From contig CAMLIA010000019.1 of NCBI GenBank assembly GCA_946479905.1, positions 1-37,430 on the forward strand: a stretch of DNA of 37,430 bases, written 5' to 3'. The notes under the pieces are model-generated. The model was given only the letters and a program-made list of their open reading frames with translations, searched no databases and was not told the origin of the DNA. Below, in pieces: positions 1 to 37,430 of this stretch. The translations under genes and the position numbers were made by a program. The DNA comes from an uncultured Frankiales bacterium (lineage in GTDB: Bacteria > Actinomycetota > Actinomycetes > Mycobacteriales > SCTD01). The stretch's first letter is position 1. Each line of letters opens with the position of its first letter.

Positions 1-284
1 GGCTGCCCGAGCTGGAAGGCGCGACCGGCCAGGGTGGCGTCCACGCTCAGGGCCGGCGGCGGCTCCTCGTCCGCCCGTTCCGCCGGATCGACCAGGGGCA
101 TGAGGAGGTGCTGCTGGAGGTCGACGAGGTACGGCGTCGCCCGGTCCGCGTGGAGCTCGCGCGCGCAGCTGTCGAACAGCCCCGCCAGCTCGTAGGGCGC
201 GGCGAGCGCCGCCAGCGCGACCAGCCGGTCGACGGCCTCGTGCCCCGCAACGCTGGGGGCGGCTGCGCTCGCGAGGTCCGACAC
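1..284 (-). CDS. Hypothetical protein, partial (runs off the left edge)
   Basis: An open frame begins at GTG 284 on the minus strand and stays open to base 1, giving about 94 N-terminal residues that begin VSDLASAAAPSVAG. The segment is rich in Ala and Leu, looks helical and contains one Cys. I do not recognise a family. It starts 21 bases after the stop of the M50 protease gene on the same strand, so it may belong to that unit. A TACTGT hexamer ends 7 nt before the GTG, which suggests its own leaderless transcript. The C-terminus lies outside the window, so function cannot be judged. The frame and start are fairly secure because no stop interrupts it and the neighbouring gene ends just upstream. 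Confidence 0.6.
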   Translation of the reverse strand, partial: MSDLASAAAPSVAGHEAVDRLVALAALAAPYELAGLFDSCARELHADRATPYLVDLQQHLLMPLVDPAERADEEPPPALSVDATLAGRAFQLGQ

Positions 285-291
285 CCTCGCA

Positions 292-297
292 ACAGTA
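292..297 (-). promoter_or_regulatory. Putative -10 element of a leaderless promoter
   Basis: TACTGT on the minus strand fits the actinobacterial TANNNT pattern and ends 7 nt before GTG 284. The same hexamer at the same distance precedes GTG 15919. Any -35 element would lie inside the 3' end of the protease gene. Inferred from pattern and spacing only. Confidence 0.4.
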
Positions 298-305
298 CGT
301 CGCCG

Positions 306-2546
306 CTAGGGAGTCGAGGTGCTGGAGGGCGCGGTCGAAGGGGTCCCCGTGACGGTCGGGTCGGGACTCGCCGTGGAGCTCTCCGACGGCGAGGGAGCGG
401 CCGACGGCGTCGTGGACGGCTCGAGGGACGGGCTCGACGTCGCGCTCGGCGAGGCCTGCTGGGAGGGCACGGTGAGCGGGCTCGGAGTGGCGCTGGCCGT
501 GGCCGTCGCTGTGGTGACGCCGTCCACCAGGCCGGCGCCGACCAGCACGGAGAGCACCTGGTCCTGGACCTCCTTCACGGTCGCGAGCAGCTGCGCCGGA
601 GCGAGGCCGTCGACCCGGTCGAGCCCGGCGAGCGCGCTCTGGAGCTGCTGCTGGACCACCTCGCTCGGCACGCTGTTGAGCGTGACCACGAGCTGCACCG
701 CCATCGCCGTGGTGAGGCAGCGCAGGCAGTTCCCGTTCGCCGCGACGGCGGCGTTGACCGGTGTCACGACGCTGCTGTGGCCGACCACCAGGACGACCTG
801 GAACGACACGGCCACCGTCGTGCACGCCGTGCAGCTGGCGAGCGCCCAGGCGTCGTTGACGCTGGTCACGGGAGCCCCGTCGGTGACGGTGACGAGGGCG
901 TAGGCCACGTCGTACACGACGGCGCCGTCGCGGGTGTTGACCGCCAGCGCGCGCGTCTCACCCGGCCGCACCTGGTCGGGCAGGGCGAAGGGCAGCGCGC
1001 GACCTGCGCCGCCCGTGCTGCTGGTCAGGACGGTCCGCAGGCTGTCGCCCTGACGCGTCAGGAGCAGGACGGGGTGGTCTGCGGCAGCCGCGCCGCGGGG
1101 CACCATCGCCAGCGCCAGCTGACGGTGCGGTACCGGTGCCGGGTCGGTGCGGGCGACGCTGTGCAGCAGCGACGTCACCGTGCCGCCCTCGTCGCCGCGC
1201 ACGGGCGAGTACTGCCCGGCCGGCCACCACGCCCAGGCGAGCAGGGCCACGACCAGCCCAGCCGCCAGGACAGCCGCGCTGCGAGCGACCGGGCGGCCGT
1301 CCGTCCGGCGCCAGGTGCGGGTCGTGGTCCGGTGGACCAGGCGCCCGACCAGGAACGCGGTGCCGACCACCGGCAGGGCAAGGGCGAGCAGGCGCAGCAG
1401 CCCCGCGCCGACGCCGAGCAGGTCGCCGCGCTCCGCCGCGGAGCCGAGGTGCGACCCCTGCACCTGCCCGCTGTCCCACGCCGTGGTCAGCAGGTGCGGG
1501 AACACCAGCACTGCGGTGAGGAGCAGGGCTGCCAGGACGGGTACGACGACGGCGACCCAGCCGGTCACGATCCAGCGCGCGCGGCGGGTCAGCGGCGACG
1601 GCGTCGCGCGGTGCCACGGGAGCAGCCGCCGGAGCGTCGGGGTGAGGTGGGCGTACAGGTCCGGGACCCCGGTCCAGTCGGCGAGGATGTGGTAGCCGTC
1701 GGCGCGCATCACCGGCGTCAGCTGGTGCAGCATCTGCAGCAGCTGGGTGGCCACGCCGAGCAGCAGGGCGTCCTCGTGCGTCGCGAGCCACAGCCCGGTC
1801 ACGACCACGGCGACCAGCGCGTTGAAGTACAGGCCCCCGAGGTCGACCCGCAGCCGGCCCCGGCGGTCGAGGCGGTAGGCGTCGTCGACGTTGGTGTAGA
1901 ACGCCGGCCACACGAGGTAGACCCCGAACCCCATCGCCCCCGGTTGGGCGCCCCCGTAGCGACAGGCGGCGGCGTGACCGAACTCGTGGAAGCCGGCGGA
2001 CAGCACGGTGAGGGCGAAGACGCCCAGCAGCAGGCCAGGTGTCTGGAAGGCGCGGTGGGTCGCCGACGCCAGGCCCTTGTCGACGAGCACGAACCAGCAG
2101 ACGCCGACGAAGCACGCGAGGACCGGCCACAGCAGCACCGGGGTGAACAGCGCCGCGAACGGGGTGGTCAGGCGACGGGTGGTGCGAGGGTTGGACACCA
2201 CCACCTTCCAGTGCAGCGCCAGCAGCGGGTTGCTGACGGGTGCGCTCCGCACGTCGCTCCCGTCGAGCAGCCCGAGGTCGCGGAGCTTGCCTGCCAGCAG
2301 CGCCACGTCCTCGGGGGTCACACTGCGCCCGGTGCGGTCAGCGAGCGCCACCGCGAGCTCGGGAGCGTCGGACCTTCCGTCGATGAGGTCCAGCAGGGCG
2401 TAGAGCAGTGGCGTGAGCTGCACGGTCTGCCCGTCGGCCCGTCGGACGAGCGCCGTGCCGGCGCTGTAGCCGGAGCCGTCCAGCGCGCCGAGGAAGTCGA
2501 CTCCCTCGGCGCGCTGCGGCCGGTCGTGCTGGGTGGGGGCGGTCAC
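306..2546 (-). CDS. PqqD-like / M50-type membrane zinc metalloprotease (YydH-like)
   Basis: This 746-residue integral membrane protein (GTG start) has three parts. Residues about 15-100 resemble a PqqD-like winged-helix module of the kind that binds precursor peptides. Residues about 130-440 form a multi-spanning M50 peptidase core with HEFGH at 187-191 and a second metal-ligand motif, PVMRADGYHILAD, at 278-290 (Asp283). The C-terminal part carries two CxxC pairs (C572/C575 and C607/C610), 31 residues apart, then a Ser/Thr/Pro-rich tail from about 680. M50 enzymes cut substrates in or near the membrane. The gene starts one base after the stop of the repeat-protein gene, so translation is probably coupled and that protein is the obvious candidate substrate or partner. 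The protease assignment rests on visible motifs; the peptide-maturation role is inference. Confidence 0.75.
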   Translation of the reverse strand: MTAPTQHDRPQRAEGVDFLGALDGSGYSAGTALVRRADGQTVQLTPLLYALLDLIDGRSDAPELAVALADRTGRSVTPEDVALLAGKLRDLGLLDGSDVRSAPVSNPLLALHWKVVVSNPRTTRRLTTPFAALFTPVLLWPVLACFVGVCWFVLVDKGLASATHRAFQTPGLLLGVFALTVLSAGFHEFGHAAACRYGGAQPGAMGFGVYLVWPAFYTNVDDAYRLDRRGRLRVDLGGLYFNALVAVVVTGLWLATHEDALLLGVATQLLQMLHQLTPVMRADGYHILADWTGVPDLYAHLTPTLRRLLPWHRATPSPLTRRARWIVTGWVAVVVPVLAALLLTAVLVFPHLLTTAWDSGQVQGSHLGSAAERGDLLGVGAGLLRLLALALPVVGTAFLVGRLVHRTTTRTWRRTDGRPVARSAAVLAAGLVVALLAWAWWPAGQYSPVRGDEGGTVTSLLHSVARTDPAPVPHRQLALAMVPRGAAAADHPVLLLTRQGDSLRTVLTSSTGGAGRALPFALPDQVRPGETRALAVNTRDGAVVYDVAYALVTVTDGAPVTSVNDAWALASCTACTTVAVSFQVVLVVGHSSVVTPVNAAVAANGNCLRCLTTAMAVQLVVTLNSVPSEVVQQQLQSALAGLDRVDGLAPAQLLATVKEVQDQVLSVLVGAGLVDGVTTATATASATPSPLTVPSQQASPSATSSPSLEPSTTPSAAPSPSESSTASPDPTVTGTPSTAPSSTSTP

Positions 2547-2547
2547 G

Positions 2548-3168
2548 TCACGGTTGCGTGACCGAGGCGTCCTGCGTGGCGGTGGCCGTGGCGTCGACGT
2601 TGTCGAGGTCCTGCTGGATGATCGCGGTCTGCGGCGCGAAGGCGGTGGCGTGCGAGTCGACCGAGCCGACGTTGGCAGCGACCGCCGCGTCGATCGGCGC
2701 GGCCACGTTGGCGTTGGCGGCGACAGCCCCGTCGATGGGTGCCGCGATGTGCGCGTCGGCGTTGACGTCCACGTTCACGTCGAGCAGGTTGCCGCCGGAG
2801 GTGAGGTCGCCGACGCTCGTGGACGAGCCGTCCGTCGGCGTGGCGACCGGGGCCGCGGTGCCCTGCGTGACGTCGGACGTCTGAGGCGCGTTGGCGTGCG
2901 CGGCGCCGGCCAGGTGCTGGTCGATGAGCGTCTGCTGCGGCGCGGCGGCCGTGGCGTCCGAGCCGAACGACAGCACGTTCGCCGACGCAGCGGCGTCGAT
3001 CGGGGCAGCGACGTTGAGGTTGGCGGCCACCGCAAGGTCCACGGGGGCCGCGAGGTCGAGCCCGAGGTCGATGTTGGCGTTGAGGTCGAGGAGGGACATG
3101 ACCTCCTTCTGAGGCAGCGGCGTGCCGGTCTCGGCTGCCAGCTCCTGAGGGGTGAGCGGCTCGGACAT
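2548..3168 (-). CDS. Internally duplicated Ala/Asn/Asp-rich protein, candidate precursor or substrate of the M50 protease
   Basis: A 206-residue acidic protein with no Cys, no Arg and a single Lys (K21). After an N-terminal segment with LPQKEVMSLL at about 18-27, two 47-residue units (40-86 and 142-188) align without gaps at 32 identical positions. Each unit contains shorter repeats of the form NVAAPIDAAxxAN and ends in an APQ..I..Q.L segment. The units are separated by a Gly/Ser/Thr/Pro linker (about 100-127). I see no signal peptide or membrane segment. ATG 3168 is preceded by a strong AGGAGG. I recognise no characterised family. Repeat architecture, a leader-like N-terminus and immediate linkage to a PqqD-like/M50 protein suggest a processed peptide precursor, but a structural or adhesive role is possible. 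Confidence 0.7.
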   Translation of the reverse strand: MSEPLTPQELAAETGTPLPQKEVMSLLDLNANIDLGLDLAAPVDLAVAANLNVAAPIDAAASANVLSFGSDATAAAPQQTLIDQHLAGAAHANAPQTSDVTQGTAAPVATPTDGSSTSVGDLTSGGNLLDVNVDVNADAHIAAPIDGAVAANANVAAPIDAAVAANVGSVDSHATAFAPQTAIIQQDLDNVDATATATQDASVTQP

Positions 3169-3253
3169 GAGGCCTCCTGGGGTCGGGTGCCTCGTTGCTG
3201 CCCGCGGGACGAATGCCTCAACCGGGACATCTGCCTAGCGTCGGCCGAGCAGC

Positions 3254-4441
3254 TCAGGTGCGCACCGGGCGCTCGTCCCTCGATCGCTGCGCCGGGACGT
3301 GCAGGTCGCCACCTGAGCTGCTGACCGACACCGCGTTGCGGGTGGTCTTCGCCCGGTAGAGCTCGTGGTCGGCCTTGGCCATCAGCTCACCTGGGCAGGC
3401 GGACGCGCCCGTCGCCGAGGCCACGCCGAGCGAGAGGCTGATCCTGACGTGACCCCGCAGCATCGCGTCCTCGCTCTCGGCGTCGGACCGCAGCCGCTCG
3501 GCCACGTCGAACGCCGCTCCGGCCGTCATGCCGGGCAGCAGCACGGCCAGCTCGTCGCCGCCGATCCGGGCGACCCGCCCCCGGGACCCCACCCGCCGGG
3601 TCACCAGCGCCGCGACCGAGCGCAGCGCCTCGTCGCCGCTCGCGTGGCCGTGCAGGTCGTTGATCTGCTTGAACCTGTCGACGTCGATGAGGACCACCGC
3701 CACCGCCGACCCGTCGGTTGCGGCCGTCTCGCAGGCGCTCCCCAGGTCGGCGTCCCAGGCCCGCCGGTTGGCCAGGCCCGTGAGCGAGTCCTCGTACGTC
3801 TGCCGCTGCAGCTGGTCGAGCAGCTCGGCGCTGCGGGCCTGCTCGTGCTCCAGCCGGCACCGCATCCCGAGCTCTCGTGCGGTGAGCCGGCTGCGCTGCG
3901 CGTGCGCGATCACGGCGATGAGCGAGGCGGTGCCGAGGTAGCACGCGCAGGCGGCGATGTCGTGCCCGGACAGCGGCGCGGGCGCCGTCAGCGCGCAGCT
4001 GGCCAGTGCGCCCCAGGTGACAGCCACCAGGGCCAGCGTCCACGTCACCGAGCCGGCCATCAGGCAGCCGCTCGCGTACAGGGCGAGGGAGAACCCGAGC
4101 AGGTAGAACTCGCGCGCGTCGCCAGCTCGCACCACCATCCAGGCGATCTCCGCCTGGACGACCGACAGCATGCCGAGAGCCAGCAGCTCCGGGTGCTGCC
4201 GGCCCCAGGGGTGGCGCCGCAGCAGCACCACTCCGGCCAGCAGCGGCAGGTCGCACAGCAGCCGCAGCCGCAGGAAGGCGGCGGCGAACGCGGGCTCCAA
4301 CGAGCGGTCGAAGACCGTCCAGGCGGGTACGACGAGCAGCGCCGTGACGCCGATGAGCAGGGCGCTGGTGAGGGCGCGTGCCCGGATCTCGTCGCGGTAG
4401 GTGAGCTCCAGAGCCAGCGGCTCAGCACCGGGCACCGTCAT
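3254..4441 (-). CDS. Membrane-anchored diguanylate cyclase (GGDEF domain)
   Basis: A 395-residue protein with about six hydrophobic segments in residues 20-180, a short coiled linker (about 185-215) and a C-terminal GGDEF domain. The domain shows DSLTGLANRRAW at 218-229, a metal-binding Asp in LIDVDRFKQIND (D253) and the signature as GGDEL at 294-298. GGDEF enzymes make cyclic di-GMP from two GTP. The final Phe-to-Leu change is tolerated in some active members, so I expect activity but cannot prove it. I see no RxxD inhibitory site in its usual place before the signature. ATG 4441 is chosen because GGGGGAGGCGGG lies just upstream; longer in-frame extensions lack such a site. The gene diverges from the DUF523-like gene. 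Confidence 0.85.
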   Translation of the reverse strand: MTVPGAEPLALELTYRDEIRARALTSALLIGVTALLVVPAWTVFDRSLEPAFAAAFLRLRLLCDLPLLAGVVLLRRHPWGRQHPELLALGMLSVVQAEIAWMVVRAGDAREFYLLGFSLALYASGCLMAGSVTWTLALVAVTWGALASCALTAPAPLSGHDIAACACYLGTASLIAVIAHAQRSRLTARELGMRCRLEHEQARSAELLDQLQRQTYEDSLTGLANRRAWDADLGSACETAATDGSAVAVVLIDVDRFKQINDLHGHASGDEALRSVAALVTRRVGSRGRVARIGGDELAVLLPGMTAGAAFDVAERLRSDAESEDAMLRGHVRISLSLGVASATGASACPGELMAKADHELYRAKTTRNAVSVSSSGGDLHVPAQRSRDERPVRT

Positions 4442-4662
4442 CCCGCCTCCCCCGAAGCCGCCTGTCGCCGTCGCACGGAGGATGCCGTACGACAAGGGCC
4501 GAAGGGCACCGCACGAACGGGTCATTCTGGGCATAGTCCACGAGACGGTCGCGGCAGGTGCCATTGCGCCATTCGGCCCCCTCCCAGCAGCTGCCGTTGG
4601 GCCCGCCACGCGAGGACGTTCGCCCTCGCGGGGACACGCGCTCGGGCCGCAGAATCCCTTGC
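4442..4662. other. Divergent intergenic region
   Basis: These 221 bases separate the diguanylate cyclase gene (minus) from the DUF523-like gene (plus) and must hold both promoters. A Shine-Dalgarno sequence for the cyclase sits at the left edge and a CAGAAT hexamer (4650-4655) near the right edge. I see no other gene, repeat or clear operator. Confidence 0.4.
4650..4655 (+). promoter_or_regulatory. Putative -10 element of a leaderless promoter
   Basis: CAGAAT ends 7 nt before GTG 4663. It is a weak match to TANNNT, but the spacing equals that of the other leaderless candidates here, and no Shine-Dalgarno sequence precedes the GTG. Confidence 0.3.
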
Positions 4663-5379
4663 GTGGTGCTGCCGCCGCTCGTGCGCGGCCGATCCGCGGC
4701 TCGGGTCGGCGCGCTGCGCGCTGCGCTGCGCGACGAGCGTGGCGGCAGGGTCGTCTTCCTGTCCCACTGCCTGCTGAACGAGAACACCAGGTACCTGGGC
4801 GGAGCCTTCCGGTCGGGTGCCGTGCGGGAGGTGGTCGCCCCCTACCTCGAGGACGGCACCGGCATCTGTCAGCTTCCCTGTCCGGAGCAGCTCGCCTGGG
4901 GAGGGGTCCTCAAGCGGCACCTGCTGGGGCTGTGCGCCAGACCGTGGCTGGGCCGGGTGGTCCGCGCGGTCGCGCCGGCGCTCACGGCGTACACCTCCTT
5001 GCGCTACCGGCACCTGGCCCGCCGGGTGAGCCGCCAGATCGTCGACCACCAGCGGAGCGGCTGCGAGGTCGTCGGTGTCGTCGGCGTCGACCCGTCCCCG
5101 AGCTGCGGCGTGTCGATGACCCTTGACGTGCCCCGAGCGCTCGACGTGCTGGTGGGCTGCCCCCTGCAGCGACTCGATCGGCAGCTCATGAACGACGTCG
5201 TCGTCAGGGGGACGGCTCGGCCCGGTCGCGGGCTGTTCCTGGTCGCCCTCGACAGCGCGCTCGCGAGGAGGGGGAGCGAGGTCCCGCTGCTCCGGCACGA
5301 CCTGCTCGCCGAGGCGGACCCGACGGCGGACCAGCCGACTGCCGCTGCCGGGTCTCTGGGGCGCGCCGGTCGATCATGA
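4663..5379 (+). CDS. DUF523-like (2-thiouracil desulfurase-related) protein
   Basis: A 238-residue soluble protein. It carries conserved Cys-bearing motifs of the DUF523 group: SHCLLNENTRYLGGA near the N-terminus, GICQLPCPEQLAWGG in the middle, and VGVVGVDPSPSCGVSM further on. Related proteins include 2-thiouracil desulfurases, which use clustered cysteines, possibly an Fe-S cluster. Substrate here is unknown. The start is uncertain: GTG 4663 is taken because CAGAAT lies 7 nt upstream, while an in-frame ATG at 4558 would add an Arg/Pro-rich stretch that looks unlike coding sequence. The DUF5946-like gene follows after 25 bases, so the two may be cotranscribed. Confidence 0.7.
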   Translation: MVLPPLVRGRSAARVGALRAALRDERGGRVVFLSHCLLNENTRYLGGAFRSGAVREVVAPYLEDGTGICQLPCPEQLAWGGVLKRHLLGLCARPWLGRVVRAVAPALTAYTSLRYRHLARRVSRQIVDHQRSGCEVVGVVGVDPSPSCGVSMTLDVPRALDVLVGCPLQRLDRQLMNDVVVRGTARPGRGLFLVALDSALARRGSEVPLLRHDLLAEADPTADQPTAAAGSLGRAGRS

Positions 5380-5404
5380 GCCCGCGCTCGGGCATGCTGG
5401 CGTC

Positions 5405-5905
5405 ATGGGTGCTGAGGTCCTCGCTCCTTGCGCGGGTTGCGAGGGCCTGTTCCCGGACGTGGACGGCCCGTCGCACCGCTACATGACCGGGAGCCCGGGC
5501 TGCTGGCGGGCGTTCGGGGAGCTGCTGGCCGCCGACTACGGCTCTGCCGAGCGGATGGCGTTCCACCAGGTCAACGTGGACGCCTACGCCGCCCAGCACC
5601 CGGGCGCGGACGGCCCGCAGCAGGTCCAGTCGGTCGGGCTCCACCTGATGACCCTGTGCCTGTTCCTCGAGCAGGGCGCAGATCCCGCGCGGGGACCTGC
5701 GCTGCACCGCCGGATGGTGCGACGTCCTGCCTTCACCCGGCTGCACCGGTCGGGTCCGGGTGCGCTCACCGTCCGCCACGTGCCGGTCGACGGGCCGGTC
5801 GAGGACGCACGTCGGGCCGCCTACGCGTGGGCGGAGGCGGTGTGGGCCAGCTACCGCGAGGAGCACCCGACGGTGCGGAGCTGGCTCCGGCAGTCGGGCT
5901 TCTGA
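5405..5905 (+). CDS. DUF5946-like protein
   Basis: A 166-residue protein. It opens with a Cys pair (PCAGCEGLFPD) followed by HRYMTGSPGCWRAFGELLA, then FHQVNVDAYAAQHPG and VGLHLMTLCLFLEQG, and ends in an aromatic helical segment. This order matches my recollection of the DUF5946 family, whose biochemical role is not known. The N-terminal Cys and the His residues could bind metal, which is inference. It lies between the DUF523-like and methyltransferase genes on the same strand. ATG 5405 gives the full conserved N-terminus. Confidence 0.65.
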   Translation: MGAEVLAPCAGCEGLFPDVDGPSHRYMTGSPGCWRAFGELLAADYGSAERMAFHQVNVDAYAAQHPGADGPQQVQSVGLHLMTLCLFLEQGADPARGPALHRRMVRRPAFTRLHRSGPGALTVRHVPVDGPVEDARRAAYAWAEAVWASYREEHPTVRSWLRQSGF

Positions 5906-5957
5906 CTGCCGGGAGCGCCGGAGTGGTCCAGGCTGGGGGGCGGAGAGGAGCGGACGA

Positions 5958-6809
5958 ATGCCGGACGCGGAGCAGATCAAGGACCGCCAGCGTGCCGCCT
6001 GGGCAGGGCTCGCGGCGGGCTGGGAGAAGTGGGACGCCGTGATCATGGACCAGCTGGGTCCGGTGGGCGCCGCCATGATCGCGAGCCTGGACCTGGCCGA
6101 GGACCAGCACCACCTCGACATCGCCTCGGGCACAGGCGAGCCGGGTCTCAGCATCGCAAGACAGGTCCCGCAGGGCCGGGTGGTGCTCACGGACCTCGTC
6201 GCCGAGATGCTCGAGGTCGCTGCACGACGGGCGGAGGCGCAGGGAGTCCGCAACGTCGAGACGCGGGTCTGCAGCGCTGACGAGCTCCCCTTCGACGACG
6301 CGTCCTTCGACAGCGTCTCCGTCCGCTTCGGGTTCATGTTCTTCCCTGACCTGCCGGCCGCGACCGCGGAGCTCGCGCGCGTGCTGACGCCGGGCGGGCG
6401 GCTCTGCTCGTCGGTGTGGGTCCGGCCGGAGGACAACCCGTGGACGGGTCTCGTGCTGCAGGCAGTCGCCAGTGAGGTCACGGTGCCGCCCCCCGACCCG
6501 GACGCGCCGGGCATGTTCCGCTGCGCCGCGCCGGGCGCGGTCAGCGCTCTCTACGAGGCTGCGGGACTGCGCGAGGTGTCGGAGTGGGACGTTCAGCTCG
6601 AGCTCGTGACCCGGTCGCCCGAGGAGTACTGGCAGATGATCAGCGAGCACGTGTCGCTGGCGGTCGCGGCCCTGCAGCAGGTCGACGCTCCCGCGCGGGA
6701 GCGGATCCGCTCGCGGGTCGTCGACGCGGTCAGCGCGTACGTCGTGGACGGGCAGGTCCGGGTACCCGGCGTGGCGCGCTGCGTCGTGGGGACCAAGCCG
6801 GCCGGGTGA
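5958..6809 (+). CDS. SAM-dependent class I methyltransferase (UbiE/MenG-like)
   Basis: A 283-residue Rossmann-fold methyltransferase. The SAM-binding motif I, LDIASGTGEPGLSIA, lies at about 53-67, followed by the acidic loop VVLTDL and a post-motif DELPFDDASFDSVSVRFGF. It resembles ubiquinone/menaquinone-type C-methyltransferases in architecture, but the substrate cannot be read from sequence. ATG 5958 follows GGAGAGGAG at good spacing, and its coding starts 52 bases after the DUF5946-like stop. It converges on the P450 gene with only 24 bases between stops. Confidence 0.8.
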   Translation: MPDAEQIKDRQRAAWAGLAAGWEKWDAVIMDQLGPVGAAMIASLDLAEDQHHLDIASGTGEPGLSIARQVPQGRVVLTDLVAEMLEVAARRAEAQGVRNVETRVCSADELPFDDASFDSVSVRFGFMFFPDLPAATAELARVLTPGGRLCSSVWVRPEDNPWTGLVLQAVASEVTVPPPDPDAPGMFRCAAPGAVSALYEAAGLREVSEWDVQLELVTRSPEEYWQMISEHVSLAVAALQQVDAPARERIRSRVVDAVSAYVVDGQVRVPGVARCVVGTKPAG

Positions 6810-6833
6810 GGGGCGAGGTGCTCCCGCCGGCGC

Positions 6834-7991
6834 TCACCCGCCGCTCGTGCTCCCGGCCCGGGCCGCTGACCAGCGGGCGACCACCCGAGGGGTGGAGCGC
6901 AGGATCGCCCCCCGCGGCTCCACGACCTCGACGACCTGCAGCCCCCGGAGCCGCTCCAGCACGACGGTGAGCGCCGTCCCGAGCTGGGAGCGGGCCAGGT
7001 TCCACCCGGGGCAGAACTTGGGCCCGACGCCGAAGGTGAGCACCTCGGCCTCGTCGCGGTGCGGGTCGAACGTGTCGGGGTCGTCGAACACCGACGGGTC
7101 GCGGTTGCCGGCGGCCAGCGCGGCGAGGAGCAGCGTCCCCGCGGGCACCGCCGTGTCACCGACGGTCGCGTCCTGGGTCGCGAGCCGGGGGAGGACCGCC
7201 ACGGGTGGCTCGACGCGCAGCGCCTCGCTGACGAGCAGTGAGACGTCCACGTCGTGCAGCTCCGGCCGCGGCAGGACCAGCGCGAGCAGGTTGCTCATCG
7301 CGTCCGACGTCGTCGTGGCGCCGACGGCATACAGCAAGCGGACGTGCGCCAGCACCGACTCCTCGTCCATGCCGGCGCCGAGCAGCTGGGACAGCACGTC
7401 GTCCTGCGGGTCCGTGCGACGCGCGGCCATGACGGGCCGCACGACCTCGTCGATGGCGGCCGCGGCCCGAGCGGCACCGGCGGGATCCGCGACGTGCGCG
7501 AGCAGCGCCCGGGTGACGGCCCGCTGCCGGTCCTCGCTGCCCGCAGGCAGTCCGAGCTTGCGGCTGATCGCCCAGTAGGGCAGCACGTTCGCGAGCTCCG
7601 CCACCAGGTCGGCCTCGCCGCGGTCGGCGAAGCGGTCGACGACCTCGTGGGCGAGGGGCAGCAGCTGCTCGTCGATGAACCTGCTGACCGGGCGGGACCG
7701 GAAGGCAGGCGTGGCCTGCCGCCGGACAGCGACGTGCTCCTCGCCGTCCATGCTGATGAAGGTGCGGCCGATCGCCGGTTCCACCTGGAACTGGTAGACC
7801 GGACCCCCGGGGAAGCTGGTCTCGTCGACCATGAAGGCCTTGAGGTCGGCGTAGCGGCTCACCAGCAGCGCGGGCCGGCCGAGCAGCGTGGCGGGGGTCA
7901 GCCCGGGGGACCGGCGAGCCTCGCCGAGCAGCTGGTGCAGCTCGGTGCCCGGCAGCTCGGCGGAGGCCAGGTCCGTCGGTGTCAGTGCCAC
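6834..7991 (-). CDS. Cytochrome P450
   Basis: A 385-residue soluble bacterial P450. The heme-ligand signature TFGVGPKFCPGW has Cys327; EALR (256-259) is the K-helix ExxR. The I-helix motif reads VGATTTSD (223-230), so Thr occupies the place where many P450s have Asp or Glu for proton delivery. P450s use O2 and two electrons from a ferredoxin system, and no ferredoxin gene is adjacent. GTG 7991 lies within the last codons of the upstream SDR gene (10-base overlap). The gene is last in the KstR-box operon, so a steroid or steroid-like substrate is likely but inferred. I cannot place it in a CYP family; it does not obviously match CYP125 or CYP142. Confidence 0.9.
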   Translation of the reverse strand: MALTPTDLASAELPGTELHQLLGEARRSPGLTPATLLGRPALLVSRYADLKAFMVDETSFPGGPVYQFQVEPAIGRTFISMDGEEHVAVRRQATPAFRSRPVSRFIDEQLLPLAHEVVDRFADRGEADLVAELANVLPYWAISRKLGLPAGSEDRQRAVTRALLAHVADPAGAARAAAAIDEVVRPVMAARRTDPQDDVLSQLLGAGMDEESVLAHVRLLYAVGATTTSDAMSNLLALVLPRPELHDVDVSLLVSEALRVEPPVAVLPRLATQDATVGDTAVPAGTLLLAALAAGNRDPSVFDDPDTFDPHRDEAEVLTFGVGPKFCPGWNLARSQLGTALTVVLERLRGLQVVEVVEPRGAILRSTPRVVARWSAARAGSTSGG

Positions 7992-8743
7992 CGGGCGGGC
8001 CAGTCGTCGGGCCGCAGCAGCGCCTCCGTGCCGCCGTCGCAGAGCAGGACCGAACCGCAGAAGAACCCACCGGAGTCGCTGAGCAGGAAGGCGATGAGGG
8101 CGGCCAGCTCCTCGGCCCTGCCGGGCCGGCCCAGCGGCACGGGCAGCGCGCCGATCAGCGGCCCGATCTTCTCGTCGGCGGCGACGGCCGCCGTCATGGG
8201 CGTCTCGATCAGCCCGGGCGCGAGCGCGTTCAACCGGATGCCGTCAGCCGCCCAGGACGGTGCGTTCCGTCGTACCCACCGGGCGACGGCTGCCTTGGTC
8301 GCGGGGTAGGCGGCGGTGGAGTCGGCGCGGTCGGCGACCTCCCTGGCCAGCTGCTCGTCGCCTGCGAGGCAGGCCGCCATGAGCTCGAGGTCCCAGGTCG
8401 GGTAGATCGTCACGCTGTTGCTGCTCATCAGCACCACCGACGAGGGGTTCCGCAGCTTGGGGCGCAACCCGGTGAGCACGTCGACGGACCCGAAGTAGTT
8501 GACGCTGGCGAGCAGCGATCCGGGACGCCCGGTGAGTCCGACGAGGCCCGCGCACAGCACGGCGCCGTCGAGTCCGTCGGGAGCGGCGGCGACGACGGCG
8601 GCGCGGCCCTCGGGCGTACCCAGGTCGGCGGTGATCTCGCCCTCGTGCAGGTCGACGCCGACCACCTCGTGCCCCTGAGCCCGGAGCAGCTCGGCGGTCG
8701 CCCGGCCCATGCCACTGGCAGCGCCGGTGACGAGGTACCTCAC
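7982..8743 (-). CDS. Short-chain dehydrogenase, 3-alpha-hydroxysteroid dehydrogenase-like
   Basis: A 253-residue NAD(P)-dependent SDR. The N-terminal cofactor loop is TGAASGMG, the active-site pair is YPATK, and the C-terminus has RLNALAPGLIETPM. A degenerate LCAG replaces the NNAG motif, and there is a long variable segment between strand 5 (VVLMSSNS) and the active-site Tyr. This layout resembles the Comamonas 3-alpha-HSD/carbonyl reductase subgroup, so oxidation or reduction of a steroid alcohol is plausible. The start is GTG 8743, overlapping the SRPBCC stop as GTGA, and its stop overlaps the P450 start. These overlaps imply translational coupling. Confidence 0.82.
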   Translation of the reverse strand: MRYLVTGAASGMGRATAELLRAQGHEVVGVDLHEGEITADLGTPEGRAAVVAAAPDGLDGAVLCAGLVGLTGRPGSLLASVNYFGSVDVLTGLRPKLRNPSSVVLMSSNSVTIYPTWDLELMAACLAGDEQLAREVADRADSTAAYPATKAAVARWVRRNAPSWAADGIRLNALAPGLIETPMTAAVAADEKIGPLIGALPVPLGRPGRAEELAALIAFLLSDSGGFFCGSVLLCDGGTEALLRPDDWPARWH

Positions 8744-9222
8744 TGCCGTTCGGCCCAGAGGCGTTCGGCGCGTTCCTTCAGGGCGTACGCCGTGGCGTTG
8801 AAGCCCGCGGTCACCCACTCGTGCTGCATGGCGAAGACGACGTCCGCGCCGGGGCCCTGGAAGACGTCGGTGGTGCGGTAGGAGGACCTGCCGTCGCCGA
8901 GGTCCTCGACCCACTGGTCACGGATGGCGAGCATGGGCGCGAAGCTGTCGCCCGTGTCGTACTGGAGGTGGTGCGGTGCGTCGATGACCCGCATGTGCTC
9001 GAGCGTGGTGAACGACTCGCCGGGCTTCGCGGGATCCGGCAGGTGCAGCAGCACGTCGGAGCCGAGCTCGAGGACGGCCTCCACCTTGACGGTGAAGGGG
9101 TTCCACTCGGGGTAGCGCTCGAAGTCGACGACGATCGACCACACGAGGTCCTGCGGCGCGTCGATCTCGACCGTGTCGCTGACGATGGTGGTCGCGTTGA
9201 GGACGGCGCCGCGGCTGCTCAT
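8740..9222 (-). CDS. SRPBCC (START/Bet v1-like) family protein
   Basis: A 160-residue single-domain protein with the typical N-terminal segment DTVEIDAPQDLVWSIVVDFE followed by YPEWNPF, and a C-terminal helix. SRPBCC domains form a deep hydrophobic pocket that binds lipids, sterols or polyketide-like ligands; some are cyclases or carriers. Here a steroid intermediate is a reasonable ligand given the neighbours, but this is inference. ATG 9222 overlaps the upstream SDR stop as ATGA, and its own stop overlaps the next SDR start. Confidence 0.8.
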   Translation of the reverse strand: MSSRGAVLNATTIVSDTVEIDAPQDLVWSIVVDFERYPEWNPFTVKVEAVLELGSDVLLHLPDPAKPGESFTTLEHMRVIDAPHHLQYDTGDSFAPMLAIRDQWVEDLGDGRSSYRTTDVFQGPGADVVFAMQHEWVTAGFNATAYALKERAERLWAERQ

Positions 9223-9992
9223 GCCGGCATGTACTCCCCGCCGTTGACGTCGAGGATCGCGCCGGTCACCTCGGAGGTGTAGTCGCTGAGCAGCATGAGG
9301 ATGGCACCGGCGCACCGCTCGTCGGTCGGGATCCTGCCGAGCGGGTTGCGGGACGCGATGTCGTCGTAGACGTCCTGCTCGGTGACACCGCGGTTCTCCG
9401 ACTCCATCTGCAGGTAGAACCGGACGCCAGGCCCGTCGAGCCAGCCCATGATCGCCTGGTTGACGCGGATGTTGTGCTCGCCGAGCTCCAGGGCGAGGAA
9501 CTGCGTGGCACAGGTCATGGCGGCCTTGGCGATGGCGTACCCGCCCTCGCCCTTCATCGGCTTGCGCGTCGTCATCGTGCCCACGTTGACGACCGAGCCG
9601 TGGCCGGCGGCGATCATGTGCGGCTTCGCGAGCCTGGTCATCTGCAGCGCGCCGTGCACGATGACGTCGAAGGAGCGGCGCAGCGCCTTCTCCGGTGTGT
9701 CGAGGAGGTCGTGGAAGCCGGGGTGCGCGTAGGCGGAGTTGACCAGGCCGGTGACCTTGCCGAAGCGCTCGATCGCGGTGTCGATGACCTTCGCGCAGTC
9801 CTCCTCCTTGCGGACGTCGCAGGCGACGGCGACGGCCTTGCCGTCGTTCTCCTTCTCGATCTGCTCGGTGACGTTGCCGGACCGCGCCGCCATGACGACC
9901 TGGGCGCCCTCGTCGATGCAGCGCTGCGCCAGCTTCGCGCCCATGCCCGCGCCGACGCCGGTGATGACGACGACCTCGTCCTTCAGGATCAC
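9219..9992 (-). CDS. Short-chain dehydrogenase with altered NNAG motif
   Basis: A 257-residue SDR with cofactor loop TGVGAGMG, the usual DV at the end of strand 3 (ACDVRKE) and active-site YAIAK. The structural NNAG motif is replaced by NSAY, and the Ser position before the Tyr reads NVGTMTT, where a Thr may serve as the Ser. SDRs of this type oxidise or reduce secondary alcohols with NAD(P). From memory, a KstR-regulated SDR (Rv3530c) sits between DUF1214 and sulfotransferase-like genes in M. tuberculosis, so this may be its counterpart; that needs alignment. The start is GTG 9992, overlapping the sulfotransferase stop as GTGA. Confidence 0.85.
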   Translation of the reverse strand: MILKDEVVVITGVGAGMGAKLAQRCIDEGAQVVMAARSGNVTEQIEKENDGKAVAVACDVRKEEDCAKVIDTAIERFGKVTGLVNSAYAHPGFHDLLDTPEKALRRSFDVIVHGALQMTRLAKPHMIAAGHGSVVNVGTMTTRKPMKGEGGYAIAKAAMTCATQFLALELGEHNIRVNQAIMGWLDGPGVRFYLQMESENRGVTEQDVYDDIASRNPLGRIPTDERCAGAILMLLSDYTSEVTGAILDVNGGEYMPA

Positions 9993-11128
9993 AGGTAAGC
10001 CCTTTCGTAGAAGTCGAAGTCCTTCGCGAGCTGCTCCTTCGAGAGCCCGAAGTCCTCGGCGGTGTAGCTGTGGGAGCCGTGCTTCTCCTGGCGGTTGATC
10101 TCCAGGTAGTCGTTGAAGGCAGCGAGGTCGGCGTCGGTGACCTCCAGGCCGAGCTGCTGCATCACGCTGGTGACGGTCTCGAGCGGCTCAGCCACGGTCG
10201 ACTTGAAGGGGACGTCGATGAAGCGCTCGGGGCGCCGCTTGCGCACCTCGTCGAACTGCCTCAGCGACTCCTGGAACCGCTCGTTCCAGTAGTGACCGAT
10301 CTTCACGGGGTCGCCGGCGTCGGAGTACTGCGCCGTCATGCTCGACACCATGCTCGCGTAGCTCGGGACGGCGGACGTCGGCGAGCGGTGCGTCATGACG
10401 ATCTTGCAGTCGGGGAACTCGTCAAGGGTCGTGTCCACCGCGGTGAGGTGGTGCGGGGACTTGAGCACCCACTTCTTCCCGGCCCGCTCCGGGTCCTGCC
10501 ACTGCAGCACCTGCAGCCACTCGCGCAGCTCGGAGTAGGCCTTCGACTGGTCGTAGCCGCGCAGCCAGATGCCGTAGGACGGCACCCAGTAGAAGGAGTC
10601 GTAGGACATCGCCGTGAAGGTGCGGTCGAGCAGGAGGATGTCCTCCTCCGGCCCGTCCCAGACGACGGTGTGGATGTCGGCGAACTCCGGCGAGAGCTCG
10701 AGGAACATCTCCATCATCTTCTTGGCCTTGCCCTTGCGGATCTCCGCCGCCGGCGACTCACCGGGGAACGGCAGCGGGTAGCTGCACTCCCAGGACAGCG
10801 TGCTGGTGAGCTGCGGGCTGGCGGACATCAACCGGTGCAGCAGCGTGCTGCCGGTGCGCGGCAGGCCGAGGATCTCGGCGGCGACTTCCACCGGGGTGTC
10901 GAGGATCTCGGGGTGCTCGGCCTGCAGCTTGCGGAGACGCAGCCGGTCGACGAGCAGCGCCGTCAGCCGGCGCTCGGTCATCTGGTGACCGAGCTCGGAG
11001 AGCTGCGCCTCCTCGTTCAGCGCCTTCACCAGGACACCGAGCGGCTCGAGGAACCACTCGTCGCCGAAGTCGTCGGTGCCGGCCTTCGCTACCGCGTTGG
11101 CGCGGAGCGTGTCGATGCTGAGGGTCAC
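9989..11128 (-). CDS. Sulfotransferase family protein
   Basis: A 379-residue protein with the PAPS 5'-phosphosulfate loop as GLPRTGSTLLHRLM (about 88-101) and a later MTHRSPTSAVPS segment that fits the 3'-phosphate-binding Arg/Ser motif. Such proteins transfer sulfate from PAPS to alcohols, although many actinobacterial members are uncharacterised and may not be true sulfotransferases. From memory, the KstR-region gene Rv3529c of M. tuberculosis is of this type. GTG 11128 overlaps the DUF1214 stop as GTGA; an in-frame extension to 11344 is only antisense to the DUF1214 gene. A sulfate-adding enzyme in a catabolic operon is unexpected. Confidence 0.8.
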   Translation of the reverse strand: MTLSIDTLRANAVAKAGTDDFGDEWFLEPLGVLVKALNEEAQLSELGHQMTERRLTALLVDRLRLRKLQAEHPEILDTPVEVAAEILGLPRTGSTLLHRLMSASPQLTSTLSWECSYPLPFPGESPAAEIRKGKAKKMMEMFLELSPEFADIHTVVWDGPEEDILLLDRTFTAMSYDSFYWVPSYGIWLRGYDQSKAYSELREWLQVLQWQDPERAGKKWVLKSPHHLTAVDTTLDEFPDCKIVMTHRSPTSAVPSYASMVSSMTAQYSDAGDPVKIGHYWNERFQESLRQFDEVRKRRPERFIDVPFKSTVAEPLETVTSVMQQLGLEVTDADLAAFNDYLEINRQEKHGSHSYTAEDFGLSKEQLAKDFDFYERAYL

Positions 11129-12195
11129 GAGAGCTTCACGACCTTCGTCGTCGGGAGCGGGTGGTCGTCGGTGCCGACCCACCGCAGCAGGGCGGTGCCG
11201 GTCGCGTGCCCGGTGGTGTCGATCCAGTTCCCGTAACCCGGGTCCTTGGCGGCCACGACCAGGGTCAGGGTGCCGTCGTCGTTGAGCTTCGCGGTGTGCT
11301 TGTTGACGGTGATGGACTTGTCCCAGTCCATGGACTCCATCCACCAGTTGTCGAGCTGGAAGTTCCAGTACGGCGCCTCGGGCACCCGCGTCTCGATGAC
11401 CCAGGCCTCGTCCGGCTGCAGGTCGAAGTACCCGTGCAGGTAGAAGATCTCGGGGTCGCCGCCGGCCTTCTGGAACATCTCCTGGCCCCAGTCGGGCAGC
11501 TCGTTCGGCCGCGTCATGAACAGCTCGGTCCAGGCCACGAAGGTCGCCGCCGTGCCGTGCACGCCGAGAGCGGTGCGCTGCAGCGAGCGGACCAGGTGCT
11601 CAGCGGTCAGCGGGGCGCGCTCGGGCGTCGGCTCCAGCCGCTCGATGTGCCACTCGCCCGGCACCTCGGTGGTGCGGTCGAGGTAGGACTCGCGCAGCAC
11701 GATCATCGTGCTGTCGACCGCGAGCGGCAGCCAGTTCTTGGCGCTGGCGGGTCGCTCCGCGGACACGAGGATCTCGACGGTGCCGTCGCTGTCGACGTAC
11801 AGGTCGTCGTTGCGGAGCTCCCCGGTCGAGGCCATCGTGCCGTCCTTGGCGTAGCGGTTGGCCTTGGACCCGAAGCTGACGTAGGCGATCGTGTTGCGGG
11901 TGCCGGTGATGCGGTAGGTGTTGGTGCCCCTGACCGGCGCGGAGTGGTAGACGTTGTCCGGGTTGTCCGCCCCGATCTTGACCAGGTCCAGGCCCTGCCA
12001 GCGCGGCCGGTCGGGGTCGGAGTTCTCGAGCGTCGCGTAGAGGCTGTTGCGCAGCAGCCGGGTCAGGTACCGGTAGCCCTCGGCGCGGTCGAGCACCGTG
12101 TCCGGGCCCTTGAGCACGACCTCGCCGGCCGCCTCGAGGGCACGGCAGAAGTCCGTCCACGCCTGACCGGTGAGAACTGCCTCGTCGGCGGACAT
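11125..12195 (-). CDS. DUF1214-domain protein, first gene of the KstR-box operon
   Basis: A 356-residue protein whose C-terminal third shows the DUF1214 pattern: YFDLQPDEAWVIETRVPEA, then YWNFQLDNWW and a final GTALLRWVG strand. The biochemical role of the family is not established. From memory, M. tuberculosis Rv3531c, in the KstR steroid region, is a DUF1214 protein next to an SDR and a sulfotransferase-like gene, as here. ATG 12195 is preferred because GAGGAGG precedes it; a GTG at 12228 lies inside the operator palindrome and is less likely. This gene heads a six-gene run of overlapping reading frames ending with the P450. Confidence 0.8.
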   Translation of the reverse strand: MSADEAVLTGQAWTDFCRALEAAGEVVLKGPDTVLDRAEGYRYLTRLLRNSLYATLENSDPDRPRWQGLDLVKIGADNPDNVYHSAPVRGTNTYRITGTRNTIAYVSFGSKANRYAKDGTMASTGELRNDDLYVDSDGTVEILVSAERPASAKNWLPLAVDSTMIVLRESYLDRTTEVPGEWHIERLEPTPERAPLTAEHLVRSLQRTALGVHGTAATFVAWTELFMTRPNELPDWGQEMFQKAGGDPEIFYLHGYFDLQPDEAWVIETRVPEAPYWNFQLDNWWMESMDWDKSITVNKHTAKLNDDGTLTLVVAAKDPGYGNWIDTTGHATGTALLRWVGTDDHPLPTTKVVKLS

Positions 12196-12220
12196 GCCCC
12201 TCCTCGCGAGTGCCCTTGGG

Positions 12221-12234
12221 TAGAACACGTTCTA
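12221..12234. promoter_or_regulatory. KstR operator (exact consensus)
   Basis: TAGAACACGTTCTA is a perfect palindrome that matches the KstR consensus TnnAACnnGTTnnA at every fixed position. The symmetry extends to 18 bases (12219-12236). It sits 26 bases upstream of ATG 12195 of the DUF1214 gene, where a TetR-family repressor would block the promoter. KstR is the cholesterol-catabolism repressor released by steroid CoA thioesters. The regulator gene itself is not in the window. Confidence 0.85.
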
Positions 12235-12262
12235 CCAGAGCGCCGCGCTCCTGGCGAGAGCC

Positions 12263-12322
12263 CCGGTGATCATTGCCCGGCAGTCGCCGCCGGCCCGCTC
12301 AGCGCCGGGCAAAGATCACCGG
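12263..12322. repeat. Intergenic palindromic element, copy 1 (ATC-wTTGCCCG type)
   Basis: Two 19-base arms (12263-12281 and 12304-12322) are inverted copies with one mismatch, CCGGTGATCATTGCCCGGC against its complement, around a 22-base GC-rich loop. It lies between the SnoaL-like stop and the KstR operator. The core GATCwTTGCCC recurs in two hairpins at 24564-24690. It could terminate the upstream transcript, though no T-run follows, or be a dispersed REP-like element. Confidence 0.65.
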
Positions 12323-12343
12323 AGTACGACGAGAGGCGCGCGC

Positions 12344-12790
12344 TCAGGCCTCGGGGGCCTTCATCGTGGCCATCATGCGGTCGAGCTCCCAGAACGCGCG
12401 CAGGCTCAGCAGCTTGCCGTCGTCGTCGATCCGGTAGGCGAAGACGCCCTCGCAGGTGGTCGTCGCGCCGCCCTCGATGGTGATGGTGATGTCGGCGACG
12501 TTGGCGCACTCGTTGCCGCAGGCGAAGGAGTCCTTGAGGTCGAAGACGATGCTGTTCGGGGCCATGTTGGCGTCCCAGAAGGCGGCGCGGCCCTCGGGTC
12601 CGTGGTGGCCCAGGCCGGTGGGGTCGATGAAGGACTTCCCGATCGGGTCCTCCACCCAGCCCTCCTCGGCCCACAGCGCCAGCCAGGCCTCCCGGTCCTT
12701 GCTCATCACGCAGCTCATCGACTCCATGGCCATGGTGCGCGCGGGGTGGTCGGAGTAGCCCTTGAACATGTCGGCGACTGCGGGGATCAC
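12344..12790 (-). CDS. SnoaL-like / NTF2-fold protein (ketosteroid isomerase-like)
   Basis: A 148-residue NTF2-superfamily protein. It has an N-terminal helical segment (SKDREAWLALWAEEGWVEDP), a middle IDPTGLGHHGPEGRAAFWDA, then beta strands with C-terminal FAYRIDDDGKLLSLRAFWEL. Members of this cone-shaped fold include steroid delta-isomerases, polyketide cyclases and hydratases. The fold is clear, but the catalytic activity cannot be assigned. GTG 12790 overlaps the LLM oxidoreductase stop as GTGA, so the two are probably translationally coupled. Confidence 0.8.
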   Translation of the reverse strand: MIPAVADMFKGYSDHPARTMAMESMSCVMSKDREAWLALWAEEGWVEDPIGKSFIDPTGLGHHGPEGRAAFWDANMAPNSIVFDLKDSFACGNECANVADITITIEGGATTTCEGVFAYRIDDDGKLLSLRAFWELDRMMATMKAPEA

Positions 12791-13656
12791 CACTTCTGGA
12801 TCACGTCCTTCGCGAAGCGCTCGATGCCGTCGACCTTGGCCTCGAGCGGACCGTCCCACGGCACGCCGTAGAAGAGCCACGGGACCGTCACGATGTCGGT
12901 GCAGCCGGCCTTCTCGAGGTCCTTGTAGCCGTCGAGCCCGTAGCGGTCGGACGGCGCGACCTGGAACTGGAAGCCCTCGATCGGCTTGCCCGCGGTGAGC
13001 AGCATGTCGATCAGCTCGTCGTGCACGGCCTTGAACTCGTCGTGGGTGATCATGGCGCTCGTCCAGCCCTGCGCGAAGCGGACGGTGCGGCGCAGCGCGA
13101 CAGGCGTGTGTCCACCCACCCAGACCGGGACCGGTTGCGACGGGGCAGGCGGCATCTTGATCTTGCCGAACTTCACGAACTCGCCGTCCCGGGACACCCA
13201 CCCGCCCTGCAGGATCTCGAGGATCGCGTCGAGCGACTCGTCGGTGCGCTTGCCGCGCCCCTCGTAGGTCTGCCCGGACCACTCGAACTCCTCCTTCAGC
13301 CAGCCGATGCCGGCCCCGAAGGTGAAGCGGTTGTTGCTGAGCACCGCCGCCGACCCCACCTGCTTGGCGAGCAGCAGCGGGTTGCGGGTGGCCACCTTGA
13401 TGACGTGGGTGAGGAAGCGGATCCGGGTGGTGACCGCCGCCATGTGGGCGACCGCCATGAACGGCTCCACGAACGGGGTGTCCTCCTGCCACAGCCGGCT
13501 GCCGTCCGCGGTGTACGGGTACGCGTCGCTCACCTGCTCGGACCAGAAGAGCGAGTCGGCGACCGCGATCTGGTGGTAGCCGTTCTCCTCCGCGGCCTGC
13601 GCGAGGGCGGCGTACTGCGTCGGGTCGGTCATGGCGACGGACATCGTGAACTGCAA
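12787..13656 (-). CDS. LLM-class (luciferase-like) F420-dependent oxidoreductase
   Basis: A 289-residue TIM-barrel protein of the luciferase-like monooxygenase superfamily. It has the N-terminal QAAEENGYHQIAVADS segment, TTRIRFLTHVIKVATRNPLL and TFGAGIGWLKEEFEWSG, all typical of the actinobacterial F420-dependent branch. Such enzymes catalyse hydride transfer or oxygenation using F420 or flavin; the substrate is unknown. From memory, the KstR-region gene Rv3520c is of the same superfamily. The start is TTG 13656, chosen because AAAGGAGAA lies directly upstream and no ATG or GTG gives a better N-terminus. It is followed by the coupled SnoaL-like gene. Confidence 0.85.
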   Translation of the reverse strand: MQFTMSVAMTDPTQYAALAQAAEENGYHQIAVADSLFWSEQVSDAYPYTADGSRLWQEDTPFVEPFMAVAHMAAVTTRIRFLTHVIKVATRNPLLLAKQVGSAAVLSNNRFTFGAGIGWLKEEFEWSGQTYEGRGKRTDESLDAILEILQGGWVSRDGEFVKFGKIKMPPAPSQPVPVWVGGHTPVALRRTVRFAQGWTSAMITHDEFKAVHDELIDMLLTAGKPIEGFQFQVAPSDRYGLDGYKDLEKAGCTDIVTVPWLFYGVPWDGPLEAKVDGIERFAKDVIQKW

Positions 13657-13680
13657 CGTGTTCTCCTTTTGCGGAGGACC

Positions 13681-14490
13681 TTAGAGCGCCGCCGCCAGTT
13701 CCGCCAGAGAGGGCGGCTCGCCCTGCCAGGTGATGCCCGGCGCGTCGAGCTCACCTGTGAGCGCGTGCGCGATCGTCGTGTAGACGTTGCGGGAGGCGAG
13801 CACGCCCGTGTGGGTGCCGCGGATCTCGACGTTGCTCGCGCCGTCCTCGAGGCAGGCCTGCCAGCGGACCACCTCGTCGTGCCGGGTGAACAGCGCGATG
13901 AGCGGCGGCAGCTCGGGGGTGAGCCCCTTGCGGAAGAACCGACCGTAGGTGCAGGCGCAGGCCGTGGTGAGGCACCCCATGTTGAGGCGGGCCGGGTCCT
14001 TCTGCAGGCGCGTGCGCGCGATCGTCGCGGCCTTCGCGAGGGTGAGGTTGGTGACGGCGAACGGCTCGTGGAGGGGGCTGTTGAGCGCGATGACCCGCTC
14101 CACCAGGTCGGGGCGCGCCGTCATGAGCGCGCGCGAGAGCAGCCCGCCCCGGCTGTGCCCGAGCAGCGTCACCTTGGCGCCGCTGGTCTCGGCGATCTCC
14201 TCCAGGCGGGGCAGCATCCGGGCCATCGTGCGGTCGGAGCAGTCGACGTGCAGGGAGATGTGCGAGGTGTGGGCGGCGTAGCCGATCCGGCGCAGCCAGC
14301 TGAGCATCACCGGCATCAGCCAGTCGCCGGCGATCGCGGGCGGGAGCACCAGCACGGGGCGGCCGTCGCCGTGCGGGATCCCCTTGCCCGCCAGCACGTC
14401 CGAGCGCAGGAAGCGGGACAGCGCGACCGGCCCGCGGACCCGCAGGGCCGCTGAGCCCAGCTGCTTCACGGCCAGGGGCAGGTCGCTCAT
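13681..14490 (-). CDS. Alpha/beta hydrolase (lipase-like)
   Basis: A 269-residue hydrolase with the nucleophile elbow GHSRGG (Ser113). Probable acid and base residues lie in LFTRHDEVVRW and RGTHTGVL. An oxyanion-type VLPPAIAG lies near residue 50. The overall pattern resembles triacylglycerol lipase/esterase-like actinobacterial proteins; the substrate is unknown. A Cys-rich MGCLTTACACTYGRFFRKG segment is unusual. It lies 19 bases after the WS/DGAT stop and 24 bases before the LLM start, so these genes likely share a transcript. ATG 14490 is the only reasonable start. Confidence 0.82.
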   Translation of the reverse strand: MSDLPLAVKQLGSAALRVRGPVALSRFLRSDVLAGKGIPHGDGRPVLVLPPAIAGDWLMPVMLSWLRRIGYAAHTSHISLHVDCSDRTMARMLPRLEEIAETSGAKVTLLGHSRGGLLSRALMTARPDLVERVIALNSPLHEPFAVTNLTLAKAATIARTRLQKDPARLNMGCLTTACACTYGRFFRKGLTPELPPLIALFTRHDEVVRWQACLEDGASNVEIRGTHTGVLASRNVYTTIAHALTGELDAPGITWQGEPPSLAELAAAL

Positions 14491-14509
14491 GATCGCAATC
14501 TAGGCGACC

Positions 14510-15919
14510 TCAGCGGACCGCGAGCAGCATCTCCTCGACAGTCGCGGGGAACTCGGCCGCCAGGTCGTCGATGTCGGGCAGCCGATCGCTGCAGGCGATG
14601 ATGCCGAAGCCCACCCGGTCGCGGTAGCTGACCACGGTGATGTTGAGACCCGGGCCCTCCATCACCGGTCCGAGGGGGTAGATCCCGTCCACCTTCGCGC
14701 CGGCCATGTAGATCTGGAAGGGCGGACCGGCCACGTTGGACAGCACCAGGTTGTGCACGACCGGGTGGAGGTCGGCGAAGCGCAGCATCGAGTAGAGCCG
14801 CGCGAGCGCTGCGGTGGTGTTGGGCGGCGCGATCTGGCCGACCCGCAGCACGAGGTCGTCGCCCATGGCCTTCTGGTCGCCCTTCGCGACCTTGTTGGCC
14901 TGGTGCACGGCCCTCAGCCGCTCGACGGGGTCCGCGACGTGGGTGCCGAGGCTCGTGAACATCGTCGACACCTTGTTCGCGGCGACGTCGGTGTCGTCGC
15001 CGCGGACGCTCACCGGGACCGCGGCGATGAGGCTGGAGTCCGGGAGCTCGTCGCGCTTGAGCAGGTAGCTGCGGAGCGCGCCGCCGGTGATGGCGGTGAC
15101 GGCGTCGTTGAAGGTCCCGCCGACCGCGGACTTGATCGCCTTCACGTCGTCGAGAGGCACGTCGACGTAGGCGACGGACCGGCCGGGCGTGATCGAGCCG
15201 TTGAAGGGCGCCCGCGGCGCGGTGAGCGGCAGGGCGCCGCCGGAGGTGTCGGCGTCCCCGACCCGACGGCCCACGATGCCGGTGACGGCCTTGATGGCGG
15301 AGATCCCCACCTGGGCGGTGTGCCACGGCCGCGTCGCCAGTCCCGTCACGGTGTGGACCGCCACGTCCAGGACGGACGGCTCCGGCTGCTGCAGCGCGCG
15401 GGCCTCCGCCTTGGCCCCCAGCAGCTCCGCCTCCGTCCGGCCCTCCGGTCCCAGGTCGAACAGCACGCTGAGGATCCGCGCGGCGCCGACGCCGTCGACC
15501 GCGCAGTGGTGGATCTTGAAGACGATCGCGGCCCGGTTGTCGGCCATGTCCTCCACGACCAGGCACTCCCAGAGCGGCCGGCTGCGGTCCAGCTGCACGC
15601 TGGCGAAGGACGCGACCTCCCTGGCCAGCTCGACCATGGTCCCGGGGGCGGGGCACTTCACCCGGCTCACGTGCTCGCGCACGTCGACGTCGGGCACGTC
15701 CACCCACACCGGGTGGTGCAGCCGGAGCATGGCGAGCGCGAGCTTCTGCCGGAACGGCTTGAGCAGGTCGAGCCGGTGCTCGAGCACCGCGATGAGGTCG
15801 TCCGCGGACCAGCTCGGGTTGTCGGTGGTGTCCACGACCAGCGTGCCCAGGACATGCATGTGGGTCGCGGGCGTCTCGAAGTAGAGGAAGCTCGCGTCGG
15901 CACCGCTCATCTCGTGCAC
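14510..15919 (-). CDS. Wax ester synthase/diacylglycerol acyltransferase (WS/DGAT)
   Basis: A 469-residue bifunctional acyltransferase of the actinobacterial family that makes triacylglycerol and wax esters from acyl-CoA. The N-terminus MSGADASFLYFE, the catalytic HHCAVDG (about 137-143) and the C-terminal VVSYRDRVGFGIIACSD are family hallmarks, and length matches. GTG 15919 is chosen because TACTGT ends 7 nt upstream; ATG 15910 is the alternative. It diverges from a LipC-like esterase gene across only 57 bases. From memory, the same two families are neighbours in M. tuberculosis (Rv0220 lipC and Rv0221), suggesting coupled storage and mobilisation of lipid. Confidence 0.9.
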   Translation of the reverse strand: MHEMSGADASFLYFETPATHMHVLGTLVVDTTDNPSWSADDLIAVLEHRLDLLKPFRQKLALAMLRLHHPVWVDVPDVDVREHVSRVKCPAPGTMVELAREVASFASVQLDRSRPLWECLVVEDMADNRAAIVFKIHHCAVDGVGAARILSVLFDLGPEGRTEAELLGAKAEARALQQPEPSVLDVAVHTVTGLATRPWHTAQVGISAIKAVTGIVGRRVGDADTSGGALPLTAPRAPFNGSITPGRSVAYVDVPLDDVKAIKSAVGGTFNDAVTAITGGALRSYLLKRDELPDSSLIAAVPVSVRGDDTDVAANKVSTMFTSLGTHVADPVERLRAVHQANKVAKGDQKAMGDDLVLRVGQIAPPNTTAALARLYSMLRFADLHPVVHNLVLSNVAGPPFQIYMAGAKVDGIYPLGPVMEGPGLNITVVSYRDRVGFGIIACSDRLPDIDDLAAEFPATVEEMLLAVR

Positions 15920-15926
15920 GCCCGCA

Positions 15927-15932
15927 ACAGTA
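15927..15932 (-). promoter_or_regulatory. Putative -10 element of a leaderless promoter
   Basis: TACTGT on the minus strand ends 7 nt before GTG 15919 of the WS/DGAT gene. The hexamer and spacing are identical to those before GTG 284. Confidence 0.4.
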
Positions 15933-15950
15933 GGGACACTCGAGGCATTC

Positions 15951-15969
15951 GTCTGCAGTTGCGGCAGAC
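15951..15969. promoter_or_regulatory. Inverted repeat in the divergent WS/DGAT - esterase promoter
   Basis: GTCTGC and GCAGAC arms flank AGTTGCG in the 57-base gap between the two divergent genes. Its position just before GTG 15977 suits an operator controlling one or both genes. I do not recognise the site. Confidence 0.35.
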
Positions 15970-15976
15970 TGGGCTC

Positions 15977-17167
15977 GTGCTCCTCGTCCTTGCCTGCCTC
16001 GGGCTGATGGCCGTGGCGAACGGCCTGCGCCCCTTCCGGTGGGCCCCGCTCGTCGTACCGTCCTTCTTCGCGGCCTGGCTGACGGTGGAGCTGGCGCCCC
16101 AGCTGCTCCTGCTCACCCTCGTCGTCACCGTGGTGCTGACGGTGACCGTCGGGGTCAGCTGGCTCGGGCTGCTGCTCACGGCTCTGGTCGTCGCGGGCCT
16201 GGTGGCGATGATCGCCGAGAGCGAGCGCGCGGCCACCCAGGCGGACGAGGCGCTGGCGGACTGGCCGGAGCCGGTCGACCCCTTCGAGCGCGACGCGGGG
16301 CCGCTGCGCCGGTTCTTCCGGCCGATGTCGTTCACGCACCCGGAGGTCGAGCGCATCGTCGACGTCGCCTACGGGGACCTGCGCCGTCACCGGCTCGACG
16401 TCTACCGGCGCAAGGACGGGGTGACCGGCGCCCCGACGCTGGTGCAGGTGCACGGCGGCGCGTGGGTCATCGGGGACAAGCGCGAGCAGGGCCGCCCGCT
16501 CATGAACCACATGGCCGCGCGCGGGTGGGTCTGCTTCGCGCCCAACTACCGGCTCTCGCCCAAGGCCACGTGGCCGGACCACCTCGTCGACGTGAAGCGC
16601 GCCCTCGCCTGGGTCCACGAGCACGGGGCGGAGTACGGCGCCGACCCCGGCTTCCTCGTCCTCACGGGAGGCTCCGCCGGCGGCCACCTGACGGCGCTGT
16701 GCGCGCTCACCCAGAACGAGCCCCAGTGGCAGCCGGGCTTCGAGGGCGCCGACACCTCGGTCACGGCGTGCGTGCCCTACTACGGCGTCTACGACATCGC
16801 CGGCGAGACCGGAACGACGGCTGCGACCCTCCGCGAGAAGCGGCTGCTCGCCCGGATGGTCATGAAGACCCGCGACCGCGCGGTCTACGAGCAGGCGTCA
16901 CCGCTGTCGCACGTGCACGGTGACGCGCCGCCGTTCTTCGTGGTGCACGGCCGCAACGACACGCTGGTCCCCGTCGAGGAGGCCCGGCTGTTCGTCGAGC
17001 GGCTGCGGGCCGCGTCGTCGAACCCGGTCATCTACCTGGAGCTGCCGGGCACCCAGCACGCCTTCGACGTGTTCCCGTCCATCCGCTCCGACCACGTCGT
17101 GAGCGCCGTCGGCCGCTTCTGCGAGCTCGTCCGCGTGCGGATGGGCCACTCCCGCCCACTTCCCTGA
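15977..17167 (+). CDS. LipC-like alpha/beta hydrolase (hormone-sensitive-lipase family) with N-terminal membrane segments
   Basis: A 396-residue esterase. Residues 1-80 are strongly hydrophobic and look like two or three membrane helices. The catalytic domain carries the HGGAW oxyanion motif (159-163), the GGSAGG nucleophile elbow (Ser233), and a late GRNDTLVPVEEARLF with the acid and PGTQHAFDV with the His. This is the hormone-sensitive-lipase (HSL) family of carboxylesterases. GTG 15977 keeps the hydrophobic region; an internal ATG about ten codons later is possible. It pairs divergently with the WS/DGAT gene. Its stop codon lies inside one arm of the long inverted repeat that follows. Confidence 0.85.
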   Translation: MLLVLACLGLMAVANGLRPFRWAPLVVPSFFAAWLTVELAPQLLLLTLVVTVVLTVTVGVSWLGLLLTALVVAGLVAMIAESERAATQADEALADWPEPVDPFERDAGPLRRFFRPMSFTHPEVERIVDVAYGDLRRHRLDVYRRKDGVTGAPTLVQVHGGAWVIGDKREQGRPLMNHMAARGWVCFAPNYRLSPKATWPDHLVDVKRALAWVHEHGAEYGADPGFLVLTGGSAGGHLTALCALTQNEPQWQPGFEGADTSVTACVPYYGVYDIAGETGTTAATLREKRLLARMVMKTRDRAVYEQASPLSHVHGDAPPFFVVHGRNDTLVPVEEARLFVERLRAASSNPVIYLELPGTQHAFDVFPSIRSDHVVSAVGRFCELVRVRMGHSRPLP

Positions 17168-17259
17168 AACCACGTGCACCCGAGGGCCCTGGCGGCGCAG
17201 GCCTCACGCTCAGCGAGGCCTGCGCCTGGGCCGCGGAGTGCGCGCAGTTTCAGGGAAGT
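17158..17259. terminator. Long hairpin between convergent genes, possible bidirectional terminator
   Basis: Outer arms ACTTCCCTGAAAC (17158-17170) and GTTTCAGGGAAGT (17247-17259) are perfectly complementary over 13 bases. Inner arms GGCGCAGGCCTC (17194-17205) and GAGGCCTGCGCC (17215-17226) pair over 12 bases, and the sequence between is partly complementary. The whole 102-base element could fold as one long stem. It fills the gap between the esterase (plus) and the DapB-like gene (minus) and includes the esterase stop codon. No T-run follows, as is common for actinobacterial terminators; a mobile palindromic repeat is an alternative. Confidence 0.55.
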
Positions 17260-17276
17260 CGAGAGGTGGGGTGGGC

Positions 17277-18341
17277 TCAGGTGCGGACGAGGCCCTTGCC
17301 GGTGACGAGGGGCAGGTCGAGGGCGGTCACGAGCCCTGGCTTCGCGGCCACGACGGCCGGGACGGAGTTGACCAGGCGCATCGCCGTGGCCTTCAGGCCG
17401 GCCGTGTTGTGGTCGCCGTCGGTGCCCAGCAGCTGCAGGTCGAGGGTGTAGTTCGGCTCGCCCGTCACGACCACGCGGTAGCAGCCCGCCCCGGCCGGCT
17501 TCGGCCAGGAGGCGCCGAGGTCGTCGTGCAGCCGCGTCACGTGCTCCAGCACGATGACCGCCTTGCCGTTCACCATGCCGCGCACCTCGAAGTGCAGCCC
17601 GGCGACGGTGCCCTCCTCGATCCGGCCGCTGTCGACGTCGAAGCCGAACGGCGCGAGCTCCTGCTCGTACCACTCCTCGATGCCGTCGAGCTCCACGCCG
17701 AGGCCGGCCGCGAGCTGCGCGATGACCGAGCCCCACGCCATGGTGAGGACGCCGTCGTTGAGCAGGAAGCCCTTCTCGCCGGGTGGCATGCCGAAGCCCA
17801 TGACGTCGTGCAGGATCATCCACTGGTCGTAGGTGTTGTAGTTGAGCACCTCGACGCAGCGGACCTGCTCGATGCGCTCCGAGATCCCCGTCAGGGCAAG
17901 GGGAAGCGCGTCGTTCGCGAAGCCCGGGTCGACGCCGTTGACGAAGAGCGAGACCCCGCCCTCGAGCGCCGCCGCCGTGACGCCGGCGGCCATGTCGACC
18001 GCGACACCCGTCGGGTACTGCAGGAACACCGGGCCGCTCGCGACGACGTTGATGCCGGCCCGCAGCAGCTTCTCGATGTCGGCCAGCGCCTCGAAGATCC
18101 GGTTGTCCGCCATCGCCGTGTCGAGGACGACGTCCGGCTGCAGCGCGAGGATCTCGTCGACGTCGTTGGTGGCGAGGACACCCAGCTCGCGACCGAGACC
18201 GGCGAGCTCGCCCGCGTCCCGACCGGCCTTCGCGGGCGACGACACCCAGACGCCGACCAGCTCGAGGTCGGGGCGGGCGTCGATGCCCGCGATCGCGTGC
18301 CGGCCGACGTTGCCCGTCGACCAGGCGACGACCCGGATCAC
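17277..18341 (-). CDS. DapB/2,4-diaminopentanoate dehydrogenase-like NAD(P)-dependent oxidoreductase, copy 1
   Basis: A 354-residue protein with an N-terminal Rossmann loop [11 protein letters not shown] and a C-terminal domain like that of 2,4-diaminopentanoate dehydrogenases, with [20 protein letters not shown] and NYNTYDQW. Such proteins are often annotated as dihydrodipicolinate reductase-like, but true DapB is shorter, so lysine synthesis is unlikely. A homologue lies at 29910-30965 in the HIP operon and shares the same conserved blocks. GTG 18341 overlaps the SDR stop as GTGA. Its coupling to a steroid-type SDR behind a KstR operator suggests a catabolic redox role, which is inference. 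Confidence 0.8.
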
Positions 18342-19135
18342 AGCTCGGGTCCGAGGTCCGGCAGTGCCATGTCGAGGTTGGGTACGGCGAGGCCGCCCGT
18401 CACCTCGAACACCGACCCGGTGCAGTAGCCGCCCGCCGGGGAGGCGAGGAACAGCACCGTCGCGGCGATCTCCTCGGGCTCGCCGATGCGGCGCAGGGGG
18501 GTGCCGGACTCCATCTGCGACTTGAGGTTCTCGTCGCCGACGACGATCTCCAGCGCGCTGGTGGCGATGGAGCCGACGGCGATCGCGTTGACCCGGACCC
18601 GGGGGGAGAGGTCCATCGCAGCGAGCTTGGTCCAGTGCGTGAGCGCCGCCTTGGCAGTGCCGTAGCCGACGAACCCGCGGCCGGTGACCGTGCCCATCAC
18701 GGAGGAGATGTTCACGACGGAGCCGCCCTCCTTCAGCAGTTGCGGCAGGGCGGCGCGGGTCAGGGCGTGTGCCGTCGAGACGTTCCAGTGGAACGCCTCC
18801 TCGAGGAAGCGCACCGAGGTCTTCGCGAACTCGCGGGGCATCGTGCCGCCGACGTTGTTGACGACGACGTCGAGCCGGCCCAGCTCCGACGCTGCCGTGT
18901 CGGCCAGCGCCGCCACCGCGTCGAGGTCGCTGAGGTCGGCGGGGACGACGACCGCCCGCCGGCCCATCGCCTCGATCTGCTTGGCGACCTGCTGCAGCTG
19001 GTCCTCCGTGCGGGACGAGATGAGGACGTCGGCGCCCGCCTCGGCGAGCGCGAGCGCGGACGCGGCGCCGATGCCGCGTCCGGCGCCGGTGACGACGGCG
19101 ACCTTGCCGTCGAGGCGGAATCTCTCGAGAACCAC
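18338..19135 (-). CDS. Short-chain dehydrogenase/reductase beside a KstR operator
   Basis: A 265-residue classical SDR with TGAGRGIG cofactor loop, NNVGG in place of [13 protein letters not shown] with the catalytic Ser, YGTAK and the C-terminal VTGGL segment. The closest impression is of 7-alpha-HSD or FabG-like enzymes; the exact substrate is not readable. GTG 19135 is preceded by GGAGG at 6-base spacing. The KstR operator at 19180-19193 lies 44 bases upstream, so this gene and its coupled DapB-like partner are probably derepressed by steroid intermediates together with the divergent hsa operon. Confidence 0.85.
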
Positions 19136-19179
19136 GGCATACCTCCACGGGAGCGGGAGCCGGACGCTAGCGCACTATC

Positions 19180-19193
19180 TGTAACACGTTCTA
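19180..19193. promoter_or_regulatory. KstR operator between SDR and hsaA
   Basis: TGTAACACGTTCTA matches the KstR consensus TnnAACnnGTTnnA at every fixed position. It sits in the divergent gap, 44 bases from the SDR start and 72 bases from the hsaA start, so it can serve both promoters, more directly the SDR side. Confidence 0.8.
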
Positions 19194-19252
19194 GTCTGGA
19201 GGTGGTCTCGCTCAGTGGGACAGCGGGCGCGCCGGAGGTCCGGTCTGCCCCT

Positions 19253-19258
19253 TAGCGT
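19253..19258 (+). promoter_or_regulatory. Putative -10 element of the hsa operon
   Basis: TAGCGT fits TANNNT and ends 7 nt before GTG 19266, suggesting a leaderless hsaA message. A GGAGAG lies too close to the GTG to be a normal ribosome binding site. Confidence 0.35.
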
Positions 19259-19265
19259 CGGAGAG

Positions 19266-20429
19266 GTGAGCGACAAGGTGCTGGAAGCGGTGCAGGACCT
19301 GCTGCCCGGCATCGCCGACCGCGCCGACCGCTGCGAGGCCGAGCGCCAGGTGCCCGTCGAGACGGTCGCCGAGCTCAAGGAGGCCGGGGTCTTCCGGATG
19401 CTCCAGCCGGCGCGCTGGGGCGGCCTGGAAGCCGACCCGGTCGCGTTCTACGAGGTCGTGCGCACCCTCGCGGCCGCCTGCGGCAGCACCGGCTGGGTCA
19501 CCAGCGTGCTCGGCGTCCACCCGTGGCAGCTCGCGCTGTTCCCTGACGCGGCGCAGCGCGACGTCTGGGGCGAGGACCCCGACACCCTGGTCTCGTCGTC
19601 GTACGCCCCCACCGGGCGGCTGACTCCGGTCGACGGTGGCTACGAGTGCACCGGGCGCTGGAGCTTCTCGTCGGGGTCGGCGCACTGCCAGTGGGTGCTG
19701 CTCGGCGCGATCGTCATGGGGGCCGAGGGGCAGCCGGTCGACTTCCTGACCATCCTCGTGCCGCGCTCCGACTACCGCATCGAGGACGTCTGGGACGTCG
19801 TGGGCCTGCGCGGCACCGGCTCCAACGACATCCTCATCGACAAGGTCTTCATCCCGGCCTACCGGACGCTGTCGTTCAACGACGTGAGCGCGCTGCGCTG
19901 CCCCGGCCAGGCCGAGAACACCGCACCGCTCTACCGGCTGCCGTTCGGCACCGTCTTCAGCTACACCATCACCACACCCATCATCGGCATCGCGACCGGC
20001 GCCTACGACGCGCACATCCAGCGGATGCGGGAGCGGGTCCGGATCTCCTACGGCCAGAAGGTCGCGAGCGACCCGTTCGCCCACGTCCGGGTCGCCCGCG
20101 CCGCCAGCGAGATCGACGCGACCTGGCTGCAGCTGGAGCGCAACCTCGACGAGGAGATGCGGTACGCCGAGGCGGGCGAGGACATCCCGCTCGAGCTCCG
20201 GCTGCGCGCCCGGCGTGACCAGGTCCGCGGCACAGAGCGTTGCCTGGACGCGATCGCGCTGCTGTTCAAGAACTCCGGCGGCCACTCGCTGAAGAACGGC
20301 AACCCGATCGAGCGGGCCTGGCGCGACGCCGGTGCCGGGTCGGTGCACGCGGCGAACGACGTCGAGAGGTGGCTGGCGATGTACGGCAAGGGCGAGTTCG
20401 GCCTACCAGTGGAAGACGGGATGATCTAG
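19266..20429 (+). CDS. hsaA: 3-hydroxy-9,10-seconandrost-1,3,5(10)-triene-9,17-dione monooxygenase oxygenase subunit
   Basis: A 387-residue flavin-dependent monooxygenase with an acyl-CoA dehydrogenase fold. It hydroxylates 3-HSA to the catechol 3,4-DHSA using reduced flavin from HsaB. Visible family blocks are FRMLQPARWGG, the ACGSTGWVTSVLGVHPWQLALFP region, the SGSAHCQWVLLGA strand, DVVGLRGTGSNDI and the C-terminal NPIERAWRDAGAGSVHAAND. Length matches HsaA. It opens a seven-gene plus-strand run; its TAG stop shares one base with the hsaC GTG. GTG 19266 is chosen from spacing to a -10-like TAGCGT and from homology; the longer in-frame extension is Arg-rich. Identity is supported by hsaC, hsaB and hsaD in the same operon. 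Confidence 0.92.
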   Translation: MSDKVLEAVQDLLPGIADRADRCEAERQVPVETVAELKEAGVFRMLQPARWGGLEADPVAFYEVVRTLAAACGSTGWVTSVLGVHPWQLALFPDAAQRDVWGEDPDTLVSSSYAPTGRLTPVDGGYECTGRWSFSSGSAHCQWVLLGAIVMGAEGQPVDFLTILVPRSDYRIEDVWDVVGLRGTGSNDILIDKVFIPAYRTLSFNDVSALRCPGQAENTAPLYRLPFGTVFSYTITTPIIGIATGAYDAHIQRMRERVRISYGQKVASDPFAHVRVARAASEIDATWLQLERNLDEEMRYAEAGEDIPLELRLRARRDQVRGTERCLDAIALLFKNSGGHSLKNGNPIERAWRDAGAGSVHAANDVERWLAMYGKGEFGLPVEDGMI

Positions 20430-21313
20430 TGACTGCACGCGTGCACAGCCTCGGCTACCTCGTGGTCGAGACCACGGACCTGGAGCGGTGGCGCGAGCTC
20501 GCCGTCGACGTCCTCGGGATGGCGGTCGGCGCAGGACCGGATCCCGACGCGCTCTACCTGCGCATCGACGACCGGCCCGCCCGCGTCGTCATCCACCCCG
20601 GTCAGGCCGAGCGGCTGGTGAGCGTGGGCTGGGAGGTCCGTGACAAGGAGACCTGGCAGCAGGTCGTCCGGCAGCTCGAGGACGCCGGCGCGCCCGTCAA
20701 GGTCGCCTCCTACCAGGAGTGCGAGGAGCGCCGCGTCCAGGAGTGCGTCTTCACCGAGGACCCCGGCGGCACCGCGCTCGAGGTCTTCCACGGGTCATCG
20801 CTCGTCCACGACAAGGCACCGATGACCCACGGCGCGACCTTCGTCACCGGCAACCAGGGGCTCGGGCACGTCGTCCTGCCGACGGCCAGCATCGACGCCT
20901 CCTACGACTTCTACACCGGCGTGCTCGGCTTCCGCAGCCGCGGCGCGTTCAAGATGTCGCCTCCCGGCGCGCCACCGTCGTACCTGCACTTCCTGTCCTG
21001 CAACGAGCGGCACCACGCGCTGGCGCTCGCGCCCTGGCCGCAGGACAACGGGATCATCCACTTCATGCTGGAGGTCGAGACCCTCGACCAGGTGGGCATG
21101 GCACTGGACCGGCTGCACAAGCGGAAGTTCCCGCTCAGCTCCACCCTGGGCCGGCACACCAACGACAACATGGTGTCGTTCTACGTCGCGACGCCGAGCG
21201 GCTTCGACATCGAGCTCGGGTTCGACGGCCTGCGGGTCTCCGAGGAGGGCTACACCGCGGAGGTCATCACGGCCGACTCCACCTGGGGTCACCGGTGGGG
21301 TGGTAACAAGTGA
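20429..21313 (+). CDS. hsaC: Iron-dependent extradiol dioxygenase, 3,4-DHSA 2,3-dioxygenase
   Basis: A 294-residue two-domain type I extradiol dioxygenase of the BphC type. The Fe(II) ligands are visible as His147 (GLGHVVLP), His211 (GIIHFMLEV) and Glu262 (GFDIELGFDG). Active-site His196 (NERHHAL), His243 (GRHTNDNM) and Tyr252 also match BphC/HsaC positions. It opens the catechol ring of 3,4-DHSA by meta cleavage. The start GTG 20429 overlaps the hsaA stop and the stop overlaps hsaB as GTGA, so hsaA, hsaC and hsaB are coupled. Confidence 0.95.
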   Translation: MTARVHSLGYLVVETTDLERWRELAVDVLGMAVGAGPDPDALYLRIDDRPARVVIHPGQAERLVSVGWEVRDKETWQQVVRQLEDAGAPVKVASYQECEERRVQECVFTEDPGGTALEVFHGSSLVHDKAPMTHGATFVTGNQGLGHVVLPTASIDASYDFYTGVLGFRSRGAFKMSPPGAPPSYLHFLSCNERHHALALAPWPQDNGIIHFMLEVETLDQVGMALDRLHKRKFPLSSTLGRHTNDNMVSFYVATPSGFDIELGFDGLRVSEEGYTAEVITADSTWGHRWGGNK

Positions 21314-21798
21314 CGGTGGTGGACCACGTCGTCGAGCCCGGCGAGATGCGCCGGGTGCTCGGGCACTTCGCGACCGGTGTGACGATCGTCGCCGGCTTCG
21401 ACGACGGCATGCCGGTGGGCTTCGCCTGCCAGTCGTTCACGTCGGTCTCGCTCGAACCGCCGCTCGTGCTCTTCTGCCCGGCGCACACGTCCCGCACCTG
21501 GCCGCTGATCCAGGCGTCGGGCAGCTTCACGGTCAACGTGCTCGCCGACGACCAGACCGACCTCGCCAAGCGGTTCGCCACCAGCGGCATCGACAAGTTC
21601 GCCGGCCTCGACTGGCACCCGACGACGTGGGGACCGTCGCTCGACGGGGTGCTGGCATCCGTGCACTGCGACATCTCCCAGGTCCACGAGGCGGGTGACC
21701 ACGACGTCGTCATCGGGCACGTCCGCGAGCTCGTGACCCACCGCAGCGGCGGCCCGCTGCTGTTCTTCCGCGGCCAGTTCGGGCTGTCATGGGACTGA
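21310..21798 (+). CDS. hsaB: Flavin reductase component of the 3-HSA monooxygenase
   Basis: A 162-residue flavin reductase of the HpaC/HsaB family with the FMN-binding pattern LGHFATGVTIVA, ACQSFTSVSLEPPLVLFC, and a late HDVVIGHVREL. It supplies reduced flavin from NADH to HsaA. GTG 21310 overlaps hsaC by four bases; its stop overlaps the hydratase ATG by ten bases. Length and order in the operon agree with HsaB. Confidence 0.9.
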   Translation: MTVVDHVVEPGEMRRVLGHFATGVTIVAGFDDGMPVGFACQSFTSVSLEPPLVLFCPAHTSRTWPLIQASGSFTVNVLADDQTDLAKRFATSGIDKFAGLDWHPTTWGPSLDGVLASVHCDISQVHEAGDHDVVIGHVRELVTHRSGGPLLFFRGQFGLSWD

Positions 21799-22577
21799 GC
21801 CAGCAGCAGCGGGAAGAAGCCGCAGAGGCCCTGCGCACCGCGGAGGAGACCCAGGTCGCGATCCCGCCGCTCATCGTGACCTACCCCGCCATCGACGTCG
21901 TCGACTCCTACGAGATCCAGCTGCTCAACATCCGCAGGCGGCTGGCAGCGGGGGCGACCGTCTACGGCCACAAGGTCGGCCTGTCGTCGAAGGCGATGCA
22001 GGAGATGATGGGCGTCGACGAGCCCGACTACGGCCACCTGCTGTCCGACATGGTCTACACCGAGGACACCCCGATCCCCACCCAGTCCTTCCTCATCCCG
22101 CGCGTCGAGGTCGAGGTCGGGTTCGTGCTCGGCGACGACCTCCCCGGCGAGGGCTGCACCGTCGAGGACGTGCTGCGCTGCACCGACTACATCGCTCCCG
22201 CCATCGAGCTCATCGACAGCCGCATCGCGGACTGGAAGATCGGCCTGATGGACACCATCGCCGACAACGCCTCGTCCTGCGGCGTGATCCTCGGCAAGGA
22301 GCGGGTCAAGCCCGATGAGCTCGACGTGAAGGCCATCGACGCGACGCTCACCATCAACGGCGCCGAGGTCGCCCGTGGCACCAGCGGCGCCGTCCTCGGC
22401 GACCCCACCATCGCGGTCGCGTGGCTCGCCAACAAGGTCGCGTCCTTCGGCGTGCGCCTGGAGAAGGGGCACGTGGTGCTCCCCGGCTCGTGCACGCGCG
22501 CCTACGACGTCCACCCGGGCGACGACGTCGTCGCCACCTTCGAGGGCCTCGGCTCCGTCCACCTGCAGTTCAGCTAG
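21789..22577 (+). CDS. hsaE: 2-hydroxyhexa-2,4-dienoate hydratase
   Basis: A 262-residue hydratase of the MhpD/FAH fold. Metal-binding acidic residues fit the family at Glu107, Glu109 ([11 protein letters not shown]) and Glu140 ([11 protein letters not shown]), with YGHKVGLSS upstream. It adds water to 2-hydroxyhexa-2,4-dienoate released by HsaD, giving 4-hydroxy-2-oxohexanoate. It is followed by hsaG and hsaF, the standard lower-pathway trio. ATG 21789 overlaps the end of hsaB by ten bases. Confidence 0.92.
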
Positions 22578-22588
22578 GAGAACGAACA

Positions 22589-23485
22589 ATGCCCAAGCTC
22601 ACCGCCGCCATCGTCGGGTCCGGCAACATCGGCACCGACCTCATGTACAAGCTGCTGCGCAGCGACCTCGTCGAGCCGCGCTGGATGGTCGGCGTCGACC
22701 CGGACTCCGAGGGCCTCAAGCGCGCGAAGGACCACGGCCTGGAGGCGACCCACGAGGGCATCGACTGGCTGCTCGCGCAGCCGGACAAGCCCGACCTGCT
22801 CTTCGAGGCGACCAGCGCCTACGTCTACCGCGACAACGCACCGCGCTACCGCGAGGCCGGCATCAAGGCGATCGACCTGACCCCGGCCGCCATCGGCCCG
22901 TACGTCGTGCCGGCCGCGAACATGGACCTCAACCTCGAGGCCGACGACATCAACCTCGTCACCTGCGGCGGGCAGGCGACCATCCCGATCGTGCACGCCA
23001 TCGCCTCCGTCGTCCCGGTGCCGTACGCCGAGATCGTCGCGTCCGTCTCCTCGGCGAGCGCCGGTCCCGGCACCCGCAACAACATCGACGAGTTCACCCG
23101 CACGACGGCGCGCGGCATCGAGGCCGTCGGCGGTGCCGAGCGCGGCAAGGCCATCATCATCCTCAACCCCGCCGACCCGCCGCCGCTGATGCGCAACACG
23201 GTCTTCTGCTCCATCCCCGAGGACGCCGACACCGACGCGATCGCGACCGCGATCCTCAAGCGCGTCGACGAGGTCGCGCAGTACGTCCCCGGCTACCGCA
23301 TCAAGAGCGAGCCGCAGTTCGACGGGCCGTCCGACGTCAACGGGGGTCAGGCGCGCGTCGCCGTCTTCGTGGAGGTGGAGGGCGCCGGGGACTTCTTCCC
23401 GCCCTACGCCGGGAACCTGGACATCATGACCGCCGCCGCGACCCGCGTCGGCGAGGCCATCGCTGCTGCCCGACTGGGGGTCTGA
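22589..23485 (+). CDS. hsaG: Acylating propanal/acetaldehyde dehydrogenase
   Basis: A 298-residue CoA-acylating aldehyde dehydrogenase of the DmpF/BphJ type. The Rossmann loop GSGNIG lies at 10-15 and catalytic Cys126 in [12 protein letters not shown]. It forms a channelling complex with the aldolase HsaF and converts propanal to propionyl-CoA with NAD+. ATG 22589 follows AGGAG eleven bases after hsaE; an upstream in-frame extension is a shadow of hsaE. hsaF follows after five bases. Confidence 0.94.
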
Positions 23486-23490
23486 TCACC

Positions 23491-24546
23491 ATGGCTGTTC
23501 CCAACACGGTCCTGAAGAAGTACAGCGACGAGCTCGACCTGCGGATCACCGACTCCTCGCTGCGCGACGGCTCGCACGCGAAGCGGCACCAGTTCTCGCT
23601 CGACCACGTCTCCTCGATCGTGGCGGCGCTGGACGAGGCCGGCGTCCCGGTCATCGAGGTGACGCACGGCGACGGGCTGGGCGGCTCCTCGTTCAACTAC
23701 GGCTTCAGCCTGACGCCCGAGCTCGACATGATCCGCACGGCGGTCAAGACCGCGAAGAAGGCGCGGATCGCGTTCCTCATGCTGCCCGGTCTGGGCACCA
23801 AGGACGACATCCGGGCGGCGCAGGACGCCGGCGGCCAGATCTGCCGGATCGCCACCCACTGCACGGAGGCCGACGTCTCCCGCCAGCACTTCGGGCTGGC
23901 CCGTGAGCTCGGCCTGGAGACGGTCGGCTTCCTCATGATGAGCCACACGATCAGCCCTGAGGAGCTGGCGAAGCAGGGCCGCATCATGGTCGACGCCGGC
24001 TGCCAGTGCGTCTACGTCGTCGACTCCGCAGGCGCGCTCATCATGGAGCAGACCTACGACCGGGTCGCCGCGCTGGTCGCCGAGTTCGGCGACGAGGCGC
24101 AGGTCGGCTTCCACGGCCACGAGAACCTCGGCCTCGGCGTCGCGAACTCGCTGTTCGCCGCCCGCGCGGGCGCGCAGCAGATCGACGGCTCGACCCGCCG
24201 CTTCGGCGCCGGCGCCGGCAACACCCCCGTCGAGGGCTTCGTCGCCGTCGTCGACAAGCTCGGCGTGAAGACCGGCATCGACGTGCGGAAGATCATCGAG
24301 GCGGCCGAGCACGTCGTACGCCCCGCCATGGACGGCGAGTGCCTGCTCGACGAGCTGTCGCTCACGATGGGCTACGCGGGCGTCTACTCGAGCTTCCTCA
24401 AGCACGCCGACCGGCTCTCGAAGCGCTACGGCGTGAGCGGCGCCGAGATGCTCATCCGCTGCGGCGAGCGCAAGCTCGTCGGCGGCCAGGAGGACCAGCT
24501 GATGGCGATCGCCCTGGAGCTGGTGGAAGAGAAGCAGTCCGCGTGA
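23491..24546 (+). CDS. hsaF: 4-hydroxy-2-oxohexanoate/4-hydroxy-2-oxovalerate aldolase
   Basis: A 351-residue TIM-barrel HMGL-family pyruvate aldolase of the DmpG/BphI type. The active site is visible as [12 protein letters not shown] (Arg25, metal ligand Asp26, His29) and FHGHENLG (metal ligands His208 and His210). The C-terminal helical domain binds HsaG. It cleaves 4-hydroxy-2-oxohexanoate to pyruvate and propanal, which passes to HsaG. ATG 23491 lies five bases after the hsaG stop. The next gene, hsaD, is separated by 157 bases carrying two palindromic repeats. Confidence 0.94.
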
Positions 24547-24563
24547 GCGCCTCCCGCCTGCGT

Positions 24564-24614
24564 GATCTTTGCCCGTCTGCGGCCACCGCCCAGCGCGGGC
24601 AGTGGGCAAAGATC
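24564..24614. repeat. Intergenic palindromic element, copy 2
   Basis: GATCTTTGCCC (24564-24574) and its exact complement GGGCAAAGATC (24604-24614) flank a 29-base GC-rich loop just after hsaF. The arm sequence is shared with copies 1 and 3. It may attenuate transcription between hsaF and hsaD, or be a dispersed REP-like unit. Confidence 0.65.
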
Positions 24615-24637
24615 GCCGCGCGCGCTTCGGCCGCACC

Positions 24638-24690
24638 TGATCTTTGCCCGTACGGCGGGCTGGGCTCGGGCACCTGCCGGGCAATGATGA
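24638..24690. repeat. Intergenic palindromic element, copy 3
   Basis: TGATCTTTGCCCG (24638-24650) pairs with CGGGCAATGATGA (24678-24690) with two mismatches around a 27-base loop. It sits directly upstream of the hsaD ribosome binding site and in tandem with copy 2, 23 bases apart. Confidence 0.6.
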
Positions 24691-24703
24691 CGGGGGAGGG
24701 CGC

Positions 24704-25549
24704 GTGACGGTCACGGCTGAGGGCACCCGCAAGGTCGTCCAGGTCAACGGGCACGACGTCGCCTACCACGACGTCGGCGACGGCGTCCCCGTGGTCTTCC
24801 TGCACGGCAGCGGGCCAGGCGTCACGGGCTGGGCGAACTTCGGCAACAACGTCGAGCAGCTGCACGGCATCCGCTCGATCGTCGTCGACCAGCCGGGCTT
24901 CGGCGCCTCCGGCCGCGACGAGGTGTACGAGCGCAACTACCTCGACATCTCGGCCGACGCGGTCGTCGGCCTGATGGACGCGCTCGGTCTCGAGCAGGCC
25001 GGCATCGTCGGCAACTCGATGGGTGGGGACGTCGCGGTCACCATCGTCCTCAACCACCCGGAGCGCATCTCGAAGATGCTGCTCAACGGGCCCGGCGGCA
25101 CCGGTGTCCCCATCCTCGGCCCGTCGCCGTCGGAGGGGATCCTGCGGCTGATGGACTTCTACGCCGACCCGACCCGCGAGCGCATCGTGGCCTGGCTGAG
25201 GACGATGGTCTTCGACCAGCGGCTCATCACCGAGGAGCTGATCGAGTCGCGGTTCGCGGCGGCGACCTCACCGGGGGCGGTCAAGAACCTGCAGGACGCC
25301 TACGCGACGTTCTACAACCCGGCCCTGACCGGAGACGTGCCGCTGTGGGCTCGCGTGCACACGATCCGGCAGCCCACCATCATCTGCTGGGGCCGTGACG
25401 ACCGCGTCGCCCCGGTCGAGGGCGGGCTGCTGCCGGCGCGCCGGATGCCCAGGTGCGACCTGCGCATCTACAGCCGCTGCGGGCACTGGGTGCAGATCGA
25501 GCGCAAGGCCGAGTTCGAGCGCGCCTGCCGCGAGCTCTTCGTCGGCTGA
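24704..25549 (+). CDS. hsaD: Meta-cleavage product hydrolase (4,9-DSHA hydrolase)
   Basis: A 281-residue alpha/beta hydrolase of the BphD/HsaD group. The oxyanion segment HGSGPGVTGWANF, nucleophile Ser105 in GNSMGG, Asp233 (GRDDRVAP) and His261 (CGHW) form the triad, with Asp-His spacing like that recalled for HsaD. It hydrolyses the ring-opened 4,9-DSHA to the HIP-type C/D-ring acid and 2-hydroxyhexa-2,4-dienoate for HsaE. GTG 24704 follows GGGGGAGGG. Position after hsaF, rather than between hsaA and hsaC as in mycobacteria, is notable. It converges on the IclR gene with six bases between stops. Confidence 0.92.
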   Translation: MTVTAEGTRKVVQVNGHDVAYHDVGDGVPVVFLHGSGPGVTGWANFGNNVEQLHGIRSIVVDQPGFGASGRDEVYERNYLDISADAVVGLMDALGLEQAGIVGNSMGGDVAVTIVLNHPERISKMLLNGPGGTGVPILGPSPSEGILRLMDFYADPTRERIVAWLRTMVFDQRLITEELIESRFAAATSPGAVKNLQDAYATFYNPALTGDVPLWARVHTIRQPTIICWGRDDRVAPVEGGLLPARRMPRCDLRIYSRCGHWVQIERKAEFERACRELFVG

Positions 25550-25555
25550 CCGGGA

Positions 25556-26410
25556 TCACAGCCAGTAGTCGCCGCCGATGCCCTGCACCAGGTGCTCGAG
25601 GGCGCCCTCGGGCCAGGGGCTCGGCCGCGGCGTGCGGTCCACGGTCCGGGACCGGCGGCGCTGACCCGGCTCCGGGAACAGCGCCCGCGAGGCCTTGCGC
25701 GCGGCATCGAGGACGTACGGCGAGAGCCGCTCCAGGCTGACGGCGCGAGCCTGCCCGGCGAGCTGGAGCGCAGCGGTCGCCCGGCCGATGCCGCGGACGG
25801 CCACCGCGAGCGAGACCGTGCCCTGCGCCAGCTCCTCGCGGTCGTAGGCGACACCGTTGCGGCTGCGGGTCACGGCCAGGTCCTGGCGCAGCACGTCGAG
25901 CGAGGTGATCGTGCGCGGCGTCCGTGCGGCCAGCCGCTGCGGCCAGGTCGCCCGCAGCTGCGCGTCGTCGTGCCACGCGAGCATCGCCTTGCCGGCGGCG
26001 GTCGCGTGCGCCGGCACCCGGGCGCCGACGCGGGTCACCGGGTCGGTGGTCAGGCCACCGCCGTGCCGCTCGACGAAGACGACGTCGCGCTTGTCCAGCA
26101 CGGCGAGGGAGGCCACCGCACCGGTGCGCTCGTGGAGCTCCGACAGCAGCGGGCTCGCGATGATGCGCAGCTCGTGGTGCGCCACGGCGAGCCCCCCGAG
26201 CTCGAGGGCGCGCATGCCCAGCCCGTAGCTCTGCCCGCTGTGCTCGAGCCACCGCAGCTCGACGAGCTGCTCGAGGATGCGGTGCGTGGTGCTCCGGGGC
26301 AGGCCGGTGCGCTCGGTCAGCTCGGCCAGCGTGAGGCGCGGCGTCGACGCGTCGAAGGCGTCGAGCACGAGCGTCATGCGCTCCACCATCGAGACGGGTG
26401 CCTCGGTCAC
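25556..26410 (-). CDS. IclR-family transcriptional regulator
   Basis: A 284-residue regulator. An N-terminal winged helix (about 10-75) has TLAELTERTGLPRSTTHRILEQL, and a C-terminal IclR ligand domain contains HATAAGKAMLA and AVAVRGIGRATAALQL. About 35 extra basic, Pro-rich residues follow the domain. It diverges from the KstD-like gene, so it may regulate that operon or itself, but the shared gap carries a KstR2-type site rather than an obvious IclR site. GTG 26410 has TAGGCT (complement at 26417-26422) ending 6 nt upstream, suggesting a leaderless message. Confidence 0.88.
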   Translation of the reverse strand: MTEAPVSMVERMTLVLDAFDASTPRLTLAELTERTGLPRSTTHRILEQLVELRWLEHSGQSYGLGMRALELGGLAVAHHELRIIASPLLSELHERTGAVASLAVLDKRDVVFVERHGGGLTTDPVTRVGARVPAHATAAGKAMLAWHDDAQLRATWPQRLAARTPRTITSLDVLRQDLAVTRSRNGVAYDREELAQGTVSLAVAVRGIGRATAALQLAGQARAVSLERLSPYVLDAARKASRALFPEPGQRRRSRTVDRTPRPSPWPEGALEHLVQGIGGDYWL

Positions 26411-26434
26411 GGGTGCAGCCTAGCGCCCAAGGCG

Positions 26435-26448
26435 ACCAAGCGCTTGCT
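26435..26448. promoter_or_regulatory. KstR2 operator (exact consensus)
   Basis: ACCAAGCGCTTGCT matches the KstR2 consensus AnCAAGnnCTTGnT at every fixed position. KstR2 represses genes for C/D-ring (HIP) breakdown and is released by HIP-CoA. The site lies in the gap between the IclR gene and the KstD-like gene, and overlaps the inferred -35 box of the latter. Confidence 0.82.
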
Positions 26449-26472
26449 TGGACAGGTCCCAACAGGCAGGAT
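26444..26472 (+). promoter_or_regulatory. Putative sigma-70 type promoter of the KstD-like/FadA6 operon
   Basis: TTGCTT (26444-26449) and CAGGAT (26467-26472) are 17 bases apart, and the second ends 6 nt before GTG 26479. The -35 lies inside the KstR2 operator, so binding would exclude RNA polymerase. Inferred from spacing. Confidence 0.45.
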
Positions 26473-26478
26473 GGCGGG

Positions 26479-28044
26479 GTGATGCGCGACTTCGACGTGG
26501 TCGTCGTGGGGTCCGGGGCCGGCGGCCTCGTCGGAGCCCTGCGCGCGGCGGAGAACGGCGCCCGCGTCCTCGTGCTGGAGAAGGCCGAGGTCTGCGGTGG
26601 CACGACGGCGCTGTCCGGCGCCGGGCTCTGGGCGCCGGCCAACCTGCACGTGCTCGCGGCCGGACAGGACGACGACCTCGACAAGGCTCAGGTCTTCCTG
26701 GACGCGACCGTCGGCGACCGGACGCCACGCGCGATGCAGCAGGCCTACCTGCACGCGGCCCGCGACACCATCGCGTGGCTCGAGACCAAGGGCGTCCGGT
26801 TCTCCTTCATGACCGGTTACCCGGACTACCACCCGGGCGAGCCGGGCGCGCTGCTCACCGGTCGGGCCATCACGCCGAAGGCGATCCGCCCACGCGACCT
26901 GCCGCACCCCGTACGGCCGAAGATGGCCCTCGGCGACGGCGGACCGCCCATCCCTGATGCCGGCCCTGACGGGCCGATGTGGGGAGGGCAGTCCCTCATC
27001 GTCCAGCTGCTCACCGCCTGCGCCACCGAGGGCGTGACGGTCTGGACCGGCGTCGCCTTCGAGGACCTCGTCGTCGAGGAGGGGAGGGTGACCGGGGTAC
27101 GCGCCGCTGACGGTCGCGAGATCGCCGCCCCGGCCGGCGTGCTGCTCGCCAACGGCGGCTTCGAGCACAACGTGGCGATGCGGGAGCGCTACCAGGACCC
27201 GGTGCTCCACCACGACCGCTGGACCCTCGGTGTCGAGGGCAACACGGGCGACGGCATCGCGGCGGGCATGCGGCTCGGCGCCGCCACCGACCTGCTCGAG
27301 GACTGCTGGTGGGCCCCCGGCCTGCTCCGCGGCGACGGCAAGCCGTCGTTCCTGCTCTTCGAGCGGGCGGCGCCCACAGGGATCATCGTCGACCAGCGCG
27401 GCGAGCGCTGGGTCAACGAGGGTGCGCCCTACAACACGTTCGGGCACCTCATGCTCGAGGCACGGGATCGCGGCCTGCCGTGCATCCCCAGCTGGTACGT
27501 CCTCGACCACCACGCGCTCGACACCTACGGCTTCGCCGGCCTGCGCCCCGGTGCCGATCCTGCGGCGTGGGTGCAGGACGGCACCCTCGTCGTCGCCGAC
27601 ACGGTCGAGGAGCTGGCCGCGAAGCTCGACGCGCCAGGCCTTCCCGCCACGGTCGAGCGCTGGAACGCGCTCGCCGAGAAAGGTGTCGACGAGGACCTCG
27701 GACGCGGCGAGGAAGGCTCGTACGAGCGACAGCTGCTCTGGGTCTTCCAGCGCTACCCGGGCATTCCCGGACCGCACGAGTGGCCCAACCCCTCGCTGGC
27801 GCCGATCTCCCGCGGTCCGTTCTACGCCGGCAAGGTCGTGCTCTCGGACCTCGGCACCAAGGGCGGGCTGGTCTGCGACGAGCACGGGCAGGTCACTCGC
27901 CCTGACGGCTCGGTGATCCCGGGGCTCTACGCCTGCGGCAACGCGATGGCGTCGGTGTTCGGGCACGCGTACCCGGGGCCCGGTGCCTGCATCACGCCCG
28001 CCATGGCCTTCGGCTGGCTCGCAGCAGATCGGATGAACCGATGA
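26479..28044 (+). CDS. 3-ketosteroid delta1-dehydrogenase-like FAD flavoprotein
   Basis: A 521-residue flavoprotein of the fumarate reductase/KstD fold. The FAD loop VVVVGSGAGGLVGALRAAE is at the N-terminus, LEKAEVCGGTTALSGAGLW follows, and the C-terminal block GLYACGNAMASVFGHAYPGPG has the Tyr-x-x-x-Gly pair placed like Tyr487/Gly491 of KstD1. NEGAPYN and GYPDYHPG carry further candidate active-site tyrosines. KstD oxidises the C1-C2 bond of 3-ketosteroids. Here, however, the gene lies behind a KstR2 operator with SDR and FadA6-like genes, so it may act on a C/D-ring intermediate. GTG 26479 is chosen from promoter spacing; ATG 26482 is next. The stop overlaps the SDR start as ATGA. Confidence 0.8.
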   Translation: MMRDFDVVVVGSGAGGLVGALRAAENGARVLVLEKAEVCGGTTALSGAGLWAPANLHVLAAGQDDDLDKAQVFLDATVGDRTPRAMQQAYLHAARDTIAWLETKGVRFSFMTGYPDYHPGEPGALLTGRAITPKAIRPRDLPHPVRPKMALGDGGPPIPDAGPDGPMWGGQSLIVQLLTACATEGVTVWTGVAFEDLVVEEGRVTGVRAADGREIAAPAGVLLANGGFEHNVAMRERYQDPVLHHDRWTLGVEGNTGDGIAAGMRLGAATDLLEDCWWAPGLLRGDGKPSFLLFERAAPTGIIVDQRGERWVNEGAPYNTFGHLMLEARDRGLPCIPSWYVLDHHALDTYGFAGLRPGADPAAWVQDGTLVVADTVEELAAKLDAPGLPATVERWNALAEKGVDEDLGRGEEGSYERQLLWVFQRYPGIPGPHEWPNPSLAPISRGPFYAGKVVLSDLGTKGGLVCDEHGQVTRPDGSVIPGLYACGNAMASVFGHAYPGPGACITPAMAFGWLAADRMNR

Positions 28045-28757
28045 GGACCGTGCTCGTCACCGGCGGCACCCGGGGACTCGGTCGCGGGATCGCGCAGGCG
28101 TTCGCCGACGCCGGCGATCGCGTCGTCGTGTGCGGCCGCAACGCGGGCGACGGGCCAGGGCGGTTCGTCGCCTGCGACGTCCGCGACCCTGACGCCGTCG
28201 ACGCGCTCGTCGCCGACGTCATGGCCAACGAGGGATCGCTCGACGTCGTGGTCAACAACGCGGGCGGATCGCCGAGCGCGCTGGTGGCTGACACCTCGCC
28301 GCGCTTCCACGAGAAGGTCATCGCCCTCAACCTCGTCGCGCCGCTCTTCGTCGCACGTGCCGCCCGCCGCGTGATGACCCAGGGCGTCATCCTCAACATC
28401 GGCAGCGTCTCCGCCGTGCGTCCCGCACCCGGGACCGCGGCCTACGCCGCCGCCAAGGCGGGACTGTCGACGCTCACCCGCGCGTTGGCTCTGGAGTGGG
28501 CACCGGACGTACGGGTCAACCAGGTCACCGTCGGGCTGCTCGAGACCGAGACGGCGGGCCAGACCTACGGCGACGACCTCTCCACCGTGGCGGCGACCGT
28601 GCCGATGGGCCGGCTCGCCCTGCCGCAGGACGTCGCTGCGGCATGCCTCATGCTTGCTGCACCGGAGCTGTCCTACGTCACCGGTGCGGACCTGTTCGTC
28701 GACGGAGGCGGGGAGATCCCCGCGTTCCACACAGCGCTCGGAGGAAGTCATGACTGA
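28041..28757 (+). CDS. Short-chain dehydrogenase in the KstR2-type operon
   Basis: A 238-residue SDR with TGGTRGLG, CDVRDPD, VNNAGGSPSA, catalytic Ser in NIGSVSAV and YAAAK, ending in a typical VDGGGEIP segment. It is short and classical. In the HIP pathway SDRs such as IpdF and Rv3548c/Rv3549c-type enzymes oxidise ring hydroxyls; this one could be a counterpart, but I cannot say which. ATG 28041 overlaps the flavoprotein stop, and its stop overlaps the FadA6-like start by eight bases with GGAGGAAG as the binding site. Confidence 0.85.
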   Translation: MRTVLVTGGTRGLGRGIAQAFADAGDRVVVCGRNAGDGPGRFVACDVRDPDAVDALVADVMANEGSLDVVVNNAGGSPSALVADTSPRFHEKVIALNLVAPLFVARAARRVMTQGVILNIGSVSAVRPAPGTAAYAAAKAGLSTLTRALALEWAPDVRVNQVTVGLLETETAGQTYGDDLSTVAATVPMGRLALPQDVAAACLMLAAPELSYVTGADLFVDGGGEIPAFHTALGGSHD

Positions 28758-29901
28758 GGCATACATCGTCGAGGCGGTCCGCACGCCGGTCACGCGCAAG
28801 GGCACCGGTCTTGCCGGCATCCACCCAGCCGACCTCGGTGCGCACGTGCTCAACGCCCTCGTCGACCGCTCCGGCATCGATCCCGCAGCGGTCGAGGACG
28901 TCATCTTCGGGTGCGTGGACACGATCGGCCCGCAGGCCGGGGACATCGCGCGCACGTGCTGGCTCGCCGCCGGCCTTCCCGAGCACGTGCCGGGCACGAC
29001 GATCGACCGGCAGTGCGGCTCCTCGCAGCAGGCCGTGCACTTCGCCGCCCAGGCCGTCATGTCCGGCACGGCCGACGTGGTCGTGGCCGGCGGTGTGCAG
29101 AACATGACCCAGATCCCCATCAGTGCCGCGATGTTCGCCGGCCAGGCCTACGGTTTCGACGACCCGTTCAGCGGCAGCGAGGGATGGGTCAAGAGGTACG
29201 GCGACCAGCCGGTCTCCCAGTTCCACGCGGCCGACGAGATCGCGCGCCGCTGGGACATCTCCCGCGAGGAGATGGAGCAGTGGGCCTACCAGTCCCACCA
29301 GCGGGCCCTGGCCGCGATCAGCGGTGGCCGGTTCGCGAAGGAGATCGCACCGGTCGGTGAGGTCGCCGAGGACATCGGCCCCCGCGCCGACACCACGCTG
29401 GAGAAGATGGCCGGCCTCAAGCCGCTGCAGGAGGGCGGCCGGATCACGGCTGGCGTCGCGTCGCAGCTCACCGACGGTGCCGCGGCCCTGCTCGTCGTCA
29501 GCGAGGCGGCGCTCGCCCAGTACCACCTCACGCCACGGGCACGGATCCACCACCTGTCCGTGCGCGCCGACGACCCGATCCTCATGCTGACGGCGCCGAT
29601 CCCCGCGACCGCGCACGCGCTGAAGAAGGCCGGGCTGTCGATCGACGACATCGACACCATCGAGATCAACGAGGCCTTCGCCTCGGTGGTCCTGGCCTGG
29701 CTCAAGGACACCGGCGCCGACCCCGACCGCGTGAACCCCAACGGCGGCGCGATCGCCCTCGGCCACCCGCTCGGCGCGACCGGTGCCCGGCTCATGACGA
29801 CGATGCTGCACGAGCTCGAGCGCACCGGCGGGCGCTACGGCCTCCAGACCATGTGCGAGGGCGGCGGCCAGGCCAACGTCACGATCCTCGAGCGGCTCTG
29901 A
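28750..29901 (+). CDS. fadA6: FadA6-like acetyl-CoA acyltransferase (thiolase) of HIP catabolism
   Basis: A 383-residue thiolase with all catalytic residues: Cys89 (DRQCGSSQQA), His339 (GHPLGATG) and Cys369 (TMCEGGG). The N-terminus LAGIHPADLG, the middle GGVQNMTQIPISAAM, GPIPATAHAL-type segment APIPATAHALKK and the end GGRYGLQTMCEGGG agree closely with my memory of M. tuberculosis FadA6 (Rv3556c), which acts in C/D-ring beta-oxidation and belongs to the KstR2 regulon. FadA5 is a weaker match. The exact KstR2 operator upstream supports this. Alignment would settle FadA6 against other thiolases. Confidence 0.85.
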   Translation: MTEAYIVEAVRTPVTRKGTGLAGIHPADLGAHVLNALVDRSGIDPAAVEDVIFGCVDTIGPQAGDIARTCWLAAGLPEHVPGTTIDRQCGSSQQAVHFAAQAVMSGTADVVVAGGVQNMTQIPISAAMFAGQAYGFDDPFSGSEGWVKRYGDQPVSQFHAADEIARRWDISREEMEQWAYQSHQRALAAISGGRFAKEIAPVGEVAEDIGPRADTTLEKMAGLKPLQEGGRITAGVASQLTDGAAALLVVSEAALAQYHLTPRARIHHLSVRADDPILMLTAPIPATAHALKKAGLSIDDIDTIEINEAFASVVLAWLKDTGADPDRVNPNGGAIALGHPLGATGARLMTTMLHELERTGGRYGLQTMCEGGGQANVTILERL

Positions 29902-29909
29902 CGCCACAG

Positions 29910-30965
29910 ATGCGGGTCGCCGTCTGGGGGACCGGCAACATGGGCCGGGCCGGCATCCGTGCCGTCGTCGCCCACCCTGACCTTCAGCTGGTCGCGGTCG
30001 TCGGCCGTTCGCAGGCCGGACGCGACGCGGGCACGCTCGCAGGTGTCGAGCCGTTGGGCGTCACGGTCGCTCCCGACGTACCCCGCGACGTCGATGCCGT
30101 CGTCTACATGGCCTCAGGCGACATCCGGCCCGACGAGGCGGTGGCCGACATCGCCGGGTGCCTGCGCGCCGGGGCCGTCGTGGTGACGCCATCGGTGTAT
30201 GCGCTCTACGACCCGCGCTCTGCCTCCGCGTCGCTGCGGGAGCCGCTCGAACAGGCCTGCCGGCAGGGAGGGTCCGCGCTGTTCGTCAGCGGCATCGACC
30301 CGGGCTGGGGCAACGACGTCCTTCCGGTGCTGCTGACGGGCATCGCCTCGACCGTGACGCAGGTGCGCTGCCAGGAGCTGTTCGACTACTCGACCTACGA
30401 CCAGCCCGACGCTGTGCGTCACTCGGTCGGGATGGGCGGCTCGATGGACGAGACGCCGATCATGGTGGCGCCGGGCATCCCGACCATGATCTGGGGCGGG
30501 CAGCTCCGCATGATGGCCCGCGCCCTCGGCGTCGAGCTCGACGAGATCCGCGAGACCGTCGAGCGCCGGGCTCTCGAGCAGGACGTGACGAACTCCATGG
30601 GGGTGTTCGAGAAGGGCACGCAAGGCGGTCTCCGCTTCGAGATCCAGGGCATCGTCGGCGGCGAGGTCAAGCTCGTCGTGGAGCACGTGACCCGGATCCA
30701 CCCGTCTGTCGCGCCCGACTGGCCGTCGCCCGCGGACGGCGGTGCCGGTGCGCATCGCATCGTCATCGAGGGCCGGCCCCGCATCTCGGTGACCGTGGAG
30801 GCCGAGGACGAGGGCGGCAACCGGGCGGCCGGCGGCAACGCCACGGCTGCCGCGCGGCTGGTCAACGCGATCCCCTGGTTGCGCGCTGCGTCTCCTGGCC
30901 TGTACGACGCCCTCGACGTGCCGCTCTCACCTGCCGTGGGGAAGCTGTCGCCGCGAACTCGGTAA
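29910..30965 (+). CDS. DapB/2,4-diaminopentanoate dehydrogenase-like oxidoreductase, copy 2
   Basis: A 351-residue protein with Rossmann loop VWGTGNMGRAGI and the same conserved blocks as copy 1 (17277-18341): FVSGIDPGWGNDVLPVLLTG, DYSTYDQPD, a GGLRFEIQGIVGGE..VEHVTR segment and the C-terminal NATAAARLVNAIPW. It is much longer than true dihydrodipicolinate reductase. It starts eight bases after the fadA6 stop with no clear ribosome binding site, probably translated by coupling or reinitiation. Two homologues in two steroid transcription units suggest a shared but unidentified reductive or oxidative step. Confidence 0.78.
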   Translation: MRVAVWGTGNMGRAGIRAVVAHPDLQLVAVVGRSQAGRDAGTLAGVEPLGVTVAPDVPRDVDAVVYMASGDIRPDEAVADIAGCLRAGAVVVTPSVYALYDPRSASASLREPLEQACRQGGSALFVSGIDPGWGNDVLPVLLTGIASTVTQVRCQELFDYSTYDQPDAVRHSVGMGGSMDETPIMVAPGIPTMIWGGQLRMMARALGVELDEIRETVERRALEQDVTNSMGVFEKGTQGGLRFEIQGIVGGEVKLVVEHVTRIHPSVAPDWPSPADGGAGAHRIVIEGRPRISVTVEAEDEGGNRAAGGNATAAARLVNAIPWLRAASPGLYDALDVPLSPAVGKLSPRTR

Positions 30966-31037
30966 CCCTGCCGGGTCAGGACGCTGTCTCACCTCCGAGT
31001 TCGTCAAGGCATCGGGGTCGCGCGGAGCCGAAGATCG

Positions 31038-31043
31038 TAGAGT
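31038..31043 (+). promoter_or_regulatory. Putative -10 element of a leaderless promoter
   Basis: TAGAGT fits TANNNT and ends 6 nt before ATG 31050, which lacks a Shine-Dalgarno sequence. Confidence 0.4.
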
Positions 31044-31049
31044 CCGGTC

Positions 31050-31421
31050 ATGCCCCGTCCCGATCTCGTCCCCGTTGTGATCGGCGGGCTGCGGCTCGCC
31101 TCCGGCGTCTCCTTCCTCGTCGACCCGCTCAAGGCCAACCGGCTGTGGGGGGACACGTCGACGCCGTCCCCGACGGCCCAGCTGCTGCTGCGGTCGATGG
31201 GCTACCGGGACGCGCTCATCGGTGGCCTCATGGTGGCTGCGGGAGCGCGTGGACGCGACACCCGGGGGTGGTTCCTCGCCTCCGGCGGCGCGGATGCGGC
31301 CGACCTGCTCGGCGGGCTGGCGGTTCACGACCAGCTGCCGCGTCGGCAGCAGGTGATCGGCCTCGGTGGGGCTCTGCTCGGCATCGGCGTCGGAGCCTGG
31401 GGCGCCAGCCGGCGTCGGTGA
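31050..31421 (+). CDS. Small hydrophobic protein, unknown function
   Basis: A 123-residue protein with three or four moderately hydrophobic, Gly/Ala-rich segments (about 7-25, 50-66, 75-92, 100-118) and basic ends, consistent with a small membrane protein. It shows SMGYRDALIGGLMVAAG and ASGGADAADLLGGL, a pattern I associate loosely with small DUF4267-type membrane proteins, without certainty. It sits alone between the HIP operon and the two-component genes. TAGAGT 6 nt before ATG suggests a leaderless message. Confidence 0.6.
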   Translation: MPRPDLVPVVIGGLRLASGVSFLVDPLKANRLWGDTSTPSPTAQLLLRSMGYRDALIGGLMVAAGARGRDTRGWFLASGGADAADLLGGLAVHDQLPRRQQVIGLGGALLGIGVGAWGASRRR

Positions 31422-31425
31422 TCTC

Positions 31426-31446
31426 CACACGACCTTCACACGACCT
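31426..31446 (+). promoter_or_regulatory. Direct repeat upstream of the response regulator, possible OmpR-type operator
   Basis: CACACGACCT occurs twice (31426-31435 and 31437-31446), offset by 11 bases, about one helical turn, and 39 bases before ATG 31485. Tandem sites of this spacing are typical for OmpR/PhoB dimers, so autoregulation is plausible. Confidence 0.5.
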
Positions 31447-31471
31447 GCCGCGGTGCTCCATCTGAGCGGCC

Positions 31472-31477
31472 TACCTT
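31472..31477 (+). promoter_or_regulatory. Putative -10 element of the two-component operon
   Basis: TACCTT fits TANNNT and ends 7 nt before ATG 31485, again without a Shine-Dalgarno sequence. The direct repeat upstream would lie at about -59 to -39 relative to a start at the ATG. Confidence 0.4.
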
Positions 31478-31484
31478 TCGAGGC

Positions 31485-32156
31485 ATGAGCGCACGTCGGG
31501 TCCTCGTCGTCGACGACGACGCGACGATTGCCGACTCGGTGGCGGCGCGGCTGCGGGCGGAGGGGTACGTCGTGAGCACCGCCGCCGACGGCCCGGCGGC
31601 GGTGAGGGCGTGCGAGCAGGAGCAGCCGGACCTGGTGGTCCTCGACGTGATGCTGCCCGGTATCGACGGACTCGAGGTCTGTCGCCGGATTCAGGCCCGT
31701 CGACCGGTGCCTGTCCTCATGCTGACCGCGCGCGCCGACGAGACCGACCTGCTGGTGGGGCTCGGGGTCGGCGCGGACGACTACCTGAGCAAGCCCTTCA
31801 GCATGCGCGAGCTGGTCGCTCGCGTTCATGCCCTGCTCCGCCGCGTCGAGCGTCGCGGCGCGTCCGAGGTCCTCGCCGTCGGGCCGGTGCGGCTCGACCT
31901 GCGTGAGCGGCGCGTCGAGCTGGACGGAGCACAGGTGCACCTGACCCGCACCGAGTTCGACCTGCTGGCGTTCCTCGTCGAGCGCCCGCGAGCGGCCGTG
32001 TCGCGGGAGGCGCTGCTGTCGGAGGTCTGGGGCTGGGGGGAGGGGGCGGGCAGCCGCACCGTCGACAGCCACGTCAAGGCGCTGCGCCGCAAGCTCGGCC
32101 CCGACCTGATCCGCACCGTGCACGGCGTCGGGTACGCCCTCGAGGTGCCGCGGTGA
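31485..32156 (+). CDS. OmpR/PhoB-family response regulator
   Basis: A 223-residue regulator. The receiver domain has the acidic pocket VVDDDA, phospho-acceptor Asp54 (LVVLDVMLPG), Thr in MLTARAD and Lys103 (YLSKPFS). The C-terminal winged helix has the OmpR signature LTRTEFDLLAFLVERPRA and TVDSHVKALRRKLG. Its target genes are unknown; the repeat upstream suggests autoregulation, and the coupled kinase and membrane protein downstream suggest an envelope signal. The stop overlaps the kinase GTG as GTGA. Confidence 0.92.
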   Translation: MSARRVLVVDDDATIADSVAARLRAEGYVVSTAADGPAAVRACEQEQPDLVVLDVMLPGIDGLEVCRRIQARRPVPVLMLTARADETDLLVGLGVGADDYLSKPFSMRELVARVHALLRRVERRGASEVLAVGPVRLDLRERRVELDGAQVHLTRTEFDLLAFLVERPRAAVSREALLSEVWGWGEGAGSRTVDSHVKALRRKLGPDLIRTVHGVGYALEVPR

Positions 32157-33133
32157 AGGACCGGCTGCCCCGGCCGCTCGACCCGCTGCGGTCGTTCAAG
32201 GCGAAGACCTCGCTGCTCATCGCCAGCGCCTTCCTCGCTGCCGGCGTCGCGCTCCTCCTGCTGCAGGACCTGAGGCTGCCGTGGGCGCTGCTCATCGCGT
32301 TCGTCGTCGCCGTCGTCGTGACGCAGCTGCTCGCCCACGGCATGACGTCGCCCCTTCGCGAGATGACAGCGGCCGCGCGCCGGATGGCAGGCGGCGACTA
32401 CGACGTCTCGGTGCGGGCGACCTCCCGGGACGAGGTCGGCGAGCTGGCGACCGCCTTCAACCAGATGTCCGCGGACCTCGCTGCCGCCGACCGCTACCGA
32501 CGCGAGCTGATCGGCAACGTCAGCCACGAGCTGCGTACGCCGATCGCCGCCCTGCAGGCCGTGCTCGAGAACGTCGCAGACGGCATCGCTCCCGCCGACG
32601 AGGCCACGATGCGGGCTGCCCTGCAGCAGACCGAGCGGCTCGGTCGGCTCGTACGCGAGCTGCTCGACCTGTCGCGGCTCGACGGCGGTGATCTCCCGCT
32701 GCGCCTGGAGGAGTTCGACGTCGCGACGTTCCTCGGTGACGCCGTCGCGCAGAGCAGCCGCCCGGACAGCGTCGCCATCGACGTACCACCTGCGCTGCGC
32801 GCAACAGCGGACGTGGCCCGCCTCCACCAGGTCGTCAGCAACCTCGTGGAGAACGCCCTGCGGCACAGCCCGCCCGGCAGCCTCGTGCGGGTCGAGGCCC
32901 GCGTGACCGCAGCCGGGCTCCAGCTCGACGTCGTCGACCACGGCCCGGGCATCCCCCTGGCCGAGCGGGCCCGCGTCTTCGAGCGCTTCACCCGCGGCGG
33001 GACGAGTGCCGCCGACGGCGGCACCGGTCTCGGCCTCGCCATCGCCCGCTGGGCCGTCGAGCTGCACGGCGGCGGGATCGCCGTCGTGGGCGACCGCCCC
33101 GGCTGCCGCATCCGCGTCACCCTGCCTGCCTGA
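32153..33133 (+). CDS. Sensor histidine kinase with minimal extracytoplasmic loop
   Basis: A 326-residue kinase. Two membrane helices (about 18-37 and 43-62) are joined by only about five residues, so no periplasmic sensor domain exists. A HAMP domain (about 63-115) with SPLREMTAAARRMAGGDYD follows, then the HisKA with phosphorylated His125 in NVSHELRTP, and an ATPase domain with N-box NLVENALRHS, DHGPGIP and GGTGLGLAIARW. Short-loop kinases often sense within the membrane or through a partner protein; the adjacent polytopic protein is the obvious candidate. GTG 32153 overlaps the regulator stop. Confidence 0.9.
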   Translation: MKDRLPRPLDPLRSFKAKTSLLIASAFLAAGVALLLLQDLRLPWALLIAFVVAVVVTQLLAHGMTSPLREMTAAARRMAGGDYDVSVRATSRDEVGELATAFNQMSADLAAADRYRRELIGNVSHELRTPIAALQAVLENVADGIAPADEATMRAALQQTERLGRLVRELLDLSRLDGGDLPLRLEEFDVATFLGDAVAQSSRPDSVAIDVPPALRATADVARLHQVVSNLVENALRHSPPGSLVRVEARVTAAGLQLDVVDHGPGIPLAERARVFERFTRGGTSAADGGTGLGLAIARWAVELHGGGIAVVGDRPGCRIRVTLPA

Positions 33134-33151
33134 CCTCGAGGAGCACGTGCC

Positions 33152-34603
33152 ATGTCGATCAGCACCGCCCTGCCCGCACGCCTGTGGCCGAGCCCCGAGC
33201 CGGACCCGGCCGCACCTCCGCACCAGCTGCTGTCGGTGCTCGCGGTTGCCGTGCTCGGCGGCCTCACGCTTCACGTCGAAGCGCTCGGCTTCGCCTCTCT
33301 CGTCACGGGTACGGCGGTGCTCGCCGTGGCCCTCTGGCTGCGCGGCGCCCGCCCGACCGCGGAGCAGCTCGTCCCGGCCACGGGTGCTGTGCTGCTGCTG
33401 GGGGTCGCGACGCTGCGCGCAGCGGAGTGGCTGGTGGTGCTGTGCGTGCTGGGGGCCTGGGCGCTGGCCACCCTGGCTCTCGTCGGTGGCCGCACCTGGA
33501 CCGGCGTCGTGGTCGGAGCCTGCGCTGCCGGGCTGGTGCCGTTGCGGACGCTGAGATGGTTCCTCGCCCCGCTGCGGTCGCTGGCGTGGCCGGTCGCCGG
33601 TTCCCGACGGGCTGTCGCGGTGGCTGCCGTGTCAGGGGCGCTGGTCCTCGTGTTCGGTGCCCTCTTCGGCGCGGCGGACCCGGCGTACGCGCACGTCGTG
33701 TCGTCGGTGGTGCCGGACTGGCGCTTCGACGTGCTCGTGCAGAGGTGCTTCCTTCTCGCCGGCACCGGCGGCGTGACGGCGCTTGCCGTCTACCTCGGGC
33801 AGCGTCCCCCGGCTGTCGACGCGCTCGCCCCGGAGCCGGCCGCGCCCGTCCGACGTGCCGAGTGGCTGGTGCCGCTTGCCCTCGTCGACGGGCTCTTCCT
33901 CAGCTTCGTCGCCGTGCAGCTGACGGTGCTCTTCGGCGGCCGCGACCACGTGCTCCGAACGACCGGGCTGACCTACGCCGAGTACGCCCGGCACGGCTTC
34001 TGGCAGCTGCTCGTCGTGACCGGCCTGACCCTGGCCGTCATCGCCGTCGCTGTCCGGCTGGCACCGCGCGTCACCTCGGCCGACCGGCTGACGGTGCGCG
34101 CACTGCTGGGTGCTCTCTGCGTGCTGTCGCTCGTGATCGTCGCCTCTGCTCTGCACCGGATGTCGCTCTACGAGCAGCAGTACGGCTGGACGCGGCTGCG
34201 GCTGCTCGTCAGCGCCGTGGAGCTCGCGCTCGGTGCCGTGTTCGTCCTGGTGCTCGCCGCCGGCGTCCGGCTCGACGGCCGCGCACTGCCCCGCGCGGTC
34301 GTCGGCGTCGCTGCGGTGACCCTGCTCGGGCTGGCGCTCGTGAACCCGGACGCGTGGATCGCCCGGCATGACGTCGACCGGTACGAGAAGACCGGCATCA
34401 TCGACACGGCGTACCTCTCCGGCCTCTCCGCAGATGCGGTGCCGGCCCTCGTCGAGCTGCCCGTCGGGCTGCGCGCCTGTGCCGTCGCCCCGATCGCCGC
34501 ACGCCTCGAGACGCTGCCCGACACCTGGTACGACGGCAACGTGGCGAGGCACCGCGCCCGGGCGCTCCTCGCCGGGACGGCACTCGGCGCGTGCCGGCGC
34601 TAG
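33152..34603 (+). CDS. Polytopic membrane protein, DUF4153/DUF4173-like
   Basis: A 483-residue protein with about ten to twelve hydrophobic helices. A central DGLFLSFVAVQLTVLFGG followed by GLTYAEYARHGFWQLL is the hallmark of the DUF4153/DUF4173 group, and HRMSLYEQQYGWTRLRLL follows. A C-terminal non-membrane region after VNPDAWIARHDVDRY probably lies outside the membrane. Function of the family is not established. It starts 18 bases after the kinase stop with GAGGAG as the binding site, so it belongs to the two-component operon and may be its signal partner or target. Confidence 0.82.
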   Translation: MSISTALPARLWPSPEPDPAAPPHQLLSVLAVAVLGGLTLHVEALGFASLVTGTAVLAVALWLRGARPTAEQLVPATGAVLLLGVATLRAAEWLVVLCVLGAWALATLALVGGRTWTGVVVGACAAGLVPLRTLRWFLAPLRSLAWPVAGSRRAVAVAAVSGALVLVFGALFGAADPAYAHVVSSVVPDWRFDVLVQRCFLLAGTGGVTALAVYLGQRPPAVDALAPEPAAPVRRAEWLVPLALVDGLFLSFVAVQLTVLFGGRDHVLRTTGLTYAEYARHGFWQLLVVTGLTLAVIAVAVRLAPRVTSADRLTVRALLGALCVLSLVIVASALHRMSLYEQQYGWTRLRLLVSAVELALGAVFVLVLAAGVRLDGRALPRAVVGVAAVTLLGLALVNPDAWIARHDVDRYEKTGIIDTAYLSGLSADAVPALVELPVGLRACAVAPIAARLETLPDTWYDGNVARHRARALLAGTALGACRR

Positions 34604-34607
34604 CGGG

Positions 34608-34838
34608 TCAGCCCTTGGCGGGTCGGTGCGACATGACGGTGCGGGCGACCGCCGCCACGCCGATCACGAGCAGCAGGAGCAGGCAGAGCAGGAAGCCGAA
34701 CCAGCCGACGGCTCCGATCCACTCCGGCCCGTTCTCCCAGAGCCCGCCGTCCCCCTGGCCCACCATCCCGAGAGGGAACAGGATCGCGCCGGCGACGAAC
34801 ACGATGATCGCCGCGCGTCCAAGCGGAAGTCCTGACAT
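34608..34838 (-). CDS. Small membrane protein, unknown function
   Basis: A 76-residue protein with two clear membrane helices (about 9-25 and 41-65), a Gly-rich linker with the aromatic cluster WENGPEWIGAVGWFGF, and a basic C-terminus. ATG 34838 is preceded by AAGGGGG. It faces the DUF4153-like gene with four bases between stops. I recognise no family; SHOCT or toxin-like features are absent. Confidence 0.6.
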   Translation of the reverse strand: MSGLPLGRAAIIVFVAGAILFPLGMVGQGDGGLWENGPEWIGAVGWFGFLLCLLLLLVIGVAAVARTVMSHRPAKG

Positions 34839-34954
34839 GACAACCCCCTTGTGCCGATGGCACAGATGGTGCTCCTGCGGGCCGGCGCTGTCCGGCGAAT
34901 CGGCGAACCCCGCAGGGCGGTCTTCGGCGCCTCAGACAGGCATGCCATCGTGAT

Positions 34955-34968
34955 GAGAACACGTTCTC
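34955..34968. promoter_or_regulatory. KstR-like palindrome upstream of the OB-fold/Ltp pair
   Basis: GAGAACACGTTCTC is a perfect palindrome with the KstR core AACnnGTT and the same AGAACACGTTCT centre as the site at 12221, but the outer T/A pair is G/C. It lies 19 bases before ATG 34988. Weaker than the two exact sites, yet position and gene content favour KstR control. Confidence 0.65.
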
Positions 34969-34987
34969 GTCGAGAGAGGGCTGACGG

Positions 34988-35422
34988 ATGGCCACACCGG
35001 CAATCGCAGGATGGTTCCGCGAGGAGCCGGAGCCGGCGCTGCTCGGCTCGCGCTGCACCTTCTGCGGGACCATCGCCTTCCCCAAGGCGACCGACTTCTG
35101 CGGCAACCCGGCGTGCGACGGTGTCGAGTTCGACGAGCTGCCGCTGTCGAACCGCGGCACCGTCTGGTCCTACACCGACGCGCAGTACCAACCGCCGCCG
35201 CCCTACATCCCTGCGAGCGACCCGTACGTGCCGTTCGCTTTGGCTGCCGTCGAGCTGCCGGAGGGCCTGACCGTTCTCGGGCAGGTCGCCGCCGGTTTCG
35301 GCGTCAAGGACCTCACGGTCGGTGCGCCCGTCGAGCTGGTCATCGAGACGGTCTACAGCGACGACAAGGGCGAGCGGTCCATCTGGCGCTGGAAGCCCGT
35401 CACGGAAGGGGTCTCGGCATGA
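34988..35422 (+). CDS. Zinc-ribbon/OB-fold (DUF35) protein, partner of the Ltp-type enzyme
   Basis: A 144-residue protein. The N-terminal rubredoxin-like zinc ribbon has Cys23, Cys26, Cys38 and Cys43 (SRCTFCG, then DFCGNPACDG). An OB-fold follows with GTVWSYTDAQYQPPPPYIP and FALAAVELPEGLTVLGQV. In steroid catabolism DUF35 domains bind acyl-CoA and form complexes with thiolase-fold Ltp aldolases. ATG 34988 follows GAGAGAGGG, and its stop overlaps the Ltp-type start as ATGA, which supports an obligate complex. M. tuberculosis has comparable pairs in the KstR regulon (Rv3521-Rv3523 region and the ChsH2/Ltp2 system), from memory. Confidence 0.85.
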   Translation: MATPAIAGWFREEPEPALLGSRCTFCGTIAFPKATDFCGNPACDGVEFDELPLSNRGTVWSYTDAQYQPPPPYIPASDPYVPFALAAVELPEGLTVLGQVAAGFGVKDLTVGAPVELVIETVYSDDKGERSIWRWKPVTEGVSA

Positions 35423-36612
35423 GCAGCCACGACGTCGCCGTCATGGGTGTCGGCATGCACGCCTGGGGGAAGTGGGGCCGGCCCTTCCAGGAGTACGGCG
35501 TGGCTGCCGCCCGCGCGGCCCTGGCCGACGCGGGCATCCCGTGGACCGACGTCGACCTGATCGTCGGCGGGGAGACGGTCCGCAACGGCTACGCCGGGTA
35601 CGTCGCGGGCGCGACCTTCGCGCAGGCTCTCGGCTGGAACGGCGCGAGCGTCGCCACCTCGTACGCCGCCTGCGCGACGGGCGCCCAGGCTCTCGACACG
35701 GCGCGTGCGCGGATCCTCGCCGGGCTGTGCGACGTGGCTCTGGTCGTCGGTGCGGACACCACGCCGAAGGGCTTCCTCGCGCCGAACGCGGGGGAGCGTT
35801 GGGACGACCCCGACTGGCTGCGCTTCCGGCTCATCGGGATGACGAACCCGGCCTACTTCGCGCTGTACGCACGTCGTCGGATCGACCTCTACGGCGCGAC
35901 GCCGGAGGACTTCGCCGCGGTGAAGGTGAAGAACGCCCGGCACGGGCTGGCGAACCCCTACGCCCGCTACCGCAAGGAGGTCAGTGCCGAGGACGTGGCG
36001 GCTTCGCCGGTCGTCGCTGACCCGTTGAGGTTGCTGGACATCTGCGCGACCTCCGACGGTGGCGCCGCAATCGTGCTGACATCGGTCGACTACGCGAAGA
36101 GCAAGGGCATCGCCGACCCGGTCCGGATCAAGGCGATCAGCACCGTGACGCCGCGCTACCCGCAGACCGTCATCGACATGCCGCACTTCTCGACCGACTC
36201 CAGCGCGGTCGTCCCCGCGGCTCCGGACTTCAAGGACACGATCGCCCGCGCGGCGTACGAGGAGGCCGGGATCGGGCCCGAGGACGTCAACGTCGCCGAG
36301 GTGTACGACCTGTCGACCGCTCTCGAGCTCGACTGGTACGAGCACATCGGCCTGTGTGCGCGCGGCGAGGCCGAGCAGCTGCTGCGCTCGGGGGCCACGA
36401 CGCTCGGCGGCCGCGTGCCGGTCAACCCGTCGGGTGGCCTCGCGTGCTTCGGCGAGGCGGTGCCTGCCCAGGCCCTCGCCCAGGTGTGCGAGCTGACGTG
36501 GCAGCTGCGCGGTCAGGCCGACGACCGCCAGGTCGAGGGCGCCCGCGTCGGCATCACGGCCAACCAGGGCCTGTTCGGCCACGGCTCGTCGGTGCTGCTC
36601 GCCTCCTTCTGA
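35419..36612 (+). CDS. Thiolase-fold lipid-transfer protein (Ltp/SCP-x type), likely side-chain retro-aldolase
   Basis: A 397-residue thiolase-superfamily protein with N-terminal Cys85 (SYAACATGAQ), the YARYRKEVSAEDV loop, DICATSDGGAA and DVNVAEVYDLSTALE. Where true thiolases have a GHP motif, this reads SGGLACFGEAVPAQ, with Glu for His, and the second catalytic Cys motif is replaced by TANQGLFGHG. It is therefore unlikely to perform thiolysis. The Ltp2-type proteins that pair with a DUF35 partner cleave steroid side-chain CoA esters by retro-aldol reaction, and Ltp3/Ltp4 act on C24-branched sterols; this is the probable role. I do not assign one symbol. Confidence 0.82.
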   Translation: MSSHDVAVMGVGMHAWGKWGRPFQEYGVAAARAALADAGIPWTDVDLIVGGETVRNGYAGYVAGATFAQALGWNGASVATSYAACATGAQALDTARARILAGLCDVALVVGADTTPKGFLAPNAGERWDDPDWLRFRLIGMTNPAYFALYARRRIDLYGATPEDFAAVKVKNARHGLANPYARYRKEVSAEDVAASPVVADPLRLLDICATSDGGAAIVLTSVDYAKSKGIADPVRIKAISTVTPRYPQTVIDMPHFSTDSSAVVPAAPDFKDTIARAAYEEAGIGPEDVNVAEVYDLSTALELDWYEHIGLCARGEAEQLLRSGATTLGGRVPVNPSGGLACFGEAVPAQALAQVCELTWQLRGQADDRQVEGARVGITANQGLFGHGSSVLLASF

Positions 36613-36624
36613 GATCCTGAAGAG

Positions 36625-37430
36625 GTGGGCATACGACAGTTCTACGGGCCGGGCGGGGTTCCGCTCGTGGTGGCGGGGGACCCCGAGGACCCTGCGACGG
36701 CGTGGCGGGCACATCGGACACGGGTGCGTGGGTGGCTGGACGCCCTGCCCGACGAGGAGTGGGGGAAGCCGACCCGCTGTGACCTCTGGGACGTCACAGG
36801 GCTGGTGCGGCACCTCGCGTCCGGCTCGCAGTTCCTCGGCTACACGCTGCACCAGAGCGCGCGTGGTGAGGCGACGACGCTCCTCCAGGGCTTCGACCCG
36901 CACACCACCGTGCAGGCCGCGGCCGCGATGCTCGGCGAGCTGACCCCGGCCGAAGCGCGAGCGACCCTGGCCGAGGTCGACTCCTCGGTCGATCGGGAGC
37001 TCAGGAAGCATGCGGACGGGCACTGGACAGGAGCCGCCGAGGCCCCGCCGGGAAACCTGCCTGCGTCGCTCGCCGTCAACCACTTCATGTTCGACTCATG
37101 GGTGCACGAGTACGACCTGATGCTGCCGCGCGGGGAGTGCCCTGTCCTCGACCCCTTCGAGGCCCGGGTGGTCGTCAGCTACCTGCTGGGGCTGGCCACG
37201 ATCCACGCCGGCTCGGACGTGCCGCTCGACGTACGGCTCACCGACCTGGACCTTCGGATCGGTGTTGCGGTCGACGGCGGGGCCGTGACGGTCGCCGCCG
37301 ATGACGTCGGGTCACGCGCAGCCGTCGTCGAGGGGGCGGTGCTCGACGTCGTGGACCGCGCGACCGGGCGTGTCGCCGGTCCGGTCGACGGGGACGCGCC
37401 CGGACTGGCCGTGCTGGACGCGTTCGGGAA
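36625..37430 (+). CDS. Mycothiol-dependent maleylpyruvate isomerase-family protein, partial
   Basis: An open frame from GTG 36625 continues to the window edge (268 codons). The N-terminal four-helix DinB/MDMPI pattern is visible: RTRVRGWLDALPDEEWGKPT, then CDLWDVTGLVRHLASG, and later FDSWVHEYDLMLPRG, where His and Glu would bind metal. A C-terminal alpha/beta domain begins after about residue 180. Proteins of this family carry out mycothiol-dependent isomerase or transferase reactions, but most members are uncharacterised. It begins 12 bases after the Ltp-type stop and may be cotranscribed. The C-terminus is outside the window. Confidence 0.75.
   Translation, partial: MGIRQFYGPGGVPLVVAGDPEDPATAWRAHRTRVRGWLDALPDEEWGKPTRCDLWDVTGLVRHLASGSQFLGYTLHQSARGEATTLLQGFDPHTTVQAAAAMLGELTPAEARATLAEVDSSVDRELRKHADGHWTGAAEAPPGNLPASLAVNHFMFDSWVHEYDLMLPRGECPVLDPFEARVVVSYLLGLATIHAGSDVPLDVRLTDLDLRIGVAVDGGAVTVAADDVGSRAAVVEGAVLDVVDRATGRVAGPVDGDAPGLAVLDAFG

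Follow-up and report, generated by a model that had tools for sequence, protein, structure and literature searches.

Chaplins are surface amyloids of Streptomyces and are exported with Sec signal peptides. Daptide loci encode MpaP, described as an intramembrane site-2 protease that carries an RRE at its N-terminus and lies beside leader-bearing precursors (PMC10036551). A further maturation protease, EpeP, is thought to cleave its peptide and also to export it (PMC10885120). Passages on the Fap system describe repeats of FapC that are split by variable linkers, with Q/N repeat spacing and a CxxC motif, suggest that its shorter homologue FapB is a nucleator, and report that the catalytic Cys of the peptidase FapD is needed for FapC secretion (PMC6173800). 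Here we compare with these systems a gene pair from the window, by which we mean the whole 37,430-nt stretch of DNA that was analyzed. With a probability of roughly 0.55, we read the pair as encoding the precursor of a self-assembling beta surface or wall protein, of the functional-amyloid or chaplin kind, that would be matured by a dedicated RRE-M50 protease whose tail serves as anchor or nucleator. A search of titles and abstracts in the open-access literature found no paper on this precursor-protease pair, which is no proof that none exists.

The gene pair and its occurrence in actinobacteria

The repeat gene (2548..3168, minus strand) encodes a 206-aa precursor made up of a leader, two beta-modules and a variable linker, and lies 1 nt upstream of the gene for a 746-aa RRE-M50 protease with a C-terminal Cys module (306..2546, minus strand). 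The sequence-only reading had described an Ala/Asn-rich protein with two 47-residue repeats beside a protease in which a PqqD-like (RRE) N-terminus is combined with an M50 core and a tail bearing CxxC-x31-CxxC, and both descriptions were confirmed. The repeats align without gaps, with 32 of 47 residues identical and a score of 49, where 1000 shuffles reached no more than 19. A GGDEF gene is located upstream of the pair on the same strand, and the ten further window ORFs scanned are ordinary; these 11 neighbors include a methyltransferase and SDRs, and neither an aminotransferase nor a DUF-RRE was found among them. Minus-strand ORFs at 6834-16687 encode a P450, SDRs, a sulfotransferase, a SnoaL-like protein and a wax ester synthase/DGAT, and perhaps represent a lipid pathway.

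Scans of the window precursor against Pfam and NCBIfam gave zero matches, and a PDB sequence search, which covers FapC entries, found no match to it either. Among 130 long precursors (130 of 131 chosen alignment rows, P0012 having been dropped), family matches were weak and scattered, the best being GLTT at 6e-5 in one member, a value set against no curated cut-off. Short precursors and two separate tails, both described below, gave nothing above a curated family cut-off. Neither the precursors nor the separate tails are covered by a curated family, and relatives are numerous: at E ≤0.001, each relative being a 90% cluster, the protein database contains at least 4288 for the long precursor (among 7998 scored candidates), 4047 for the short precursor and at least 2995 for the protease (among 7995 scored candidates).

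A profile scan of genome contigs with the repeat alignment yielded 221 relatives, and the best 80 of these 221 were kept as long-form loci. In 80 of 80 loci kept, the protease gene comes next on the same strand, after a gap of 1-402 nt (median 39) given the starts that we chose. No third gene family occurred in more than 13 of the 80 kept loci; the clustering behind this count recovered the protease in 76 loci and the repeat gene in 59. By this measure, the loci share no conserved gene for modification, immunity or transport.

The reverse survey covered 396 actinobacterial genomes drawn evenly from the phylum. Module matches were obtained in 19 genomes with long precursors as query and in the same 19 with short precursors. 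The RRE-M50 core matched 50 genomes at E ≤1e-10; 28 strong matches in 25 genomes had E-values of 8.6e-82 or better, and the next match stood at 9.3e-36. Strong matches occurred in 18 of the 19 module genomes vs. 7 of the 377 module-free genomes (both, 18; module alone, 1; protease alone, 7; neither, 370). The tail as query matched 16 genomes (module and tail, 14; module alone, 5; tail alone, 2; neither, 375). One tail-domain match (G052:C617:46154-46384) falls in a genome with no strong RRE-M50 match and no module match. Leader-bearing ORFs adjoin 26 of the 28 strong RRE-M50 matches, 24 on the same strand and 2 divergently (G042 and G242); 16 of these neighbors carry the present module, 3 are chaplin-like (L095, L105, L106) and 7 have other cores (L097-L102, L104). 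Of the two exceptions, G173:C2 adjoins only a small basic protein and has its array on another contig, and no precursor was found in G259. The expectation that protease and repeat gene co-occur thus holds in both directions, and the pair is widespread among soil actinobacteria.

Protease, leader and sister precursors

The RRE (PqqD-like) domain occupies protease residues 8-97 (2256..2525, minus strand), where an RRE-like, PqqD-type winged-helix fold is predicted. The earlier proposal of a PqqD-like N-terminus was therefore borne out by fold, and the result by sequence was mixed, with 7 of 30 cores matching at E ≤0.1. The M50 or site-2-type catalytic core (residues ~138-306; 1629..2135, minus strand) has its HExxH motif (HEFGH, 187-191) and a downstream Asp (D283) within transmembrane helices. 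HE[FLYM]GH was matched in 187 of 193 proteases, and H187, E188, H191 and D283 are invariant in the 88 aligned proteases (88 of 90 chosen rows; L075 and P0241 were dropped), indicating that catalysis is probably under selection. This retention speaks against a different view of the pair, in which the repeat protein folds into a stable beta structure and the protease acts as an RRE-guided membrane carrier or quality control factor with little or no cleavage. That view can draw on the description of some subsets of the FapD family as only chaperones (PMC6173800); we consider it quite improbable.

The window protease matches the daptide protease model (NF041824) with an E-value of 2e-31 and 109.5 bits, below the curated 300-bit cut-off, and the YydH/LiaK model (NF058609) with 51.6 bits, below the curated 225-bit cut-off; 30 of 30 protease cores have a match to each of these models at E ≤0.001. 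We take the YydH/LiaK M50 protease of NF058609 to be EpeP, the epipeptide class of which is presumably related to the present protease. The system has RRE-like and M50 fold and catalytic features, and it lies below the daptide, epipeptide and chaplin cut-offs.

The leader region of the precursor (residues 5-30, LTPQELAAETGTPLPQKEVMSLLDLN; 3079..3156, minus strand) contains the conserved LPxKEV, and residues 17-30 are the least variable of nine compared stretches. Precursors beside strong RRE-M50 proteases have a common leader pattern, E-L...LPxRxx[ML] or, in the long form, LPxKEV, and their cores are unlike; a leader that stays constant while cores change is what would be expected from RRE recognition. 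The suggestion that LPQKEVMSLL is a leader was upheld in this respect. A regular expression written from these same precursors gave 39 matches in 3220 frames of ≥45 aa (269 kb), 36 of which fell on precursor ORFs and the other 3 away from them. Some single leaders are weakly supported (L098, HMM E up to 0.053; L104, by regular expression), and those of L091, L094, L095 and L102 were aligned by eye and not by regular expression. Leader-guided processing of the precursor by the RRE-M50 protease is, in our estimation, very likely, and the common leader beside nearly all strong matches (26/28) hints indirectly that the RRE domain would bind the leader.

Three of the leader-bearing precursors beside RRE-M50 genes are chaplin-like (VP...ANVCG...C; L095, 9336-9566; L105, 5714-5983; L106, 6842-7096). 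Each fits the chaplin profile with 0 of 1000 shuffles, L095 only just, and eight others were negative. The best of the three has the same 17-residue Cys spacing as chaplins and matches Pfam ChpA-C with E 0.015 and 15.5 bits, below the 21-bit cut-off; it was absent from the genome-wide ChpA-C list at E 0.01. At locus L100 (4514-5911), three leader precursors with Gly-rich, two-Cys cores, two of them also His-rich, precede the RRE-M50 gene, and the genome of this locus (G375) also has true chaplins. Very short hydrophobic cores (LGIPLLGLDGL-like) occur with the same leader at L097 (3016-3168), L098 (757-1157) and L104 (3364-3552), and these could be secreted peptides.

A protease closest to the daptide and YydH/LiaK RiPP proteases, short hydrophobic cores in these last three sisters, and arrays of 3-4 paralogous precursors that resemble RiPP loci all agree with the idea that the products are secreted antimicrobial or signaling peptides, RiPP-like and modified or not, that are cut by an epipeptide- or daptide-type protease. 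The conservation of the module is at odds with it: in short precursors, entropy is 0.68 bits in the module, 1.04 in the leader and 1.88 in the N-terminus, and typical antimicrobial cores are not so conserved. Likewise, each of 6 long-type genomes searched has one copy, the two-module proteins (200-290 aa) are unlike small antimicrobials, and the kept loci lack a conserved third family. As for RiPP modification beyond leader removal, the pair has no conserved third neighbor, and an enzyme encoded at a remote site is possible. Taken together, we regard such peptide products as unlikely.

Modules, protease tail and split forms

In the window precursor, the first module, together with the beta stretch that continues it (residues 52-102; 2863..3015, minus strand), bears an N/Q ladder formed by N52, N64, Q78, Q84, Q96 and Q102, and the second module with its continuation (residues 152-206; 2551..2715, minus strand) bears another, formed by N152, N154, N166, Q180, Q186, Q199 and Q205. 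Throughout the two repeats, AlphaFold2 predicts strands but no helix, at a modest confidence of 67.9. In short precursors, N40, A42, P44, N46, A48 and N52, followed by A60, A62, A64, Q66 and Q72, are invariant at every second residue, and the alternation at 40-52 and 58-72 was reached in 27 and 69 of 20000 shuffles, respectively. For long precursors, the corresponding figure was 2-8 of 20000 at 70-84, 88-102, 172-186 and 191-205; the test was negative in the long proteins at 36-50, 52-64 and 152-166, and negative in the linker and leader. Conservation of every second residue is the pattern shown by beta-strands that bury one face.

The low-complexity linker between the modules (residues 103-125; 2794..2862, minus strand) is the most variable part of the long proteins, with a mean entropy of 2.33 bits per column vs. 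0.78 in module 2. The sequence-only reading suggested that the protease cuts between or within the repeats, perhaps releasing two similar peptides. Such a cut would suit a variable, probably flexible linker, and sister genomes encode modules as separate short proteins, which makes single modules viable products. The long proteins themselves speak against it. LPx[KR]E occurs once in 198 of 199 and is absent in one, so that one leader serves two modules, and the strict module pattern is present in two or three copies in 174 of the 199 and in a single copy in 24. The second repeat is without an LPxKE site and the linker without a conserved one, the only such motif being G-x-LL-[DN] (193/199), with which the second repeat opens. 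We consider release of two peptides in this manner very improbable.

The beta domain of the protease tail (residues 527-625; 672..968, minus strand) contains C572xxC575 and C607xxC610, and its residues 592-618 align with repeat residues 154-180. Here the tail pattern P-x7-N-x2-C-x2-C-x7-Q mirrors the module pattern P-x7-N-x2-S-x2-S-x7-Q, and the best ungapped profile segment places P158/N166/S169/S172/Q180 on P596/N604/C607/C610/Q618. Its score (16.6) is the best of all offsets and exceeds the maximum of 14.4 in 1000 column shuffles and the 9.3 of a reversed profile; the similarity was not picked up by hhalign. By this alignment, the tail Cys pairs occupy the positions of the partner's Ser pairs (SxxS to CxxC). 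Judged from its sequence, the tail of the protease thus includes a form of the repeat module with cysteines, which the earlier note had missed. The tail Cys motif is absent in 1 of 193 proteases (L075). At that locus (1790-4659), from an Acidimicrobiia MAG, the precursor and protease frames appear broken. L075 was left out of the repeat set for its broken frame, and L046, with an unclear start, and loci where the protease runs off the contig were left out of the protease set.

Cytoplasmic loops are rich in Lys/Arg. The loop at protease residues 402-422 is the richest in these residues (0.31 per residue) and precedes the last helix, at 423-441; together with the signal-like start of separate tails, this suggests that the tail lies outside the membrane. 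The Pro/Ser/Thr-rich C-terminal stretch (residues 683-746; 309..500, minus strand), modeled with low confidence (pLDDT <50 at 689-739 and 744-746), may be of the wall-spanning type.

Among the 19 module genomes, the long two-module gene is present in 8, short precursors in 10 and a divergent precursor in 1 (G243). In 8 of the 10 short-precursor genomes, three or four single-module ORFs are present, of 64-92 aa where the start is clear; G136 and G333 each combine a single-module ORF with a two-module ORF that contains Gln/Asn/Phe-rich stretches. The short-precursor consensus consists of a leader, GLSxEELEAQxGEQLPDREEMSL, and a module, INANxAAPVNAAVAANVLSDDSxAYANAEQxVDIDQSN. Separate tail proteins were found in 6 of the 10 (G007, G012, G042, G173, G184 and G242), not always adjoining the array, and those at L085, L087, L089 and L094 have a hydrophobic, signal-peptide-like start when read by eye. 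At L085, precursors, protease and tail gene follow one another on one strand, and the tail gene product has a signal-peptide-like start, a Cys module and a Pro/Ser/Thr-rich end. Given these split forms, a fusion is the best reading of the window pair, with two modules behind one leader and the tail joined to the protease. By eye, paralogue types recur in the arrays of L085, L091, L092 and L094 (AAPVNAAVAAN; AIPxNAAVAAN with ADATQ; AAPxNVAAALN), a hint that the product may consist of several subunits.

Two-module relatives at L090 (2989-3531) and L093 (9708-10142) have Gln/Asn/Phe-rich repeats (EQNNFIEQNN) of prion-like composition, and no tail gene was found for them. In 7 of the 11 loci L085-L095, short-precursor arrays adjoin a small basic, Arg/Lys-rich protein that has a module-like pattern (N-A-A-N ... 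SSRQRIVQ) and no leader. Such genes are located at L085 (10388-10534), L086 (9110-9325), L088 (9273-9485), L089 (9542-9655), L090 (3821-3991), L091 (1837-2010), L093 (9212-9394) and L096 (7263-7520), the last beside the separate protease of G173. A tblastn search of the window and of the 80 long-form loci found none.

A proposed route and the described systems

We put even odds on the product being an assembling structural protein, a view suggested by the beta ladder, core conservation, multiple modules, chaplin-like sisters and the parallel with Fap. A cross-beta fiber, as in Fap and curli-like functional amyloids, might be formed; the indirect pointers to it are the beta alternation, the N/Q ladders and a weak predicted fold match of the window precursor to FapC. 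Reading sequence and structure models together, we propose that the cytoplasmic RRE binds the leader through its LPxKEV block, that the site-2-type M50 core removes the leader at the membrane, and that the protease may also help to release or export the product. Such a cut-and-export role, as for EpeP, would explain the absent transporter. The core would then leave the cell and assemble on the tail, which would present its cysteine beta-module outside the membrane on a Pro/Ser/Thr stalk spanning the wall and act as anchor or nucleator.

More tentatively, the locus could represent a distinct actinobacterial route to surface amyloid-like proteins, in which Sec-less precursors have their leader read by an RRE-site-2 protease that passes the module outward, and a Cys-module copy, fused or secreted, nucleates assembly. 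One leader/RRE code would serve many unrelated cores, including chaplin-like ones, so that RRE-guided processing, known from RiPPs, would also serve structural proteins. If true, the RRE leader code familiar from RiPP natural products would also underlie a surface-protein system of common soil actinobacteria; this system would exist as arrays and as a fusion and bring its own candidate nucleator.

Among described systems, the daptide protease MpaP (NF041824) offers the same fusion of RRE and site-2 protease adjoining leader precursors. The leader differs, however, being LPxKEV/LPxRE here vs. ELExMEAP in daptides, as do the precursors, which here are 200-290 aa or arrays, and the protease, which has a tail with a Cys module; moreover, no aminotransferase, dehydrogenase or methyltransferase neighbor is conserved in the 80 kept loci. 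The YydH/LiaK epipeptide protease is likewise an M50 maturation protease, whereas the present one has an RRE-like domain and a tail, and its locus has no further conserved gene next to the two. Chaplins (PF03777) are approached by the profile fit of three sister precursors, the best also in Cys spacing, and they differ from the present system in its leader and RRE-M50 protease and in a window precursor with no Pfam match. Finally, Fap relies on Sec, the outer-membrane FapF and a C39-type peptidase, and the present precursor has no FapC sequence match, but the two systems appear alike in repeats with variable linkers, in Q/N repeat spacing, in CxxC, in having a peptidase within the system and in a shorter homologue, in Fap the suggested nucleator.
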